NCBI RefSeq assembly: GCF_016495725.1 | Contig: NZ_CP054705.1 | Coordinates: 2,294,001-2,358,000 of the forward strand | Direction of reading: 5' to 3' | DNA length: 64,000 bases | DNA from: Salicibibacter cibarius | Lineage (GTDB): Bacteria > Bacillota > Bacilli > Bacillales > Marinococcaceae | Shown: positions 1 through 64,000 of the stretch, one piece after another | How the letters are laid out: every line of letters begins with the position of its first letter | Numbering within the stretch: position 1 is the first letter of the stretch | The notes under the pieces: model-generated | Told to the model about the DNA's origin: nothing | Seen by the model: only the letters and a program-made list of their open reading frames with translations | The model's database searches: none | Made by a program: the position numbers and the translations under genes

Positions 1-51
1 CAAAGATATGTGAAACAAATAAAGAAAAGAATAAAAAGCGGGTGTATAAAA

Positions 52-1842
52 ATGACAACGACGTATGAAAAACGGCAGGATGTTCCTGAAAAAGAAAAAT
101 GGGATTTGACCGACCTTTACACATCCGAAGATGATTGGCAAAAAGACGTCGATGATGTGTTGAAAATGGCAGGTGACCTGAAAACGTACGATGGAAACAT
201 CAACGACGGCGCTTCTCTTTTCGCCTACTTAAAAAAACAAGAAGAAATGATTTATAAGCTCCAACATGTTTTCGCCTACACGATGTTTTCTTCCGACATC
301 GACACCCGGGATTCCCATGCGCAGCAACTGAAAGCAAAAGCTTCCCAGACAGGTGTAAAAGTGAGTGAAGCAACAGCTTTTTTCATGCCTTTTTTATTAA
401 GCCTCGATGAAGCAACTTTGGAGCAATATATTCAGGAAGAAGAGCAACTTGCTTATTTTGAAGACAATCTATGGAAGTCGTTTCGATATAAACCTTATGT
501 TCTTTCGAAAGAAAAAGAAGAACTGCTTTCACAATTAGGCGAGTCGTTATCAGCGCCTGCGGATACGTACAATATGCTCAATAATGCCGATATCCCGTTT
601 GGCAATGTGACCGACGAAGATGGGAACGAGGTGCAGTTGAGCCGCGGCATGTACGCGAAGCGCATCGAAGATGAAGACCGGAACGTTCGAAAAGAAGCTT
701 ATAAGGCCTATTACAAGCCTTATGTGGAATTAAACAACACGATCGCGACGAACCTTGCCGCAGAAGTGAAAACAAACACGACGATCGCAAAATTGCGTGG
801 TCATGACTCTGCGCTCAGCCAATCCCTTTTCGGAGATAATATTCCCGTGGACGTGTATGAAAATTTGCTTACAACAGCAAAAAATAACATTCAACCCTTG
901 CATGATTACACGGCCATACGAAAAGAAAAACTAGGTGTCGATGAGCTGCGCCAGTATGACTTGAACGTGGCACTCGTTCCTGATATGAAAGTGGACATTT
1001 CTTATGATGACGCTTACGATACGATGCTGAAAGCGCTCGCGCCTCTTGGTGATGAATATATTGAAGTTCTCCGGGAGTTCAGAGATAAACGCTACATTGA
1101 TGTGCGGGAAACACGGGGAAAAAAATCAGGCGCGTATAATATGGGCGTGTATGGCGTTCACCCATTCGTTTTGCTTAATCACCATGATGATTTAAACAGC
1201 CAGTTCACGCTCGTCCATGAAATGGGCCACGCGATGCATAGCTACTTTTCAAACAAACACCAGCCGCAAATTACAGCCAACTATCGTATTTTCGTTGCGG
1301 AAGTTGCGTCTACCGTCAACGAGGTCTTGCTGATCCAACACTTGCTCAAAGAAACCGAGGACCCGAAAATGCGGAAATATCTGCTCAATCACTTCATTGA
1401 ACAGTTCAAAGGCACGTTCTTTACTCAAGTTATGTTCGCGGATTTTGAAAAACAAACCCATGAACGGGCGGAAGCGGAAGAGCCGTTGGATGCGAACAGT
1501 TTAAATGAATTATATGAATCGCTCTTTCGCACCTATCATGGGCCAACGCTCGTTTTCAACGATGAAGTGAAGTATGGATGGTCACGCATCCCCCACTTCT
1601 ACCGGGCTTTTTATGTGTATCAATACGCGACAGGTTTTGTCTCGGCCATTGATATCGCCATGCGAATTCTTGATGGCAATAAGGAGACACTCGACAATTA
1701 TTTGCAGTTTTTGCGTAGCGGCAGTGAGGATTTTCCACTCGAATTATTGAAAAAAGCGGGAGTTGACTTAACAACGCCGGAACCGGTGGAGAATGCCATG
1801 AAAATGTTTAGCGACACCGTGGAAGCGTTCAGAAAAGCATGA
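52..1842 (+). CDS. pepF: Oligoendopeptidase F (M3 metallopeptidase)
   Basis: Cytoplasmic zinc endopeptidase that cuts short oligopeptides. The M3 zinc motif HEMGH (H389, E390, H393 from this start) is present, and the third ligand is expected in the FVAEVAS segment about 25 residues on. The N-terminal oligopeptidase-F domain is complete, and 596 aa is the usual family length. A GTG 14 codons upstream is in frame, but the ATG at 52 starts directly with the family's conserved KWDLTDLY region and is preceded by a weak GCGGGTG ribosome site. The gene stands alone and ends before a strong bidirectional terminator. Confidence is high for family, moderate for the start. Confidence 0.93.
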   Translation: MTTTYEKRQDVPEKEKWDLTDLYTSEDDWQKDVDDVLKMAGDLKTYDGNINDGASLFAYLKKQEEMIYKLQHVFAYTMFSSDIDTRDSHAQQLKAKASQTGVKVSEATAFFMPFLLSLDEATLEQYIQEEEQLAYFEDNLWKSFRYKPYVLSKEKEELLSQLGESLSAPADTYNMLNNADIPFGNVTDEDGNEVQLSRGMYAKRIEDEDRNVRKEAYKAYYKPYVELNNTIATNLAAEVKTNTTIAKLRGHDSALSQSLFGDNIPVDVYENLLTTAKNNIQPLHDYTAIRKEKLGVDELRQYDLNVALVPDMKVDISYDDAYDTMLKALAPLGDEYIEVLREFRDKRYIDVRETRGKKSGAYNMGVYGVHPFVLLNHHDDLNSQFTLVHEMGHAMHSYFSNKHQPQITANYRIFVAEVASTVNEVLLIQHLLKETEDPKMRKYLLNHFIEQFKGTFFTQVMFADFEKQTHERAEAEEPLDANSLNELYESLFRTYHGPTLVFNDEVKYGWSRIPHFYRAFYVYQYATGFVSAIDIAMRILDGNKETLDNYLQFLRSGSEDFPLELLKKAGVDLTTPEPVENAMKMFSDTVEAFRKA

Positions 1843-1903
1843 TCACCCGGAAGTTAGGGTTCAGAAGCCGGAAGACGGAAGCCGATCCCGTTGACTGTTG
1901 ACG

Positions 1904-1945
1904 TTATAAAGCCGCATTCTTCCATTGAAGAATGCGGCTTTATAA
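1904..1945. terminator. Bidirectional terminator, 19-bp perfect stem
   Basis: Arms at 1904-1922 and 1927-1945 are perfectly complementary with a CATT loop and have A/T runs on both outer sides. The hairpin sits between pepF and the convergent gene at 1957-2796 and can serve both. Confidence 0.9.
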
Positions 1946-1956
1946 AAATCTGATGA

Positions 1957-2796
1957 CTATTGCTTTAAAGCTCCGTTCGCCTCTGGAATGTTATCGACGT
2001 CAAGGGCATTCATTTCACAGAAGTATTTCAGGAAATTTTCAGCCACTTTTATTTCCTCTTCATCCGTTTTTAATGCAATAATATCCTTTAAGATTTGAGC
2101 GGCCCAAGCATTTTCGAAATATCGATATTTACCGGAATTCCATGTCATTCGATGAGGATATTTCTTATTGACATAATAATTCCAGAAAAGCATGTTCTCA
2201 GTTTCATGGTCTGTGAGCTTGATTCTAAATTCCTCATGAGCCGGGACGATTCCATCATCGCTAAGATTGCCGATAAATGTTTCACTTACCATATAGAGAC
2301 CGAGAATTTGTCTTTCTGTTTCTGGTTTGTCCGACTTTTTTGCAGTCAAAAGACATAGACTGTTCGGACGCAATCGTGATGGCCTGTTAAGCTCGCCTTT
2401 ATTTTTTCCGCTTTTGACTTTACCGCTAGGCATTTGCCAGTCGGTAAATACATTTTGTTGCACTTCTTCGTCTAACCAGAAAACAATTTGAGAGCTTTTA
2501 TGAATTTTATTGTTCTTCAGTTTTTTTCTAAGCTGCTGTTCAAGCGCCTGCCGCTCTTTGTCCTCTTCCCGTTTCTTTTCAAGCTCTTTCTTTTCCGTCT
2601 CCCGTTCAGAAATGATTTTCTGCAGATACTTCGCAGTATCCCGATTCTTTAATGTTATAAATGTTCCAAAAGCATCAGGGTAAACGAATTTTTTTGTCTC
2701 CTCATTGAAATCAATCGTGATGCTAGATTCGTCCTGATCCACAATATCTCCTTCACCAAAGGTTTTATGAGTTATTTCTTCATTAATTAAATTCAT
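1957..2796 (-). CDS. Unknown protein with UvrD-tail-like N-terminus
   Basis: A 279-aa protein not recognised as a named family. Residues 8-55 (THKTFGEGDIV ... FVYPDAF) resemble the small Tudor-like beta domain found at the C-terminus of UvrD/PcrA helicases and in other nucleic-acid proteins. Residues 55-95 form a charged coiled coil rich in E/K. The rest is an acidic globular part with many aromatic residues and no catalytic motif that I recognise. GGAGAG lies 7 nt before the ATG, and TATAAT lies just upstream. It stands alone, convergent with pepF. A DNA- or RNA-linked role is only an inference from the N-terminal domain. Confidence 0.75.
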   Translation of the reverse strand: MNLINEEITHKTFGEGDIVDQDESSITIDFNEETKKFVYPDAFGTFITLKNRDTAKYLQKIISERETEKKELEKKREEDKERQALEQQLRKKLKNNKIHKSSQIVFWLDEEVQQNVFTDWQMPSGKVKSGKNKGELNRPSRLRPNSLCLLTAKKSDKPETERQILGLYMVSETFIGNLSDDGIVPAHEEFRIKLTDHETENMLFWNYYVNKKYPHRMTWNSGKYRYFENAWAAQILKDIIALKTDEEEIKVAENFLKYFCEMNALDVDNIPEANGALKQ

Positions 2797-3065
2797 TCAT
2801 ACACTCTCCATGTTCATTATAGTTAGACGCGTATTTTCTGATCAGTCCGCCACGAATTAAAAAACCGCACCCAAATTCTGTCTAGAATAAGTTGCGCACA
2901 ATGATCGAATGTCCTCTCCATATTATTGTAATTATAGCTTATCATATAATCTGAAATAATGCAAGTTATCTGTTGACATCGGCAGTATGTTTATTGTAAA
3001 ATATATAGTTATTTTATTTATTCCTTCAGATCAAACCCAAACATCCACATATCGGATGATAGTGT
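2797..3065. other. AT-rich spacer with an orphan promoter
   Basis: No reading frame here is supported by a ribosome site or family resemblance. The spacer holds the leader of the minus-strand gene ending at 1957 and, on the plus strand, a consensus promoter at 2973-3002 with no gene downstream on that strand before 3503. Confidence 0.6.
2973..3002 (+). promoter_or_regulatory. Orphan SigA-type promoter
   Basis: A perfect TTGACA (2973-2978) lies 18 bp from TAAAAT (2997-3002). A transcript would begin near 3009 and run into the hairpin at 3072-3114. There is no plus-strand gene until the glycosylase at 3533, so the product could be a short RNA, a long 5' leader for the glycosylase, or nothing. 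Confidence 0.5.
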
Positions 3066-3114
3066 AAAAAAGACGTTGACTTTCGCCACCAATATTGGTC
3101 GTGAAGTCAACGTC
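3066..3114 (-). terminator. Terminator of the SufT-like gene
   Basis: Perfect 11-bp arms (3072-3082 and 3104-3114), followed on the minus strand by six U (3066-3071), directly downstream of the gene ending at 3125. Confidence 0.85.
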
Positions 3115-3124
3115 CTTTCTGAAA

Positions 3125-3460
3125 TCAATCGGCAACGCCGAGCGCGATTTTTGCATAGCGGGACATTTTGTCCTTATCCCACGGTGGGCTCCAAACGATG
3201 TTTGCTTCGACGCCCCCGATTTCATTTACGTCTTGCAATCCTGATAAAGCATTTTTTATTTCCGATTGGATCATGCCTGCAAGCGGGCAGCCCATGCTCG
3301 TCAACGTCATGGTAATCACTACATTCTTGTCAGGATCCAAGTCGACCTCGTATACTAGACCAAGATTCACAATATCCACGCCGAGCTCAGGGTCAATGAC
3401 ATTTTCCAGTTCTGCCCATACCCGTTCTTCTGTTTCTTGGATATCTTGTTCATCTGCCAT
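3125..3460 (-). CDS. SufT/PaaD-like MIP18 family Fe-S assembly factor
   Basis: A 111-aa protein of the DUF59/MIP18 family, which helps load iron-sulfur clusters onto target proteins in the cytoplasm. Family signatures are visible: VIDPELGVDIVNLGLVY near residues 20-36 and the conserved cysteine in TSMGCPLAG near residue 57. GTG (3469), ATG (3466) and ATG (3460) are all in frame. AAGGGG touches the first two and lies 8 nt before the last, so 3460 is preferred. The gene is monocistronic, with its own terminator, and divergent from the glycosylase gene. Confidence 0.88.
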   Translation of the reverse strand: MADEQDIQETEERVWAELENVIDPELGVDIVNLGLVYEVDLDPDKNVVITMTLTSMGCPLAGMIQSEIKNALSGLQDVNEIGGVEANIVWSPPWDKDKMSRYAKIALGVAD

Positions 3461-3532
3461 ATCCATCACCCCTTTTATTGATTCATTGTACTTGATTTCA
3501 GCTTGTTAGACAATCAGGAGGATCAGATCCCA

Positions 3533-4168
3533 ATGCAAAAACTCCCACGTGCTTTTTTTCAACAGCCTACGTTGGAAGTTGCAAATGCACTTATTGGAAA
3601 ACGTCTCGTTCATCAGCAAGAAGGCGAAACACTCGTGGCCAAAATCGTTGAAGTCGAGGCATATAAAGGACCGGACGACCGTGCCGCCCATACATACGGC
3701 GGCCGCCGCACGCCCAGAAATGAAACAATGTTCGGGGAAGCGGGTCACGCGTATGTTTACCTCATCTATGGCATTCATCACTGTATAAATTGTGTCACCG
3801 TGGGTCCCGAGTATCCCGAAGGGGTACTGCTCCGCGCGGCAGAACCGTTAGAAGGGCTGGAAACGATGGCAAAAAACCGATTCCAACGCCCATACAACAC
3901 GTTGACACTGCCCCAGCAGCGACAATTAACGAACGGTCCGGGTAAACTCGGGCAAGCATTTGGCATCACGAAGGAACGATACAACGGATACGATCTTCAA
4001 AGCGACTCTCTTTTCATTGCAGAGGGATCCGGAGAAGACATTGTTGTCGAAACTTCTCCGCGAGTCGGCATTGATTCGAGCGGCGAAGCGAGAGACTATC
4101 CGTGGCGTTTTTTTGAAAAAGGACAACCCTATGTGTCCAAACGCCCTAAGCCCCGTGCCGACGGATGA
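3533..4168 (+). CDS. DNA-3-methyladenine glycosylase (Mpg/AAG family)
   Basis: Monofunctional base-excision repair glycosylase that removes alkylated purines. The 211-aa length is typical. Family features are present in order: LVAKIVEVEAY (N-terminal, with the catalytic glutamate), AAHTYGGRRTPRNETMF, AYVYLIYGIHHCINCV (the loop that reaches into the minor groove) and LTNGPGKLGQAFGI. AGGAGG at 3516-3521 lies 11 nt before the ATG at 3533, which makes the upstream TTG unlikely. The 3' end overlaps the convergent patA gene by 23 bp, an arrangement that would let the two messages pair at their tails. Confidence 0.94.
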   Translation: MQKLPRAFFQQPTLEVANALIGKRLVHQQEGETLVAKIVEVEAYKGPDDRAAHTYGGRRTPRNETMFGEAGHAYVYLIYGIHHCINCVTVGPEYPEGVLLRAAEPLEGLETMAKNRFQRPYNTLTLPQQRQLTNGPGKLGQAFGITKERYNGYDLQSDSLFIAEGSGEDIVVETSPRVGIDSSGEARDYPWRFFEKGQPYVSKRPKPRADG

Positions 4169-5315
4169 ACCGTTCCAAGCGATGGCATGCTTCCGTGAGA
4201 TTTTCCATGTCATAAGCATAGGAAAGGCGCACAAACCCTTCGCCATATGAAGAAAAGGCTGTGCCTGGAACGACGGCAAGTTTTTCTTCTTCCAATAAAC
4301 GCTCAGCAAATGTATAGGAATCAAGTCCGGTCGTTTGGATCGACGGGAACAAGTAGAAGGCGCCTTCAGGTTTTTCGACGGCCATTTCCATGTCACGTAA
4401 ACGACGAAGCATGTAATCCCGTCGTTTTTCATATTCCGTCCGCATGCGATCCGCATCGTCTTTTCCTACGGTCAATGCCGAAAGCGCGGCATGTTGGGAA
4501 ATGGAACTTGGACAAGAAATGTTGTAGCTATGCACTTTCAACAGTTGTTCCGTAAGTGCTGCCGGTGCGAACGCGAAACCGATTCTCCATCCCGTCATGC
4601 TGTGTGATTTCGACAAGCCGTTAATGACAACGGTACGTTCTTTCATGCCGGGTTGGAAAGCAATGGAGGAATGAGGCCGCGCATAAACGAGTTCGCTATA
4701 GATTTCATCACTGACAACAAAAATATTTGTATCCCGAAGAACAGCGGCAATCGCCTTTAATTCCTCTTCGGTGAGCACCACCCCGGTCGGGTTGGAAGGA
4801 TAGGATAGGATAATTGCGCGTGTTTGCGGCGTTATCGCTGCTTGAATTGCCTCTTTTGTCAGCTTAAAATTCGTCTTGCTCGTATCGATATACGTTGGCT
4901 TCGCGCCGTTTAGCCGAATAAGCGGTTCATATGCCGGATACGCCGGTACAGGCAAAAGCACCTCATCCCCGCTAGAAAGCATTGTGCGCAAGGCAATGTC
5001 CAGCGCCTGGCTTGCTCCAACGGTGGTGATTGCTTCTCTTTTCGCATCATACGTCAATCCGTATTTTTCCCGTAAAAAATCCGTGGCGGCTTCTTTCAGT
5101 TCCGGAATGCCTCCGTTTGCCGTATAAGTGGTGTGATTATGATCAATCGCCTGTTTGGCGGCTTCTTTCACATGACCGGGGGTGTGAAAATCCGGTTGGC
5201 CGAGAGTGAGTTGCACCGCTCCTTCTACAGTCGCCACTTTATCAAAAAATTGCCGGATGCCCGATCGTTGAATATGCAATACGTTTTCATTTATGTTCCG
5301 ATCCAAATGTTCCAT
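4146..5315 (-). CDS. patA: PatA-type PLP aminotransferase
   Basis: Class I/II aminotransferase, 389 aa. It closely follows Bacillus PatA, which acts as an N-acetyl-L,L-diaminopimelate aminotransferase in the acetylated lysine/DAP pathway. Visible residues: SYPSNPTG with the PLP-contacting asparagine (N175), D203 and Y206 in VSDEIYSE, and the Schiff-base lysine K236 in GLSKSHSMTGWR, followed by the phosphate-binding arginine. The match extends to the N-terminus (MEHL) and C-terminus (YGEGFVRLSYA). It is monocistronic and overlaps the glycosylase tail to tail. Substrate specificity rests on similarity, since related PatB/AspB enzymes share the fold. Confidence 0.87.
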   Translation of the reverse strand: MEHLDRNINENVLHIQRSGIRQFFDKVATVEGAVQLTLGQPDFHTPGHVKEAAKQAIDHNHTTYTANGGIPELKEAATDFLREKYGLTYDAKREAITTVGASQALDIALRTMLSSGDEVLLPVPAYPAYEPLIRLNGAKPTYIDTSKTNFKLTKEAIQAAITPQTRAIILSYPSNPTGVVLTEEELKAIAAVLRDTNIFVVSDEIYSELVYARPHSSIAFQPGMKERTVVINGLSKSHSMTGWRIGFAFAPAALTEQLLKVHSYNISCPSSISQHAALSALTVGKDDADRMRTEYEKRRDYMLRRLRDMEMAVEKPEGAFYLFPSIQTTGLDSYTFAERLLEEEKLAVVPGTAFSSYGEGFVRLSYAYDMENLTEACHRLERFIRRHGA

Positions 5316-5439
5316 TGTTTATGCCCTCCCCTTCTTATCAAGATTATCACACCTCCCTGGTAAAAAAAATGGAATTAAGGCATAGCATCTATGCTGTTTC
5401 TTCGTTACAATAAAAAATATGAAAGAGAGGTGACGAAAA

Positions 5440-5628
5440 ATGGCAAGACCGGACGAACGAGTATTAATGACAATCGATGGCTACCAATTTAAAAAAGCTC
5501 GTAGCTATAACCAAGTATTTATTACGTCCCCCCAAGGCGTGAATATTACGTTGGATGTGCATGTATTGAAAGAATTTATTAACCAACTGGAAAATAATGA
5601 AACAACTGCCAAACAATTCGGGCTATAA
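5440..5628 (+). CDS. Small conserved-looking protein, unknown
   Basis: A 62-aa basic/neutral protein without signal peptide or membrane segment. GAGAGGTG lies 6 nt before the ATG, and a terminator overlaps the stop codon, so it looks like a complete single-gene unit. The composition alternates short hydrophobic strands and polar turns up to an acidic amphipathic tail (KEFINQLENNE). I do not recognise the family and assign no function. Confidence 0.75.
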   Translation: MARPDERVLMTIDGYQFKKARSYNQVFITSPQGVNITLDVHVLKEFINQLENNETTAKQFGL

Positions 5629-5650
5629 GTCTGTCTCGAATTGTTTTTTT
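5612..5650 (+). terminator. Terminator overlapping the 62-aa gene's stop
   Basis: Arms AACAATTCG (5612-5620) and CGAATTGTT (5637-5645) are followed by a run of T. The left arm lies within the last codons of the gene. Confidence 0.8.
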
Positions 5651-5676
5651 GTTTGCGAATGAAAAGAGTAGGGTAA
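5651..5676 (+). promoter_or_regulatory. SigB-like promoter for the BCCT carrier
   Basis: GTTTGC (5651-5656), 14 bp, then GGGTAA (5671-5676) resembles the SigB consensus GTTTAA-N12-14-GGGTAT. Control of the betaine carriers opuD and opuE by SigB is established in Bacillus subtilis. Transcription would start near 5683, leaving a leader of about 67 nt. Confidence 0.6.
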
Positions 5677-5704
5677 CATTACACATATACTGTTATTCAT
5701 TTGA

Positions 5705-5752
5705 AAGGGGGAATGTAAAGGTTCTAAATTACGGAGCCTTTACGTTGACATG
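5705..5752 (+). promoter_or_regulatory. Hairpin between Shine-Dalgarno and start codon
   Basis: A strong ribosome site AAGGGGG (5705-5711) lies 38 nt from the start ATG (5750), too far for normal use. Between them an 11-bp stem with two G-U pairs (5715-5725 with 5733-5743, loop AAATTAC) can fold. Folding would leave about 9 unpaired nt between ribosome site and ATG, which is ideal spacing. The weaker GGAG inside the 3' arm is the alternative ribosome site and would be hidden by the same fold. Details are in the findings. Confidence 0.5.
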
Positions 5753-7441
5753 TCAAAGCATTATACATACGAAATGAAGCGTCCAAACATTGTTTTCGCG
5801 ATTTCAGCTATTTTAGTGCTGGCATTCGTCTTATGGGGGGCGCTGAACACCCCGTCGCTGGAACACGTCGCGAATGTTGCACTGGACTTTACCATTGAGA
5901 ACTTTGGCTGGTTTTACATGATTGCAACGGCCTTCTTTGTTGCTTTTTCTATTTTTGTCGTCTTCAGCCCTTTTGGAAAAATTCGGCTCGGTAAAGAAGA
6001 TGATCGGCCCGAATACCCTTTTTATACGTGGATCGGCATGATTTTTGCCGCCGGGATCGGCGTAGGCTTTGTTTTTTGGGGAGTAGCCGAGCCGGTCATG
6101 TATTACTTGGATCCGCCCGAAGGCATTACCCCGGAAACGGCAGCGGCTGCTGACGCAGGTATTCGCTATGGATCCTTTCATTGGTCTCTGCACGTATGGG
6201 CAATCTTTGGCGTAGTCGGGTTAACGCTTGCTTATGTACAGTTTAGAAAAGATAAACCGGCGTTAATCAGTTCCGCTTTCGCCTCTTATTTTGGAAACCA
6301 AATGGAAAGATGGCCGGGAAAAGCAATTGACACATTTGCTGTGATGTCGACCGCGATGGGGGTTGCGACAACGTTTGGTTTGAGCGCGTTGCAAATGTCC
6401 GGGGGGCTCTCTTATATTACGGGCATCCCCAATAATTTCGTTACCCAATTTACAATTATCGCCATCGTTACCGTTTTATTTATCATTTCGGCAGCTTCCG
6501 GCGTAAACCGGGGGATCAAGTATTTAAGTAACATCAATTTGGTCCTCGCGGCCGTCTTGCTTTTGTTCGTCATCGCTGCCGGACCAACGATCCAAATTGC
6601 CGAGAGCTTCTTGACGACACTTGGCGGATACATGTCCAACATTGTGCCGATGAGTTTGGAATTAGCCCCACATTCGGCGGAAGAGAGCGAATGGCTCGGT
6701 GCCAACACGATCTTCTTCTGGGCGTGGCACATGTCTTGGGCCCCCTTTATCGGTTTATTTATCGCGAGGGTATCGCGGGGGCGAACCGTTCGGGAATATA
6801 TGATGGGGGTACTGCTTTTGCCATCTTTAGTCGGTGTTGTTTGGTTCACGGCGTTTGGCGGTACTGGGCTGTACCAGGAAATTGTGATGGGCACCGGCAT
6901 TTCCGAATTAGTGACCGCGAATGAAGAAATCGCGCTGTTTGAAATGCTTTCCAGTATGCCTATGGCACTGATTATGAGCATCTTGGCCTTTGTGTTAATC
7001 GGCATTTTCTTCATTACTTCGGCTGATTCCGCATCTTACGTGCTTGGGGTCATGACCTCGCAAGGCGGGCTTAAACCAATGCTCTCCATTAAAATTATAT
7101 GGGGATTTTTGATTGCCGGCACGGCAAGCGTTCTGCTATTAACCGGAGGTTTGGAAGGATTACAAACCGCTGCTATCGTATCTGCGCTCCCCTTTGGGGT
7201 GATCATGGTTTCTATGGTGATCGTCGTTCTTCTCATGATGATGAAAGATCATAAGATCGCAAAAAGAAAGCAGAAAGAAAAAGAAACAGCGGAACTCACA
7301 GAAAATATCCGTGAAGAAATGTACGATGAGATGAGAGATGAAGTGTACGATAAAATAAAAGAAGACGTGCATCAACAAGTGCAAGAGGAAATGGAGGAAG
7401 AAAGAAACGGGCAAAATAATCAAGACGATCAACGATCATAA
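5750..7441 (+). CDS. BCCT family betaine transporter (OpuD-like)
   Basis: Sodium- or proton-coupled uptake carrier for glycine betaine or related trimethylammonium osmolytes in the cytoplasmic membrane. It has 563 aa and about 12 transmembrane segments. The BCCT signature is clear: WIGMIFAAGIGVGFVFWGVAEP in TM3-4, the tryptophan-rich FFWAWHMSWAPFIG, and ARVSRGRTVREYMMG. The C-terminal 65 residues are a highly charged, probably coiled-coil tail (EEMYDEMRDEVYDKIKEDV). Such tails act as osmotic sensors in BetP-type carriers, and this one is acidic rather than basic. It sits behind a SigB-like promoter and the structured leader described above. Exact substrate is not determined. Confidence 0.93.
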   Translation: MSKHYTYEMKRPNIVFAISAILVLAFVLWGALNTPSLEHVANVALDFTIENFGWFYMIATAFFVAFSIFVVFSPFGKIRLGKEDDRPEYPFYTWIGMIFAAGIGVGFVFWGVAEPVMYYLDPPEGITPETAAAADAGIRYGSFHWSLHVWAIFGVVGLTLAYVQFRKDKPALISSAFASYFGNQMERWPGKAIDTFAVMSTAMGVATTFGLSALQMSGGLSYITGIPNNFVTQFTIIAIVTVLFIISAASGVNRGIKYLSNINLVLAAVLLLFVIAAGPTIQIAESFLTTLGGYMSNIVPMSLELAPHSAEESEWLGANTIFFWAWHMSWAPFIGLFIARVSRGRTVREYMMGVLLLPSLVGVVWFTAFGGTGLYQEIVMGTGISELVTANEEIALFEMLSSMPMALIMSILAFVLIGIFFITSADSASYVLGVMTSQGGLKPMLSIKIIWGFLIAGTASVLLLTGGLEGLQTAAIVSALPFGVIMVSMVIVVLLMMMKDHKIAKRKQKEKETAELTENIREEMYDEMRDEVYDKIKEDVHQQVQEEMEEERNGQNNQDDQRS

Positions 7442-7478
7442 AAAAATGAGCGGCGCACTCTTCACGCCGCTCATTTTT
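7442..7478. terminator. Bidirectional terminator between carrier and yhfS
   Basis: A 14-bp stem (7442-7455 with 7465-7478) with A and T runs outside, shared by the carrier gene and the convergent thiolase gene whose stop codon lies inside the right arm. Confidence 0.88.
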
Positions 7479-8613
7479 GTTGCTCCACCAACATTGCTGT
7501 CCCCATTCCACCGCCTATTCCCAACGTGGCAATTCCTAATGTCGCATTAGCTACTTCCATTTCTTTTAGCAAACGGACGATCAAGACGGCTCCCGACGCC
7601 CCATACGGATGGCCTAAAGCAATTGCGCCACCCCCAAGGTTTACCCGGTCCCAAGAGATACCCATCTCTTGAATGGACGCGACGACTTGGGAGGCAAATG
7701 CTTCATTAAATTCCATTATTTCAATATCGCTGATATGAAGGTTATTACGCTCTAATAATGCGCGTACCGCCGGCACTGGACCGATACCGAGCAAGTTAGG
7801 ATCGACCCCTACCGTGCAACTATCGACGATGGAAAACCGCGTATCCAGGCCGAGGTTGTTGGCTTGCTGTTGGTTTGTCACAACGGCCAAAGCTGCTCCG
7901 TCATTAATGGGGCACGCGTTTCCGGCGGTAACGGTTCCATTTTTTTGAAAAACAGCGGGCATTCGCTTCAGTTTTCGCATGGATATGTTCGCTCTTGGGC
8001 ATTCATCCTCGTTTATTTGCCCTAAAGGAACGATTTCTTCTTCAAACCTTCCTTCTTTTTGGGCGCGTACAGCTTTTTGCTGGCTTTTATAAGCAAATTC
8101 ATCCTGTATTTCTCTGGATACTTGATATGTACGAGCGACATTTTCTGCTGCCTCCCCCATTTCCGGGTCTCCGATTTCATCCGGCGAAAATCTTGCACGC
8201 TCGAATAATACAGGCAGTTCTTGTGCAGGTCGTGATGGCTTTTCCATTTTCCACGGGGCTTGGCTGACACTTTCAGTTCCCCCGCATAGAAAAAGCGCTT
8301 TTTCGTTCCATTTTGCCCGTTCAAAAGCCAATTCTATGGCAGCAAGCCCGGATCCGCATTGGCGATCAATCGTCACGCCAGGGACGTTTACAGGAATTCC
8401 TGCATTTAATGCACTTAAACGAGCGATATTCCCTCCCGGGCCGACAACATTTCCGAGCATCACATCTTGTATCTTTTCCCCTTGTATACCGGTTTCTTCC
8501 TGCATTTGACGGATCAGCGCGGCAGCCATTTTTTCCGGTCTGTAGCTTTTTAATGTGCCGCCTACTTTTCCGATTGGTGTCCGTTTTGCCCAGCCGATCA
8601 CAACATTACTCAT
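7471..8613 (-). CDS. yhfS: YhfS-like thiolase with an altered second active site
   Basis: Acetyl-CoA acetyltransferase family, 380 aa. The nucleophile C86 is present in TIDRQCGSGL, as are the NEAF asparagine and H335 in ALGHPYGASGA. The second cysteine that acts as acid/base (C378 in Zoogloea thiolase, 30 residues after the histidine) is replaced by glycine: the segment reads ATLGIGGGMG, with G365 at that position. The gene is the last of bioY-yhfT-yhfS and overlaps yhfT by 8 bp, so it is translationally coupled. Being co-controlled with a biotin transporter, it may act on an acyl-CoA related to pimelate or fatty-acid metabolism. That role is inferred, and ordinary thiolase activity is uncertain. 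Confidence 0.85.
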   Translation of the reverse strand: MSNVVIGWAKRTPIGKVGGTLKSYRPEKMAAALIRQMQEETGIQGEKIQDVMLGNVVGPGGNIARLSALNAGIPVNVPGVTIDRQCGSGLAAIELAFERAKWNEKALFLCGGTESVSQAPWKMEKPSRPAQELPVLFERARFSPDEIGDPEMGEAAENVARTYQVSREIQDEFAYKSQQKAVRAQKEGRFEEEIVPLGQINEDECPRANISMRKLKRMPAVFQKNGTVTAGNACPINDGAALAVVTNQQQANNLGLDTRFSIVDSCTVGVDPNLLGIGPVPAVRALLERNNLHISDIEIMEFNEAFASQVVASIQEMGISWDRVNLGGGAIALGHPYGASGAVLIVRLLKEMEVANATLGIATLGIGGGMGTAMLVEQQK

Positions 8614-10072
8614 TTTTCTCCTCCCGTTTTACCGCCCACGCTTTCACGGTAGATCTTTTCGGTTTTCCGCTAGTTGTCAGTGGAATTGGGTCCATATGCA
8701 GCCAATGTTTTGGACATTTGTACGATGCCAGAGACATTTTGCACGTTTCGATTAACAGTGTAATCAAGTGATCGGTCAGCGGCCGATGATTCTTTATCTC
8801 AAGAACAGCAGTGACCTGTTCGCCCCACTCGTGATGATGAATGCCTGTGACAACAACATCCTGAACATCAACATGGGAACGAAGCACCTCTTCCACTTCT
8901 TCAGAATAAACATTGAGCCCACCGGTTACAATTTTATTTTGCTTTCGACCTGCCAAATGAAGGATACCCTCACGATCTTTCCAAACATAATCCCCGGTTG
9001 GAATCCAAGAGGCTGGAGAGACTGTCTCACCTCCATCGTAGCCGGAGAATACCATGGGGCTGGATACAAACAATTCCCCAACGTCTCCTTCTTCTTTTTT
9101 TATATCAATGGATACGGAAGAAAAGGGACGGCCGATAGCGGAAGGATTCGCCTCCTCCGCGTGATGGAGAATCGCGATAAAACTATGTTCGGAAGAACCG
9201 TAGAAATCAATCCAATTTGCATTTGGCGCTATTTTCCGCCATGATTTCGTTACAATGGAAGACATCTTGGCCCCGGACGTAATCAGTGTGTGCAAGCACT
9301 GGAACGTTCGGGATTCGTTCTTTGCCATACGAAAATACATTGTAGGAACCCCATACATAACGGTAATTTCATGTTTTTGTATCTCATCTGCCAAACGCTC
9401 CGGCTTGGGCGATGCTGATAAATAACAAGTAGCCCCAACATCTAACGTATGCAATGCGGCATATAAAAAAAGGGAGTGAACGAGAGAACCGGATACCAAT
9501 ACTCGATCCCCCTTTTTAATCGGTAATTCTTTTTTTCCTTCCGCAAAGCTTTCCACCCAAGAGTGATGAGAGCGAATATACCCTTTTGGTGTGCCGGTAG
9601 AACCTGAAGTGAAGCCGATATAAAAAGGTTCCTCCCCGGTAAGGTCGGGCAAAGGTATCTGTTCGGGACCTTCGTTCAACCATCGGTCATTATTGCTACA
9701 AATGATTCGTTCTCTATCGAACGAAAGGGAAGCTATTTTATGTTCTAAAGTTGAGTCAACAAACAGCAAATGCAAAGACGTATTCTTTAAGCATTTTTCC
9801 AACTCTTCCGTCGTCCATTTCGGATCCAATGTAACTGCCGTCCAGCCAGCCTTCGCCGCCCCTATAAACAATTCCAGAAAGCGAATGTTGTTCGGAATCA
9901 AAAAAGCGGCCCGGAAATTTTCGTAATTGGAATACGCGATCAACCTACGGGCAATCTTATCTGTTGTTTTATCAAAGGCTTTATACGTCCGCTTTTCATC
10001 TCTTGCTACGATTGCCACATCTGCCGGGTGATGCTTCGCATAATTTGATAAACCTTTAGCAACGTTCATCAT
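8606..10072 (-). CDS. yhfT: YhfT-like acyl-CoA synthetase
   Basis: AMP-forming acyl-CoA ligase of the ANL superfamily, 488 aa, which activates a carboxylic acid to its CoA thioester through an acyl-AMP. Motifs in order: P-loop FTSGSTGTPKGY, YGSSEH, TGDY, GRKQNKIVTGGLNVYSEEVE, and the C-terminal catalytic lysine in TTSGKPKR. Its ATG overlaps the bioY stop (ATGA), and its 3' end overlaps yhfS, so the three genes form one coupled operon. The B. subtilis yhfUTS operon has the same order. Substrate unknown; a pimeloyl or medium/long-chain fatty acid is plausible. Confidence 0.87.
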   Translation of the reverse strand: MMNVAKGLSNYAKHHPADVAIVARDEKRTYKAFDKTTDKIARRLIAYSNYENFRAAFLIPNNIRFLELFIGAAKAGWTAVTLDPKWTTEELEKCLKNTSLHLLFVDSTLEHKIASLSFDRERIICSNNDRWLNEGPEQIPLPDLTGEEPFYIGFTSGSTGTPKGYIRSHHSWVESFAEGKKELPIKKGDRVLVSGSLVHSLFLYAALHTLDVGATCYLSASPKPERLADEIQKHEITVMYGVPTMYFRMAKNESRTFQCLHTLITSGAKMSSIVTKSWRKIAPNANWIDFYGSSEHSFIAILHHAEEANPSAIGRPFSSVSIDIKKEEGDVGELFVSSPMVFSGYDGGETVSPASWIPTGDYVWKDREGILHLAGRKQNKIVTGGLNVYSEEVEEVLRSHVDVQDVVVTGIHHHEWGEQVTAVLEIKNHRPLTDHLITLLIETCKMSLASYKCPKHWLHMDPIPLTTSGKPKRSTVKAWAVKREEKNE

Positions 10073-10626
10073 CTCACCCCCGCGCTATTTTGAAAAAGAA
10101 AAGGACTATGTTGCAGAATTTTTGCAGATAGAATGGCAGCTATAATCGCTTTAGCCAAATCGCCGGGTAAAAAAGTGAGAGAGGAAAGAGCCGCGGCAGT
10201 TAAGGGCAGACCTGCAATCCAGGAAAAATATAGGATGCCAGATAAATGGATCACGATAACCCCTCCTGCCAGATTAGCCATTACAGTGTTTATTACTGTC
10301 ACATTTTTTGCATGATTAATGATAAAACCAATGACGAACGCGGCAATCGGCCAAGCTAATATGTATCCTCCGCCGGGAGCGAGCAGTATGCCCAAACCTC
10401 CCCGTCCGCCTGACAATAAAGGTGCTCCTACAGCTATCAAAGCCACAACCAGAAGAGCACTTCCTCCTCCACGTTTTGCACCAAGAATAGAGCCTGCCAA
10501 CATTACGCCCAATGTTTGCGCAGTAATGGGCACAGGGCTGAAAGGTAAAATAAGTGGCGGAAAAAGACCTAAAATACCGATAATTGCTGCAAACATCGCC
10601 ATCATTGTTATATCTTTTGTATTCAT
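10069..10626 (-). CDS. bioY: BioY family biotin transporter S component
   Basis: Membrane protein of 185 aa with about six helices that binds biotin for uptake, alone or with an ECF energizing module. Family features include the N-terminal MAMFAAIIGILG, the ITAQTLGVMLAGSILG block and the GGRGGLGILLAPGGGYILAWP signature. GAGGTG lies 5 nt before the ATG at 10626, which excludes a start 20 codons earlier that would run back into the promoter. It heads bioY-yhfT-yhfS, and a BirA-type operator lies about 50 bp upstream, so biotin should repress it. Confidence 0.93.
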   Translation of the reverse strand: MNTKDITMMAMFAAIIGILGLFPPLILPFSPVPITAQTLGVMLAGSILGAKRGGGSALLVVALIAVGAPLLSGGRGGLGILLAPGGGYILAWPIAAFVIGFIINHAKNVTVINTVMANLAGGVIVIHLSGILYFSWIAGLPLTAAALSSLTFLPGDLAKAIIAAILSAKILQHSPFLFQNSAGVR

Positions 10627-10675
10627 GGCACACCTCATTTCTTTTCCAACATAAATTGTAAAAAATACAAACATT

Positions 10676-10708
10676 ATTGTCAACATATTTTTTATATTGG
10701 TTTACAAT
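10676..10708 (-). promoter_or_regulatory. BirA operator of the bioY operon
   Basis: ATTGTCAAC (10676-10684), exactly 15 bp, then GTTTACAAT (10700-10708): a 9-bp inverted repeat with one mismatch. It matches the Gram-positive BirA site pattern of TTGTTAAC and GTTAACAA separated by about 15 bp, and it sits just upstream of bioY. Confidence 0.85.
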
Positions 10709-10779
10709 TAAATTCAAGAATAAATGTTATTCCCCATGCAAACAGTAATATAAAACAATTGCTTTTGGAGGACTCATCC

Positions 10780-11682
10780 ATGCGAAATAAAACAATGTTG
10801 TTATTCCTGCTGCTATTAATGTTAACGGGGGCGCTCATCGGTTGTAATCCCTTCACGGGAGATCCCGGAGCCATAAATGATGATGCGCGTCCTTTTCAAA
10901 ATATGAATGAACGACAACCTGAGGAAGAACTTTTAGATGAGGATCAAGTGACCACCGTTCAATACGAAACAACACCCGCGATGGACGGGGGCTCGGAGAG
11001 AGACGTTCGTGATCCCAATCCGGTCAGTAATGTGGAGTTGCAAAATGCTTTTCCGGACATTGTCACATTACAAGGCCCCGCTGAAGAAAAACAAGTAGCG
11101 TTAACCTTTGATGACGGTCCTGATGAATTGATCACTCCGGCCGTTTTAGATAAGTTGGATGAATACGATGTTGAAGCAACCTTTTTTCTTATTGGGGAAC
11201 GCGCGGAAGCTCATCCGGACATTGTTGAGTGCATCATAGACGAAGGGCATGTTATCGCCAACCATAGCTGGAATCATCCCGAGTTTACAGAGATCAGCAA
11301 TGAAGAAGTCGAAGAGCAAATAGACCGTACCGAAACAGTTCTTAATGATATCACCGGGCAAGAAGTTCGTATGTTCCGCCCTCCTTACGGCGCACAAAAC
11401 GAGGATAATGTTCGTACCATAGGGGATTTAAATTATTCCAATATCATTTGGACACAAGATTCTTTGGATTGGAAGGACTTAGAAGTTGAAGAGGTGGCTG
11501 ACAATATACTAAGCGATATTGATTATGGTGCCATTGTTTTACAACATAGCGCCGGTATGGAGGGCGACGAAGGATTAATCAGAACGGTAGACGCTCTCGA
11601 CAAAGTGATTCCGGAACTGCAGGACGATAATGTAGATTTTGTTACCGTGGATGAATTGCTGGGGGAAAGTGCATATCGGTAA
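10780..11682 (+). CDS. Polysaccharide deacetylase lipoprotein (CE4)
   Basis: Membrane-anchored carbohydrate esterase family 4 enzyme, 300 aa, that probably removes acetyl groups from cell-wall glycans. A signal peptide ends in lipobox LIGC (C22), followed by a roughly 80-residue acidic linker. The NodB domain then shows TFDDGP (motif 1), HSWNHPEF (motif 2, metal histidines), RPPYG (motif 3), DSLDW (motif 4) and IVLQH (motif 5). GGAGG lies 8 nt before the ATG at 10780. A TTG 7 codons upstream would spoil the signal peptide. It is monocistronic. The precise glycan (GlcNAc or MurNAc of peptidoglycan) cannot be told. Confidence 0.9.
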   Translation: MRNKTMLLFLLLLMLTGALIGCNPFTGDPGAINDDARPFQNMNERQPEEELLDEDQVTTVQYETTPAMDGGSERDVRDPNPVSNVELQNAFPDIVTLQGPAEEKQVALTFDDGPDELITPAVLDKLDEYDVEATFFLIGERAEAHPDIVECIIDEGHVIANHSWNHPEFTEISNEEVEEQIDRTETVLNDITGQEVRMFRPPYGAQNEDNVRTIGDLNYSNIIWTQDSLDWKDLEVEEVADNILSDIDYGAIVLQHSAGMEGDEGLIRTVDALDKVIPELQDDNVDFVTVDELLGESAYR

Positions 11683-11692
11683 TTGTAAAACC

Positions 11693-11725
11693 AAAGGGGC
11701 GGTCGATAAAAGGCCTCCCTTTTTT
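11693..11725 (+). terminator. Terminator after the deacetylase gene
   Basis: AAAGGGG(C)GGTC pairs with GGCCTCCCTTT with one bulged C and ends in six T, 10 nt past the stop codon. Confidence 0.75.
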
Positions 11726-11885
11726 GTTTTCAAGACGTTTGAATAAGGACAAAAATGCGGATTATCTAAGTTTTTTGTCTTGAAAAACGTTGAAGGAAGA
11801 CAAAAATGGCAATTTGGTGGGCGTTTTGTCTTAAAAAGAGCGAATGCAGGATATAATGCTTGACGATAGTAAAATCTTGTCTTAT
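11722..11885. repeat. Tandem 51-bp dyad array A
   Basis: Units start at 11722, 11773, 11824 and 11875, exactly 51 bp apart, each beginning with TTTTGT or a variant. Unit 2 carries a perfect inverted repeat, TTTTGTCTT (11773-11781) and AAGACAAAA (11797-11805). Units 1 and 3 are diverged copies, and unit 4 keeps little more than TCTTGTCTT. The array fills the spacer between the convergent deacetylase and catalase genes. No reading frame is supported. Confidence 0.8.
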
Positions 11886-11923
11886 CTTTTTTAGTTTTTT
11901 AATATAATTTTTATATAAATAAA

Positions 11924-11942
11924 TACGGTACGTGAAATTTTA
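11924..11942. repeat. Dispersed 19-bp repeat, copy 1
   Basis: TACGGTACGTGAAATTTTA occurs here beside array A and again at 36440-36458 beside array C, with unrelated flanks on both sides. Confidence 0.6.
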
Positions 11943-11960
11943 TGATCTTTTTCCGTGAAA

Positions 11961-11983
11961 AGCCGCCCCGAAGGACGGCGGCT
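11961..11983 (-). terminator. Catalase terminator
   Basis: AGCCGCC (11961-11967) pairs with GGCGGCT (11977-11983). On the minus strand it is followed by TTTTC, 7 nt past the catalase stop. Confidence 0.8.
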
Positions 11984-11989
11984 CAATGC

Positions 11990-13612
11990 TTAATACGGAT
12001 CGGACACATCACCCATGCGTTCGGCGTCCAGTACTGCTTCTTCTTGTTTTTCATTCTCCGATGTTTGTACTTTTTCAATGCCTTCTTTTAGGCGCCGACC
12101 ATATTCCGGATCCGCTTCTGACATATGGTGGATCATTTGCCTTTGGATAGCTTCATCCGCGTCGGAGAGCGCATTTGAGAGGTTTGAAATTAAATCGGCC
12201 TTTTCCCGTTCATTAAATCGCCGCCATGTTTCGCCGGCTTGTCCGAAATGATTTTTCCGATCAATTGCCTCTTTTTTCACTTCTCCGCTCACATGCGGTT
12301 CGTGCGGTTTTCTTTTTTGTTCTGCTTCTTTTAATCCCCCTGTCAACGAAGGTTCATAATTAACATGAGGATCACTTCCAGGAGGGTTATCGACGTGATA
12401 CGTCATTTGACCATCCCGTTGATTCGTACCGAGACGCTTTTTCGGCGCATTGATCGGCAGTTGCAAATAGTTGGGGCCAACCCGGTAACGCTGGGTGTCC
12501 GAATAAGAAAACGTACGGCCTTGGAGCATCTTGTCGTCGGAAAAATCAAGCCCGTCAACAAGGACACCCGTCCCGAAAGACGACTGCTCTACCTCGGCAA
12601 AATAATTTTCCGGATTTTTATTTAACGTCATTTTCCCTACTTTATGCCAGGGGAATTGATCTTTGTACCAAAGTTTCGTGTCATCGAGAGGATCAAAATC
12701 AAGCTCTGTATGTTCCCCATCCTCCATAATTTGGACGTACAGTTCCCATTCCGGATAATCGCCATTTTCAATCGCTTCATATAAATCTTGTGTCGCGTGA
12801 TTAAAGTTTAACCCTTGAATATGGTCCGCTTCTTCTTGCGTCAAGTTTTTGATGCCTTGCACCGGCTCCCAATGGTATTTGACCAACACCGCTTTCCCTT
12901 CATCATTGACCCATTTATACGTGTTTACACCGGAACCTTGCATATACCGGTAATTGGCCGGAATACCCCATGGCGAAAACAAAAACGTGATCATATGGGT
13001 GGCCTCGGGAGAGCTTGCCATGAAATCAAAGATTCTTCTTGGATCCTGGCGATTGGTGACCGGATCCGGTTTCAACGCGTGAATGACATCCGGAAACTTG
13101 ATCGCGTCACGAATGAAAAAAATTTTTAAATTGTTGCCGACCAAATCCCAATTTCCGTCTTCCGTGTAAAATTTAACGGCAAACCCTCGCGGATCCCGCT
13201 GTGTTTCCGGGGAATGGTTGCCATGTATAACGGTAGAGAAGCGAACAAAAACCGGTGTTTCAACCTCTGTATTCGTAAACACCTTCGCTCTCGTAAATTT
13301 GGAAATCGGGTCATCGCCCACTTTTCCATAGGATTGAAAATAACCATGGGCGCCGGCACCGCGAGCATGAACGACCCGTTCAGGGATCCGCTCGCGGTCA
13401 AAATGGCTCATTTTTTCAAGAAACTCATAGTTTTCAAGTGTTGTAGGACCACGATTGCCGACCGTTGTCATATTTTGATTATCCGTGATCGGATGGCCCT
13501 GTCGGTCCGTGAGCGTATCTTCTTTCTCATTTTCCGCTTTACGGTTGTCCAACGCATCCCCCTCCCCGGATACATTTACTCCATAGGAAGGTTTTTTATA
13601 TTCGTCTTGCAC
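11990..13612 (-). CDS. Monofunctional haem catalase
   Basis: Cytoplasmic hydrogen peroxide dismutation, 540 aa. Active-site signatures: [20 protein letters not shown] with the distal histidine, the distal asparagine in [14 protein letters not shown], and the proximal tyrosine ligand in [14 protein letters not shown]. Compared with the 483-aa KatA type it has N- and C-terminal charged extensions, the latter about 70 residues ([15 protein letters not shown] onward), nearer KatX in size. AAAGGAGAG lies 9 nt before a GTG at 13612. The TTG at 13633 would place that site inside the coding region, so 13612 is preferred. A weak SigB-like pair (GTTTCG, GGGGAA) lies about 30 nt upstream. Confidence 0.92.
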
Positions 13613-13688
13613 GATCGCCTTCTCTCCTTTCAAAATGCCATAATTCCCCCGTAGTGTCTCCCGAAACGTTGATCCGTATGCATGAAAA

Positions 13689-13719
13689 AGGCATAAGCCG
13701 AGCGCCTCGTCTTATGCCT
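13689..13719 (-). terminator. fetB terminator
   Basis: AGGCATAAG (13689-13697) pairs with CTTATGCCT (13711-13719), followed on the minus strand by TTTTTC just past the fetB stop. The plus strand also ends in a T run. Confidence 0.85.
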
Positions 13720-13721
13720 GC

Positions 13722-14489
13722 TTATTTTTTCATTTCAACCAACTGCATATGTTTGTTAAAAAAGAAACGATAAAAAACGATGGTCGTAATCATCGCAGCC
13801 AATGACACGGATGTAAAAATGCTCAGGGAAATGACAATCTGATAACGAATCGCTTCAATGGGCGGTACACCGCCTAAAATAAGCCCAGTCATCATCCCGG
13901 GCAATTGTACGAGTCCGACGGTTTTTAACCCATCGACATTCGGGATCATTGCGGCCTTAACGATTTTTCGGATGAGAATTGTAGAGGCTTGTTTCGGACT
14001 AGCCCCCAACGCCAAAGCAGCGACAAGCTTCCCTTTTGACTGTTGAAACTCGCTTTGCATGCGTTCGAGCGCCAGACCTATGGCCACCATGCTATTGCCG
14101 ATCACCATCCCGCTCATTGGGATGACCTGATCAGGCTCAAAAGAAATCATATCAAAGCCGAGCCACATGGCAAGGATAAGCAGGGCCACACCGACAATGA
14201 TCGTGAAAATAATTAAGCGAACAAAAGGCAGTCCCGCCCCTTTTTTACTCGCGTGAAAGGAAGCCACGGCAATCATAATCGAGAGCATGATCGTAATCCC
14301 GATCGCCGGCGGCAACGAAAATAAATACGTTAACACATAGCCGATGATAAATAATTGCACGATGCCGCGAAAAGATGACCAAATGATGGATTTGCTTAAG
14401 CCAAGGGCATAAAAATAAGACAAAGACACCGGAATGAGAACGAAAAAGATGAGAAAAAACATGGATACATTCGAAATTTCAGGGGCCAT
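13722..14489 (-). CDS. fetB: FetB iron export permease
   Basis: Integral membrane permease, 255 aa, UPF0014/YbbM family, partner of FetA in exporting iron and so lowering oxidative stress. About six to seven helices are visible, with the family blocks MSGMVIGNSMVAIGLALER and ALGASPKQAS and the helix GLVQLPGMMTGLILGG. It starts 3 nt after the fetA stop, so the two are one operon. It lies next to the catalase gene on the same strand, but a terminator separates them. Oxidative defence is a reasonable shared theme, but no PerR or Fur box was found. Confidence 0.9.
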   Translation of the reverse strand: MAPEISNVSMFFLIFFVLIPVSLSYFYALGLSKSIIWSSFRGIVQLFIIGYVLTYLFSLPPAIGITIMLSIMIAVASFHASKKGAGLPFVRLIIFTIIVGVALLILAMWLGFDMISFEPDQVIPMSGMVIGNSMVAIGLALERMQSEFQQSKGKLVAALALGASPKQASTILIRKIVKAAMIPNVDGLKTVGLVQLPGMMTGLILGGVPPIEAIRYQIVISLSIFTSVSLAAMITTIVFYRFFFNKHMQLVEMKK

Positions 14490-14492
14490 TGG

Positions 14493-15197
14493 TTACTCCT
14501 TCAGAAAATATTGAAGACGTTCGGTTTGTGGATTTGTGAATAGCTTCTCCGTTGGTCCCATTTCAACGATTTTTCCATTTTCCATAAAGATCGTTCGGTC
14601 TCCAAGTCGTCGTGCCTGCTTCACATCATGGGTTACCATCATAATCGCCTTAACATTTTTGGGCACAATCTCCAATAGAAAAGCTTCAATAAGATCCACG
14701 TTTTTTAGATCCACCGCACTTGTCACTTCATCGAGGAGCAAAACATCCGGGCGGTTGGCCAGCGTTCGAGCAAACGCGACGCGCTGTTGTTCACCGCCGG
14801 AGAGTGTTTCCACCTCACGATGCAGATAAGAAGCGGGAAGTTGCACATGCGCCAATAGTTCTTCTCCCATGTTTTCTTCCCATTCTTGAAACAGTTTCGG
14901 CCCAAAAGCCAGATTATCGGCAACGGTCCCTTCAAAAAGGGAGGAGGATTGCAATACCATCCCTATTGATTTCCTTAGTTTTGGGATTTCGTAATCTCTT
15001 ACATCCCTTCCCCTAAAGTGAATCGTTCCTTTATCCGGATCAACCAAACGATTCAGAAGCATAAGCAAGCTGCTTTTCCCGGCCCCGGATCCCCCGATTA
15101 AAGTAATGATTTCGCCTTTCTTCACTTGTAAGGAAATATTTTTTAGGATAGGAGTATGTACATCTTCCATTTGAATAATCGTTTCCGTTTCTTCCAT
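14493..15197 (-). CDS. fetA: FetA iron export ATPase
   Basis: ABC ATP-binding subunit, 234 aa. Walker A GGSGAGKSS near residue 37, Q-loop QSSSLF, signature LSGGEQQRVAFAR, Walker B VLLLDEVTSAVD and H-loop VTHD are all present. GAGGTG lies 6 nt before the ATG at 15197. A GTG three codons upstream overlaps that site and is less likely. First gene of fetAB; the divergent spacer upstream contains tandem array B. Confidence 0.9.
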   Translation of the reverse strand: MEETETIIQMEDVHTPILKNISLQVKKGEIITLIGGSGAGKSSLLMLLNRLVDPDKGTIHFRGRDVRDYEIPKLRKSIGMVLQSSSLFEGTVADNLAFGPKLFQEWEENMGEELLAHVQLPASYLHREVETLSGGEQQRVAFARTLANRPDVLLLDEVTSAVDLKNVDLIEAFLLEIVPKNVKAIMMVTHDVKQARRLGDRTIFMENGKIVEMGPTEKLFTNPQTERLQYFLKE

Positions 15198-15380
15198 GTG
15201 CCTCACCTCGAATCACAGCCTACTCATTATTCTAGCGTTTCTTATGCCGGAAGAAAACATTTATGAACGAAGTATTCGTGATCATTCGTTTTCATGGCGC
15301 CCAAAACAAACAAGACGCGTTGCGACACTCCAAGGAAAGATGAAGGAGGTGTTGATCATATCGTGTTTGTCGCATTTGCG

Positions 15381-15600
15381 GACTCATTTGACTTCCCGCG
15401 CTACATATTGAGTCCTCAAAACCCTATCCTGAGGACTCATATTAATCACGCGCAACACAATAAGTCCCCAAACCCCCGTCCTGAGGACTCATTTGGGTCC
15501 CATGCAGCACTTTGAGTCCGCCAAACCCAATTCTGAAGACTCATATGGGGCTCGGACAGCATAAAGAGTCCTCAAAACCCTACCCGAGGGCTAATCTAGT
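15381..15600. repeat. Tandem 52-bp dyad array B
   Basis: GACTCAT or a variant recurs at 15381, 15434, 15486, 15538 and 15589 (spacing 53, 52, 52, 51). Between copies lies GAGTCCTCA-like sequence, so unit boundaries form hairpins. The best is TGAGTCCTCA (15409-15418) with TGAGGACTCA (15430-15439), a perfect 10-bp stem with an 11-nt loop. The array lies in the 656-bp spacer between divergent fetA and the acyl-CoA ligase. The rest of the spacer (15601-15840) shows no supported gene; a 63-codon minus-strand frame there lacks a ribosome site. Confidence 0.82.
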
Positions 15601-15853
15601 ATTGAGCATTAGTGTTCTCATTTCATGCCAGAGCTTTTTATGCTTTGGAGTCGATGTTTCATGAATGATACTGTTGAACGCCGCTATGCCTATAATATTT
15701 TGTTGGAATTTAGCGAGGAAATTTACTTTCGACTTACTCTTATCCTTTGCGGAAAAGATGTGGCAGCGCAATTAGCTAACTAATCAAAACTATTGCTCAT
15801 CTTACTTTTCTAAATTAAACTAATGATAGATTTTTATCTAAAGGAGGGCTTAC

Positions 15854-17449
15854 ATGAACACAGATACAAATCAAGAATTGGACAAAACATTGGCTCGGGC
15901 TAGACGCCAAACGCTCGGGGATTTGTTGGCCGGAACTCGAGAACGAATGCCGGACAAACTCGCAATCATTTATGGAGCACAAGAACTAAATTACGGTGAA
16001 TTGGATGATGCCGTGAACCAGACGGCTCGAGCATTCATTACTGACGGCATGCGCAAAGGTGATATGATTAGCGTCATGTCCAAAAACAGCCTTGATTTTG
16101 TTATCGTAACATTTGCCCTGGCCCGTATCGGAGCGGTGATGATCCCCATCAATTATATGCTCTCCACCGATGATGTGCAGTATATTTTGGAACACGCCGA
16201 AGTGAATGGAATGATTGCTTCTGCCGAATATACCCATGTCTTGGATCCATCTGCCGAAAGACTGGAGATCAACCATCGTTATTTAATGGATACAGATGAA
16301 ATGGAGGGCTTAAACGACGGATGGGTACCGTTAGCACACGCGCGTGACGGCAAGCCGAAAGATTTTGTTGAGGCTGAGATCGATGATGATGACCTTGCCC
16401 ATGTGCTTTATACAAGCGGAACCGAGTCTAAACCAAAAGGGGTCATGCTTTCCCATAAAAGCATTATTAGTGAATATGTGAGTTGTATTGTTGATGGAAA
16501 TATCGAACCAACGGACGTAGCGATTCAAGCGATGCCGCTCTACCACTGTGCCCAGCTCCACGTCTTCCTCGGCCCAAGCATATATGTAGGGGCGACCTGC
16601 ATCATTCTGGAAGCAGCAAAACCGGACCTCATCTTAGAAACGATTGAAAACAAAAAAGCGAATCAACTGTTTTGCCCGCCAACGGTATGGATCGGATTGC
16701 TCAGATCGCCTGATTTTGATCACCGCGATTTGTCCTCTTTGGAAAAATGCTATTATGGCGCGGCAATTATGCCCCGTGAAGTTTTAAAAGAACTTTCCGA
16801 ACGTTTACCGAACGCCCGCTTTTGGAACTTTTATGGCCAAACGGAAGTTGCGCCTCTCGCCACCGCTTTGCAACCCGAAGATCAATTGCGAAAACTTGGC
16901 TCTGCAGGTGTGCCCGCGTTAAACGTACAGACGAAAATCGTCGATGATAAGGATAAAGAGGTCCCCCACGGAGAAATCGGCGAAATTGTTCATCGTACGC
17001 CTCATGCCATGAAAGGCTACCTGCACGATCCCGGGAAAACAGCTGAAGCTTTTCGTAATGGCTGGTTCCACAGCGGTGATTTGGGCGTTATGGACGGGGA
17101 AGGTTACGTCACGATCGTTGACCGCAAAAAAGATATGATCAATACAGGTGGTGTGAACGTATCCAGCCGTGAAATTGAAGAAGCGATCTATCAAATGGAA
17201 CACGTATCGGAAGTTGCTGTTGTAAGTGTTCCGGATCCCTATTGGATCGAAGCAGTGATGGCCATTGTCGTTCCAAAACCGGATGTTCCATTGGAAAAAG
17301 AGGAAGTAATCGAATTTTGCCGAGGCACGTTAGCCAAATACAAAGTTCCTAAATTTGTGGAGGTAACCGATGAATTGCCGAAAAACCCTAGCGGCAAAAT
17401 TCTCAAGCGCGACCTTCGCGATCAGTATCAGGAAGTGAAGGATTCATAA
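15854..17449 (+). CDS. Long-chain acyl-CoA synthetase-like AMP ligase
   Basis: ANL superfamily ligase, 531 aa, forming an acyl-CoA from a free acid, ATP and CoA. P-loop LYTSGTESKPKGVMLSH near residue 185, FYGQTE near 324, the HSGDLG and VDRKKDMINTGGVNVSSREIEE hinge near 405-435, and the catalytic lysine in NPSGKILKR near 518. AAGGAGGG lies 6 nt before the ATG. It is distinct from the yhfT paralogue and monocistronic. The substrate (fatty or aryl acid) cannot be inferred from sequence alone. The MFS transporter gene downstream lies 514 bp away with its own promoter. Confidence 0.9.
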   Translation: MNTDTNQELDKTLARARRQTLGDLLAGTRERMPDKLAIIYGAQELNYGELDDAVNQTARAFITDGMRKGDMISVMSKNSLDFVIVTFALARIGAVMIPINYMLSTDDVQYILEHAEVNGMIASAEYTHVLDPSAERLEINHRYLMDTDEMEGLNDGWVPLAHARDGKPKDFVEAEIDDDDLAHVLYTSGTESKPKGVMLSHKSIISEYVSCIVDGNIEPTDVAIQAMPLYHCAQLHVFLGPSIYVGATCIILEAAKPDLILETIENKKANQLFCPPTVWIGLLRSPDFDHRDLSSLEKCYYGAAIMPREVLKELSERLPNARFWNFYGQTEVAPLATALQPEDQLRKLGSAGVPALNVQTKIVDDKDKEVPHGEIGEIVHRTPHAMKGYLHDPGKTAEAFRNGWFHSGDLGVMDGEGYVTIVDRKKDMINTGGVNVSSREIEEAIYQMEHVSEVAVVSVPDPYWIEAVMAIVVPKPDVPLEKEEVIEFCRGTLAKYKVPKFVEVTDELPKNPSGKILKRDLRDQYQEVKDS

Positions 17450-17855
17450 AGTGTTTTAACTGCTTTGAAGATCCCTCATGCTCACTTTTTCCTTCCCATT
17501 ACTGGGAGAACGTGATTATTAAAGCTTTCTCCTTATCCATATCCATACACCACTGATTGGAAGATCTTCTTCTTTTCGGTGGTGCAATTGGATCTTTCCA
17601 TTCACCTCGAATACGCGTTCATACCTGTCTCAGATGCATTGAATCCTTCATTGTTTCTTCGATTCATAATTTTCCTGATTTCTCAAAGTTCACCTCTCCT
17701 TCGGAACTTTCTCGTTTATCATCAAACAAAGACCAATTCGAGTATTTTTTACAGCCACTCATAAAGTTAGATTAACATGTCTGATATTATTGTTCCGGTA
17801 CACATTTCCATATACTTCTTGACTCCTTCCCAAAGTGGAAACAAATTTTCGAGGT
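17450..17855. other. Spacer with no gene seen
   Basis: AT-rich stretch after the ligase gene. Short frames exist, but none has a ribosome site or recognisable product, and there is no clear terminator hairpin for the ligase. Confidence 0.5.
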
Positions 17856-17870
17856 ATAACCTTAGGTTAT
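17856..17870 (+). promoter_or_regulatory. LysR-type box upstream of the MFS gene
   Basis: ATAACCTTAGGTTAT is an inverted repeat of the form ATAA-N7-TTAT (T-N11-A), the classic LysR-regulator recognition site. A TATAAT at 17916-17921 with no good -35 element suggests a start near 17928. That would put the box centre at about -65, the standard position for LysR-type activation. The LysR gene at 19120-19956 is the likely regulator. Confidence 0.65.
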
Positions 17871-17963
17871 GCCAAGATCACCTTTCGGTATTTCCGGGGA
17901 TCAGATGACCTCCATTATAATTTGTATGGAATAGGCATTCATTCTGTGAAGGAGCTAGATAAG

Positions 17964-19166
17964 ATGAAACCGATCAAGTTAATGCTTCCCGGATTTTTAA
18001 TCGTTGCAGCAACATATGGTTTTGCAAGGTATACGTATGGTCCCTTTCTTGCCATGATTCAAAATGACTTTAATCTGGACCATCAAATGACAGGCTTTAT
18101 TGGCGGCCTGCCTTACTTCGGTTATATCATCGGGACAATACTTGCGATTTGGTGCGTCAAACGCATTGGATTAAAAAAACCGATTATCATTGGAGGAATG
18201 CTGGCAACGATTGGTCTTTTTCTGGTCATGTCCTCATTTTCTTTATGGCTTTTAATGGCCGGGATTATTATTGGCGGTTCAAGCGGTGGTTTTGTATGGA
18301 CCGCTATGCCGATAGCGGTCACTCGACTCATCGATTCATCGAAACAAAGTGTGGTCATCGCCTTTGTTAATGCCGGACCTGCTTTGGCCATCTTTTTAAC
18401 AGGTCCTTTGGCTTTTACATTCGGTTCTGAGTGGCGTCTGATATGGGGCGTTTTCAGTATTTTAGCTTTGATCACATTGGTATGGACTTATAAGGTGCTG
18501 CCTTCAGACCAGCTAACGATAGATCGGAACGCCCTTAAAGGTTATGTAAAGAAAAAAACCCTTCTTAATCAAGGGAAAGTCTTTTTTGCAGCCAGCGTTA
18601 TTTGTGGGATCGGCACCGGCGTTTATGTCACTTATGCGGTAAACCTAATCTACGACATGCCGCTTTCCATATCCGTTTTAAGCCAATATCCGCAGTTCTT
18701 TATGTCTTTTCTTGGACTGATTAGTTTGGCCTCCGTCTTGACGGGCTTAGCATTAAAAAAGGTGCCCTTTCAAACCTTTTACTTACTGACAACATCGACA
18801 TTGGCTTTTTCAGTCTTATTATTGCCATTGGCTTTTCACTGGTCGATTCTAGTCCTTTCCGCTATCATGTTCGGGCTTACATTTTTCACCTATTTCGCCT
18901 TGTTGGTTTTATGGGGATTGCGACGATTTAAGGAGCAAGCATCAGAAGCGAATGGCATCATGTTGTTGCTCATTTCCCTCGGCCAGTTTTTAGCCCCTAT
19001 TTTTACCGGTTATTTTCTTTCATTTGTTTCGTTATCCACCATTTTTGTGGCATCGGGCCTATTACTTGCGACTTTACTCGTGCTAAAACCTGTTGCTGAG
19101 AGCACAAGGAAAACATCTGCTATGCCGAAAGAGCATATACCAGCACATCAAGGATTGAACGATTAA
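17964..19166 (+). CDS. YbfB/YjiJ-like MFS transporter
   Basis: Major facilitator superfamily carrier, 400 aa, about 12 helices, in the cytoplasmic membrane. The N-terminus (PGFLIVAATYGFARYTYGPFL) is characteristic of the YbfB/YjiJ group, and the loop 2-3 region has a reduced form of the MFS motif A. AAGGAG lies 9 nt before the ATG at 17964. An upstream in-frame ATG at 17835 would make the promoter and LysR box coding and is rejected. The gene overlaps lysR tail to tail by 47 bp. Substrate unknown. Confidence 0.85.
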   Translation: MKPIKLMLPGFLIVAATYGFARYTYGPFLAMIQNDFNLDHQMTGFIGGLPYFGYIIGTILAIWCVKRIGLKKPIIIGGMLATIGLFLVMSSFSLWLLMAGIIIGGSSGGFVWTAMPIAVTRLIDSSKQSVVIAFVNAGPALAIFLTGPLAFTFGSEWRLIWGVFSILALITLVWTYKVLPSDQLTIDRNALKGYVKKKTLLNQGKVFFAASVICGIGTGVYVTYAVNLIYDMPLSISVLSQYPQFFMSFLGLISLASVLTGLALKKVPFQTFYLLTTSTLAFSVLLLPLAFHWSILVLSAIMFGLTFFTYFALLVLWGLRRFKEQASEANGIMLLLISLGQFLAPIFTGYFLSFVSLSTIFVASGLLLATLLVLKPVAESTRKTSAMPKEHIPAHQGLND

Positions 19167-19956
19167 CACTAAATAAGTAAAGATTTCGTGTGGGCGTATA
19201 ATCCACAATCGGCAGGAAACGAACGCCTCGAAGTTCGATATAATTTGCCATAATGCCGGGTATAAAGGAAATGCCGTAACCGCCGGCCGTGAAAGCCACA
19301 ACGTTGTGCCAAGATGTTTCCATCACTTTTTTTGGCGTCACTTTTCGCTGCTCAATCAACGTCATGACACGTTGATGCAAAGGTGTGCTCGAGAGCGGGA
19401 GAATGAGTGTTTCAGCTAAACATTCGTCAATGGATACTTTCGATTGTTTGGCTAACTGATGATCGATGGGAACAGCGATCTCGAATTGATCCTCAAATAA
19501 AAAATGTGAAAACAGCCCTTTGTATGAGGGCACATCTTGGATGATCGCGGCATCCAGTTTTGTGTCGAACAACAGGGGGATTAAATCTTTATCGTTATCC
19601 AAAACGTCTGGTATGATAACATTCGCACTGTGTAGCCTCCGGTAATGAGCGGGTAAATAATAAGAACTTTCCGTTGGCGCACAACCTAAATGAATCGTTT
19701 CATGGTCCATATGTTTTTCAATGGCACGATGGACATCCGAAAATAGTGGCTCAAGATCCTGAAATAATGCCTCCCCTCTTTCCGTTAACTCAATACCTTT
19801 GGAGGAACGCCGTAAGACGAGAAATCCTAAAACCCCTTCCAACTTTTTGATTTGCTTACTCAGGGCAGGCTGAGAAATAAATAACTTCGTCGCGGCTTTT
19901 GTAATGCTCTGTTCTTTTGCGACCTGAATAAAATAATACAGCATTTGCAAGTTCAT
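19120..19956 (-). CDS. LysR family transcriptional regulator
   Basis: Typical LysR-type regulator, 278 aa. The N-terminal winged helix-turn-helix (MNLQMLYYFIQVAKEQSITKAATKLFISQPALSKQIKKLE, residues 1-40) is followed by a periplasmic-binding-fold effector domain with the DAAIIQ and GGYGISFIPG blocks. AAGGAG lies before the ATG. It converges with, and overlaps, the MFS gene whose promoter carries a LysR box, so it most likely activates that transporter in response to its substrate. Confidence 0.92.
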   Translation of the reverse strand: MNLQMLYYFIQVAKEQSITKAATKLFISQPALSKQIKKLEGVLGFLVLRRSSKGIELTERGEALFQDLEPLFSDVHRAIEKHMDHETIHLGCAPTESSYYLPAHYRRLHSANVIIPDVLDNDKDLIPLLFDTKLDAAIIQDVPSYKGLFSHFLFEDQFEIAVPIDHQLAKQSKVSIDECLAETLILPLSSTPLHQRVMTLIEQRKVTPKKVMETSWHNVVAFTAGGYGISFIPGIMANYIELRGVRFLPIVDYTPTRNLYLFSVNRSILDVLVYALSA

Positions 19957-20245
19957 GCTCAGTTTAGCTCCTTATGTTGTTATCCTTTCATCTATTATAT
20001 CATTGTGGACAACCATTCCTTGTCATGTCCAATAGTTGACACGCTTTAACCCCATCTCAGACGTTACATCTTTATTCATTGTTTAGTTTTTTTTAATTTT
20101 TTAGATATATTACGCTCCTAATTATAACATAACTGCAATTGAAATACGGCGGTTATATTGAATGATTATGAAAATTAATATAATGGAAATCAAAATGCCC
20201 ATTCAACACAAAAGGAGAGGCGCGACTAATTCACCCCCCTCCCCA

Positions 20246-20545
20246 TCAAAACCTCTGAATAATAAATGCCGCCGCGATCGCTGCAATAATAACGATCATG
20301 ATATGTCCTCTGAAATAAGCAATCACAGCTGCCACAAGCCCGCCGATGACCCCGACAACCGGCGCTCCCGGTTCCACCGTAAATATTCCCGGTACGATCA
20401 AGGCGCCGAGCGCCGCGTAAGGGATTGCTTTTAACCACTTGTTCACCCACCCGGGAAATTGCAGGTGATCCATAATAAATACTGGCAACACTCTCGGCAG
20501 ATAAGTAACAAGTGCCATCGCAATAATGATAAGCGTTAACGTCAT
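20246..20545 (-). CDS. azlD: AzlD family membrane protein
   Basis: Small membrane subunit, 99 aa with about four helices, partner of AzlC in branched-chain amino acid or related amino-acid export. The family features YLPRVLPVFI and AIPYAALGALIVPG are present. Its start overlaps the azlC stop by 4 bp. It is last in the dsdA-xre-azlC-azlD run. Confidence 0.9.
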   Translation of the reverse strand: MTLTLIIIAMALVTYLPRVLPVFIMDHLQFPGWVNKWLKAIPYAALGALIVPGIFTVEPGAPVVGVIGGLVAAVIAYFRGHIMIVIIAAIAAAFIIQRF

Positions 20546-21279
20546 TCTTTATCCTCCTCAAGCATCCACACACCGATCAAACTTCCGAACACGGTTGCTA
20601 GCACAATCGCCCACCCTTCCGACAAATAAAGCGAAAAAATCCAACAAAGCCCGGCGCTTCCGGCCGCGATGAGCCCTATTTTCCGGTAAGCGCGAATCGC
20701 CGGCACGAGCAAGCCGATAAATAACGCGTAGAGGGCGATCCCCATGCTATCGCTTAACGCATCGGGGACGACATTACCGATCAAAGCGCCAATCCCCGTG
20801 CCAATGACCCACATCCCAAATGCACCGGAAAAAATGCCTAAGTAAATGGCAGCAGACGGATGAGTGCCGAGTTCTTTTTGTTTAAGAGAGGCGAGTGCGA
20901 AACTCTCGTCCGTAATCCCTTGGGCAAGTATGGCTTGCCATCGTTTCGGAATGTGCTGCAAGTTGCTGAACAAAGAAATGCTCATGACAAAATGGCGCAC
21001 GTTTAAAATAAATGTTGCCAGTATGATCTCGAGGCCGACCGTTCCAATCGCTAACATGTTCAGCGCCATAAATTGACTGGCTCCGGCATAAACGGTCATG
21101 GACATCAATAATGCATGAAAAAACGAAAGCCCCGTTTGCACAGCGAGTACCCCAAATGAAATAGCGATTGGCAAGTACCCGAGAATGACCGGGACAGCAA
21201 GCTTTAACCCATGCCAATAATCCTCTGAATATGTAGTGCTGTGCATTTCTTCTAGATGTTCTTCTCTCATCGCTGTCAT
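20542..21279 (-). CDS. azlC: AzlC family amino-acid exporter subunit
   Basis: Membrane protein of 245 aa (LIV-E family), the large subunit of an AzlCD efflux pair. Visible: GYLPIAISFGVLAVQTGLS, MTVYAGASQFMALN, the LNVRHFVMS block and the DESFALA motif. ATG codons at 21279 and 21270 are both possible. The first overlaps the regulator stop (ATGA), while AAGGA lies 8 nt before the second. Grouping with D-serine dehydratase and a cupin regulator suggests that D-serine or a related amino acid, rather than leucine analogues, may be exported. Confidence 0.9.
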   Translation of the reverse strand: MTAMREEHLEEMHSTTYSEDYWHGLKLAVPVILGYLPIAISFGVLAVQTGLSFFHALLMSMTVYAGASQFMALNMLAIGTVGLEIILATFILNVRHFVMSISLFSNLQHIPKRWQAILAQGITDESFALASLKQKELGTHPSAAIYLGIFSGAFGMWVIGTGIGALIGNVVPDALSDSMGIALYALFIGLLVPAIRAYRKIGLIAAGSAGLCWIFSLYLSEGWAIVLATVFGSLIGVWMLEEDKE

Positions 21280-21842
21280 CCTTCGTCCGCATAGTACATA
21301 ATCACTTGCAAAACCGTTTCCGTATCGGCTTTATTTTCATATTGGTGGGGAACATTTGCCGAAAATTGAATACTTTTCTTTTCATCCAACATGTATGTCT
21401 TGTCATGAAGGGTGATTTCAAATTCTCCGGCCTTCACGGTAATGTATTCGCGCACCCCATCAAGATGCGGCAAAGAGTGATAATTGGCGCCCGGCCGTAA
21501 AATCATCGTATACACTTCGAATTGCGTTTCGGGATCAAAGGGAAAAATAAGGTATAGACGGCAACGACCATTGTCTTCCTCCAAATCGGGTGTTTGTTTT
21601 TGTTCCACAATATTGACAACTTCGGCTTCTTGTTTAATCAAGGAAGAGAACGACACATTTAGACCGGTGGCAATTCGCCACACGATCGTGATCGTCGGCT
21701 GGGTCTCCCCTTTTTCGATGCGATAAAGCATGCCCTTGCTGACACCGGTGCATTCGGCAATTTTGTCAAACGTCCACCCTTTTCTTTTTCTGATTCGTTG
21801 CAAGTTTTGCCCTACCCGTTCGTGTATGTCGATGAACCTCAC
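21276..21842 (-). CDS. XRE-cupin transcriptional regulator
   Basis: About 188 aa: an N-terminal helix-turn-helix (GQNLQRIRKRKGWTFDKIAECTGVSKGMLYRIEKG) and a C-terminal cupin effector domain with RPGANYHSLPHLDGVREYITVKAG. Such proteins sense small metabolites, often amino acids, and control adjacent transport or catabolic genes. The frame opens at 21932, but that stretch contains the dsdA terminator, so a GTG at 21842 after AAGGAATAATAGGGG is preferred. It overlaps azlC by ATGA, which makes regulator and exporter one translational unit. Confidence 0.85.
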   Translation of the reverse strand: MRFIDIHERVGQNLQRIRKRKGWTFDKIAECTGVSKGMLYRIEKGETQPTITIVWRIATGLNVSFSSLIKQEAEVVNIVEQKQTPDLEEDNGRCRLYLIFPFDPETQFEVYTMILRPGANYHSLPHLDGVREYITVKAGEFEITLHDKTYMLDEKKSIQFSANVPHQYENKADTETVLQVIMYYADEG

Positions 21843-21886
21843 CCCCCTATTATTCCTTATAGTAAATAATAGCACACTATATTGAA

Positions 21887-21925
21887 CAAAAAAAGAAAGA
21901 CAAAACGTTTCTCGATGGTTTTGCC
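21887..21925 (-). terminator. dsdA terminator
   Basis: GGCAAAAC and GTTTTGTC arms (21918-21925 and 21899-21906, one G-U pair) are followed on the minus strand by TTTCTTTTTTT. It separates dsdA from the regulator-azlCD unit. Confidence 0.75.
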
Positions 21926-21934
21926 TTTCCATGA

Positions 21935-23293
21935 TTATTTTTTCCGTGCAATTTGGTCATCCGCTTGTCTCACGTCATCCGGAACCATACTGCCGCCGGT
22001 ACCCCAGAGCAAATGCGTGGCATTGGCGAATTTTTCTTCATCGAGTCCTTGTTGCTTCAAGTATTCTTTTCCCGCCGCCGTTCCAATCAAGTTGTAAGGA
22101 CCAGGAAACCCGGCGAGCGCGGACGGCTCCAGATACATTTCTTCAGCATCCATTAACTGCCGCAAAAGTTGGTAAAGATGTTCGTCCCGAACTGTATACA
22201 TGCCACTGACCATCTTCTCGATTATTTTTCCGACAGCACCTGAAGGTCTCCCTACCGCCAGCCCATCGGCAACGGTATGGTTGCTCAATCCGAAATCTCC
22301 TACACTCACTTTTTCATGCATGCCTGTCAATAAACCGAGAAACATCGCCGGTGATTCCGTCGGCTCTGCAAAAAAACAATGGACGGCATCCTCAAAGACT
22401 TGTTTCAAGCCAAAGGTGACACCTCCCGGCCCACCACCGACCCCGCATGGCAAATAGACGAACAATGGATGGGCTTCATCGACTTGAATGCGCGCGGTTT
22501 CCAACTGTTTTTTTATTCGAAGCGCAGCGACCGCGTACCCCATGAACAAGTCCCGGGACCATTCATCATCAACAAAATAAACATGGGAATCCGCTTCAGC
22601 GGCTTTTCGCCCTTCCGCAACCGCCCCGGAAAAATCATCTGTATGCTGAACGACGGTGGCTCCAACGCTCCGTAACGTTTCCTTCTTCCACTCTTTCGCA
22701 TCCGCGGACATATGGACGTCCACGTTAAACCCGAGTTTCGCACTCATGATTCCAATGCTTAAGCCGAGATTTCCGGTCGAGCCAACCATGATGCCATATT
22801 GTTGAAACAACGCGCAGGGACCCGCGCCGGCAAGCAAGCTGTAATCATCGCTTGTTTGCAGCAAGCCATGCTCCAACGCCAAGTGTTCCGCGAACTTTAA
22901 TACTTCATAAATCCCTCCGCGCGCTTTTATGGATCCGGCAATTGGCAGTTCGTGATCGGCTTTCACCCATAGTTTTCCGGGTAAATCCACACCGTAATGC
23001 TTCGATAAATCGGATTGCATCTTCGGGATTTGGATAATGCTTGATTCAATTAAACCATCATCGTCTGCTGTTTCCGGGAACAATGTTGCAATCAGCGGTT
23101 GGAAACGCCTGAATCTTGCTGCCGCTTCTTTTATATCCTCCAGGGATAGCGAAAGAGACGCTTTATAATCGTTAAACGATCGGTATTTTGGATTTAACCA
23201 GACGACTTCTTCCGCCCGTATGATTCTTTCAAGAGCAGGATGGCGCTCGATCCACGCTTCCAACGTCTGCCCGTGGATGTTTTGCTTATCCAT
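21935..23293 (-). CDS. dsdA: D-serine ammonia-lyase (D-serine dehydratase)
   Basis: PLP enzyme, 452 aa, that converts D-serine to pyruvate and ammonia and so detoxifies or catabolises it. The Schiff-base lysine is K123 in GSIKARGG, the phosphate cup is GSTGNLGLSIG, and the LPCGVGGGPGGVTFG and HTVADGLAVGRPSG blocks follow DsdA closely. AAGGAG lies 7 nt before the ATG. It is divergent from yitT. The regulator and AzlCD lie directly downstream on the same strand, but a terminator intervenes, so they may be separately transcribed members of one response. Confidence 0.92.
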   Translation of the reverse strand: MDKQNIHGQTLEAWIERHPALERIIRAEEVVWLNPKYRSFNDYKASLSLSLEDIKEAAARFRRFQPLIATLFPETADDDGLIESSIIQIPKMQSDLSKHYGVDLPGKLWVKADHELPIAGSIKARGGIYEVLKFAEHLALEHGLLQTSDDYSLLAGAGPCALFQQYGIMVGSTGNLGLSIGIMSAKLGFNVDVHMSADAKEWKKETLRSVGATVVQHTDDFSGAVAEGRKAAEADSHVYFVDDEWSRDLFMGYAVAALRIKKQLETARIQVDEAHPLFVYLPCGVGGGPGGVTFGLKQVFEDAVHCFFAEPTESPAMFLGLLTGMHEKVSVGDFGLSNHTVADGLAVGRPSGAVGKIIEKMVSGMYTVRDEHLYQLLRQLMDAEEMYLEPSALAGFPGPYNLIGTAAGKEYLKQQGLDEEKFANATHLLWGTGGSMVPDDVRQADDQIARKK

Positions 23294-23409
23294 GAAAAAA
23301 CTCCTTCGTGTGCCGCTTTATAGAAAAAATAAGCATGTTTTCAGGGCACCGGCGATATATTTGGTATTAGTGCTTGTCTACATCATAATTGTTTGTGAGG
23401 TCATCTGTC

Positions 23410-24273
23410 ATGTTTTCAACAAAACGAAAGGAAAGCATTGCACGTTTTATATACCGGTGTTTTATGGTTACATGCGGCGCTATTTTAACAGCCGTCGCGA
23501 TTCAACTTTTTTTGATCCCGAATTCTGTCATTGACGGCGGGGTTATCGGCGTCTCGTTAATATTGAATGAATTAACCGGTTTGGGCTTCGGCATTCTCGT
23601 GCTCGTTATTAATATACCCTTTTTGTTATTTGGATTAAAACAAGTAGGAACGACTTTTTTCCTAACGTCTTTGTATGGGATTGTCATCCTGGCGATTACG
23701 GAGCAACAGCTTCATCAATTTACGACTTTCATCCATGAACCAATGATCACGACACTGTTTGGGGGTTTTATTCTCGGAGCCGGGATAGGGATCGTAATCC
23801 GCTACGGCGGGGCGTTGGATGGAACGGAAATTCTCGGCATTTTACTGACAAAAAATGTCCCTTTTTCCGTCGGGGAATTTATCATGTTTATCAACATTTT
23901 TATTTTCACATGGGCCGGGTTTGTGTTCGGGTGGGAACAAGCGATGCTGTCGGTCATCACTTATTTCGTGGCATCGAAAACGATTGATGCAGTCATACAG
24001 GGTATCGACGAGACAAAAGCGGTCGTCGTCGTTTCCAATAAGTATGCGCAGCTCAGTTCCGCGGTCGTGCATCGCTTGGGGCGATCGTTAACGGTCATGG
24101 ACGGGCAAGGCGCCTTCACCCATAGCGACAAAGAAGTGTTGTACATCGTTGTCACCCGTTTGGAAGTGATGAAATTAAAATCCATCGTTTTTGAAATCGA
24201 TAAAGAAGCATTTATTACGGTCATGAATGCGCAAGAGGTGCACGGGGGAAAGTTCAAAAGCGACCTTCATTAG
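23410..24273 (+). CDS. YitT family membrane protein
   Basis: Conserved Bacillus membrane protein, 287 aa, with about six N-terminal helices (DUF161) and a C-terminal cytoplasmic DUF2179 domain that ends in ITVMNAQEVHGGKFK. GAGGT lies 8 nt before the ATG at 23410. TTG and GTG codons just upstream are less likely. Function of the family is not established. Monocistronic, with its own terminator. Confidence 0.88.
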   Translation: MFSTKRKESIARFIYRCFMVTCGAILTAVAIQLFLIPNSVIDGGVIGVSLILNELTGLGFGILVLVINIPFLLFGLKQVGTTFFLTSLYGIVILAITEQQLHQFTTFIHEPMITTLFGGFILGAGIGIVIRYGGALDGTEILGILLTKNVPFSVGEFIMFINIFIFTWAGFVFGWEQAMLSVITYFVASKTIDAVIQGIDETKAVVVVSNKYAQLSSAVVHRLGRSLTVMDGQGAFTHSDKEVLYIVVTRLEVMKLKSIVFEIDKEAFITVMNAQEVHGGKFKSDLH

Positions 24274-24289
24274 CAACATCACAAAAGTT

Positions 24290-24318
24290 AGACCCCCCAT
24301 TTTTATGGGAGGTCTTTT
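24290..24318 (+). terminator. yitT terminator
   Basis: AGACC-CCCA pairs with TGGG-GGTCT around a C-A mismatch, followed by TTTTCTT. Confidence 0.8.
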
Positions 24319-24329
24319 CTTATCGCTTA

Positions 24330-24521
24330 TCAGCCTTCTCGCTTTGCTTTCTCTTTTCGAATGACGATTCGTTGAAAAGGAAATTCTTCCGATCGTTCCG
24401 GGATCGGAAAGCGATTAAACTCGGCTACAATCGTCCGTTCATGCTCGGCGATCACTTTCAACAGTTCTCCTTCATATTTTACGGTTTCTCCGATTTCAAA
24501 TAAATTTTCTTTCTCTTCCAT
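24330..24521 (-). CDS. DUF2187/YkvS-like small protein
   Basis: A 63-aa charged protein (ETVKYEGELLKVIAEHERTIVAEF ... EEFPFQRIVIRK, in two strands-and-turn halves). Layout and the FP-x-x-R-x-V tail recall the YkvS-type DUF2187 beta-barrel proteins; this assignment is tentative. GGAGAG lies 8 nt before the ATG. No functional statement is possible. Confidence 0.65.
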   Translation of the reverse strand: MEEKENLFEIGETVKYEGELLKVIAEHERTIVAEFNRFPIPERSEEFPFQRIVIRKEKAKREG

Positions 24522-24640
24522 TGTGCATCTCTCCCTAAAATCATTGGGCTTTCATCATTTTAGCATACATGGGAGAGCAACACACATTTATTTGACTGAG
24601 AAACAATGAAAATGAAGATTGCTATTTTTCCAACGTGTGA

Positions 24641-24733
24641 TTAACCATGATAGTCATTGATCAATTCAATAACTGTTTTCTGTTCTGATACAGGCTCATG
24701 ATTTTGCTCTCTTCTTTCCTCTGTGTTTGCCAT
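24641..24733 (-). CDS. 30-residue microprotein with its own promoter
   Basis: ATG at 24733, stop at 24641, encoding 30 residues: an acidic/polar first half (MANTEERREQNHEP) and an amphipathic C-terminus ending ELINDYHG. AGGGG lies 9 nt upstream, and a near-consensus SigA promoter lies 30 nt before the start. No signal peptide or membrane helix. The combination of promoter, ribosome site and complete frame supports a real gene. Family not recognised. Confidence 0.6.
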   Translation of the reverse strand: MANTEERREQNHEPVSEQKTVIELINDYHG

Positions 24734-24763
24734 ATGGATCATCCCCTTTGTTTTGTTAAGTTT

Positions 24764-24792
24764 ATTGTAAGGCATTGTTATAATACAGTCAA
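24764..24792 (-). promoter_or_regulatory. SigA promoter of the microprotein gene
   Basis: On the minus strand TTGACT (24792-24787), 17 bp, then TACAAT (24769-24764). Confidence 0.75.
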
Positions 24793-24837
24793 GATAAATT
24801 TATAATTTTATATAACAATGTGCTTTAGCCCAAAACT

Positions 24838-24863
24838 AAAAAAGCACTCTGTAATCAGAGCGC
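24838..24863 (-). terminator. cheW terminator
   Basis: GCGCTCTG and CAGAGTGC arms (24856-24863 and 24844-24851, one G-U) are followed by TTTTTT on the minus strand, 45 nt past the CheW stop. Confidence 0.8.
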
Positions 24864-24908
24864 CGTGATGATTCCGAGGTTTCATTGAGGTTTTGGGGGG
24901 TGTCTGTG

Positions 24909-25424
24909 TTAACGGAATCGTTTCCTATAATCCTGTTTGATAACAGTTTCAGAAATAATATCCATCATGATTTTCTCTTCATCCAACATGAACGCGATAC
25001 GGCCGTCAATACGGAGCACGCCTGATACGTTGGATTCCAATCCTTTTGCTAACTCATCGGGGGCCTCGATGTCTGACCACCGGAGACGCCAAATTTTCGT
25101 GACCCTTTGCACGTGAAAAGCCATTTTGTTCCGGCTTTCTTCCAAAATCATAAATTTGTTTTCTTTGCTTGCTTCATGGGTCTTTACATTAAGAACAGTG
25201 GCAAGGTTGACAACCGGGATCCATTCATCCCGCAATTGGACGACTCCATCAACATAAGGATGCCGGTTTGGTGATTCCGCGACTTCCGACGTTTGAATAA
25301 TTTCCCTCACATTGAGAATATCAATCGCGAATAAAACGTCACCCACCTCGTAAAGAATCACTTCAAGCTGATCGGCCTCTTGTGACTCCGTTGTTTCGGA
25401 AAAAACGGACGTTTGTTCTTTCAT
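24909..25424 (-). CDS. CheW-domain chemotaxis coupling protein
   Basis: A 171-aa CheW-like protein that would link methyl-accepting receptors to CheA kinase. One CheW domain spans about residues 20-160 (LYEVGDVLFAIDILNVREII, PYVDGVVQLRDEWIPVVNL, VSGVLRIDGRIAFML). It is close to CheW in length, so the receiver domain of CheV is absent. It stands alone rather than in a che operon. The start ATG has no usable ribosome site of its own. A six-codon upstream frame (25427-25447) has one, and its stop lies 2 nt before this ATG, which suggests coupling. Confidence 0.85.
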   Translation of the reverse strand: MKEQTSVFSETTESQEADQLEVILYEVGDVLFAIDILNVREIIQTSEVAESPNRHPYVDGVVQLRDEWIPVVNLATVLNVKTHEASKENKFMILEESRNKMAFHVQRVTKIWRLRWSDIEAPDELAKGLESNVSGVLRIDGRIAFMLDEEKIMMDIISETVIKQDYRKRFR

Positions 25425-25426
25425 AT

Positions 25427-25447
25427 CTATTGTGGCGCAAGCTGCAT
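25427..25447 (-). CDS. Six-codon upstream frame ahead of cheW
   Basis: ATG CAG CTT GCG CCA CAA TAG, preceded by AAAGGGGG at 11 nt. The TAG ends two bases before the CheW ATG. It may supply ribosomes to cheW by termination-reinitiation. Presence of the frame is seen; translation is inferred. Confidence 0.35.
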   Translation of the reverse strand: MQLAPQ

Positions 25448-25523
25448 ACTTGGCACTTCCCCCTTTCCCTTATTTTGATTCTTTTTTCCTATTTTTATCC
25501 TAGCACATCATCTATAAAAAGAA

Positions 25524-25559
25524 AAACCCGAGGGACGTTATCCGCGATCCCTCGGGTTT
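25524..25559 (-). terminator. opuA operon terminator
   Basis: Perfect 12-bp arms AAACCCGAGGGA (25524-25535) and TCCCTCGGGTTT (25548-25559), T run on the minus strand. Confidence 0.9.
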
Positions 25560-25564
25560 ATTGC

Positions 25565-26476
25565 TTATAAATCTTCAATGGAGTCAATATCCATATATTC
25601 GGGTACAACCAATCCTAGCGCGGCTTCCCCATCCATATTCGCACCTAAATTCTCTACGTCATCTTCGATAGGGTCATAGTATGCGCCATGTGTGTTGGGT
25701 AACCATGCACTAATCATGGCATCGACATCGCCATCTGCGACCGCTGAATACATATAGTTCGCTTCCACATTGGTCAATTCCACGTCATAGCCCATGTCTT
25801 CCAATACAGGGACCATCATGCCCACCGTGGACAAATCCGTTTCCCACGGACCGTGAACGATTTCGAACGTTTCACCATCCACTTCGTCCACGCCTTCGGT
25901 CCAACTGTTAACGGTATCTTCGTTTTCGTCAATCCAGTCTTGCCCTGCCTCGAATTCATCGGTTCCTTCAACAACTAAGTCATACATGATTTCCGCCATG
26001 TCATCAGCTGTCCATTCAAAATTCTCCAAGATTTCATAGGCTTCCGGATGGTCATCTTGCAATCCTTCACGGGCGAGTGTATCAATATCCTCCGGTTCCC
26101 CAAATGACCCTTCCGGATCGTCAAGATATTTAAGGTCGTGATCAACAAATTTCCAGTGAGGATCCCATCCAGTGATAACGATTGGTTCTTCATTTTCAAG
26201 GGCTTCTTCCATCTCAGCGATCATCGCGGTTTCCGAACTTGATTGTAGCGTCCAGTCATCAAGGTTATCATAATCCTCGAGCGCTTGTTCAGCGGCCTCC
26301 ATGATTCCGGCTCCCGGGTCTATGCCGGTAACCGTGTAATCCATTTCTTCGGCATATTCCGAGGCTGCTTCGCCGTCGCCCGTGTCCTCTCCATCATCAT
26401 CCGCGCCGCAACCGGCGGCTACAAGGATGACGGATAGACTTGTCAGTAAACCCAAACGTGTTAAATACTTACTCAT
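25565..26476 (-). CDS. Glycine betaine binding lipoprotein, second copy
   Basis: OpuAC-type substrate-binding protein, 303 aa, tethered outside the membrane and delivering glycine betaine or proline betaine to the OpuA permease. Lipobox VAAGC (C23). Aromatic-cage tryptophans are seen in GWDPHW, GPWETD and AWLPNTH. The mature part is extremely acidic, as expected of an exported protein in high salt. AAGGAG lies 7 nt before the ATG at 26476. It is a tandem paralogue of the next gene upstream, from which it is separated by a 12-bp hairpin. Last gene of the operon. Confidence 0.9.
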   Translation of the reverse strand: MSKYLTRLGLLTSLSVILVAAGCGADDDGEDTGDGEAASEYAEEMDYTVTGIDPGAGIMEAAEQALEDYDNLDDWTLQSSSETAMIAEMEEALENEEPIVITGWDPHWKFVDHDLKYLDDPEGSFGEPEDIDTLAREGLQDDHPEAYEILENFEWTADDMAEIMYDLVVEGTDEFEAGQDWIDENEDTVNSWTEGVDEVDGETFEIVHGPWETDLSTVGMMVPVLEDMGYDVELTNVEANYMYSAVADGDVDAMISAWLPNTHGAYYDPIEDDVENLGANMDGEAALGLVVPEYMDIDSIEDL

Positions 26477-26507
26477 AGCCAAACTCCTTTTCGCTTATGT
26501 TATGTAA

Positions 26508-26537
26508 TCAGCCCAAAGACATTCATCTTTGGGCTGA
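26508..26537 (-). promoter_or_regulatory. Intercistronic hairpin between the two binding-protein genes
   Basis: TCAGCCCAAAGA (26508-26519) and TCTTTGGGCTGA (26526-26537), a perfect 12-bp stem with a 6-nt loop and no T run on the minus strand. More likely an mRNA stabiliser or partial attenuator than a terminator. Confidence 0.65.
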
Positions 26538-26547
26538 CCGGCTTATT

Positions 26548-27528
26548 TTATTCTTGCAGATCTTCAATCGATTCAATATCCATATAAGCCGGAACGGTCA
26601 AACCAAGTTGCGCGCCATCTGGCATGTTTGGTCCAAGATCTTCGTATTCATCCTGATAATCCTCATGATAATCTTCGTGTGTATGTGGCAACCATACAGC
26701 AACGGATGCATCAGCATCACCGTCAGCCACAGATTGAAACACAGGGTTTGCTTCCATCTGGTTCATCTCAACTTCGTAACCAACACTTTCAAGGACGTTT
26801 GCAATTACATTGGTGGAAGCAATTTCCGTATCCCAAGCAACGAGGGAAAGGGTGAGGGTTTCGCCTTCTCCTGCATCTTCATCTACGCCGTCTGTCCATT
26901 CGGATACCATATCTTCATTGGCATCCACCCAGTTTTGGGCAGCCTCGGCTTCATCTACGTCATCTTGAATTTCAAGCATGACTTCTTCCATGTCCTCTTC
27001 TACCCATTCAAAGCTATCCAGAATTTGATATGCATCCGGGTGCTCGTCTTCGAGTCCTTCACGCGCGATCGTATGGATGCTTTCGGCATCCCCATACGAG
27101 CCTTCCGGATCATCAAGGATCTCTAGGTCATACTCTTGAAATTTCCAGTGCGGCGTCCATCCGGTGATGAAAACAGGGTCTTCATTTTGATAAGCGTTAT
27201 CCAACTCCTGAATCATCGCGGGATCAGAGCTTGTCTGTACGTTCCACTCGTCCAGCCCGTAATCTTCAATAGCTTGTTCCGTTGATTGTACAACGCCTGA
27301 ACCTCCGTCAATGCCGACGATTGTATGATCAACTTCTTCTCCGTAATCCGCGCCTGCTTCACCGTTCGCATCATCGTCATCATCGTCGTCCGCTTCTGTT
27401 TCTTCAGCGTCCCCATTGTCGTCTTCGGCGCCTGCGTCATCCCCTTCATCATCTGCACCGCAACCGGCGGCAACAAGTGTAAGCGAAAGTCCGGTGGCAA
27501 TACCGAGACGTTTCCAGTGCTTAATCAT
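26548..27528 (-). CDS. opuAC: Glycine betaine binding lipoprotein (OpuAC)
   Basis: Substrate-binding lipoprotein, 326 aa, of the OpuA importer. Lipobox VAAGC (C23), then an acidic linker of about 35 residues dominated by D and E, then the ligand domain with cage tryptophans in GWTPHW, VAWDTEIASTNV and VWLPHTHE. These match the three-tryptophan cage of Bacillus OpuAC. GGGAGAGG lies before the ATG. It follows the frameshifted permease gene and precedes a paralogue of similar length. The linker length and composition distinguish the copies, which could differ in ligand or affinity. Confidence 0.92.
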   Translation of the reverse strand: MIKHWKRLGIATGLSLTLVAAGCGADDEGDDAGAEDDNGDAEETEADDDDDDDANGEAGADYGEEVDHTIVGIDGGSGVVQSTEQAIEDYGLDEWNVQTSSDPAMIQELDNAYQNEDPVFITGWTPHWKFQEYDLEILDDPEGSYGDAESIHTIAREGLEDEHPDAYQILDSFEWVEEDMEEVMLEIQDDVDEAEAAQNWVDANEDMVSEWTDGVDEDAGEGETLTLSLVAWDTEIASTNVIANVLESVGYEVEMNQMEANPVFQSVADGDADASVAVWLPHTHEDYHEDYQDEYEDLGPNMPDGAQLGLTVPAYMDIESIEDLQE

Positions 27529-27601
27529 CGACTAACACCTCTCCCTTTCTATTATGTTAATTAACCCCCCTGCGCGCTGCCAGCGGCAGGGAAGAAATGT
27601 T

Positions 27602-28446
27602 CTATTTTTTCTTTTTGAGTTGAAAACCGGCGGTTAAGCGGTCAAGAATGATCGCCACGACAACGATCGCGATACCGGCTTCGAAACCACTGCCCACATC
27701 ATTTCGTCCGACCGCTGTATAGACAACATCCCCGAGGCCGTCAGCACCGATCATCGAGGCAATGACAACCATCGATAAGGATAACATAATCGTTTGGTTG
27801 ACCCCGGCCATAATCGTTGTCTTGGCCATGGGCAATTGCACTTTATATAGTTTTTGCGACGGTGTGGAACCAAACGCGTCCGCGGCTTCAGTAACCTCTG
27901 AAGATACTTCCCGAATGCCTAAATTCGTTAAACGTATCGTTGGAGGCATTCCAAAGATGACAGATGCAATAACCCCGGCACCATGCCGATCCCGAAAAAG
28001 GCAACCGCCGGGATCAAATAAACGAACTGCGGCAATGTCTGCATGAAGTCCAGGATCGGTTTAATGATTGCTTCAACCGTCCTGCTTTTTGACATCCAAA
28101 TGCCAATCGGTATCCCGACCAAAACGGAAATAAATGTCGCTGCCAGCACGATGGAAAGCATAAGAATCATGTCATTCCAAAATTGGAGATTATCGATAAG
28201 CAATAAGCCGAAAAAGACGAACAGACTTAAACCAATCTTCCTGCCGGCAAAGAAAAAGGTAAGAAGGGGAATCCCAATAATCACAACCGGAATAGGCACA
28301 ATGTCCATAATCGTCGTTAAAGCGCTCAGTATCCAAGCGATTAAAGCATCAATTGAATCAAATATCACATCCGCGTTCGTCAACCAATCAACGAAACGCT
28401 CAATCCAATCAGCTAGAGGAAGGCTCGGAAATAGATCCATTGACAT
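27602..28446 (-). pseudogene. opuAB: OpuAB permease gene with a -1 frameshift
   Basis: Membrane permease of the OpuA importer (expected about 281 aa). Residues 1-157 run in one frame up to FFGIGMVP; the rest (ASVIFGMPPTIRLTNLGIR to the end, including the EAA-like loop) continues in another frame from about 27970. One extra G in the run of four (C4 at 27973-27976 on the plus strand) would restore GMVPGVIASVIFGMPP. Both halves are otherwise well conserved, so the lesion is recent, a sequencing error, or a slippage site. As read, the shifted product ends after 172 aa and lacks the half that contacts the ATPase. Confidence 0.88.
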
Positions 28447-29626
28447 TCACCTCTCCTCCTGCTAGCGCACCGAGCACTGAGCTTCGCACGATAATACCGC
28501 GAAGTTTTCCGTCTTGGACAACGGCCGCGGGCACTTTGCTGTTTTTGATAAGATCGATCACTTCGGTAACGGGCGTTTCAAGTTCTACTCTCAGCACATC
28601 ATTGTGGATAACACCCTTGAAATCATCGACTCCTTTATCCACGAGTTGGGATAATTCGTCCGCGTGGACAATCCCTATCAGTTCCCGGTCGCGTTTAATG
28701 GCATAAATGCTTGAGATGCCTGAATTGCGCATGCGCTGCAAAGCGACGCGCGGGCCTTCCCGTTCCGGCTGGACGGTTTCAGGTCTCGTCATGACATTTT
28801 GTGCCGTGAATACTTTTGAACGGTCTACATCTTCTACGAATTTCTCAACGTACTCATCGGCCGGATTCGTAAGAATTTCTTCCGGAGTTCCGATTTGTAC
28901 GATGGCTCCGTCTTTCATAATCGTAATCCGATCTCCAATCCTGAGTGCTTCATCCAAATCGTGCGTGATAAATATAATCGTTTTCTTCATGTTTTCCTGC
29001 AAATCCATCAGTTCATCTTGCATGTCTTTTCGGATTAAAGGATCGAGTGCCGAAAATGCTTCATCCATAAGAAGAATTTCCGGATCATTGGCCAGGGCGC
29101 GGGCAAGTCCTACACGTTGTTGCATCCCGCCCGATAATTCTTCGGGATACATGTTTTCATACCCTTCCAAGCCAACGAGCCTCAGGGCATCACCCGCTTT
29201 TTTACTTCTTTCCTCCCGTTCAAATCCCTGTACTTCCAACCCATACTCCACATTGCTTTGAATCGTTCGAAAAGGGAAGAGGCCAAATTTCTGAAACACC
29301 ATGCTCATGTCCCGGCGGCGAATCGTCCGCAATTTTTTTTCGTTCATTTCCGCCAAGTTGTCATCATTTAAGTAGACAGCACCTGATGTCGGTTCGATCA
29401 AACGGTTGAGCAAACGCACGAGCGTTGATTTTCCGCTCCCCGACAAGCCCATAATCACAAACACTTCACCATCTTGAACGTCAAATGATGCTTTGTTTAC
29501 ACCGACGGTAAGGCCTGTTTCTTCGAGAATTTCTCCTTTCGACTTGTTTTCTTTCAAAAGAGAGATGGCCCGTTCCGGCCTTTTCCCAAATACCTTGGTC
29601 AAATTCTCAACCTTGATTTTCGCCAA
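28409..29626 (-). CDS. opuAA: Glycine betaine ABC transporter ATPase (OpuAA)
   Basis: ATP-binding subunit of the osmotically important OpuA importer, 405 aa. Walker A GLSGSGKST, Q-loop FQKFGLFP, signature LSGGMQQRVGLAR, Walker B ILLMDEAFSALD and H-loop ITHD are intact. The C-terminal tandem CBS domains (about residues 275-395) are the ionic-strength sensor in this family. AAGGAG lies 8 nt before a TTG at 29626 that gives the family N-terminus MAKIKVENLTKVFG; the in-frame codons upstream lack support. First gene of opuAA-AB-AC-AC2, overlapping the permease start by 38 bp. Confidence 0.93.
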   Translation of the reverse strand: MAKIKVENLTKVFGKRPERAISLLKENKSKGEILEETGLTVGVNKASFDVQDGEVFVIMGLSGSGKSTLVRLLNRLIEPTSGAVYLNDDNLAEMNEKKLRTIRRRDMSMVFQKFGLFPFRTIQSNVEYGLEVQGFEREERSKKAGDALRLVGLEGYENMYPEELSGGMQQRVGLARALANDPEILLMDEAFSALDPLIRKDMQDELMDLQENMKKTIIFITHDLDEALRIGDRITIMKDGAIVQIGTPEEILTNPADEYVEKFVEDVDRSKVFTAQNVMTRPETVQPEREGPRVALQRMRNSGISSIYAIKRDRELIGIVHADELSQLVDKGVDDFKGVIHNDVLRVELETPVTEVIDLIKNSKVPAAVVQDGKLRGIIVRSSVLGALAGGEVNVNGSISEPSSS

Positions 29627-30066
29627 TGAATTCACTCCTTGGGCGATCTGTTTTTTTAATAAGGTGCTCAATATGCTAGGGGTCAAATTCACAGCAAGGA
29701 CATATTCATCTTATGGTAACTTCATCATACTTTCGTTAGCTTTGATCAAAATTTTTCACTCATTCAACTATGATGTTCGTCCGATTCATCTTTGGAATAG
29801 GCCATTGTTTAAACCCTACGAATGTCCTGTTGATTTTGACGATCATTCACCCGCACAGCATCATACTTTAAATACTATACTCCTTTCGAAAGATGAAAAC
29901 AAATCGAGCAATTAAGGTTTATTGCCCGTATTCTCATAATATAATGCGTTATTCATCATAAACATGTCTATTTTTGTTTTATCTATTCATATCTTCTAAT
30001 ATCGACAAAATACGTGTCCTTGATTTGCTAATGATTTGAAAACAATTTATTTTCATTTATTATATA
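29627..30066. other. Promoter-bearing spacer upstream of opuAA
   Basis: About 440 bp, AT-rich, holding the leader of the opuA operon on the minus strand. I see no gene with a ribosome site and no convincing -35/-10 pair; an A+T-rich stretch with TTGATC and TATGAT-like hexamers lies at 29720-29760. Confidence 0.4.
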
Positions 30067-30095
30067 AAAAGGCTTGCCGGAAGGCAAGCCTTTTG
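30067..30095 (-). terminator. Terminator of the SurA-like lipoprotein gene
   Basis: AAAAGGCTTGCC pairs with GGCAAGCCTTTT (loop GGAA), T run on the minus strand, 15 nt past the stop. Confidence 0.88.
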
Positions 30096-30109
30096 TGTAC
30101 ATCAAGTTC

Positions 30110-30907
30110 CTAGACGTGTATTTCAATGTTCGCGTCTTCTTCCAAGTCATTCGTTAGCGCTTCACGATTTTCTTGATTTTCCATTTGTTCTGCCTGATCC
30201 CGGAGTTGATCTTCCATTTCATCGAGCTCCGGCGGATCTTCTTCCATTTCATCGCCCATTTGTTCTTCCATCATAGCGATTTGCTCTTCATAAAGTTCTT
30301 CTAATTCTTCATCGCTAACTTCAACTTCTCCGAACTCATCTTCAATTAATTGTTCGATGCGAAGATCTTCCTCCAAAATGTTATGAACTTCGTCTTCCGA
30401 CATGCCCTGTTCTTCCATCACTTCAAAGAATTCTTCTGTGTCTTGGCCCATTTCTTCGGCCATTTCTTCGATCGCTTCATCCAAGTCCTCGTCGCTTACT
30501 TCGATTCCGCGCTCACCCGCTTCTTGAAGAAGCAGTTCCTGTCTTGCAAGTTCATTAGCAATTTCCTCGCGAAATTCTTGGTCTTGTTCCTCATCCTCGG
30601 TAATATCCATCATCTGGGTTTGCGCGATCTGTTCCACTTGCATCGTATAGATCTCTTCAAATTCATCTCTGTCGATGCTTTCTTCATTTACTTCAGCAAC
30701 GGGGTCAGGGACGTCATCCAAGTCAATGTCCGGCTCCGGCATTTCCATTTCTTCCTCCGGAAGCGCGTCACTGGCTTGTTCCTCGCCCTCCTCTTCTCCG
30801 TTCTCTGTATCTTCTGCTTCTCCGTTTTCTTCGTCATCGCCGTTGCATGCAGCCAGTCCAATCGCGAGAAGAAACGACAATCCACCAGTTACTAATACTC
30901 TTTTCAC
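30110..30907 (-). CDS. Acidic SurA_N-type lipoprotein
   Basis: A 265-aa exported lipoprotein. The signal peptide ends in LAAC (C21), followed by an E/D-rich linker of about 45 residues and then a helical region resembling the SurA/PrsA N-terminal chaperone domain (DPVAEVNEESIDRDEFEEIY, ELARQELLLQEAGERGIEVSDEDLDEAI). No parvulin rotamase domain is present between or after the helices, so it is a chaperone-only relative of PrsA. More than a third of residues are E or D. AAGGAG lies 7 nt before a GTG at 30907; the ATG at 30928 would place that site in the coding region. Monocistronic. Confidence 0.82.
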   Translation of the reverse strand: MKRVLVTGGLSFLLAIGLAACNGDDEENGEAEDTENGEEEGEEQASDALPEEEMEMPEPDIDLDDVPDPVAEVNEESIDRDEFEEIYTMQVEQIAQTQMMDITEDEEQDQEFREEIANELARQELLLQEAGERGIEVSDEDLDEAIEEMAEEMGQDTEEFFEVMEEQGMSEDEVHNILEEDLRIEQLIEDEFGEVEVSDEELEELYEEQIAMMEEQMGDEMEEDPPELDEMEDQLRDQAEQMENQENREALTNDLEEDANIEIHV

Positions 30908-31011
30908 ATAAAAGCTCCTTCCTTCCACAGGCTGAAGGCATTATAACACAAAAGCAGGTGTACTCAGCAAACGTCATCACATTTATAACTTGTTTCATCA
31001 TTGTGACCGAT

Positions 31012-31031
31012 TTGTGACAGTTATATCACAA
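31012..31031. promoter_or_regulatory. TTGTGA-N8-TCACAA dyad
   Basis: A 6-bp inverted repeat (31012-31017 and 31026-31031) about 105 bp upstream of the SurA-like gene. The spacing (20 bp overall) is 2 bp longer than a Rex site and 4 longer than an FNR core, so the binding protein is unknown. Confidence 0.35.
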
Positions 31032-31108
31032 TGTCGTTCAACTTATGTGAGAGGCGCCCAAACATTCCCGACATGTTTTTCATAGGCTACCGTAACGCTA
31101 ATAAAACC

Positions 31109-31206
31109 TTTAGAAAAACTTGGCTTCCGCCAAGTCCTTATAGCGGAAGCCTTAGTTTTACTTATACTTTAATCCTTTAACAAAGTTAAACATTCTTAAA
31201 GTGTAA
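31109..31206. repeat. 98-bp dispersed structured element, copy 1
   Basis: It begins TTTAGAAAAACTTGG and ends TTAAAGTGTAA. Hairpin GGCTTCCGC with GCGGAAGCC, then nested inverted repeats ACTTTAA ... TTTAAC-AAA-GTTAAA ... TTAAAGT. A second copy of equal length lies at 46095-46192 and differs at scattered sites, including a compensated base pair in the first stem. It could be a palindrome-associated non-autonomous element or a structured RNA. Confidence 0.75.
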
Positions 31207-31232
31207 TGAAAAAAACGGAAAGTAGGGACACT

Positions 31233-31610
31233 ATGCAACATTCGCTATTCCCGATAAAGGTATTTAGCCGTTGGTACACGAATGACGCCGGTTTTTTTGG
31301 ATCGTCACTTACACCGGTGCAAACTAAAACAGAAACGCATTGGATCCTACGCTTTCCAATCCAAGGGATGCGTGCAGAGAACGTAATCACTTACATTGAC
31401 AATCACAATTTGCATATCCGCTTTCAACAAATGACGGAAGAAAAACAAGTGAATGAAACAACGGGCATTGTTTCCGCTTATCAAGCTTTGACAGAATGCG
31501 AGACCCTTACATCGCTCCCAGTATACGTAGACACGGGCAGTTATTCCGTTATTTGTTGCAGCGATCATGTGGACCTTTACTTCAATATTCTGAAAGGAGA
31601 TGAGTATTGA
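31233..31610 (+). CDS. Hsp20-like protein, probable spore coat component
   Basis: A 125-aa protein. WILRFPIQGMRAENVITYIDNHNLHI and LPVYVDTGSYSVICCSDHVDLYFNILK follow the strand pattern of alpha-crystallin/Hsp20 proteins, including a C-terminal GVLTI-like segment. AGGG lies 5 nt before the ATG at 31233. The upstream ATG at 31206 falls in the dispersed element and has no ribosome site. It overlaps the YppG-like gene by a few bases, so the two are coupled. Bacillus coat proteins CotM and CotP have this fold; coat location is inferred from the neighbour. Confidence 0.6.
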   Translation: MQHSLFPIKVFSRWYTNDAGFFGSSLTPVQTKTETHWILRFPIQGMRAENVITYIDNHNLHIRFQQMTEEKQVNETTGIVSAYQALTECETLTSLPVYVDTGSYSVICCSDHVDLYFNILKGDEY

Positions 31611-31927
31611 TGATCCATCATTCTCAGCAGCGGCCACGGCCGCCTCATTATGAAGAGCCTTACATGTATCCACCACGCCCTTATCCGCCTTCGTTGCCGC
31701 CGATTTCCGGGCAACCTTATGGCAGTCCCGGGGCGCCCGCCTATGGAAATGCGGGGAAAAAACCGAGACCGCCGGCTGTCTCCGGAATTATGACCGGATT
31801 TACGAATGAAAATGGCCAATTAGATGTTCAGAAAACAATGGCAACAATCGATACGGCAGTAAAAACGTACCAACAAGTTTCACCGATGATTAAACAGCTC
31901 TCGTCCATTTTCCTATACCGAAATTAA
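31610..31927 (+). CDS. YppG-like proline/tyrosine-rich protein
   Basis: A 105-aa protein. The first 50 residues are P, Y, H and G rich, followed by a C-terminal block (GIMTGFTNENGQLDVQKTM ... VSPMIKQLSSIFLYR) typical of the YppG family of Bacillus, linked to the spore coat. AAAGGAG lies upstream inside the Hsp20-like gene. TTG at 31607 is an equally possible start. Second gene of a two-gene unit that ends at a strong terminator. Confidence 0.75.
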   Translation: MIHHSQQRPRPPHYEEPYMYPPRPYPPSLPPISGQPYGSPGAPAYGNAGKKPRPPAVSGIMTGFTNENGQLDVQKTMATIDTAVKTYQQVSPMIKQLSSIFLYRN

Positions 31928-31952
31928 ACCCGGCCCGCGCGGCCGGGTTTAA
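31924..31952. terminator. Bidirectional terminator
   Basis: Perfect 12-bp arms TTAAACCCGGCC (31924-31935) and GGCCGGGTTTAA (31941-31952), between the YppG-like gene and the convergent hydrolase gene. Confidence 0.85.
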
Positions 31953-31962
31953 TTTTCTCGAT

Positions 31963-32796
31963 TTAAGATTCTGCGAACGATCGAATCGCTTTTGCTGTTT
32001 CCTTCGGCATTTCTTCCGGAAGAAGATGGCCAATTTCCGGATAAGTAGAAAGTGTCGCGCATGGCAAAGCACCCACGAGCTTTTCTCCCACTTTCAAAGG
32101 TACGATGCTGTCCGCTTCTCCCCACAGCAAAAGAACCGGCACGTGAATTTCCGCAAGCTCCGTTTTTGTTAAATCACCTTCGCGGTGGCGGATAAATTTA
32201 GTTAACGCTTGATACATCGCTTTTTCCCGTAATGGTTCTTCATAAGCGGATACGTGTTTGTCTGTGACGATGGACGAATCAAAGATGACTTCATGCAAAA
32301 TATTGCTTACGTCGTGTTTGCGTATATAGCGCCTCAGCCAAGTTGAAAAGAACGGGAGGTATGTTGCTGCCCGCAACCAAAAAGGGAGACGGGCGATGCC
32401 TCCGGAGCTTGCGAGCAACACAATCTTTTTCGGCAGACGGGGCATTATTTTTGGCAAACGGAGGGCGATTTGTCCTCCCATCGAGTGGCCGACCGGAATC
32501 ACTTCGGTTTGTTCGGTCACATAGAGCTTTATAATGGCATTTACCGTTAATGCATATTGTGCGTACGAATAGCGGTATCGCAATGTTTTCTTGCTTTTTC
32601 CAAAACCGGGAAGGTCGAAGGTGACAACCTCGCCGTAAAGGCGCAATTCGGGAATGAGGGCCTGATAGCTATATGCGGATGACATGAATCCATGAATCAA
32701 TACGAACAATCGCGGGGGTGAGGCGTTTCCGGCCTCAGGATAATGTTGAACGTTCATATCTTCCGGGCGAACCGGATAGCGGTCAACGTAGTTCAT
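31963..32796 (-). CDS. Alpha/beta hydrolase
   Basis: A 277-aa serine hydrolase of the alpha/beta fold, similar to Bacillus YugF-type enzymes. Oxyanion HGF near residue 35, nucleophile elbow GHSMGG near residue 103, acid WGEADSIVP near 226 and histidine IGHLLPEE near 255. No signal peptide, so cytoplasmic. Its start overlaps the metA stop by 14 bp, so it is last in the yneP-yneQ-nadE-metA run. The ester or thioester substrate is unknown. Confidence 0.85.
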
Positions 32797-33691
32797 AAGG
32801 TGTTTCTTGATAGACGTAATAGTTTAACCAATTGGAAAAGAGCAAATGGGAATGGGCTCTCCAAAGGAGTAACGGATCGTTGTCCGGATTCTCGCTCGGA
32901 AAATAACCGGTCGGTGCCTGTGTATCGAGTCCCCGTTCTCGGTCACGTTGATACTCATCCCGCAATGTTGTCGCCTCATATTCCGCGTGCCCGGTGACAA
33001 ACACCTTGCTCCCTTTCAAATCGGCGATCAAGTATACGCCCGCGTCTTCAGACTCAGCAAGGACAACCAATTCATCTTCCGCTTCAATATCCTCATTTTT
33101 CGTCGTCGTATATCGTGAATGCGGAACGTAAAATTGATCGTCAAATCCTCGCAAAAGCGGACTGTTCATCGTTTTAATCTCATGTTTGTAAACGCCGAAT
33201 TGTTTATGGGGCAATTCAACCTTCGGTATTTGATAATGGTAGTACAGGGCCGCTTGTGCTCCCCAACAGATATGCAATGTGGAAGTGACGTTGGTTTTGC
33301 TCCATTCCAACATTTCAACTAATTCATTCCAGTAGTCCACATCCTCGAAGGATAATCGTTCAATCGGCGCTCCGGTGATAATCATCCCGTCAAAATACTG
33401 ATCTTTAACGTCTGCAAACCTTTTATAAAAAGCTTCCAAATGCTCCGAGGACGTATTTTTTGACCGGTGTGTGCTCGGATGCAGAAACGTAATCTCCACT
33501 TGCAAGGGGGAATTTCCCAACAATCGTAAAAGTTGGGTTTCCGTCGTTTCTTTCAACGGCATTAAATTCAAGATAACGATATGCAACGGACGGATGTCTT
33601 GCGTATACGCCCGTCTCTCATTCATGACAAATATATTCTCTTGTTGCAGTACATCTTTTGCCGGCAATTCATTCGGAATTTTAATTGGCAT
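32783..33691 (-). CDS. metA: Homoserine O-acetyltransferase (MetA family)
   Basis: First committed step of methionine synthesis: acylation of L-homoserine. The 302-aa length is canonical, and catalytic residues fall at family positions: C142 in HICWGAQA, H235 and E237 in VTGHAEYE. Residue 111 is glutamate (GAPIERL). In characterised MetA proteins this selects acetyl-CoA, whereas glycine gives succinyl-CoA, so an acetyltransferase is predicted. GGGGG lies 7 nt before the ATG at 33691. It starts 34 nt after nadE. I looked for an S-box riboswitch upstream and saw none; the gene appears to rely on read-through from the operon. Confidence 0.93.
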
Positions 33692-33725
33692 CGTATTTCC
33701 CCCATGCTCCTTTGTTCGGTTATTT

Positions 33726-34550
33726 TTATATAATTTCCCACCACTCATCTTGAGGGCTTACAGGTGTGCGTCGTTTATGTTCGGTTACCCGATAATAATG
33801 AATCAGTTCATTCTCTATCTTTTTGTTAACGGTTTTTCCTTCCAGAAAATCATCAATTTCATTATATGTCAATCCTAAGGCTTCTTCGTCTGAAAGTCCG
33901 GGCTGATCATCTAACAAGTCGGCCGTCGGAGTTTTCATATAGGTGGATGCCGGCGCGTCCAACATTCGTAACAGCGCTTTGCCTTGTCGTTTATTCAATC
34001 CGGATAAAGGGACGATATCACAAGCGCCATCCCCATGCTTGGTAAAATAACCGGTAATCGCTTCCGCGGCATGATCTGTTCCGATGACGAGCAGCCCGAA
34101 TGCGGCTGCCACATCATATTGGACCTTCATACGCTCCCGGGCTTTTGTATTCCCTTTGTGAAAATCGCTAAGCTCCTCGTCAAACGCTTGCGCAAAGCTA
34201 TTTGCGGAGGCGTCAACCGCCGGTTGGATATTAATCGTTTCCGCGCGATCCGGTTGAATAAACGCGAGCGCTTTGTTTGCATCATCTTCATCTTGTTGTG
34301 CCCCGTGGGGGAGGCGCAGGGCAATAAACTGATAATGTTCGTTTTCTTCTTCGCGAAGTTCTTCGACTGCTTCCTGTGCCATCTTTCCCAGTAATGTAGA
34401 ATCTTGCCCACCGGATATGCCAAGCACGAAACCATTTGCCCGTGCGTGTTTGGCGTAGGACTTTAAAAACCCTTTCCGTCTTCGGTATTCTTCTTCGGGG
34501 ACAATTGTTGGTTGGACACCTAAAGCACGAATAATCGCTTCCTGTTGCAT
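33726..34550 (-). CDS. nadE: NH3-dependent NAD synthetase
   Basis: Last step of NAD synthesis: amidation of deamido-NAD with ammonia and ATP. The 274-aa length matches the ammonia-only bacterial type, with no glutaminase domain. PP-loop [10 protein letters not shown] near residue 45, and the [24 protein letters not shown] and [10 protein letters not shown] blocks. GGGG lies 9 nt before the ATG at 34550. The frame is open 42 codons further, but that stretch overlaps yneQ. It follows yneQ by 13 nt. Confidence 0.93.
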
Positions 34551-34563
34551 TGGATATTTCCCC

Positions 34564-34872
34564 CTATTCAGCATCATTTCTAAATCTTTTCCATTGGTCA
34601 TATAATCCTTCTGCCAACAGCACACGTCTTTGGTGATTTCCGAAGAGGTCAAAATGGGACAATTCCCCTCGCTCATGAATCCATTTTTCCTTCAACCCGT
34701 ATGCTTTTCCCCATTGTACCAGTTTCGGGTAATCCCCACAGGCTACTTTCGTCACAGAATCACAGTCGGGAAACCGGTCATCCACCCAATAATGGGTAAT
34801 AACAGAAATTTCACCTGCCTTCGCTCGCGCTTTCCATTTTTTTAGTTCGTGTTTATCAATCCCAAAGGCCAT
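34564..34872 (-). CDS. yneQ: YneQ-like conserved protein
   Basis: A 102-aa protein that follows Bacillus YneQ: MAFGIDKHELKKWK, ITHYWVDDRFPDCDSVTKVACGD, LVQWGKAYGLKEKWI and SHFDLFGN. Function unknown. The ATG at 34872 lies 7 nt after the yneP stop and fits the family N-terminus; the longer frame overlaps yneP. The yneP-yneQ order near aconitase is as in B. subtilis. Confidence 0.85.
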   Translation of the reverse strand: MAFGIDKHELKKWKARAKAGEISVITHYWVDDRFPDCDSVTKVACGDYPKLVQWGKAYGLKEKWIHERGELSHFDLFGNHQRRVLLAEGLYDQWKRFRNDAE

Positions 34873-34879
34873 AGCAGCA

Positions 34880-35314
34880 TTATTCACTTTCTTTTTTTTG
34901 TTTCTTTTCACGTTCATATACGTCGTGCCATTCCGGCAAGTGTTTTTTCATGGAACGGGGGCGAAAACGCTCACGGTCGACGATCACATGGGTCGTCGTC
35001 CCACTTACGCATAATTCGTTATCTTCATTATAAATGGCGTAACCGTACACCGCCCGTATTCCATCGTAATCCTCAATCCATGTCTCTACACGGACGGTTT
35101 CCCCATATCGTACCGCTGTTTTATAAGACAAGTTTGCTTCTGTTACCGGAGCAAGTACACCGCTCTCTTCCAGTTTTGCATAGGAAAAACCCAAATCGTT
35201 GATAAGTTCGGTTCGGCCTATCTCGCACCATATTAAATACTGGGAATGGTGTACAATCCCCATTTGATCTGTTTCCGCATACCGAACTTGTATGTGGGTG
35301 GACGCTATTTTCAA
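34880..35314 (-). CDS. yneP: YneP acyl-CoA thioesterase (hotdog fold)
   Basis: A 144-aa YbgC/FadM-type 4-hydroxybenzoyl-CoA thioesterase fold. RYAETDQMGIVHHSQYLIWCEIGR carries the catalytic aspartate-histidine region, followed by the YGETVRVETWIEDYDGIRAVYGYAIYN beta sheet. A TTG at 35314 has AAAGTAGG 9 nt upstream, while the ATG at 35335 has no ribosome site, so the TTG is chosen with moderate confidence. First gene of the yneP-yneQ-nadE-metA-hydrolase run. Confidence 0.85.
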   Translation of the reverse strand: MKIASTHIQVRYAETDQMGIVHHSQYLIWCEIGRTELINDLGFSYAKLEESGVLAPVTEANLSYKTAVRYGETVRVETWIEDYDGIRAVYGYAIYNEDNELCVSGTTTHVIVDRERFRPRSMKKHLPEWHDVYEREKKQKKESE

Positions 35315-35480
35315 GCATATACGCCTACTTTCCATTCGTTTATTAAGCTTGAGTTACAGAACCGCTTTCTCTTTAGAATAATAAACAATTGCCGTTCAAT
35401 CAAGAAAAAGGGGTCTTAAAAAATAAAAATGGCCGCCTCACCTTGTAACAAGATAACGACAGCCGATGGTCACATACGGA

Positions 35481-35600
35481 TTATTTTCTTTTGGCATCCA
35501 AGCGTTCTTCAATTCGATTCATCGCTTCCCGATCATTAAGAATCGCTTCGCGATTGTCCCTTAACAAATCGATAAAGCGAACATTTTTGACTCTTCGCAT
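35481..35600 (-). CDS. Fur-regulated basic protein (FbpA/B-like)
   Basis: A 39-residue basic protein (MRRVKNVRFIDLLRDNREAI then LNDREAMNRIEERLDAKRK). The pattern of a hydrophobic start, the LLRDNREAILNDREAMNRIEERL helix and a basic tail matches the Fur-regulated basic protein family, which assists an iron-sparing small RNA in Bacillus. GGAGG lies 7 nt before the ATG. A single GATAAT hexamer lies upstream, but there is no full Fur box, so iron control is only inferred from the family. Confidence 0.75.
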   Translation of the reverse strand: MRRVKNVRFIDLLRDNREAILNDREAMNRIEERLDAKRK

Positions 35601-35647
35601 AGGAACGCCTCCTTTTTTTCTTCTATTATCGGTGAATTTTTACATTT

Positions 35648-36367
35648 TTATACGCGTAACCGAGGGGTCACATACCATTCACCAGCCTCATTCACCGTCA
35701 TCAGGAAAACATCCTCGACGGCATTATAGCCATGGTCAATCAACCCGTTTTCGAGCTCTTGTCGGGTCATGATTTTCTTCATGTTATGCGTAATCACTCT
35801 TCCATCGCTAATAATGACTTTTGGATATCCTTTGTTTTGCGGGCTCAATCCCACGTCTTTCGCAGTTGCCGCATGAAACGGACTTCTTTTAATCACGCTA
35901 ATTTGGCCGTTCGGTTCCAACACCGCGTAATCAATTTCCTTCAAATCAGCAGCATCATTCAACCTGAGTTCCATTAATAATTGTTCCATGGTGATGCTGC
36001 ACTTTTTGAGCATATGGTCAAGGATCTGCCCTTTTTCAATAATAATGAACGGTTCATCTTCAATCACTCTTCTGAAACGGGGAAATTTAAGCCCGGCATA
36101 TGAAAGAAGCCAATGCAAAAAAGCAATCATGGCAGCTCCGGCAAAAGGACCGGTTAGATCTTCATCACCGCTAGAAATTGATTCTCCTAAAATATCCCCA
36201 ATCACCACACCGAAAATAAAGTCCAACGGGTCAATATTGGCCATCGAACGTTGCCCGATCACCTTCACCATCAAAAATATGTATATATAAACAAACAGCG
36301 CGCGAACGATAAAACCATAAAACGGTAAATCTTGCGCCCCTGTCCATACGTCTGTAATATTTTCCAT
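35648..36367 (-). CDS. YetF/DUF421 membrane protein
   Basis: A 239-aa protein with three N-terminal helices (FYGFIVRALFVYIYIFLMVKVIGQR, DFIFGVVIGDILGESI, AAMIAFLHWLLSYAGL) and a C-terminal soluble DUF421 domain with EDEPFIIIEKGQI and AVLEPNGQISVIKR. Function unknown; YetF-type proteins occur in spore and vegetative membranes of Bacillus. The ATG at 36367 has GGGA upstream and gives the family N-terminus. Its upstream region holds the 19-bp repeat and array C. Confidence 0.85.
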   Translation of the reverse strand: MENITDVWTGAQDLPFYGFIVRALFVYIYIFLMVKVIGQRSMANIDPLDFIFGVVIGDILGESISSGDEDLTGPFAGAAMIAFLHWLLSYAGLKFPRFRRVIEDEPFIIIEKGQILDHMLKKCSITMEQLLMELRLNDAADLKEIDYAVLEPNGQISVIKRSPFHAATAKDVGLSPQNKGYPKVIISDGRVITHNMKKIMTRQELENGLIDHGYNAVEDVFLMTVNEAGEWYVTPRLRV

Positions 36368-36439
36368 TCTTATCCCATCCCACCTGATGATGTCACCTTT
36401 CATCTTTTGCAGATTGCATGGAAATATTCATTGTATAAT

Positions 36440-36458
36440 TACGGTACGTGAAATTTTA
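36440..36458. repeat. Dispersed 19-bp repeat, copy 2
   Basis: Exact copy of the sequence at 11924-11942, here 72 bp upstream of the yetF start and 49 bp before array C. Confidence 0.6.
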
Positions 36459-36506
36459 ATTTGAGAACCATCGATAGGTGATCTTGGTTGGCTCATGGCA
36501 CTCATG

Positions 36507-36610
36507 GCACCTCAAAAATGTAAAATCAACCAATCTGAGGTTCCATAAACGATCATATGACACCTTAAAAAGGCAAAATTTCGCATTTTGAGGTGCCATG
36601 CATCTAGTGT
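36507..36610. repeat. Tandem 52-bp dyad array C (two units)
   Basis: GGCACCTCA at 36507 and GACACCTTA at 36559 are 52 bp apart. Each pairs with the end of its unit (TGAGGTTCC, TGAGGTGCC) as a roughly 9-bp dyad. The sequence across the unit junction (AGGTTCCATAAACGATCATATGACACCT) is recognisably related to the core of array E at 46381-46409. Confidence 0.75.
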
Positions 36611-36633
36611 ACCCGTCCATCTCCACTCAAACG

Positions 36634-36666
36634 AAAAAACCTAGCCGCTTTGGCTAGGTTTTTTTG
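36634..36666 (-). terminator. Aconitase terminator
   Basis: AACCTAGCC and GGCTAGGTT arms flanked by A and T runs, directly after the acnA stop. Confidence 0.9.
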
Positions 36667-36669
36667 CGT

Positions 36670-39399
36670 TTATGCTTTTGTTTCTGCCGCCAGTTTATCG
36701 CGAAGAACCATTGGCAAGATTCCGCCGTGACGATAATAGTCAACTTCCACGTCGCTGTCGAAGCGAACGACGGCTTCGAATGTTTTTATGTTTCCATCGT
36801 TGTCTTCTGCTGTAACGGTGACGAGTTGCCGCGGGTTGACATTTTCGTCGATGTCTACCCGGAACGTTTCTTCACCTGTTAAACCTAACTCGTCGGCGCC
36901 TTCGCCCTCTTTAAATTGAAGGGGCAAAACGCCCATAAGCGCAAGGTTGCTACGGTGAATCCGTTCAAAGCTTTTAGCGATGACCGTTTGAATGCCCAGA
37001 AGCGTCGTTCCTTTGGCTGCCCAGTCACGGGAACTTCCCATCCCGTAATCGTCACCTGCAAGCACGACGAGTCCGGTGTTATCTTTTTTATATTCCATCG
37101 CCGCATCATAGATGGGCATAACTTCACCGCTCGGCCAGTGCGTCGTAAAGCCGCCTTCTGTTCCGGGTGCTAACTTGTTGCGAATGCGAATGTTCGCGAA
37201 CGTTCCCCGCATCATCACTTCATGATTTCCACGACGGGAGCCGTAAGAGTTAAACTGCGCCGGCTTTAATCCTTTTGATTGCAAATACTGTCCTGCCGGG
37301 CTGTCTTTTGCAATCGAACCTGCCGGAGAAATATGGTCGGTTGTTACCGAATCGCCGAACTTGCCAATGGCCCGCATGCCGCTTAACGTTTCAATCGCCT
37401 GCGGATCTTTGGACATATTTTCAAAGAACGGAGGATTCTGGATGTAGGTGGACGCCTCATCCCAATCATACAGGGTAGCATCATCCGATGATTGTAACGC
37501 GTTCCAGCGTTCATTATTGTCAAATACACTGCTGTACTCCTCTTTAAAGAGTTCAGGGGAAACGTTCTCCTGAATGAACGTTTGCACTTCAGACGTGCTT
37601 GGCCATAAGTCTTTGAAAAAGACGTCATTTCCGTCTTTGTCTTTCCCGAACGAATCTTTGCGAAGATCGACATTAACGGTTCCCGCGAGCGCATAGGCAA
37701 CGACGAGCGGCGGGGAAGCCAAGTAATTCGCACGCACGAGCGGGTGAATTCTGCCTTCAAAGTTACGGTTACCGCTCAGCACCGAGGAAACGAGCAAATC
37801 ATTGTCCGCGATCGCTTGCTCCACTTCATCCGGCAGCGGTCCGGTATTGCCGATGCACGTCGTACACCCATATCCGACGAGGTTGAAACCGAGTTCGTCC
37901 AAAAACGGCATTAACCCTGAGTCTTCAAGATAGCGGGTGACAACTTTCGATCCGGGAGCGAGGGATGTTTTCACATATGCCGGAACATCCAGTCCTTTCT
38001 CAACCGCTTTTTTGGCCATTAATCCTGCACCGATCATGACGGAAGGATTGGACGTGTTCGTACAGCTCGTGATCGCCGCGATTGTTACGGCTCCGGTCGG
38101 AATCGTGGACGTTTCGCCATTCGGATGCGTAACTTCCACTTCTTTGTCCAATTCAGCCGCGTCAAGTCCAAAACCTTGATTGCCTTCCGGACCGGTGACG
38201 GCTTCTTTGAACGATTGCTGCATATCATTAAGTTCAATCAAATCCTGCGGCCGTTTCGGACCGGCCAATGCCGGTTCAATGCTGTCCAAATTCAAAGGAA
38301 CAACTTCCGAATAGTTCGGCTCAATGGCATCCTCGCTGTAAAACAGTCCATTCGCCTGGCAATAAGCTCTCACGAGCGCAATTTGCTCTTCGCTTCGTCC
38401 GGTCAGACGCATGTAGTTCAAAGCTTCCTCATCAACCGGGAAAAATCCGCACGTTGCGCCGTATTCCGGTGCCATGTTGGAGATCGTGGCACGGTCAGCG
38501 AGGGACATGGTCTTCAACCCGGGACCAAAAAATTCGACGAACTTGCCGACGACGTTTTTCGAACGCAACAGCTGAGTGACTTTCAGGGCCAAATCCGTTG
38601 CGGTCGCGCCATCCGGAAGGCTGCCTTCAAGCTTCACGCCGACCACTTCGGGCGCCGGGAAGTAAGACGGTTGTTCCAACATGCCTGCTTCCGCTTCGAT
38701 TCCGCCAACACCCCAGCCAAGGACACCGAGGCCGTTAATCATTGTCGTATGGGAGTCCGTGCCGACGAGCGTATCCGGATAGGCAATCTTCTCCCCTTGA
38801 TCATTTTCTTTTGCATGCACAACATTCGCCAAGTATTCCAAGTTCACTTGGTGAACGATGCCGGTTGCCGGCGGTACAGCGCTGTAATTGTCAAACGCTT
38901 GCGTTGCCCAGCTCAAAAGCTTGTAACGTTCTTCATTCCGCTCAAATTCGAGGTTCATATTCCGCATCAGTGAATCGCTTGTCCCGAACTGATCCACTTG
39001 CACGGAGTGGTCGACGACGAGATCTGCCGGTATCGCCGGATCGATCGAAGACGGGTCGCCGCCAACGTCCTCCATCGCTTTTCGAAGCGAAGCAAGGTCC
39101 ACAACCGCGGGAACTCCTGTGAAATCCTGTAGAATAACGCGGGATGGTTTAAACGGCACATCTTCGGTTCCGCCATCCTTTGTTCCCCAGTTGGCAAGGC
39201 TTTCCACGTGCTCCGAAGCAATCACTTTGCCGTCTTGTTGTCTCAGTAACGATTCCAATAATACTTTAATTGAATAAGGCAACTTGTTAATGTCGCCGAT
39301 ACCCGCTTTTTCCAAAGCGGCGAGGTCATAATAATAGTAGGTTTCATTTCCTACATTCAGCGTTTTCTTCGCCTGATACATGTCTTTGGTTTCTCCCAT
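36670..39399 (-). CDS. acnA: Aconitate hydratase (CitB/AcnA)
   Basis: Citrate-isocitrate isomerisation in the TCA cycle, 909 aa, with a [4Fe-4S] cluster. Cluster cysteines are seen in [12 protein letters not shown] and in [14 protein letters not shown]. Substrate motifs [32 protein letters not shown] and [19 protein letters not shown] are intact. In Bacillus the apo-protein also binds mRNA, which cannot be judged here. AGAGGAGGGG lies before the ATG at 39399; the frame extends 11 codons upstream into that site. Monocistronic. Confidence 0.95.
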
Positions 39400-39519
39400 G
39401 TATACCCCTCCTCTGTCTCTATCATATAACAATCTGTTAAAAATGTCGAAGCAAAACTAACAGTATAAAAAAAGGAGCGAGATGTGCTAAACTATTCGTA
39501 AGAGATTTAGGACGTGGTG

Positions 39520-39957
39520 GTGGTGAGCAACGTGGGTTCAGATATTTTTATGTGGTTGATTGTCCTTTGGTCTGTGTTCATGATTGTGTTCATGTTTATC
39601 GGCGGTTTTTTTATGTTTCGGAAATTCCTAAAGCGTCTTCCGAAAGAAGATGGGCACTCCATCCTCGATTGGCAAGACTACTACCTTGAAAAAACCCGCC
39701 ATCTTTGGACACGCGAGCAAAGCGATTTACTGGAAGAACTCGTCTCGCCCGTTCCTGAATTGTTCAGGGACATTGCCCGTGAAAAAATCGCGGGAAAGAT
39801 CGGAGAGCTTGCGTTAAATGAACACGCAAAACAAATGAACGAAGACTTGATTATCCGCGGTTATATTTTGGCAACCCCGAAACGTGACCATAAATTTTTG
39901 CGAAAAAAACTGGATGAAAAAGAGATGGATTACAGCCAATATGAACAGCTATTCTAA
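39520..39957 (+). CDS. YneK/DUF2621 membrane protein
   Basis: A 145-aa protein: one N-terminal helix (MWLIVLWSVFMIVFMFIGGFFMF) then a soluble charged domain (RKFLKRLPKEDGHSILDWQDYY ... GYILATPKRDHKFLRKKL) as in Bacillus YneK. The beginning is four consecutive GTG codons (39514-39525). AGGA lies 7 nt before the one at 39520, so the start is uncertain by a codon or two. In B. subtilis, yneK also lies next to citB. Function unknown. Confidence 0.8.
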   Translation: MVSNVGSDIFMWLIVLWSVFMIVFMFIGGFFMFRKFLKRLPKEDGHSILDWQDYYLEKTRHLWTREQSDLLEELVSPVPELFRDIAREKIAGKIGELALNEHAKQMNEDLIIRGYILATPKRDHKFLRKKLDEKEMDYSQYEQLF

Positions 39958-39959
39958 TG

Positions 39960-40000
39960 AAAAAACCGGGCCACCCAAAAAAGGGAAATCCCGGTTTTTT
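39960..40000. terminator. Bidirectional terminator
   Basis: AAAAAACCGGG (39960-39970) and CCCGGTTTTTT (39990-40000) between convergent yneK and ccdC. Confidence 0.88.
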
Positions 40001-40542
40001 CACGTTCTTTCTCTCATGGGCATGTCCATGATCGGGTCATTGATTTCTTGTTGTTTCTTTTTGAACATAAAAAGCATCGCGATGCGCCACGGCAGGATCA
40101 TCCCGTATGCAAGCAGGAAAAACATGCCTGCCAGTTGAGGGAGAATAATTTGTTCCCCGATGATGAGTTTGATGATCACCCGCACGAGGAGCAATCCCAT
40201 CAATAAAAAAATAAACAATTTGGATCTTTTCATATAGATATCGCCATTGTGTATTTCAAAGCGCGACGTGCGAATCAGCAAATAAGAAGCGGCGGCACCG
40301 ACCACTAGTGGCGCAACAATACGTTCAATGGGAAGGTGCGTAGGTTCGTATAAAAACATCAAAAAACCCGTGCTCATCATGAGTGGCGGGATAATGATTT
40401 TTTTCACAGTCGCCGGTTTTTTTATAGCTTTCATACGCACAATGATGGCGAACGTCCCCATCACCGCCGCGCCGATTGTTGTAAGTATAAAGATGAATGT
40501 TGTCTCTGTTATGTTGCCCACCTCCTCCGTACAACCTATCAT
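40000..40542 (-). CDS. ccdC: CcdC/YneJ family membrane protein
   Basis: Membrane protein of about 170-180 aa with four to five helices (FILTTIGAAVMGTFAIIVRMKA, IIIPPLMMSTGFLMFL, IVAPLVVGAAASYLLI, LFIFLLMGLLLVRVII, GMFFLLAYGMILPWRIAMLF). It matches the Bacillus CcdC family, named from its place beside the cytochrome c maturation gene ccdA. Start is unclear. The ATG at 40542 has no good ribosome site. AGGAGG at 40521-40526 lies 8 nt before an ATA at 40512, close to where homologues begin. Confidence 0.85.
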   Translation of the reverse strand: MIGCTEEVGNITETTFIFILTTIGAAVMGTFAIIVRMKAIKKPATVKKIIIPPLMMSTGFLMFLYEPTHLPIERIVAPLVVGAAASYLLIRTSRFEIHNGDIYMKRSKLFIFLLMGLLLVRVIIKLIIGEQIILPQLAGMFFLLAYGMILPWRIAMLFMFKKKQQEINDPIMDMPMRERT

Positions 40543-40843
40543 ACCTGTTTCATGTCGAAGGATCAATTTTTTCCCTTTCTCTGATCAAATCGTTGGAGAC
40601 TGGGCGAGCCAAAACCGGCTTTTATGATACGCCGGCTGCCTTTTTTGATTCACGTCCGGCTTGTACGACTGCCCGATGTATAGCAGGAGCTAGTGCAAAA
40701 AGGCTGAAATAAGTGATCACACCGACTATCGGAAGTCTGGATTGGGACTTCAAACCAGGGTAAACGGTCACTGCCCTAGTCAAGGGATCAATTACTCTCG
40801 TCAATGACCGAATATCTTCCCTCGAAACAGGACTCCCGGTTTT

Positions 40844-41035
40844 CATGAAACGGTCATGGCGACCGAAAACAAAAGCCAATCGCTCGTTCGGGCGCCATGA
40901 GGCAGCCATGCCGACCGAATATCTTTGATACAAGCCTTTTCGGTCACCATGAAGCGGCTATGACGCCCGAACGCTTTCGATTCAGGCCATTACGGTCGCC
41001 ATGACGCGGTAAATTGTCCGTTAGGGAGTCAGAAG
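40844..41035. repeat. Tandem 52-bp dyad array D1
   Basis: CATGA-type cores start at 40844, 40896, 40948 and 41000, exactly 52 bp apart. Each is an imperfect inverted repeat such as TTCGGGCGCCATG ... CATGCCGACCGAA. Sequence belongs to the same family as array E. A 103-codon minus-strand frame crosses it, but the 52-bp period is not a multiple of three and the frame has no ribosome site. Confidence 0.82.
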
Positions 41036-41117
41036 CGTTGGCGCCCTAACTTCCTCCGTGATTGGCTAATTGAGCCACCTTGCACTAGTGGCGTATACCC
41101 CAAAGCGAGAGGGTGAA

Positions 41118-41300
41118 CGACTCCCATTGCTACTATAAACCCGTTTTCGTACCACTTTCGGAAGGAGAACGGGCCCCCAATGGGACAATTTAAATCGATT
41201 TTGTTCCACAAACGGAGGGAATACGACTCTAAATGGTACAATAAACTCGATTTCATACCACAAACGGAAGGAAAGTGACTCCATATGGTACGAAAAACCT
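41118..41300. repeat. Tandem 52-54 bp array D2
   Basis: Units start at 41118, 41170, 41224 and 41276 (52, 54, 52 bp) with a CGACTCCNNATGGTACAAT-like head and a TACCACAAACGGAAGG-like tail. TGGTA and TACCA form short dyads. A different sequence family from D1, placed immediately after it in the ccdC-yneF spacer. Confidence 0.75.
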
Positions 41301-41468
41301 GACTTCGCCTCTTAATCAGATGGGAGGTGCTCTTCCCAATAGATTTCCATTATATCAAACCACTCTTTTTGGATCATAGTTCATAGATACCCCGCTTGTA
41401 TTCAGCATAGCACGTTCCACCTTAAAAACAAAAAACACCCCCAAATCCTAAAGAGGTGTTCCGTTCGG

Positions 41469-41693
41469 TTATTTTTTTCCCTGTTCTTTTTGCATGGCTT
41501 TCATCATTTGATTGATCTTCTTTTGGGATGGATTTTGGCCCATTTGCATCATCATCACACGTAGCATTTGTTCATTGATAGGCGGGTTTTTCTTCATATA
41601 ATTGACCATTGTTTTCCGGGCAATGAAAAACCCTCCCACAAGACCTACGAGCAAGGCTGCCATCGCGATCAAAACAACCCAAATCGTACTCAT
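41469..41693 (-). CDS. yneF: YneF family (UPF0154) membrane protein
   Basis: A 74-aa protein with a single N-terminal helix ([23 protein letters not shown]) and the conserved basic tail [32 protein letters not shown]. Widely conserved in Firmicutes, function unknown. It follows sirA and tkt in the order known from B. subtilis. Confidence 0.92.
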
Positions 41694-41802
41694 GCGGTTA
41701 CTCCTCCTTACGTCGATCGTTCGGCACCGGATAGGTTTCGCTTAAGCAAACATCATTCATTATACCGTATCGATCGAACGATGAAAAGGGATTGCCTCTC
41801 AA

Positions 41803-42240
41803 TTAACCGAAAAGATGGGTATGCATTTTGATCGGTTTCAACCACCCGTATCTTCCCCGTTCGACATCACAAGCAAAAAAGTAAGGGTCATACGCCTGCA
41901 ATTGATCGAACCATGGCCATTCATCCTCCATATGGAGGGTGCTCCAAATTTGCACTCTTCTTTCAGAGAGCATTAATTTTACGCTTTCGCTCTCTTCCAA
42001 ATAATAGACGAGACCATCGTCCCTCCCCTGTGGAAAGGGAGTTATTTGCGCGGAAGAAAGCCATTCCCCCAAATGATGAATGGAAATCGGCTGACAAATA
42101 TAATCGACTTGTTTTTGAACCTCATGGTGAAGGGAGGGGACTGTCTCATACTCTTTAAAAAGTTGGAAGAGTTTGTTTTCCAATTGGATAAATTGCCGAG
42201 CGATTCCGGGCTTCAAAAGATAGATGTCATATCGATGCAA
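41803..42240 (-). CDS. sirA: SirA, sporulation inhibitor of DnaA
   Basis: A 145-aa protein that, in Bacillus, is made under Spo0A control and binds DnaA domain I to stop new replication during sporulation. Similarity to SirA is modest but continuous: YDIYLLKPGIARQF at the start, YICQPISIHHL in the middle and YDPYFFACDVERGRYGWLKPIK at the end. GGAGGG lies 7 nt before a TTG at 42240. Position between tkt and yneF is exactly that of sirA. Indicates a spore-forming lineage. Confidence 0.85.
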   Translation of the reverse strand: MHRYDIYLLKPGIARQFIQLENKLFQLFKEYETVPSLHHEVQKQVDYICQPISIHHLGEWLSSAQITPFPQGRDDGLVYYLEESESVKLMLSERRVQIWSTLHMEDEWPWFDQLQAYDPYFFACDVERGRYGWLKPIKMHTHLFG

Positions 42241-42367
42241 AAGCTCGCCCTCCTTTTATGTCTTCCCATTATTGTAATGCCTGGCCACAAAATAATATGT
42301 CAATATTTGTTTGATAAAACCCGGTAATGGTCGACAAATTTTTTATCCCGGTGATAAGCATACAAAA

Positions 42368-42398
42368 GAGGTGTCCTGACGTTTGTCCAGGACACCTC
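42368..42398 (-). terminator. tkt terminator
   Basis: Perfect 11-bp arms GAGGTGTCCTG (42368-42378) and CAGGACACCTC (42388-42398), TTTT on the minus strand. Confidence 0.88.
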
Positions 42399-42411
42399 CC
42401 CAGGGCGATGC

Positions 42412-44409
42412 TTACTGTTCTGTTAAGGCTTTCACTTCATTTGCGATATTTTCTTCGTGAAATCCGAAGGCTTCCATAACAACGTTGCCGGGGGCTGAAG
42501 CGCCGAATTGATCGATGCCGATCGCCTTGCCGTTCGCTCCGGCATAACGCTCCCATCCGAACGTAGCCGCCGCTTCCAACGTGACCGTCGGAATGGCGTT
42601 GTCGATGACCGATTGCCGGTAAGCTTCCGGTTGTTTTTCAAATAAATCCCGGCACGGCATACTGATGACGCGAATGGCAATCCCTTGTTCAGAAAGTCTC
42701 TCCTTTACGCCCATGGCGAGCGCAACTTCCGATCCTGTCGCGACAATCGCCGCCGCCGGCCGGTCGGCGTCCGCCAAAATATACGCGCCTTTTTTCACGT
42801 TTTCATACGTACTCTCCGCATCCGTCATTGTCGGCAGCCCTTGCCGCGTTAATACCAAAGCAGTCGGGTGATCCTTCGCTTCCAGCGAAAGCCGCCAAGC
42901 TGCAACAGTTTCGTTCCCATCCGCCGGTCGGATGACGGAAAGGTTCGGCACCGCGCGCAAGGATGGCACCTGCTCAATCGGTTCATGCGTAGGCCCGTCT
43001 TCTCCGACCGCGATGCTGTCATGAGTAAAAACATACGTAACGGGCACGCCCATTAACGCCGACAAGCGAATGGCCGGTCGCATATAATCGGAAAAGACGA
43101 GAAAGGTTGCTCCATACGCATGCAACCCTCCGTGAAGGGCAATGCCGTTTAAAGCGGCCGCGGTGGCAAATTCCCTCACCCCAAACCAGACATTACGGCC
43201 TTCACGGTTGTCCTTCGTAAAATCTTCATACGCGTCCATCAATGTATTATTGGAAGAGGCGAGGTCAGCAGAACCACCGAACAGCCCGTCCACTTGAGAC
43301 GAAATCGCCTGAATCGTTGCCCCTGAGGCTTTTCGGGTGGCAAGTGTATCTTCTCCGGCAACATAACTCGGCAACGCTTCGAGCTGATCCGTTTGCCAAT
43401 CACGGTCAAACGCGCGCCTGAGTTCTTCAGCTTTTTCCGGAAATGCCTTGCTGTACCCCTCAAATGTTTTCATCCATTGTTGATACCCATCGACGGCTTC
43501 GTCTTGTTTCTTTTCAAAAAAGCTGAGAACATCATCGGGAATATGGAACGGTTCGTGATCCCATTCGTATGCTTCTTTTACGAGCGTGGCTTCTTCATCT
43601 CCAAGCGGCTTCCCATGTGCTTCATTTGTGCCTGCACGGTTTGGCGAACCGAAACCGATCACGGTTTTTACTTCGATAAAACTCGGACGGGGATCTTCTT
43701 TCGCCTCTTTAATCGCGCGGTCAATAGCCTCAACATCATTACCGTCTTCGATAAAGATCGTGTGCCAACCATACGCTTCATATCGCTTGCAAACATCCTC
43801 CGAAAACGCGCGATTCAAATCGCCGTCGAGCGAAATATCATTGGAATCGTAAAGCACAATCAACCGTCCCAATTGCTGGTGGCCGGCTAAAGAAGCGGAT
43901 TCCGAAGCGACTCCTTCCATGACATCCCCATCACTGCAAATCACATACGTAAAATGGTTAAATAATTCATACCCTTCACGGTTGTACGTAGCGGCCAAAT
44001 GGGCCTCTGCCATAGCCATCCCTACCGACATGGCAATGCCTTGTCCGAGAGGGCCGGTCGTCGCATCTACCCCTGCCGTATGTCCGTACTCGGGATGGCC
44101 GGGCGTTTTGCTCCCCATTTGCCGGAAGTTTTTCAACTCCTCGAGGCTCAAGTCGTATCCGCTTAAATGGAGCATACTGTACAGCAACATGGAGCCGTGG
44201 CCTGCGGATAAAACAAAACGGTCCCGATCCCACCATCCCGGTTTTGCCGGGTTATGTTTGAGATGCCTCGACCATAATGCAAAAGCCATCGGCGCCGCAC
44301 CCATGGGCAATCCCGGGTGGCCTGCATTTGCTCGATTGACACTGTCGATGGACAATGTCCGTATCGTATTAATGGCGCGTTGTTCTATGTTTGAAGTCAA
44401 TGTTTCCAT
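42412..44409 (-). CDS. tkt: Transketolase
   Basis: Thiamine-diphosphate enzyme of the pentose phosphate pathway, 665 aa, transferring two-carbon ketol units. The TPP domain has GDVMEG and [12 protein letters not shown], and the Pyr domain has [34 protein letters not shown] and the C-terminal domain are complete. The ATG at 44409 directly follows AAAGG. A TTG three codons on has better spacing (9 nt) and is an alternative start. It lies upstream of sirA on the same strand, but a terminator separates them. Confidence 0.95.
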
Positions 44410-44470
44410 CCTTTCTTTTGTGAATTGTCTCTATTGGTATGATATATGGTTTTTAAAACTAAAACAAGAA

Positions 44471-44510
44471 AAAAGCGGCGCACCACTTTGACGAGCGATG
44501 CACCGCTTTT
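44471..44510 (-). terminator. ynzC terminator
   Basis: AAAAGCGG and CCGCTTTT arms (with an inner GC pair) just past the ynzC stop, T run on the minus strand. Confidence 0.75.
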
Positions 44511-44515
44511 TATCG

Positions 44516-44749
44516 TTAATAAGAACGGCGGTTGCCTTTTGCATTACGTAATTTTTCCGGGGTTACTTCGTTTCCGTTCTCATCGACGACAGATACATTT
44601 TGAATCTGCTGTTTAAAAGAGGTTCTGAAGTTCTGTAGATATTCTTCCCGCAAGTCTTTTTGTTCGTCTTGCTCATCTGCAGTCAACCCCGTCGTTTTCT
44701 GTCGTTTGGCTAGTTCATTAATACGGTCAAGCTTTTCATCGGATATCAA
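44516..44749 (-). CDS. ynzC: YnzC/DUF896 family protein
   Basis: A 77-aa helical-hairpin protein: LDRINELAKRQKTTGLTADEQDEQKDLREEYL and the C-terminal VVDENGNEVTPEKLR are diagnostic. In B. subtilis it is part of the SOS-induced yneA-yneB-ynzC operon; here yneB is missing between the two. GGAG lies 5 nt before a TTG start. Function unknown. Confidence 0.9.
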   Translation of the reverse strand: MISDEKLDRINELAKRQKTTGLTADEQDEQKDLREEYLQNFRTSFKQQIQNVSVVDENGNEVTPEKLRNAKGNRRSY

Positions 44750-44912
44750 TGAAGCTCCCCCTTATAGAATCATAAATGATGCTTATCGTCACTATAACGT
44801 TCATCCCCGCGTGAAATCAACAGGCAACAGTTCATATTATAACCTAAATGAATGGCTGAATATTAATAGTCCTTGATATTCTTTCTTTTTCTTCCCCATT
44901 CTTTTATTCTCT

Positions 44913-45104
44913 CTACCAATCCGTATGTTCGATCGGTGTTGGCACAAGTGTTACTGTTTGCGGATCTCCTTCCGCTTCCGGCGCACTTGTCCCAATCGAT
45001 TGATCGGCAACCATCGTCATAATGATGATAGAAAGAGCGAATAAAAATAATAATAAACGTTCTTGTCCTTTTCCGCGTTCTTTTTCAACTTTTTGATTCG
45101 TCAT
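44913..45104 (-). CDS. YneA-like SOS membrane microprotein lacking LysM
   Basis: A 63-aa protein: a short basic cytoplasmic head, one transmembrane helix (RLLLFLFALSIIIMTMVA) and about 30 acidic extracytoplasmic residues ending in EHTDW. Position (divergent from lexA with LexA boxes between, ynzC downstream) is that of yneA, whose product halts division during the SOS response. The usual C-terminal LysM domain is absent, so it is either a reduced YneA or a different protein in its place. GGAGG lies 7 nt before the ATG. Confidence 0.7.
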   Translation of the reverse strand: MTNQKVEKERGKGQERLLLFLFALSIIIMTMVADQSIGTSAPEAEGDPQTVTLVPTPIEHTDW

Positions 45105-45117
45105 AAGAAAACCTCCG

Positions 45118-45129
45118 AAACAATTGTTC
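45118..45129. promoter_or_regulatory. LexA box, yneA-proximal
   Basis: AAACAATTGTTC, one mismatch from GAAC-N4-GTTC, 14 bp upstream of the yneA-like ATG. Confidence 0.6.
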
Positions 45130-45145
45130 TATTATTAGTGTATCA

Positions 45146-45157
45146 GAACGATCGTTC
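45146..45157. promoter_or_regulatory. LexA box, perfect core
   Basis: GAACGATCGTTC: exact GAAC-N4-GTTC core midway between the divergent yneA-like and lexA genes. Confidence 0.85.
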
Positions 45158-45188
45158 GTGTCAAGCATTTCAAGGAACTAATGTTTGC

Positions 45189-45200
45189 AAACGTTTGTTT
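45189..45200. promoter_or_regulatory. Weak LexA-like box, lexA-proximal
   Basis: AAACGTTTGTTT, two mismatches from the core, about 45 bp before the lexA start. A plausible autoregulatory site. Confidence 0.45.
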
Positions 45201-45245
45201 TATATGGTAAGCTTTAGACAAATATAAATTAACGAGGTGAATAAA

Positions 45246-45878
45246 ATGAAAAAGCTTTCGCAACGACAAGAAACGATCCTTGAGTTTATTAAAGACAACG
45301 TGAAAAAGAAAGGATATCCACCCTCTGTAAGAGAAATCGGCGAAGCAGTCAACCTTGCCTCAAGCTCAACCGTGCACGGCCATTTGGCTCGATTGGAAAA
45401 GAAGGGGTATATCCGCAGAGACCCGACCAAACCAAGGGCAATTGAAGTTCTTCATCTCGATGAAGATGGAAACGAAATAGCCGAAGCAGACAAGCCGGCA
45501 AGTGCTTATGTTCCTTTGATCGGTAAAGTAACCGCGGGCGTTCCCATTACAGCTGTCGAAAATGTAGAGAGCTATATGCCGTTGCCCGACGATTTTGTCG
45601 GAAGTGACCAGGTGTTCATGCTCACCATTGAAGGAGACAGTATGATTGACGCGGGGATTCTTGATGGAGATCAAGTGATTGTACGCCAACAACCGACCGC
45701 AGATAACGGTGATATTATCGTAGCGATGACAGACGAACAAGAAGCAACCGTCAAACGCTTTTATAATGAAGGGGACCACATCCGATTACAGCCCGAAAAC
45801 CAAACATTGGAACCGATCATTCTTGACAATTGCCAAGTGCTCGGAAAAGTAAGCGGTGTCTTCCGTACGATTTCGTAA
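45246..45878 (+). CDS. lexA: LexA repressor
   Basis: SOS master repressor, 210 aa, that self-cleaves with RecA. N-terminal winged helix ([24 protein letters not shown]), cleavage site A97-G98 in KVTAGVP, catalytic S132 in EGDSMI and K170 in ATVKRFY all present. GAGGTG lies 6 nt before the ATG at 45246, so the GTG three codons upstream is not the start. Divergent from the yneA-like gene with shared LexA boxes. Confidence 0.96.
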
Positions 45879-46094
45879 AACAAAATGCCGATAAAGGAGA
45901 ATGGAAAGAGTGAGTCTTTCCTTCTTCATCTTTTTGACAATTAAGTTAACATAATAATATTACATCAACCTAATTCCGTTTCTGTTTTACTGTATGCACA
46001 GCGCGTATCTGTTTAGAACAGCCTGGGTTATTTTTTCTTCCCGTTTTTCTTTTTACAGCGAGAATCAACAATCCAGGCATGGAAACCGCGATTG
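45879..46094. other. Spacer after lexA
   Basis: GGAAAGA-GTGAG-TCTTTCC (45903-45921) is a weak terminator-like hairpin for lexA followed by a pyrimidine-rich stretch. A 14-17 codon hydrophobic frame starts at 45901-45910 after AAAGGAG but overlaps the hairpin and is not called. Nothing else seen. Confidence 0.45.
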
Positions 46095-46192
46095 TTTAGA
46101 AAAACTTGGCTTCCACCAAATCTTTATGGTGGAAGCCTTAGTTCATCTTATACTTTAATCCTTTAACAAAGTTAAACATTTTTAAAGTGTAA
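46095..46192. repeat. 98-bp dispersed structured element, copy 2
   Basis: Second copy of the element at 31109-31206, same length. Its stem is GGCTTCCACC with GGTGGAAGCC: a G-C pair of copy 1 is replaced by A-T and the stem extends by one pair, so structure is preserved. The 3' half is almost identical. Confidence 0.75.
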
Positions 46193-46218
46193 AAAAAGAC
46201 CAATTTCCAACACACCCA

Positions 46219-46560
46219 TCACCTCGCGATCATTGCCAATATGGTATGTATAAACGAGCGCGAGGTGAGCGGTAAATGATTGGCACGAAGGGGCCATGAA
46301 GACCGAAATGATGATCGAAACACTAATAAAGGCGCCATGATGTGCTCATGGCGCCCATAACGACGATCAAGTCTAAAATTCAGGTGTCATGAAGCAGTCA
46401 TGACACCTGTAAATCGCTTTTACCCGGGATTTCGGGCGCTATGAAGCGTCCATGGAGACCGAAACGACGTTCGAGACTTCGTTTGGAGCGTCATGAATCG
46501 GTCATGGAACCTGAAGGCCTCACCTGCATCGTATTACGAGATGTCCATGATACCCGAAAT
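46219..46560. repeat. Tandem 52-bp dyad array E
   Basis: CATGA-type cores at 46295, 46336, 46388, 46440, 46492 and 46546 (spacing 41, 52, 52, 52, 54). Perfect dyads: GGCGCCATGA with TCATGGCGCC (46331-46355) and CAGGTGTCATGA with TCATGACACCTG (46381-46409). Arm differences between these two units are compensated on the other side. A further 10-bp dyad (TCACCTCGCG, CGCGAGGTGA) spans 46220-46269. Lies between convergent lexA and the metallo-hydrolase gene. Confidence 0.85.
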
Positions 46561-46597
46561 CGAGCATACACCCATTTGATCAACGATCCTTTTCCAT

Positions 46598-46629
46598 GAA
46601 AAACCCCCCGAGCTCATTTGGCTCGAGGG
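46598..46629 (-). terminator. Metallo-hydrolase terminator
   Basis: CCCGAGC and GCTCGAGGG form the stem with one unpaired base, followed on the minus strand by TTTTT. Confidence 0.7.
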
Positions 46630-46654
46630 CACTTACGCGCACAACATGCTTGTT

Positions 46655-47452
46655 TTAGTATTCATTCTCCAGAATCGAAGAAACAATGTGCAAAGAGTCC
46701 CATTCTCCCCCGGAGACGCTTATAATCGGGTACTTTTTCGGATAAAAATTGTCTCTAATCTCCTCAACGGAAAGCCCTTCTTTATGTAGGTGTTTCACCT
46801 CTTGGGAAAGGTTCTCAAGGTGATCTAGTTTTTGCTTTAGCATCTCTTTCCCGTTTTCTACATATCCGGCATGGCAACAAAATAGCGATTCAAAATCATA
46901 AGCGAGCAATGTTCGAATGGAATCCATCGTCTGCGGGATGGACTCGCTGCTCATAATGACCTTCGGTTTCGGAGCAACAAATAAATCCCCAGCAAATAGC
47001 GTTCTATTTTCTTCATCGAAAAAAGCGACATGATCATCTGCATGCCCCGGCGTGTAAATGACTTTCCATTCCCTGTTTTGAGATCGGATCGCACTTTCAA
47101 GTGGCGTCGTCTGAAACCCTTTCCGTTTCCCCCAAGTCATCTGACGATACTTCGGGTAGGGTGAGTCTTGGGCGCATATATCAACCCCCTTTGGATGAAC
47201 ATAAATAGGCACTCCATGGTTTTGCTGAAGCCACGGCGCTGTTCCGGAATGGTCTTCATGGCTATGGGTCAGGACGACAAAATCAATCGCATGTGCTTCA
47301 TAAAAAGGAATAAGGTCCGGCTCCATGCGCGGTGGCCCAGTGTCGACTAACATACCGTCAACCAAAAAGGAATAGACGGTATTTGTCTTTTTCCCTCCGA
47401 GGACAACGTCCATTTTTACACAAGTCACATTTTCCTTTTCATATACTTGCAA
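46655..47452 (-). CDS. MBL-fold metallo-hydrolase
   Basis: A 265-aa metallo-beta-lactamase-fold enzyme with two metals. HSHEDH near residue 63, the next histidine in TPGHADDH near 137, aspartate in FAGDLF near 156 and the terminal histidine in CCHAG. The C-terminal helical extension (QKLDHLENLSQEVKHLHKEG) resembles LACTB2-like or glyoxalase II-like hydrolases. AAGGGG lies 9 nt before a TTG. It lies 25 nt downstream of the thioesterase on the same strand, probably one operon controlled by the TetR gene upstream. Confidence 0.85.
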   Translation of the reverse strand: MQVYEKENVTCVKMDVVLGGKKTNTVYSFLVDGMLVDTGPPRMEPDLIPFYEAHAIDFVVLTHSHEDHSGTAPWLQQNHGVPIYVHPKGVDICAQDSPYPKYRQMTWGKRKGFQTTPLESAIRSQNREWKVIYTPGHADDHVAFFDEENRTLFAGDLFVAPKPKVIMSSESIPQTMDSIRTLLAYDFESLFCCHAGYVENGKEMLKQKLDHLENLSQEVKHLHKEGLSVEEIRDNFYPKKYPIISVSGGEWDSLHIVSSILENEY

Positions 47453-47476
47453 CGCAGTTTCACCCCTTTTCTGTTG

Positions 47477-47932
47477 TTATTTTTTTGGAACAACCGCCAT
47501 CGTACAACGTGAGACACAAATTAACTTTTCATTTTCATCCGTCAATTGAATATCCCAAACCATGGTCGTGCGTCCTTTGTGAAAAGGCGTAGCGGTTGCC
47601 GTAACAACGCCGTCGGTTTTACTGCGAATATGGTTTGCATTAATTTCCATTCCTACCGGATTGAATTTTTGCGGATCGATATTCATAGCCGTAGCCATCG
47701 TCGCAGCTGTTTCCGCCAAAGCAACCGATGCCCCGCCGTGGAGAATACCGGCCGGTTGTCTTGTTTTAGGTCCTACGGGCATCGTCATAATCAGACGGTT
47801 GGAACTGAGTTCCACATACTCCATTTCTAGTTCTCCAACAAGGGAATCTTTCCCTCGTGTTCGCATTTCCTCGGCAAAAACTTCCTTATCCTCCACACCG
47901 TACAAATCCAACACATCTTGAGAAACGATCAT
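47477..47932 (-). CDS. PaaI-type hotdog thioesterase
   Basis: A 151-aa acyl-CoA thioesterase family protein. Signature GILHGGASVALAETAATMAT near residue 60, NANHIRSKTDG, GRTTMVWDIQL. The ATG at 47932 has AAGGAG upstream; the longer frame starting 12 codons earlier would cover that site. Between a TetR regulator and a metallo-hydrolase on the same strand, spacing 25-57 nt. Confidence 0.88.
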   Translation of the reverse strand: MIVSQDVLDLYGVEDKEVFAEEMRTRGKDSLVGELEMEYVELSSNRLIMTMPVGPKTRQPAGILHGGASVALAETAATMATAMNIDPQKFNPVGMEINANHIRSKTDGVVTATATPFHKGRTTMVWDIQLTDENEKLICVSRCTMAVVPKK

Positions 47933-47988
47933 TCCAATCCGCTCCTTCTGTTTTTTGAGAATGTTCATTCTAGATCGATCAAAAAAAT

Positions 47989-48564
47989 TTAATCCAAGGC
48001 AATCAGTGTCATTTCAATGATCTCTTCCATTTTTTGTGTGTCTTTGCGCGTTTTCGCCAACACACGTAACCCCACAAACGAGTTATTGAGAAACCTTGCT
48101 AACTTTTTCGCATCATGACGTTCCGGTATTTCCCCCGATTTTTGGCCGCGCAACACTAGCTCATATAGCATGTTTTCTGTACTTGAGAAACTGTCCATTA
48201 CCATATCCATTGCTTCTTGGTCATGTTCGGCCAACTCAATCGCAGTATTGACCGTCAGGCAGCCGCTCGGTAATGTTTCTTTTCGATGGATCGTCATCTC
48301 AAATAATCGCCTGATCCCTTGCATGGCTGAATCCATCGATGTTAATTGTTTCTTGATATTCGCTTCCACTGTCTCCACGTAGCGTTTCAATGCTTTCATA
48401 TACAACGCATGTTTGCTGCCAAACGTGTCGTAGATGCTGCGGCGATGGATGCCCATCTGCGTGACCAAATCTTGCATGGATGTTTTTTCATAGCCCTGAT
48501 GCCAAAAAAGTTTCATGGCTTTATGCAAGACAGCATCCTCATCATACTCTTTGCTTCGAGCCAT
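47989..48564 (-). CDS. TetR/AcrR family regulator
   Basis: A 191-aa repressor. The helix-turn-helix (LHKAMKLFWHQGYEKTSMQDLVTQMGIHRRSIYDTFGSKHALYMKAL, residues 13-58) is followed by a C-terminal ligand domain with GCLTVNTAIELAEHD, as in the YxaF/QacR-like C-terminal group. A 17-bp dyad lies 30 bp upstream (48594-48610). Likely controls itself and the thioesterase/hydrolase genes downstream. Confidence 0.9.
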   Translation of the reverse strand: MARSKEYDEDAVLHKAMKLFWHQGYEKTSMQDLVTQMGIHRRSIYDTFGSKHALYMKALKRYVETVEANIKKQLTSMDSAMQGIRRLFEMTIHRKETLPSGCLTVNTAIELAEHDQEAMDMVMDSFSSTENMLYELVLRGQKSGEIPERHDAKKLARFLNNSFVGLRVLAKTRKDTQKMEEIIEMTLIALD

Positions 48565-48593
48565 GCTCTGTCCTCCCTTACAAACCCTATCCT

Positions 48594-48610
48594 ATCATTT
48601 CTAGAATGAT
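48594..48610 (-). promoter_or_regulatory. Candidate TetR operator
   Basis: ATCATT-TCTAG-AATGAT, perfect 6-bp arms, just upstream of the TetR gene at 47989-48564. Confidence 0.5.
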
Positions 48611-48765
48611 CAGTAAAGAATTTTTTGATTTCTCGATTATTGCTAATTCATTGGTATCTTTGGGAACAGAAAACCGAAGCGCCCTTGCACATTAGTTAGC
48701 AACATTCGGATTTAATTGGTATACTTAAATTAACGGTATTCTAAATTAAAAATCGGGTGATATCC

Positions 48766-48790
48766 ATGGAATGGAAAACCTATTGTCAAT
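48766..48790 (+). pseudogene. 5' end of a gene cut by the IscB element
   Basis: GGGTG lies 5 nt before ATG GAA TGG AAA ACC TAT TGT CAA; the frame hits a stop as the element begins. A matching 3' fragment may be 50963-51043. Identity unknown. Confidence 0.3.
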
Positions 48791-49020
48791 AACTCCCACC
48801 AATTCGTAGAATTGGAAGGGGCTTGAAAAGCCTTTATTGACTAGCCTAAGTCTTAACTGACTACGTTATCGACCATGAAGAAACCTATGGATGATTCCCT
48901 AGTCCGTAGCTCTTTCGTGGCTCTGTAAACATCTCTGAGGGGGTAGGAGACATCAACCACATCGCGAAGGGTCGATAACATTGGCGAAGGGAAACCACTC
49001 CTAGAAAGGAGGAACACTTC
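48791..49020 (+). ncRNA. HEARO / omega-RNA of IscB
   Basis: About 230 nt of conserved, highly structured sequence directly upstream of iscB, as in all OMEGA-IscB loci. It contains GGCTCTGTAAACATCTCTGAGG-like and ATCGCGAAGGGTCGATAACA segments that can form long-range pairs (ATCGACC at 48869 with GGTCGATAAC at 48969, TTATCGACC ends). By family rule the guide would be the host sequence just left of the element, about 48771-48790. Boundaries are estimated. Confidence 0.7.
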
Positions 49021-50157
49021 ATGTTAGTGTTCGTAAAAAACAAGCATGGCGAGTCACTAATGCCGTGCAAACCGCAAAAAGCAAGGCGATTACTGAAACA
49101 AAAGAAAGCTAAAATCGTATCTTATGAACCCTTTACGATCCAGCTATTATATGGATCAAGTGGCTACAAGCAAAATGTGAATATAGGCGTTGATTTGGGC
49201 GCGAAGGATACAGGCGTTGCGATCACTAGCGAGGATAAAGTGCTTGCAAAAGGTGACATCGAAACCCGCCAAGACGTGAAAAATTTGTTGAATACAAGAC
49301 GAGCGTATAGACAATCAAGGCGTCATCGTAAGACACGCTATCGAAAACCACGCTTTGACAATCGAAAACGCCCCGACGGATGGCTACCACCGAGTATCGA
49401 AAGTCGGATTCAAAACACATTCAGATGGATCGATAAATTCTATTCCCTTGTGCCGAATCCAACATTAACAATCGAAGTTGGCAAATTTGATCCTCACAAG
49501 ATGATCAATCCTGACATTCAAGGGATCGATTATCAAAAAGGACAAACCTATGGCTATTATGATGTCCGGTATTTTGTGTTTGCAAGAGACAACTATACGT
49601 GCCAAGTTTGCAAGAAACAAAGCAAGATACTGAATACCCATCATATTGTCTATCGTTCTCATGGTGGTAGTGATCGTGCGGATAATCTCATTACTGTTTG
49701 TACCGATTGTCATACGCATGAGAATCATAAAAAAGGGAAAATCCTTTGGGAGTGGATGATGGAGGGCAAAAAGCTACCTAGCTATAAAGAAGGTACGTTC
49801 ATGAATGTGTTTCGCAGGAGAGTGTTTGATAAATATTCGGATGTAAATATCACCTATGGTTCCGTTACGACACCTAAACGTAAAGCATTAGGGTTAGATA
49901 AAACCCATTATAACGACGCGATAGCGATCAGTGGGATAGATAAGATTGATTATGACACCTATTCCATCTTCAAGATCAAGCAGTTTCGCAAAAAGAAACG
50001 ATCTTTACATGAAGCAACAGCACGAAAAGGAAGAAAGTGTAAAAATACAATCAGCCAGCGAAATATAAAGAATAAGCCGTTCTTAAACGACCCACCTGCT
50101 TTAGCAGGTGGATTTGGACATAAATTGTCCGCGACTGAAAGTCGCATTTCAGACTGA
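49021..50157 (+). pseudogene. iscB: IscB RNA-guided nuclease, C-terminus displaced by an insertion
   Basis: As read, 378 aa. PLMP region (ESLMPCKPQKARRLL, residues 11-25), RuvC-I D58, arginine-rich bridge helix 93-116, RuvC-II E152, HNH 184-235 with H207/H208, N222, H231 and zinc cysteines C194, C197, C227, C230, RuvC-III D299. All catalytic residues are intact. Residues 355-378 come from the inserted IS. The original frame resumes at 50725 (YNLKGFYLNDKVLF ... KHTNNW, stop 50916-50918), giving 418 aa when joined at TTCT. AAGGAGG lies before the ATG. The lost part is the C-terminal target-interaction domain, so activity is doubtful. Confidence 0.85.
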
Positions 50158-50724
50158 AGTCTGCTGAAAGACCTTAAGCTCAAGCATACTGATTTTGACT
50201 GGAACTCAATCATCAATCCTGAATATATCGTTCCTCTTCTCGCTGGTCTGGTTTTCGATATAATTTCTAATGATTTCTTCCGTCACATTTCCTACTGTTG
50301 CACAAAAATATCCTCTCGCCCATAAGTGCTGACCCCAATATCTTTTCTTCAGGGCGGGGAATTCGTCTTGGATTAACCTTGATGATCTCCCTTTGAGATA
50401 TTGCAATATCTTACTCGGTGCTATGCTCGGCGGACAGGACAATAATAAGTGAATATGGTCTTTCCCTACACTTCCTTGTACTATCGTGATCCCTCTCGCT
50501 TCACATCCTTGTCTGATTAGTTCCCTTACTCGGTGGGCAATGTCGCCACGTAACACATGATATCTATACTTTGTAACCCATATAATGTGGTATTTGATGT
50601 CATAGACCGCGTGGCTACTTCTTTTGTATTCATCCATACTCTCACCTCGGTTTAAGTATGGACATTCAAAGGCAAGGCTAAAAGCTTATACCGTCTAAAG
50701 ACGGTGGAGTTAGACCACGCTTCT
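50084..50724 (-). mobile_element. IS200-type element nested in iscB
   Basis: About 641 bp with one gene, tnpA. Right-end hairpin CCACCTGC-TTTA-GCAGGTGG (50092-50111) and left-end hairpin ACCGTCT-AA-AGACGGT (50689-50704). TTCT occurs at both junctions (50080-50083 and 50721-50724); removing one interval rejoins the iscB frame exactly (TTC TAT AAC). Boundaries therefore carry a 4-nt ambiguity. Confidence 0.85.
50206..50637 (-). CDS. tnpA: IS200/IS605 TnpA transposase (Y1 HUH)
   Basis: Single-strand DNA transposase, 143 aa, full length. HUH motif H61-I-H63 in GKDHIHLLLS and nucleophile Y126 in IIRNYIENQ are intact, so it may be active. It faces iscB tail to tail. It is preceded by its left-end hairpin. 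Confidence 0.94.
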   Translation of the reverse strand: MDEYKRSSHAVYDIKYHIIWVTKYRYHVLRGDIAHRVRELIRQGCEARGITIVQGSVGKDHIHLLLSCPPSIAPSKILQYLKGRSSRLIQDEFPALKKRYWGQHLWARGYFCATVGNVTEEIIRNYIENQTSEKRNDIFRIDD

Positions 50725-50962
50725 ATAACTTAAAGGGATTTTATCTCAATGACAAAGTGCTGTTTCAAGGAAAGGTGGGATGGATCTCGGGTTTCAATGG
50801 TACAAGCATGGCCTTTGTCAAAAACATCGAAGACCAATATCTCACAAACCCAGATAAAAGTTACAAACAAGTTCCACTAAAAGCACTCACGTTTATCAAA
50901 CACACAAACAATTGGTAATTCCTCCCCCACTAAATCACAGATTTTGAAGGGGAATCCTTGCC

Positions 50963-51043
50963 GAAGCCCTTGTTGAAACGGAAATCACGGCATTTACAGC
51001 ATTCGTGCAGGAAAATATTCGTCATTTAGAACAAAATGATTAG
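50963..51043 (+). pseudogene. 3' end of a gene cut by the IscB element
   Basis: About 25 codons (AEALVETEITAFTAFVQENI then RHLEQND) with good codon character, ending TAG at 51041-51043 and opening only at the element junction. The TEITAF stretch recalls the C-terminal part of the TetR protein encoded at 51987, but it is too short to assign. Confidence 0.35.
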
Positions 51044-51081
51044 GTTTTCTCACCATCACTTTTCAGCCGTTTTCCTCCTAC

Positions 51082-51109
51082 TTGCAAGTTTTCCTAATAG
51101 GCGTATAAT
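51082..51109 (+). promoter_or_regulatory. SigA promoter of thiT
   Basis: TTGCAA, 16 bp, TATAAT, about 27 bp before the riboswitch. Confidence 0.6.
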
Positions 51110-51135
51110 AAAGAATGATCATTAAAATATTTTTC

Positions 51136-51220
51136 CACTAGAGGTGTCGAAAGACTGAGAGGGACGCGCGTCCTAACTCTTGGAACCTGACCCGGTTCAT
51201 ACCGGCGTAGGGAAGTGGAA
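51136..51220 (+). ncRNA. TPP riboswitch (THI element)
   Basis: Conserved blocks in order: CCACTAGAGGTGTC (P1/P2), CTGAGAGGGA, CTTGGAACCTGACCCGGTTCATACCGGCGTAGGGAAGTGG. P1 pairs CCACT with AGTGG. Senses thiamine pyrophosphate and controls thiT downstream. Confidence 0.95.
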
Positions 51221-51260
51221 GGCATGGATTTACGGGCCCAATAGGCTTGTAGACGCCTGG

Positions 51261-51296
51261 CTTCCCCCTGTGGACAAACAGAAAGGGGATTTTTTT
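51261..51296 (+). terminator. Riboswitch-controlled terminator covering the thiT ribosome site
   Basis: CCCC(C)TGT ... ACAGAAAGGGG forms the stem and is followed by A and seven T. AAAGGGG in the 3' arm is also the thiT Shine-Dalgarno, 7 nt before the ATG at 51297, so folding stops transcription and hides the ribosome site together. Confidence 0.75.
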
Positions 51297-51860
51297 ATGC
51301 AACAACGGACGCTTGTTATGGTTGAAATCGCTTTAATGACGGCACTCGCGTTTATTCTGAGCTTCGTGAAGTTTCCCGGGCCTTGGGTGCAAGGCGGCTC
51401 GATTTCTCTTATCATGGTGCCGATTTTCATTATGGCTTTTAGGCGCGGGTGGCGAGTTGGGGTGCTCACGGGATTGCTCGTCGGGATCGTGAATTTGATG
51501 TACAACGCTTCAATCATTCATCCGATCCAGATGTTGTTGGATTATCCGGTGCCATACGCGGTTCTCGGACTTGCCGCATTGTTTGCATTTCGAAATAGCG
51601 AGGGGAAATTGTCCGTGCCCTGGGCGCTTTTCGGTTTGTTGTTCGCCGGGTTTTTACGATTGTTATCTCACATCGTCTCCGGTGTCGTTTGGTTTGGGAG
51701 CTTCACTCCGGAAGGTATGAATGTCTATCTCTATTCGATCGGTTACAATATTTCCTATTTATTGCCGGAAATTTTGATCACGCTTGTTGTCGTCTACATC
51801 CTCTCCAGGGCACAGCCTGATTTTTTTCACATGAAAAAAACAACCCCACTTCCCTCTTAA
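51297..51860 (+). CDS. thiT: ThiT thiamine transporter S component
   Basis: Membrane substrate-binding subunit of an ECF thiamine importer, 187 aa with about six helices. ALMTALAFILSFVKFPGPWVQGGSISLIMVPIF is the family signature with thiamine-contacting aromatic residues, and LRLLSHIVSGVVWFG is the second. The ATG at 51297 is set by the ribosome site in the terminator. The frame extending upstream through the riboswitch is not coding. Controlled by TPP. Confidence 0.93.
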   Translation: MQQRTLVMVEIALMTALAFILSFVKFPGPWVQGGSISLIMVPIFIMAFRRGWRVGVLTGLLVGIVNLMYNASIIHPIQMLLDYPVPYAVLGLAALFAFRNSEGKLSVPWALFGLLFAGFLRLLSHIVSGVVWFGSFTPEGMNVYLYSIGYNISYLLPEILITLVVVYILSRAQPDFFHMKKTTPLPS

Positions 51861-51867
51861 GATCTGT

Positions 51868-51903
51868 GCACGAGCGAACAATTCGCTCGTGCCTATTATT
51901 TTT
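51868..51903 (+). terminator. thiT terminator
   Basis: Perfect arms GCACGAGCGAA (51868-51878) and TTCGCTCGTGC (51882-51892) followed by a T-rich tail. Confidence 0.8.
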
Positions 51904-51936
51904 CATTGACTTATCAATCACACATGTTATCATAAT

Positions 51937-51963
51937 AATGACCAATTTGTTCATTTGGTCATT
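51937..51963. promoter_or_regulatory. TetR operator 1
   Basis: AATGACCAA-N9-TTGGTCATT, perfect 9-bp arms, 27 bp in all, 23 bp before the TetR-family gene start. The same architecture recurs at 52594-52620. Confidence 0.75.
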
Positions 51964-51986
51964 TTCTCGAAAAGAGGGACCAAAAA

Positions 51987-52562
51987 ATGATCACTAACAA
52001 ACGCGCAACGATTTTAGAAGCTGCAAAACGGGCGTTCTCCTTGTTTGGCTATAAAGGCACATCGGTCGCCCACGTTGCCAAGCTCGCCGGTATCGGCAAA
52101 GGCACGATTTATACCGAATTTAAAAATAAGGAAGAAATGTTGGAAGCGGTCATGGATGGCATTTTACATGATCTCGGGACCATTTTTGAACGGGTGAAAC
52201 ACAACGATGAACGATCCATACTGAAACTGCACCGTGCCTTATATGATACGTTGCAATATCGAAAAGAGCATCAACTTCTGATGCATCTGGCCGAAGAAGT
52301 CAACGTCCATGGCACGAAAGAAGCGGTGTCCGCGATGCAAAAGGTCGAGGATTTCATTATTACCGCTTTGGAACAAGCCGTTGCGCAAGGGGTGGAAAAA
52401 GGTCGTCTGCAAGTGATGGACACGGAGATCACAGCCTTCACCATCTATAAACTATACATTGCGTTCATTGTTGATTGGGAAGCAAAAAAACGTCCGTTGA
52501 CGGAGGAAGAATTATTTCAGGTCTTTGAAAATCACATTTTTAAAGGAATCGTCGTTCGATGA
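51987..52562 (+). CDS. TetR family regulator (YhgD-like)
   Basis: A 191-aa repressor. The N-terminal helix-turn-helix (ATILEAAKRAFSLFGYKGTSVAHVAKLAGIGKGTIYTEFKNKEEML) is followed by a FadR-like ligand domain. GAGGG lies 7 nt before the ATG. It sits between two matching 27-bp operators and ahead of a YhgE-type gene, as yhgD does in B. subtilis. Predicted to repress itself and the membrane protein gene downstream. Confidence 0.9.
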   Translation: MITNKRATILEAAKRAFSLFGYKGTSVAHVAKLAGIGKGTIYTEFKNKEEMLEAVMDGILHDLGTIFERVKHNDERSILKLHRALYDTLQYRKEHQLLMHLAEEVNVHGTKEAVSAMQKVEDFIITALEQAVAQGVEKGRLQVMDTEITAFTIYKLYIAFIVDWEAKKRPLTEEELFQVFENHIFKGIVVR

Positions 52563-52593
52563 TACACGTGAGCGATGTTTTTTTTGAATAAAA

Positions 52594-52620
52594 AATGACC
52601 ATCTTATTATTATGGTCATT
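52594..52620. promoter_or_regulatory. TetR operator 2
   Basis: AATGACCAT-N9-ATGGTCATT, 27 bp, same arm length, spacer length and sequence as operator 1 except the inner base of each arm, which changes symmetrically. It lies just before the yhgE ribosome site. Confidence 0.75.
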
Positions 52621-52644
52621 TGGCCGAATCAGGGAGGTTTTACA

Positions 52645-55047
52645 TTGAAAGGTTTTATTGCCGAATGGAAGGCAATTTTCGCAGACAAAAAAATGCTCAT
52701 ATCGATCATCGGCATTCTATTGATTCCCGTTTTGTATGGAGGTATTCTGCTTTCGGCTTTCTGGGACCCGTACGGGCAGCTTGAAGAACTTCCCGTTGCT
52801 ATTGTAAATGAAGATGAAGGAGCTGAATTGGACGGAGAAGAAATGAACGTCGGGGATGAATTCGTAGACGAGCTGCTGGAAAGCGAGGATTTCAATTGGA
52901 ACGTGACGGATGCCGATGAAGCGCAACGAGGCTTCGATGCATTCGATTATTATTTATACGTGTTAATCCCTTCTTCTTTTTCTGAAGATGTTTCTTCATT
53001 ACAGGACGAGGATCCTGCAAGTGGAATGATTTATTATGATATCAATGAGGACGTTAACTTTGCTGCCTCGCAAATGGGCACGCAGGCAGTGGACACGATT
53101 GAAGAGGAACTGTCCCAAACATTAACGGAAACCTATGTGGAAGTTGTCGATGATGTATATACCGAGTTGACAGACGCGGCTGTTGAACTTGAGGAAGGAG
53201 CTGAAACGCTTGCGGACGGTGTCGATTCAGCGCTTGAAAACATGGGCTCCCTCACGGACGGCTTAGCAGACTTGCATGAGGGCGCCGACTCCTTACATGA
53301 AGGGGCGAACGAAGCTGCTGAAGGCACCCAAGAATTGCGAACGGAAGTCGAAGCTTTCGCGGAGCTTTTCCATAACAGTGAAGAAGTCGATCAATTGGAA
53401 GATACATTGCACGAGATGCAAACGGATGTAACAAACGCCCGCGCTTATTTGGAAAGCGACGATGCCGCCCAGCTGGAACAATCCCTTCGTTCCCTTGATG
53501 AAAACTGGTCGGCTGCACGTTCTTCCCTGCAATCCGCTGAAGAATCGTTGAGTCAACTGGACGATCGCCTTGAAGACGTTGATCAACCCGTGCAAGACGC
53601 ACAAGGTACACTCGATGACATCCGCGAGATGAATGATCGCCTGGATCAATGGCAAAACCGGGCAAATGAAAGCTTGAATGATTTAGAATCGCTTGCAGGC
53701 GTCTGTTACGAATGGGAAGAGCGGCTTGGCGATTTTGATGACGCCGATGAAGAAGCTCATGCCTTGTCTGATTATATTGCTGAACACTACCCGGAAGATG
53801 AAGCATTACAAAGCTATGCGGATACATTGTCAGAAGTAATAGACGAGATTGACGCTGATGATATTCAACCATGTCAACAAGTCGATGAAACCGTAAATAC
53901 TTTAAATGAGACGTATGATGATATGGAAGAGGCAACGCCGGAGCTTTCAGAGCAACTGGAAGCGATCGATGCCGCATTCAATGAAACCGCAGATACGATT
54001 TCAGATGGACAGGAAGATGTCTCCAATTGGATAAATGACGTAAGTCAGGAGTTGGAAAATGTTCGTGCTGCCGCACCTGAGGGCATCGGTGATGGAGACA
54101 TCGAGCTATTGGACGTGTTTCCGCAAGCAAGATCTACATTGGCAGATCTGGATGAATCCCTTTCCCGGGCAGATGAAGTATTTTCATCGGCAGACGCTAC
54201 GATCGATGAAGCGGAACAAGCGGTGCAAACCCTAGATGAAGGGGTGCAAGATCTGAACGAAGGCGCAGACGAATTGTCATCGGAAATGCAAGAGGCATTC
54301 GAAGGAGGCATTGAGATTGAAGATGGCCTCGAAGAACTCGATGAAGGTTCCCGGGAACTGCACGAAAATCTGGAGACATTGGCCGAAACATTATTGGAAA
54401 ATGAATTAACCGAAGAGCAACAAGCGCTTTTCACTTCCCCCGTTGAATCCGTGTCGGAAAGTGAAACAATGGATTACACGTACGGAGAAGGGCTCTCTCC
54501 TTATTTCTTATCGTTGGGATTGTTCGTCGGAGGCTTGACGCTCTCGATTATCTATCCTTTTTACCAACCGTTGACGAAACACGAAACGGCATGGAGTTGG
54601 TTCTCCGGTAAGTTGGGTGTCATCTGGACAGTAGGCATACTTCAAGCGATCGCTCTCATCGGAGTCACCTTCTTCGGGCTTGATCTGGATATCGCCAGCC
54701 CTGGTTGGTTTTCATTTTTCATGGTCTTCTCCGGCCTTTCCTTTATGACACTGATTTTCATGCTCGTTGCCATATTGGATAATCCCGGACGCTTCATCGC
54801 GATTATTTTATTAATCGTACAGCTCGGAGGAAGTGGAGGTTCTTTCCCCGTGGAACTAACCCCTGTTTTTTTCCAATACGTGCACAACTTGCTGCCGATG
54901 ACGTATTCCGTGGAAGGACTGCGGGCGACGATCATGATGGGCGAACCGGGATTGTTGCTTGAGTCTTGGCCGTTGCTGTTGATTTTGGTGGTATCATTAG
55001 GGGTAACTTTCCTGTTTTTCACCATGAAGCACAAGAAAAATGACTGA
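52645..55047 (+). CDS. yhgE: YhgE/Pip domain membrane protein
   Basis: An 800-aa relative of the phage infection protein Pip and ABC-2-type exporters. N-terminal helix (MLISIIGILLIPVLYGGILLSAF), a roughly 580-residue extracellular, acidic, coiled-coil-rich region with pseudo-repeats (LEEGAETLADGV, LHEGADSLHEGANEAAEGT, LNEGADELSSEM), then about five C-terminal helices ending FLFFTMKHKKND. GGGAGG lies 7 nt before a TTG at 52645; the in-frame ATG at 52612 falls in operator 2. Likely an export or cell-envelope protein under the TetR gene upstream. In lactic bacteria Pip is a phage receptor. Confidence 0.9.
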   Translation: MKGFIAEWKAIFADKKMLISIIGILLIPVLYGGILLSAFWDPYGQLEELPVAIVNEDEGAELDGEEMNVGDEFVDELLESEDFNWNVTDADEAQRGFDAFDYYLYVLIPSSFSEDVSSLQDEDPASGMIYYDINEDVNFAASQMGTQAVDTIEEELSQTLTETYVEVVDDVYTELTDAAVELEEGAETLADGVDSALENMGSLTDGLADLHEGADSLHEGANEAAEGTQELRTEVEAFAELFHNSEEVDQLEDTLHEMQTDVTNARAYLESDDAAQLEQSLRSLDENWSAARSSLQSAEESLSQLDDRLEDVDQPVQDAQGTLDDIREMNDRLDQWQNRANESLNDLESLAGVCYEWEERLGDFDDADEEAHALSDYIAEHYPEDEALQSYADTLSEVIDEIDADDIQPCQQVDETVNTLNETYDDMEEATPELSEQLEAIDAAFNETADTISDGQEDVSNWINDVSQELENVRAAAPEGIGDGDIELLDVFPQARSTLADLDESLSRADEVFSSADATIDEAEQAVQTLDEGVQDLNEGADELSSEMQEAFEGGIEIEDGLEELDEGSRELHENLETLAETLLENELTEEQQALFTSPVESVSESETMDYTYGEGLSPYFLSLGLFVGGLTLSIIYPFYQPLTKHETAWSWFSGKLGVIWTVGILQAIALIGVTFFGLDLDIASPGWFSFFMVFSGLSFMTLIFMLVAILDNPGRFIAIILLIVQLGGSGGSFPVELTPVFFQYVHNLLPMTYSVEGLRATIMMGEPGLLLESWPLLLILVVSLGVTFLFFTMKHKKND

Positions 55048-55050
55048 ATC

Positions 55051-55087
55051 AAAAGGGGCAGCTTACCAGTTGTAGCTGTCCCTTTTT
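55051..55087. terminator. Terminator between yhgE and proV
   Basis: AAAAGGG-CAGCT pairs with AGCTG-CCCTTTTT around a G-T pair; A and T runs serve both directions. Confidence 0.8.
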
Positions 55088-55116
55088 CTATCATTCATGC
55101 ACATATTTTGCCCCTA

Positions 55117-56289
55117 TCAAACGAGCGATGCCAACACCGAAACGCGAGAAATATAGCCCACTAATCGCTCGTCATTGTCTACCACGGCAATTGGATACTT
55201 AGCTTCCGTGGCGATTGGAATTAGTTTCTCAATATACGTTTCAGGGTCGGTCGTAGGATAATCGGATTTTACAATATTTTTCAGTGATTGATTTTCCTTG
55301 TTTGCTTTCATCGCATCGTCGATGGTGACGAGTCCTTCAAGTTTTTTGTTTTCACCGATCACAAACACGCTCGAAATCCCGTGATTTCTCATTTCCTCAA
55401 TCGCCAGTTTAGGGCCTCCCCCAACAGGGACAATGGCGGAGGGTTTTAACATGACATTTTGCGCCTGCAATACTTTCGTTTTATCAATGTCTTTCACAAA
55501 TTCTTTAATATAGTCGCTTTTCGGGGTTTCCAAAACTTCTTCCGGTGTGCCGATTTGCTCCATAACGCCATCTTTCATAACGGCAACCCTGTCACCGAGT
55601 TGAAAAGCTTCGTTCACATCGTGCGTAATAAAAATAATTGTTTTTTTCAGTTTGGCTTGAATGTCCAGTAATTCCAATTGCATCTCTCGTCGAATCAATG
55701 GGTCCAATGCACTGAATGGTTCGTCCATCAGCAGAATATCCGGATCAGTAGCTAAAGCCCTTGCCAAGCCAACCCTTTGTTGCATGCCACCACTTAGCTC
55801 GCCGGGTCTTTTTTGTTCCCAACCTTCAAGCCCGACGGTTTTTAAAACTTGCTTAGCCGTTTCTTCTCTTTCTTCTTGACTGATCCCTTTGACTTCCAGA
55901 CCATAAGCGACATTCGTTAAAATCGATCGATGGCTAAACAAGCCAAAGTGTTGAAAGACCATAGCCATATTGTTTTGCCTAAATTCACTTAATGTTTTTT
56001 TCGAGTAGGGAACAATATCTTCCCCGTTCACAATCACTTTTCCCGCGGTCGGTCGATTCAACATATTTAAACAGCGGATCAAGGTCGATTTTCCACTTCC
56101 AGACAAACCCATAATAACGAAAAATTCACTTTCGGACACGTCAAAGGAGACGTCGTATACACCGACGGTATGTCCCGTTTGTTCCAATATGGCGTCCTTG
56201 GAGTCTCCTTTTTCCACTAGGTCAAGAGCCTTCTCAGGGTCTTGACCAAAGATTTTGGTTAAATGCTCAACTTTGATCTTTGTGGACAT
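55117..56289 (-). CDS. Betaine/choline ABC transporter ATPase (ProV-like)
   Basis: ATPase subunit, 390 aa, of a quaternary-amine importer. Walker A GLSGSGKST, FQHFGLFSHR, LSGGMQQRVGLAR, ILLMDEPFSALD, ITHD, plus two C-terminal CBS domains (about 275-390) typical of osmosensing OpuA/ProV subunits. A paralogue of OpuAA at 28409-29626. Last of the three-gene SBP-permease-ATPase operon, 26 nt after the permease. Confidence 0.92.
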   Translation of the reverse strand: MSTKIKVEHLTKIFGQDPEKALDLVEKGDSKDAILEQTGHTVGVYDVSFDVSESEFFVIMGLSGSGKSTLIRCLNMLNRPTAGKVIVNGEDIVPYSKKTLSEFRQNNMAMVFQHFGLFSHRSILTNVAYGLEVKGISQEEREETAKQVLKTVGLEGWEQKRPGELSGGMQQRVGLARALATDPDILLMDEPFSALDPLIRREMQLELLDIQAKLKKTIIFITHDVNEAFQLGDRVAVMKDGVMEQIGTPEEVLETPKSDYIKEFVKDIDKTKVLQAQNVMLKPSAIVPVGGGPKLAIEEMRNHGISSVFVIGENKKLEGLVTIDDAMKANKENQSLKNIVKSDYPTTDPETYIEKLIPIATEAKYPIAVVDNDERLVGYISRVSVLASLV

Positions 56290-56315
56290 CTTCCATTCCT
56301 ACTTTCACAATTTGA

Positions 56316-57164
56316 TCAATCACTGTATTTGTACTTTTCAGCCACGCTTTGAGATAAGCGATCCAGAATAATGGCCAGAAAAACGATGCTGATCCCGGCT
56401 TCAAACCCTGTAGCGATATCAATTTGTTGCAATGCAGAGAGGACTTCCAGTCCCAAGCCTTGTGCACCAACCATGGAAGCAACGACGACCATCGCGAGCG
56501 CCATCATCGTCGTTTGGTTAATCCCGGTCATAATGGTCGGTAAAGCTTGAGGCAATTGGACTTTTAACAGTATCTGTGAAGTGGATGAACCGAAAGAGTC
56601 AGCAGCTTCCACCATTTCTTTTGAAACGTTGCGAATCGCCAAGTTCGTTAAACGAATGACAGGAGGAATCGCGTAGATGATAGTGGCAAACATGCCCGGA
56701 ACAACGCCCAATCCGAAAAGCATCATCGCCGGAATGAGATAAACAAAAGTAGGCATCGTTTGCATGGCATCCAGAATCGGTTTCATGAACCTTTCGAATC
56801 GATCTTTATAGGCCATAAAAATACCGATAGGGATACCTACGATAAGGGAAATGATGACAGATGCCAAAATAATCGATACTGTATCCATCATGAGCTCCCA
56901 ATAGCCGAAAGCACCGATCATAAAAATGAAAATCGCAAAAATCAAACCTGTCCACAAACGAATCAACCGCCAGCCCAGCAGAAAAACAACCGCGATGATC
57001 ACCCACCAAGGCAACCACAAGAGGAAGGAAGACGATAACTGAAAGCTCCATATAATAGCATCTGAAAGCACATCAAAAACAACGCCAAGGTTGTCGGTAA
57101 GCCAGTTGACAAAATCATCTATATATTGTCCAAGATCAAAATCAATGTCTGGAAACGTATTCAT
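56316..57164 (-). CDS. Betaine/choline ABC transporter permease (ProW-like)
   Basis: A 282-aa membrane permease with about seven helices and the EAA-like loop near VEAADSFGSSTSQILLKVQLPQALPTIMTGI. An N-terminal extracellular stretch (MNTFPDIDFDLGQYIDDFVNWL) precedes the first helix, as in OpuAB. It is the intact paralogue of the frameshifted permease at 27602-28446, and could in principle supply function to that operon, though subunit exchange is unproven. Confidence 0.92.
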   Translation of the reverse strand: MNTFPDIDFDLGQYIDDFVNWLTDNLGVVFDVLSDAIIWSFQLSSSFLLWLPWWVIIAVVFLLGWRLIRLWTGLIFAIFIFMIGAFGYWELMMDTVSIILASVIISLIVGIPIGIFMAYKDRFERFMKPILDAMQTMPTFVYLIPAMMLFGLGVVPGMFATIIYAIPPVIRLTNLAIRNVSKEMVEAADSFGSSTSQILLKVQLPQALPTIMTGINQTTMMALAMVVVASMVGAQGLGLEVLSALQQIDIATGFEAGISIVFLAIILDRLSQSVAEKYKYSD

Positions 57165-57241
57165 CGCTTCCCGGGGAACCGGATAGTAGCCATTCCCACT
57201 TCACTCCATTCTCTTGGTAACTTTTTCTTTAAAACAAAGAG

Positions 57242-57288
57242 GAAAGAGCAAACAGAGACTTTATCATTTTGTCCACTGTTTGTCTTTC
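57242..57288 (-). promoter_or_regulatory. Intercistronic hairpin, binding protein to permease
   Basis: GAAAGACAAACAG and CTGTTTG-CTCTTTC form a long, slightly bulged stem in the 136-nt gap, with no T run. Probably lowers expression of membrane subunits relative to the binding protein or protects the upstream mRNA. Confidence 0.5.
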
Positions 57289-57300
57289 TTCAAACGTTGT

Positions 57301-58293
57301 TTATAAAGACGCCAGTACATCTTCAGCTACATCTTCGGGCACCCATTCGGTCCAAAGATCTTCGTACTCCTCTAAGAACCATTCGGCAGCTTCCCATTCA
57401 TCCGCATCATTTTCTTCCATATAGTGAAGTGCTTCTCCGGTAATGTCACTGCTCGTCTCATATTGTTCCAGAAACGCAACAAATTCCTCATCATTTTCTG
57501 CAAACTCTGTGTTGGCTGTCACGGTTACGGGCTGGGATGGGAAAAACGGATCGTCAGGGTCTTCTTCTTCTAATAATGTCATATCAAGCAAACCGATAAT
57601 CCAAGTAGGCTCCCAATTATAACCGATCCACGGCTCTCCATCTTCATATGCAGTTAACAAAGAAGTGTTAAGGGCAGCCTCCGATCCCGGGCTGAACAAA
57701 TTATAGTTCTCATTCAATCCGGCCTCTTCATACATATCATCTACAATCGTTTCCGCTTCGTATCCGGGGGGAGAACCATATATTCGCCCAATTCCATCTT
57801 CATCCGGGTCCTCGAACACTTCCCAGTATTCTTCCAAGTCCCCTACAGATTCCAGATCAGGCGCCATCGGTTCTATACCTTCCTCTTCGTCTCCTTCAAT
57901 GACAAATGTTGGAACATACAACCCTTGTTCATTATCATCAAAGTTCGTGGAAAGCTCAACAATTTCGCCTGCATCCATCCCTTCTTGATACGGCTCTTGC
58001 ATATTCTCGATCCATGTTTCCAAATAAACATCGATATCTCCGTCTCTCAACCCTTGCAATGTAGCCGGAGAGCTCCCTGTCTGCGTCTCCGTAGCATACC
58101 CGTATCCTTCTTCAGCAATGATTTGCGCAACAGAATTATGAAACCATATGCTTTCCCATTCAGGTTCGGCAAAGACGATCGTTTCGTTGTCTTCTTCCGC
58201 TCCACCACAAGCCGCTAAGCTAAAGGCTGCAACGGAAAGCAGACCACCTGTGCACCATAATTTATTTCTTTTTTTTCGAAATCCATTCTTCAT
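57301..58293 (-). CDS. Betaine/choline binding lipoprotein (ProX-like)
   Basis: A 330-aa binding protein with lipobox LAAC (C29). The mature domain (IVFAEPEWESIWFHNSVAQIIAEEGYGY, GDIDVYLETWIEN, GYNWEPTWI) is of the ProX type, different from the OpuAC type in the first operon, so ligand range probably differs (choline, proline betaine, carnitine or similar). Very acidic surface. GGAGGGG lies 9 nt before the ATG, and a consensus promoter lies 56 bp upstream. Head of the operon. Confidence 0.9.
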   Translation of the reverse strand: MKNGFRKKRNKLWCTGGLLSVAAFSLAACGGAEEDNETIVFAEPEWESIWFHNSVAQIIAEEGYGYATETQTGSSPATLQGLRDGDIDVYLETWIENMQEPYQEGMDAGEIVELSTNFDDNEQGLYVPTFVIEGDEEEGIEPMAPDLESVGDLEEYWEVFEDPDEDGIGRIYGSPPGYEAETIVDDMYEEAGLNENYNLFSPGSEAALNTSLLTAYEDGEPWIGYNWEPTWIIGLLDMTLLEEEDPDDPFFPSQPVTVTANTEFAENDEEFVAFLEQYETSSDITGEALHYMEENDADEWEAAEWFLEEYEDLWTEWVPEDVAEDVLASL

Positions 58294-58348
58294 TTAACAA
58301 AACCCCTCCAAATTTTCTATGTATGATGTTTATCTAATTTACTTGCTC

Positions 58349-58377
58349 ATTACACCAAACTTCATGTAAGAAGTCAA
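58349..58377 (-). promoter_or_regulatory. SigA promoter of the ProX-like operon
   Basis: Minus strand: TTGACT (58377-58372), 17 bp, TGTAAT (58354-58349). Upstream, around 58400-58430, are direct GATAAC hexamers of unknown meaning. Confidence 0.7.
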
Positions 58378-58675
58378 AATAGTAATCAGTCGTTATTCTT
58401 ACATATTTGTCGTTATCGTTATCATTTGCTGGCAAAGAAAACTTATACCGATGAATTTTAGCAATTTCGGTTATAATTCATTATAATTCGACAAAAACAC
58501 TGATTGAATTGAATTCTTTTATGGAAAATGAAAACAGAAGCTACCATTTGACGCTTTTTTCTGCTTTTTGGACACATTTTTTGCCCCGCGCTTCCCTGAT
58601 ATTCCATTAATTAAAAAAACTTGATACTTCAAGCCAAAAGGAACACCTTCATCGTGAAATATCAGTACATTCACC

Positions 58676-58971
58676 TATTTAGGGACTGCTGAATAACGGA
58701 AAAAGATTGGCACATAAGTATTTTTCGTTGATGTTATCAAAACTGGATGCAAGGAATTCTATCCTAAAAGCAGAAAACCCTTGCACTTCTGGAAACATAC
58801 GAAGGGGTGACGCTGCAATGGCGAGACGCCAGCGGAAAAACGGACGCGTCAAGACTCCGCAGCGCCGGTTTTGCGCGAGGAGGCTTGACCGTTCGTCCGC
58901 GAAAAGCGAAGCCATGGAAGCGGCATCCCGGCTTCAGCTGATATATGCAGTTGTTCAGCAATCCCTATTTA
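58676..58971. mobile_element. 284-bp MITE with 6-bp target duplication
   Basis: Terminal inverted repeats GGGACTGCTGAATAAC (58682-58697) and GTTGTTCAGCAATCCC (58950-58965), two mismatches in 16. Flanked by a perfect direct repeat TATTTA (58676-58681 and 58966-58971). No coding sequence. The centre is distinctly more G+C-rich than the host spacer and includes short inverted repeats (GGCGAGACGCC). The ends resemble those of IS1182-type elements, but the parent is not in this window. Confidence 0.8.
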
Positions 58972-59059
58972 TCGACGATTATCCACATATTTAACTTGCT
59001 AGTTTACCGCGTGACACGGTTCATCAATCGTCTTCTTCCTTCGAAACCATTGATAGTCA

Positions 59060-59725
59060 TCAGTGCTTTCTAAAATGAGAGTTCGTCATATTCACCGGTG
59101 TGTTTGTTTCGATAATGTGCTTTTTTAAACTTTGGATAGCCTCATCCACATCTCTCGTTTTGAAAGCATCCAATACAAAACGGTGGTCTTCCGTATGTTT
59201 TTGTAAATCTAAAGACTGTTCTTTTTGATATGAAAAAAGCAGACGAATCCGGTTAAATATCCCATCCCATAAAGATTCAACATTACTCATGTTAGAGGAA
59301 GAGATGATCAATTCGTGAAATTGCATATCCAAGTCGCTAAAAAGGAGATGATCATTAAATATGGCGGCACGTCTCATTTGCTCTACGATACGCTCGAATT
59401 TATCAAAATCTTTCTGCTCCCAAAGTGGCAAAGTGTTTTTTAAAGCAAATGTTTCAATATTAACCCTCATAGGAACTAACAACTCTGTAACTTCTTCCGT
59501 TGTAATATGACTTACTTTGGTTTCTTTATATGCTGTAGAAATCAGTAACCCTTCCATAACTAATAGTTGCATAGCTTCACGTATGGGACCTCTACTCACT
59601 TCCAAATCCTCGGAAATTTTTGTTTCTGTCACTTTTTCGCCAGGGCTAAGCTGGCCCATAAAAATGGCCTTTCTGATTTCCCCGGCAATTTGATGTTTTA
59701 ACGAAGTTTTTTTTAGGTTATTCAT
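59060..59725 (-). CDS. GntR/FadR-type regulator (FCD domain)
   Basis: A 221-aa repressor. Winged helix (GEKVTETKISEDLEVSRGPIREAMQLLVMEGLL, residues 28-60) and an FCD ligand domain with the metal-binding pattern around DMQFHELI and H-containing helices (HTEDHRFVLDAF). Directly downstream of, and on the same strand as, the catabolic cluster 59945-63932, but separated by a terminator. Likely its local regulator, responding to a carboxylate substrate or product. Confidence 0.9.
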   Translation of the reverse strand: MNNLKKTSLKHQIAGEIRKAIFMGQLSPGEKVTETKISEDLEVSRGPIREAMQLLVMEGLLISTAYKETKVSHITTEEVTELLVPMRVNIETFALKNTLPLWEQKDFDKFERIVEQMRRAAIFNDHLLFSDLDMQFHELIISSSNMSNVESLWDGIFNRIRLLFSYQKEQSLDLQKHTEDHRFVLDAFKTRDVDEAIQSLKKHIIETNTPVNMTNSHFRKH

Positions 59726-59856
59726 GATATCACCTTAATTAAATACGATAGTCTCTCGATTCTATCGTAGCATCTATGACAATATACACTTTTTATGGAA
59801 GCGAGCCAAATAACGGCATCCACTAGAGACTCGTTGTCATTCCCAATGGGAGTGTG

Positions 59857-59898
59857 CCCTTGAAAACCCTCGGTATCAGACACCGAGGGATACAAGGG
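59857..59898 (-). terminator. Terminator of the catabolic operon
   Basis: Inner stem CCCTCGGT (59867-59874) with ACCGAGGG (59882-59889), outer CCCTTG with CAAGGG, TTTTC on the minus strand. It lies 46 nt past the reductase stop. Confidence 0.8.
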
Positions 59899-59944
59899 TT
59901 AAACAACCAGTTGATATGATGTGCGGCATGGTCTTCTGCTTCAT

Positions 59945-60955
59945 CTAAACTTGACCCATTTTCGGGAACAAATGTGTACTGTGTTGTGGTTGCAGGCGGC
60001 TCTCCGGATCAAGGTATGCTTTCACATTACTTATGCCTGTAGGTGCTTCTCCAAATCCGGTGGCAATGAGCTTTATTTTTCCCTCATACGTTGTTATATC
60101 TCCTGCCGCAAAAATGCCTTCGATATTCGTTTCCATTTTAGAATTGACGACAATCGAGTTTTTCTCAATATCCAAACCCCAATCTTTAATAGGCCCCAGG
60201 GAAGATATAAACCCGTAATTAACAATCAGGTCGTCAATGTCATACCCCTCTTTTCTATCCCCATTCGTTTCTTGAACCACAATCTTATTCACTGTCTGTT
60301 CGTCTCCTATAATTTCTTCAGGTGTAAAGGGGGTTAACACATTGATGCTTGATTGTTGGAGTTTTTCCACGCTGTGCTCATGGGCTCGAAATTTGCTCCG
60401 CCTATGACATAGTTTTACGCTTTTGGCAATGGGTTCAAGCATTAAAGCCCAGTCCACAGCCGAGTCTCCTCCGCCACAAACAAATACTTCTTTTCCTTCA
60501 AAATGGTTAAGGTCATCGATAAAATAATGAAGATTTTTGTCTTCGTACCATTGAGCATTGTCTAATTTTAATTTACGTGGTTGAAACGCACCGACACCAG
60601 CTGTAATTAAAATCGTTTTGGAATAATGAACATTTTCCTCGGTTTGAAGGGTAAATATTCCTTCTTCATCCTTCTCTATCGTTTGTAACGTCTCATTTAA
60701 TATTATAGCTGGATCAAACTGAAAAGCCTGCGTTTTTAAATGATCAACAAGCCCTTGTCCAGTTATCTCCGGAAAACCTGCCACATCATAAATATATTTT
60801 TCGGGATACAATGCAGAAAGCTGCCCTCCGAGCTGGGGCATGCTTTCGATTACCTTCACATTTAATTGACGCATCCCGGCATAAAAGGCAGAAAATAATC
60901 CTGCCGGACCGCCTCCGATAATGATTACATCATAAATATCCTCTTTAGGCAACAA
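59945..60955 (-). CDS. Ferredoxin-NADP reductase, YumC type
   Basis: FAD flavoprotein of the thioredoxin-reductase-like FNR group, 336 aa, passing electrons from NADPH to ferredoxin. [17 protein letters not shown] (FAD), [33 protein letters not shown] (NADPH) and [23 protein letters not shown] follow Bacillus YumC along the whole length. The CxxC pair of thioredoxin reductase is absent. AGGAGG lies 6 nt before a TTG at 60955. A GTG ten codons earlier would include that site. It follows a Rieske ferredoxin gene, so it probably reduces that ferredoxin. The single housekeeping YumC may be elsewhere. Confidence 0.9.
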
Positions 60956-61002
60956 TTTTTGCCTCCTCTCTTGCCACTTCCACACCGGGGCAGGTCTCGC
61001 GT

Positions 61003-61022
61003 GGTATGGTATGGTATGGTAT
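61003..61022. repeat. (GGTAT)4 microsatellite
   Basis: Four perfect 5-bp repeats in the 80-nt gap between the Rieske ferredoxin stop and the reductase start, 48 nt upstream of the reductase TTG. Slippage would change the length of this gap. Confidence 0.85.
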
Positions 61023-61035
61023 GCTTTGCTTTATC

Positions 61036-61398
61036 TTATTTCCTGGTAGAAACGATAACATCGTCCCCTTCGAATGATACGTTGAAATTCCCTAGCTTGC
61101 GATTGGGATCGACAAGCATGCGTCCTTCGTTTTTGATGTCATATTCGATTCCATGCCAAGGACAGCGAAGAATCTCGCCTTCTTTCACATAATGGTATTC
61201 TCCGGGCGTATCCGTAGGAGCAGGAGCCCCACATACCACGCCTTCCGACATGGCAGCCCCTTGATGGACACATTTATCTGTAAAGGCATAAAATTCACCG
61301 TCAGGTGTACGGCACAAAACGATCGGTATCGGACCTAAATTAGTACTCATGATATTTCCGGGGGATAATTCTTCTTTCTTGCACACCACTTCTTTCAT
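61036..61398 (-). CDS. Rieske-type [2Fe-2S] ferredoxin
   Basis: A 120-aa small Rieske protein. Cluster ligands C43-x-H45 in DKCVHQGA and C79-x-x-H82 in RCPWHG. An insertion of about 20 residues between them (CGAPAPTDTPGEYHYVKEG) is longer than in minimal dioxygenase ferredoxins. The ATG overlaps the amidohydrolase stop (ATGA), so the two are coupled. Together with the YumC-like reductase it makes a complete electron chain for an oxygenase, here probably the HD-domain protein or an enzyme beyond the window. Confidence 0.92.
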   Translation of the reverse strand: MKEVVCKKEELSPGNIMSTNLGPIPIVLCRTPDGEFYAFTDKCVHQGAAMSEGVVCGAPAPTDTPGEYHYVKEGEILRCPWHGIEYDIKNEGRMLVDPNRKLGNFNVSFEGDDVIVSTRK

Positions 61399-62480
61399 TG
61401 TGTAACTTTCCCCACCTTTGTTGGTAACTTTGGATATAAATTTCTGGCATTTTCTGCAAAAATCTTTTGTTCCAGCTCTTCTCCGAGGGGGGGGAGTGCC
61501 CGGAACGGGGAATCATAATCCCAATGGGGATAATCCGTGGAAAAACAAACGATTTCGTCAGAATCCATAAGTTCAATAAACTTTAGAAATTCGTCCTTTG
61601 TTAGCTCATCGACAGGCTGAGTCGTAACGCGAACATGATCCTTAACGGTATCACTTGGCATCCGCTTGACCCAAGGGACCTCATGACGAAGTACTTTGTA
61701 TTGTTGATCCATTTTTTTCATAAACGCAGGGATATATGTGAAACCGGCTTCAATCATCGCCAACTTCAGATTCGGGTATTTTTCAAAAACGCCGTTAAAG
61801 ATCATGCTGCTAATCTGAATCATATGCGTATTCGGCATGACGGAATGCCATTCAACAAAGTAACGCGGAAATTTGCCGTAATAATTCGGCGGTTCTTGAT
61901 GATGCATACCGATCATCAAATTATGGCGTTCAGCTGCCTCAAAAATCGGGTGGTAATACGGATCTCCCCACGGGCGATCATCAATCGGCAACAGCACTTG
62001 CACCATTTTCGGATGAGAGCCAACCCGTTCAATCTCTCTGACCGCAGATGCAGGATCCTGAGCCGCAATGTGTACAGATCCATATAAGCGGTCATCTTTT
62101 TCCAGCCAATTTTCAATTTGCCAATCATTATAAGCAGTAGCTAAAGCTACAGCCATCTCATACCAACCATTCATCGATGATGGAGACGGATCACCCGCTC
62201 CTGTTAAAATCCCCGCCTCATGGCCAACATCATCGAGTAATTGTTGCTGCATAAATGAGAGATCGTTTCCTGCCGGACGACCGTCGGGAACTTTAGCATC
62301 CGCCCGATCAAGGCCCGCTGCTCCTAATATAGGATAAGGAAGATGTTTTTCCTGCACCCAATTCGTATCTTTTATATATCTTTGCCAAGGATTATCCAAA
62401 TAGGGAAGCAGTTCATCGTAAGTAACCCTTTCGTGAATATCCATGTCAATAATTGGACGTTTTTTCTTGCTTTCAGCCAT
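61395..62480 (-). CDS. Amidohydrolase-2 family metal-dependent hydrolase/decarboxylase
   Basis: A TIM-barrel protein of the ACMSD/resorcylate decarboxylase superfamily, 361 aa. Metal pair D14-x-H16 in DMDIHE, histidine in GMHHQEPP, and the aspartate in CFSTDYPHWDYD. These enzymes decarboxylate or hydrolyse small aromatic or unsaturated acids. GAGAGGTGG lies before the ATG. It is the third gene of the aldolase-HD-amidohydrolase-ferredoxin-reductase operon. Substrate unknown. Confidence 0.88.
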   Translation of the reverse strand: MAESKKKRPIIDMDIHERVTYDELLPYLDNPWQRYIKDTNWVQEKHLPYPILGAAGLDRADAKVPDGRPAGNDLSFMQQQLLDDVGHEAGILTGAGDPSPSSMNGWYEMAVALATAYNDWQIENWLEKDDRLYGSVHIAAQDPASAVREIERVGSHPKMVQVLLPIDDRPWGDPYYHPIFEAAERHNLMIGMHHQEPPNYYGKFPRYFVEWHSVMPNTHMIQISSMIFNGVFEKYPNLKLAMIEAGFTYIPAFMKKMDQQYKVLRHEVPWVKRMPSDTVKDHVRVTTQPVDELTKDEFLKFIELMDSDEIVCFSTDYPHWDYDSPFRALPPLGEELEQKIFAENARNLYPKLPTKVGKVTQ

Positions 62481-62553
62481 TTTCCACCTCTCCTTTGTAT
62501 TTATTTATCAATGCCCTTGTCGCAATCAAGTGGTCATATGCCTGTGCTGTTTC

Positions 62554-63111
62554 CTAGTCGAATTGAGGCTCGCGTGAAAAGACTCTTCTTACCATAGGTT
62601 CAAAAAACTCAATCGGCAAATATTCATAATCCGGATCAAAACAATTTTGATCGTAATCCCTGCAAAACTTCACACAATCATCATAATAAGGGTGATCTTT
62701 AAAGTGGTCACGAGCATTTCTGTCTTCCTCAGATAGATGGCTCATGTAGTGTTGTTGAAATACCGGATGCATTTTTATGATCCATGTGACTTTTTTGGAT
62801 AGAAAAGGTTTAACGATGGCAGCTACCATTTCTCCGTGCGTATGAGGCGCTAATTCGTCACCGATATCATGTAAAAGTCCGCCTACAATCATATCCTCAT
62901 CTTCGCCATTTCTATAAGCTCTTGTCGCCGATTGTAAAGAATGCTCATAACGAGAGATTCTGTAACCACTAAAGCTATGTTGAAGTGCTTTAACTGTTTC
63001 CAATAACCGATCGGGAAGACCTGTATTAAAGCCATCTTCTAACTCCTCTAAATAAATGAAATCTTCCTCAGTTCCCTCATTCATCTCTCTAAAATTGACT
63101 ACTTTTTGCAT
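62554..63111 (-). CDS. HD-domain oxygenase-like protein (PhnZ/MIOX type)
   Basis: A 185-aa HD protein. Likely ligands H57 (YEHSLQ), H81-D82 (LLHDIGDEL), H92 (THGE), H115 (KMHP) and D154 (RDYDQ) follow the six-ligand pattern of mixed-valent diiron oxygenases PhnZ, TmpB and MIOX, which cleave C-C or C-P bonds with O2, rather than the phosphohydrolase pattern. Spacing H57 to H81 (24) and H92 to H115 (23) fits PhnZ. The HD-to-H92 gap is shorter. GAGGAGG lies before the ATG. An oxygenase role is inferred, and is supported by the ferredoxin and reductase in the same operon. Confidence 0.75.
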   Translation of the reverse strand: MQKVVNFREMNEGTEEDFIYLEELEDGFNTGLPDRLLETVKALQHSFSGYRISRYEHSLQSATRAYRNGEDEDMIVGGLLHDIGDELAPHTHGEMVAAIVKPFLSKKVTWIIKMHPVFQQHYMSHLSEEDRNARDHFKDHPYYDDCVKFCRDYDQNCFDPDYEYLPIEFFEPMVRRVFSREPQFD

Positions 63112-63131
63112 TGATTAGACCTCCTCAAATA

Positions 63132-63932
63132 TTAATTCAGTAAATCTGGCTGCTCATTGACAATACGTTCCCACAAGGGTTGGAAATTTTCCCAACCATC
63201 TTTTTCTCTTCCGACTTGCCGGGCTGTTAATTCAGCATTTTTTGGATCGATCGGATGGACGATACCTGCAGCTTCCGCTAGCAATTGTGATTGACAGGAA
63301 CGCTCCATTGTAATAAACCAAAAAGCTGCCGCGTCTACGGATTGCCCGACGGTTAAAGGACCATGACTCCTCAATAAAACTGCTTTATTGTTTCCTAATG
63401 CCTTAGCAACTTTTTCTCCCTCCTTGTCTTCGTATACAACGCCTGAAAATTCATCCAACACAGAATGATCATTATAAAAAGCGCAAGCATCCTGGGTAAG
63501 TGGATCAATCAATCGACCACTAGTAGACCAAGTTTTTCCATAAACAGGATGGGCATGAGCAGAAGCAATGACATCCGGCCTTGCTTTGTGCACAGCAGAA
63601 TGTATAGAGAAGGCCGACTTATGAATCGAATAGTCTCCCTCAACGACTTCTCCACGATCATTGACTAAGACAAGATCCGTTGTCTTAATCTCAGTAAAAG
63701 GCTTGCCATAGGGGTTCACCCATAAATGATCTTTATATTCCGGATCTCGATATGTAATGTGACCGGCTGCTCCCTCGGAAAATCCGAAGCGCCCAAATAA
63801 ACGAAAAGCCCCTGCCAAACGTTGCTTGCCATGTTCACGCTCTTCACTAACACTCTCAAACGAAGGGGGTTGTAAGTAGTCTTGAACATCGTTACCTTTT
63901 ATACGTTCTTTTTGCTCATCATTGATACTCAC
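63132..63932 (-). CDS. Class II aldolase/adducin family protein
   Basis: A 266-aa zinc aldolase-fold enzyme. AAGHITYRDPEYKDHLWVNPYG substrate loop, metal histidines in SAHAHPVYG and third histidine in LLRSHGPL. Members cleave or decarboxylate sugar phosphates and hydroxy-acids; longer ones such as this also act on non-phosphorylated aromatics and hydroxy acids. GGAG lies 9 nt before a GTG. Twenty nt separate it from the HD gene. It is the first gene of the operon visible in the window; only 68 bp of upstream sequence remain. Confidence 0.88.
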   Translation of the reverse strand: MSINDEQKERIKGNDVQDYLQPPSFESVSEEREHGKQRLAGAFRLFGRFGFSEGAAGHITYRDPEYKDHLWVNPYGKPFTEIKTTDLVLVNDRGEVVEGDYSIHKSAFSIHSAVHKARPDVIASAHAHPVYGKTWSTSGRLIDPLTQDACAFYNDHSVLDEFSGVVYEDKEGEKVAKALGNNKAVLLRSHGPLTVGQSVDAAAFWFITMERSCQSQLLAEAAGIVHPIDPKNAELTARQVGREKDGWENFQPLWERIVNEQPDLLN

Positions 63933-64000
63933 ATTTCTTCACTCCTTTTTTGACGAGCCTTGATTTTGGATCCAACGAAAAGTTCAGCAACTCTTTACAA

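Follow-up and report, generated by a model that had tools for sequence, protein, structure and literature searches.

Intergenic dyad arrays of unrelated sequence share a 52-bp pitch in Salicibibacter cibarius

Introduction

The genome of Salicibibacter cibarius (Bacillales, Marinococcaceae) carries a real, large and sequence-diverse class of intergenic dyad arrays that is defined by a pitch of 52 bp. The window discussed here is the whole stretch of 64,000 nucleotides extending from 2,294,001 to 2,358,000 of the 4.51-Mb single-contig genome. It encodes homologues of SirA, LexA and CcdC and contains the arrays named A to E below, whose coordinates are those of the window. The genome was sampled as 60 spread stretches of 20 kb together with the window, amounting to 1.264 Mb (28%). 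In the lag scan applied to this sample, self-match scores of 60-base windows were computed for every lag between 20 and 160.

The 52-bp pitch across the genome

Sorted by lag, the arrays of the 1.264-Mb sample number 81 at 52, 58 at 104 and 41 at 156, and all non-triplet lags outside these three groups hold 2 arrays together. The same scan returned no array in shuffles of a 464-kb subset. Lags 51 and 53 account for 11 and 6 arrays, and merging lags 51-53 yields 91 arrays occupying 22.5 kb, or 1.8% of the sampled DNA; extrapolation from the 28% sample gives a genome total of about 300-325 arrays. The excess of 51-54 bp periodicity over shuffled sequence that the sequence-only reading had implied is overwhelming at 51-53 bp in this sample. 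The arrays are intergenic, and divergent spacers hold 7 of 84, below expectation. The array at L108:6419-7207, 789 bp long with about 15 units, displays higher-order repeats of three units (156 bp).

Fifty-two base pairs correspond to five turns of B-DNA. That such a pitch is selected or enforced is supported by the exact spacing within the CATGA family, where 170 units were found and the distance between neighbours is exactly 52 bp for 131 of 139. Both linkers measure exactly 19 nt in 27 consecutive pairs whose best identity is at most 9/19. Since the register is exact despite diverged linkers, and since deletions remove 52 bp (see below), the pitch seems to be kept up, and recent duplication alone would not account for it. 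It looks constrained, and selection on it is suggested rather than proven.

Array E and its locus

Array E occupies the spacer between lexA (45237..45878, + strand; TIGR00498, 2.8e-77) and the gene of an MBL-fold metallohydrolase (46655..47452, - strand; PF00753). It lies just past the terminator of the latter, a terminator-like stem CGAGCTCATTTGGCTCG (46600..46629, - strand) with a T run on the - strand that is conserved in congeners. The array extends over 46275-46515 and comprises five imperfect dyads whose centres, placed by a position weight matrix (PWM) derived from CATGA-type dyads, are exactly 52 bp apart. In unit 1 (46275..46307, centre 46291), identified by the PWM scan, the left half is decayed and the right half, CCATGAAGACCGAA, is intact. 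The two perfect dyads described by the sequence-only reading are present: unit 2 (46327..46359, centre 46343) contains GGCGCCATGA-TGTGC-TCATGGCGCC at 46331-46355, with 10-bp arms and a 5-nt loop, and unit 3 (46379..46411, centre 46395) contains CAGGTGTCATGA-AGCAG-TCATGACACCTG at 46381-46409, with 12-bp arms and a 5-nt loop. Units 4 (46431..46463, centre 46447) and 5 (46483..46515, centre 46499) are imperfect dyads, and the array ends on a degenerate half-site, CCATGATACCCGAA (46545..46558, + strand), that is off the 52-bp register. Neither repeated flanks nor terminal inverted repeats were found around array E.

The core spacings first given for this array, 41, 52, 52, 52 and 54 bp, are retained for the 52-bp pitch; the values 41 and 54 are not, as left and right half-sites had been counted together. 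The 41-bp spacing arises because the first CATGA (46295) belongs to the right half of the left-decayed dyad and the next (46336) is a left half, and the 54-bp spacing because its endpoint is the degenerate half-site at 46545-46558. The start formerly placed at 46219 falls outside the array, within a stretch that congeners conserve, even the one devoid of array. Among the orthologous lexA spacers of congeners, one is without array, one has about 2 units and one has 4-5 units. The units of array E are too diverged for the lag scan alone to call it, which could suggest that it reflects a fault of assembly or annotation, or CATGA motifs aligned by chance. This explanation is refuted by the five PWM matches in register, against 0 such matches in a shuffled 1.26-Mb control, and by two congeners that carry an array of this family at the corresponding position.

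Several other features surround this locus. An insertion of about 100 bp with a GGCTTCCACC/GGTGGAAGCC hairpin (46089-46196), related to stretches elsewhere in the genome with 83-93% identity, breaks a minus-strand ORF for a small membrane protein, which is uninterrupted in a congener. A HEARO (omega) RNA followed by an IscB gene (48785-50157; NF040563, 1.3e-112) is located 2 kb from array E. Directly after iscB comes a stand-alone IS200-type element with a Y1 transposase (50081-50734), of which the genome holds several further copies with 98-99% identity. A TPP riboswitch (51130-51230) lies upstream of ORF 51180-51860.

Arrays A to D and the element carrying array C

Array A (15380..15590) consists of 52-bp units of the GAGTCCTCA...TGAGGACTC family and array B (36486..36599) of lag-53 units with GAGGTNCCAT-type arms. 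Array C (40835..41023) is made of four CATGA units, centred at 40851, 40903, 40955 and 41007 and thus exactly 52 bp apart, and array D (41167..41329) of 52-bp units of the TGGTACAA...-type family. The earlier proposal that the same design recurs with other sequences in four further spacers stands for the arrays themselves and needs amending for the spacers, as C and D share one. A possible additional array with a 51-bp lag lies in a convergent spacer at 11718-11840.

Array C is carried by a MITE-like dispersed element (40690..41088) with terminal CTAGTGCA...TGCACTAG. Elements of this kind measure 400-480 bp, and about 30 other related stretches occur in the genome. The copy in the window has lost exactly one 52-bp unit; among 18 copies, two independent array deletions are each of exactly 52 bp. 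The array part of the element shows 6 non-52 gaps per 87 variable columns against about 24 gap intervals per 143 in the flanks, a modest difference between raw counts. The suggestion that the arrays are a by-product of transposition was thus correct in part, for array C within its dispersed element bounded by terminal inverted repeats; most arrays, including E, are without such repeats.

Sequence families and dyad symmetry

Clustering of the 52-bp consensus units from 97 arrays separated about 10 sequence-unrelated families, mostly based on dyads and with no common sequence. The CATGA family is the largest (47 of the 97 arrays), ahead of the GAGGGATTAC/GTTCCTC (24), GAGTCCTCAG/CTGAGGACTC (11) and TTCGGACAA/TTGTCCGAA (5) families and several single arrays. 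For 44 of the 97 arrays the consensus is more dyad-symmetric than shuffles (p<=0.05; about 5 expected), and such arrays belong to 8 of the 13 clusters. The Chi sequence AGCGG is present in 17 of the 170 hairpin loops of CATGA units.

The arms of array E had been thought to be preserved by compensatory change. This idea was not borne out by 65 diverse CATGA units, in which standard pairs fill 75.8% of arm cells; permuting the 3' letters between units gave 75.1 +/- 0.6%, and 65 of 500 such shuffles reached the observed value. The covariation score of the same units is matched by 64 of 500 shuffles, which is chance level, and RNAalifold predicted no consensus structure for CATGA units. The family possesses a conserved half-site, TCATG-N4-CCGAA, that is inverted in the two arms, mismatches being common at positions 9 and 11 of the dyad. 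As pairing is at shuffle level, the arms are explained by this half-site in inverted orientation. One orthologous unit pair (A54) changed from G-C to A-T on both arms, so individual compensations exist. The statement that symmetry is selected and not sequence is not supported within the CATGA family, whose half-site is conserved; it holds only between families, as symmetry without common sequence.

Orientation relative to replication

The sign of the GC skew switches near 2.28 Mb, a point taken as the terminus. When only CATGA arrays of two or more units are counted, their orientation relative to replication is 29 to 10 (one-sided p 0.0017), and 26 to 6 once copies of the array-C element are removed. 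When the three oriented families of the 1.264-Mb sample are pooled, 50 of 66 arrays are aligned with replication, at a p of 3e-5 that is optimistic because the majority within each family defined its sign. Divided by neighbouring genes, the pooled counts are 17:7 for leading, 10:1 for lagging and 23:8 for mixed spacers. Whole-genome searches with one array as query and nearby matches merged gave 31 of 40 oriented for family 2 and 18 of 25 for family 3 (one-sided binomial p 0.0003 and 0.02). The CATGA units show no bias with respect to transcription direction (56 vs 51), and their orientation flips in 32 of 134 adjacent pairs. A bias toward replication without a bias toward gene direction means that replication, not transcription, predicts orientation, which argues against a role as RNA. 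Mutational strand bias is an unlikely cause of the CATGA orientation, judging from G.T mismatches: it would favour G.T on the leading strand, whereas the G.T-richer orientation is on the lagging side.

Gain, loss and breadth across genomes

Orthologous spacers of congeners display clean presence or absence of arrays, for instance between a stop codon and a terminator, and arrays lose units in exact steps of 52 bp. Congeners have the same lag-52 peak, with 7 and 9 arrays per 0.4 Mb, and none was seen in a member of another genus. With a covariance model, the CATGA unit was found in 4 of 4 congeners (up to 150 matches listed per genome) and, beyond them, in only four of 397 sampled genomes of the order, belonging to three other families; a search by exact pattern further detected it in Cytobacillus eiseniae and Bacillus sp. 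FJAT-29790. In these distant Bacillales, too, CATGA units follow one another every 52 bp, the longest runs having 11. The genus closest to this one has a second array family, spaced for the most part at 52 or 104 bp. In G343, from another family of the order, a non-CATGA array of the type GAGTCYGAAC...TTCAGAC with a lag of 50-52 lies beside a CATGA unit (L242:1493-1700), and other sequence families may also share the pitch there. The queried array sequences had no match in the plasmid and phage collections PLSDB, INPHARED and IMG/VR, and a plasmid or phage origin was set aside on the queries used.

Comparison with described repeat classes

In agreement with the sequence-only reading, no described class with this combination of properties was found in the open-licence literature. 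The closest in organisation is STAR, the Staphylococcus aureus repeat (PMC3532100), with which the arrays share short GC-rich motifs in intergenic arrays of Bacillales, near-constant and locus-specific spacers, tandem repeats of about 50 nt, a strain-dependent number of units and precise presence or absence. STAR has one motif, T(G/A/T)TGTTG(G/T)GGCCC(C/A), with spacers of 40-44 bp and a variable pitch of about 54-58 (PMC3532100), whereas the present arrays have a pitch of 52 and unrelated motif families. Membership was rejected because the STAR motif has 0 matches on both strands of the 1.264 Mb.

REP and BIME sequences are imperfect palindromes, mostly extragenic, present in many copies and in several sequence families per genome (PMC3733652, PMC8266576). 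The arrays resemble them in all these respects and differ in being head-to-tail at a fixed pitch and in lacking enrichment of the GTAG tag. At the foot of the 170 CATGA units, GTAG occurs 2 and 1 times by side for 2.1 expected per side, and CGTC, weakly present on one side, 2 and 11 times for 4.6 expected. No PF01797 (Y1_Tnp) match was obtained in the array-bearing genomes G324 and G343 (99-100% completeness), a Y1 (RAYT) transposase being expected for GTAG REPs only. Membership of REP/RAYT was rejected on the foot tag and on this missing transposase.

The dispersed element around array C, with its CTAGTGCA/TGCACTAG ends, recalls MITEs; an assignment of all arrays to MITEs was rejected because repeated flanks occur in a minority only, and most arrays, E among them, differ in having neither these nor terminal inverted repeats. 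IS200/IS605 elements likewise have an orientation that follows replication (PMC5371812), and the arrays differ from them by the absence of a transposase gene and of shared ends; IS200 ends were rejected as a source of the hairpins, no similarity being seen. The arrays are not CRISPR, as repeats diverge by at least 30% and young arrays share linkers; no cas genes were present among the tested neighbours of the window arrays. Rfam covariance models gave no match at the arrays, the only ones in the window being HEARO and TPP, elsewhere.

Proposed mechanism and rival explanations

The leading reading, to which we give a probability of about 0.4, is that the arrays are helically phased inverted-repeat sites acting at the DNA level, spreading as intergenic repeats and having a putative protein partner. 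Each dyad would be bound by a putative symmetric DNA-binding protein, dimeric or structure-specific. Because 52 bp make five turns of B-DNA, every dyad would face the same side of the helix, and neighbouring complexes could pack side by side on one face. Such packing would constrain the centre-to-centre distance and leave the linker letters free. New arrays may arise as transposon-like repeats that only non-coding sites can accommodate, with one orientation to the replication fork preferred, and would then grow or shrink by recombination in whole 52-bp units. Insertion coupled to the fork is kept as a putative step because IS200/IS605 elements share a replication-linked orientation, and the benefit may fall to the host or to the repeat. 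This reading draws on the dominance of lag 52, the unrelated families, the exact spacing, the 52-bp deletions, the orientation, the empty orthologous spacers and the occurrence in distant Bacillales. Against it, helical phasing alone would tolerate deviations of 1-2 bp better than the CATGA data show, though lags 51 and 53 occur; a protein reading sequence would leave the pitch common to unrelated families unexplained, unless it reads structure or has several paralogues; and the dyads are imperfect, with covariation at chance level.

The main rival is less probable than phased binding and holds that the arrays are a by-product of replication. Hairpins forming in single-stranded DNA at the fork would lead to tandem duplication with a 52-nt step fixed by the machinery, for instance by the geometry of single-strand-binding protein or polymerase, without selection for function; template switching between arms would produce the perfect dyads. 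An orientation that tracks replication and not transcription, deletions in whole units and one step size across unrelated sequences all fit this scheme, as do the dispensability of arrays between congeners and the fact that no conserved partner gene was found. Neutral decay should nevertheless add indels, and diverged arrays with unrelated linkers hold the exact register; in the array-C element, the array itself has fewer non-52 gaps for each variable column than its flanks, a modest difference between raw counts that points the same way.

Dispersal by a transposase, as in REP/RAYT or IS200/IS605, acting on hairpins of the single-stranded lagging-strand template, is considered improbable. The hairpin dyads, the replication-linked orientation known from IS200/IS605 (PMC5371812), the 23 Y1_Tnp matches in the genome and the position of array C inside an element with terminal inverted repeats are in its favour; it is already weakened by G324 and G343, which bear arrays without Y1_Tnp match, by the lack of a GTAG/GGAG tag at the hairpin foot and by the IS200 copy of the window, which is not flanked by array units. 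Slightly less probable still are transcribed hairpin arrays of untranslated regions serving mRNA stability, as sponge or in termination. Several spacers do have an array between stop codon and terminator, and divergent spacers are under-represented. The hairpin RNA role raised by the sequence-only reading is nonetheless weakened by the absence of transcription-direction bias, the flips within arrays and the replication-linked orientation. G.U against A.C on the sense strand stands at 140 vs 117, covariation is absent, and an exact 52-nt spacing answers no obvious need of an RNA.

Significance

Bacterial repeat families are normally defined by their sequence. In the present case, families with unrelated letters have an exact length and a symmetry in common, in one genome and in several families of Bacillales, with an orientation linked to replication. 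It is conceivable, if doubtful, that they constitute a new kind of element, a DNA array encoded by length, which passes on and keeps a structural rule and whose sequence is free to change completely. With similar reserve, the rule might be one dyad per five helical turns, oriented to the fork, its putative reader being a structure-recognising protein or the replication machinery. A selected pitch would indicate a periodic DNA-protein assembly or a process linked to the fork, as yet undescribed; an unselected one would indicate duplication by a constant step of 52 nt. Either outcome would bear on the origin of interspersed palindromic repeats such as STAR.
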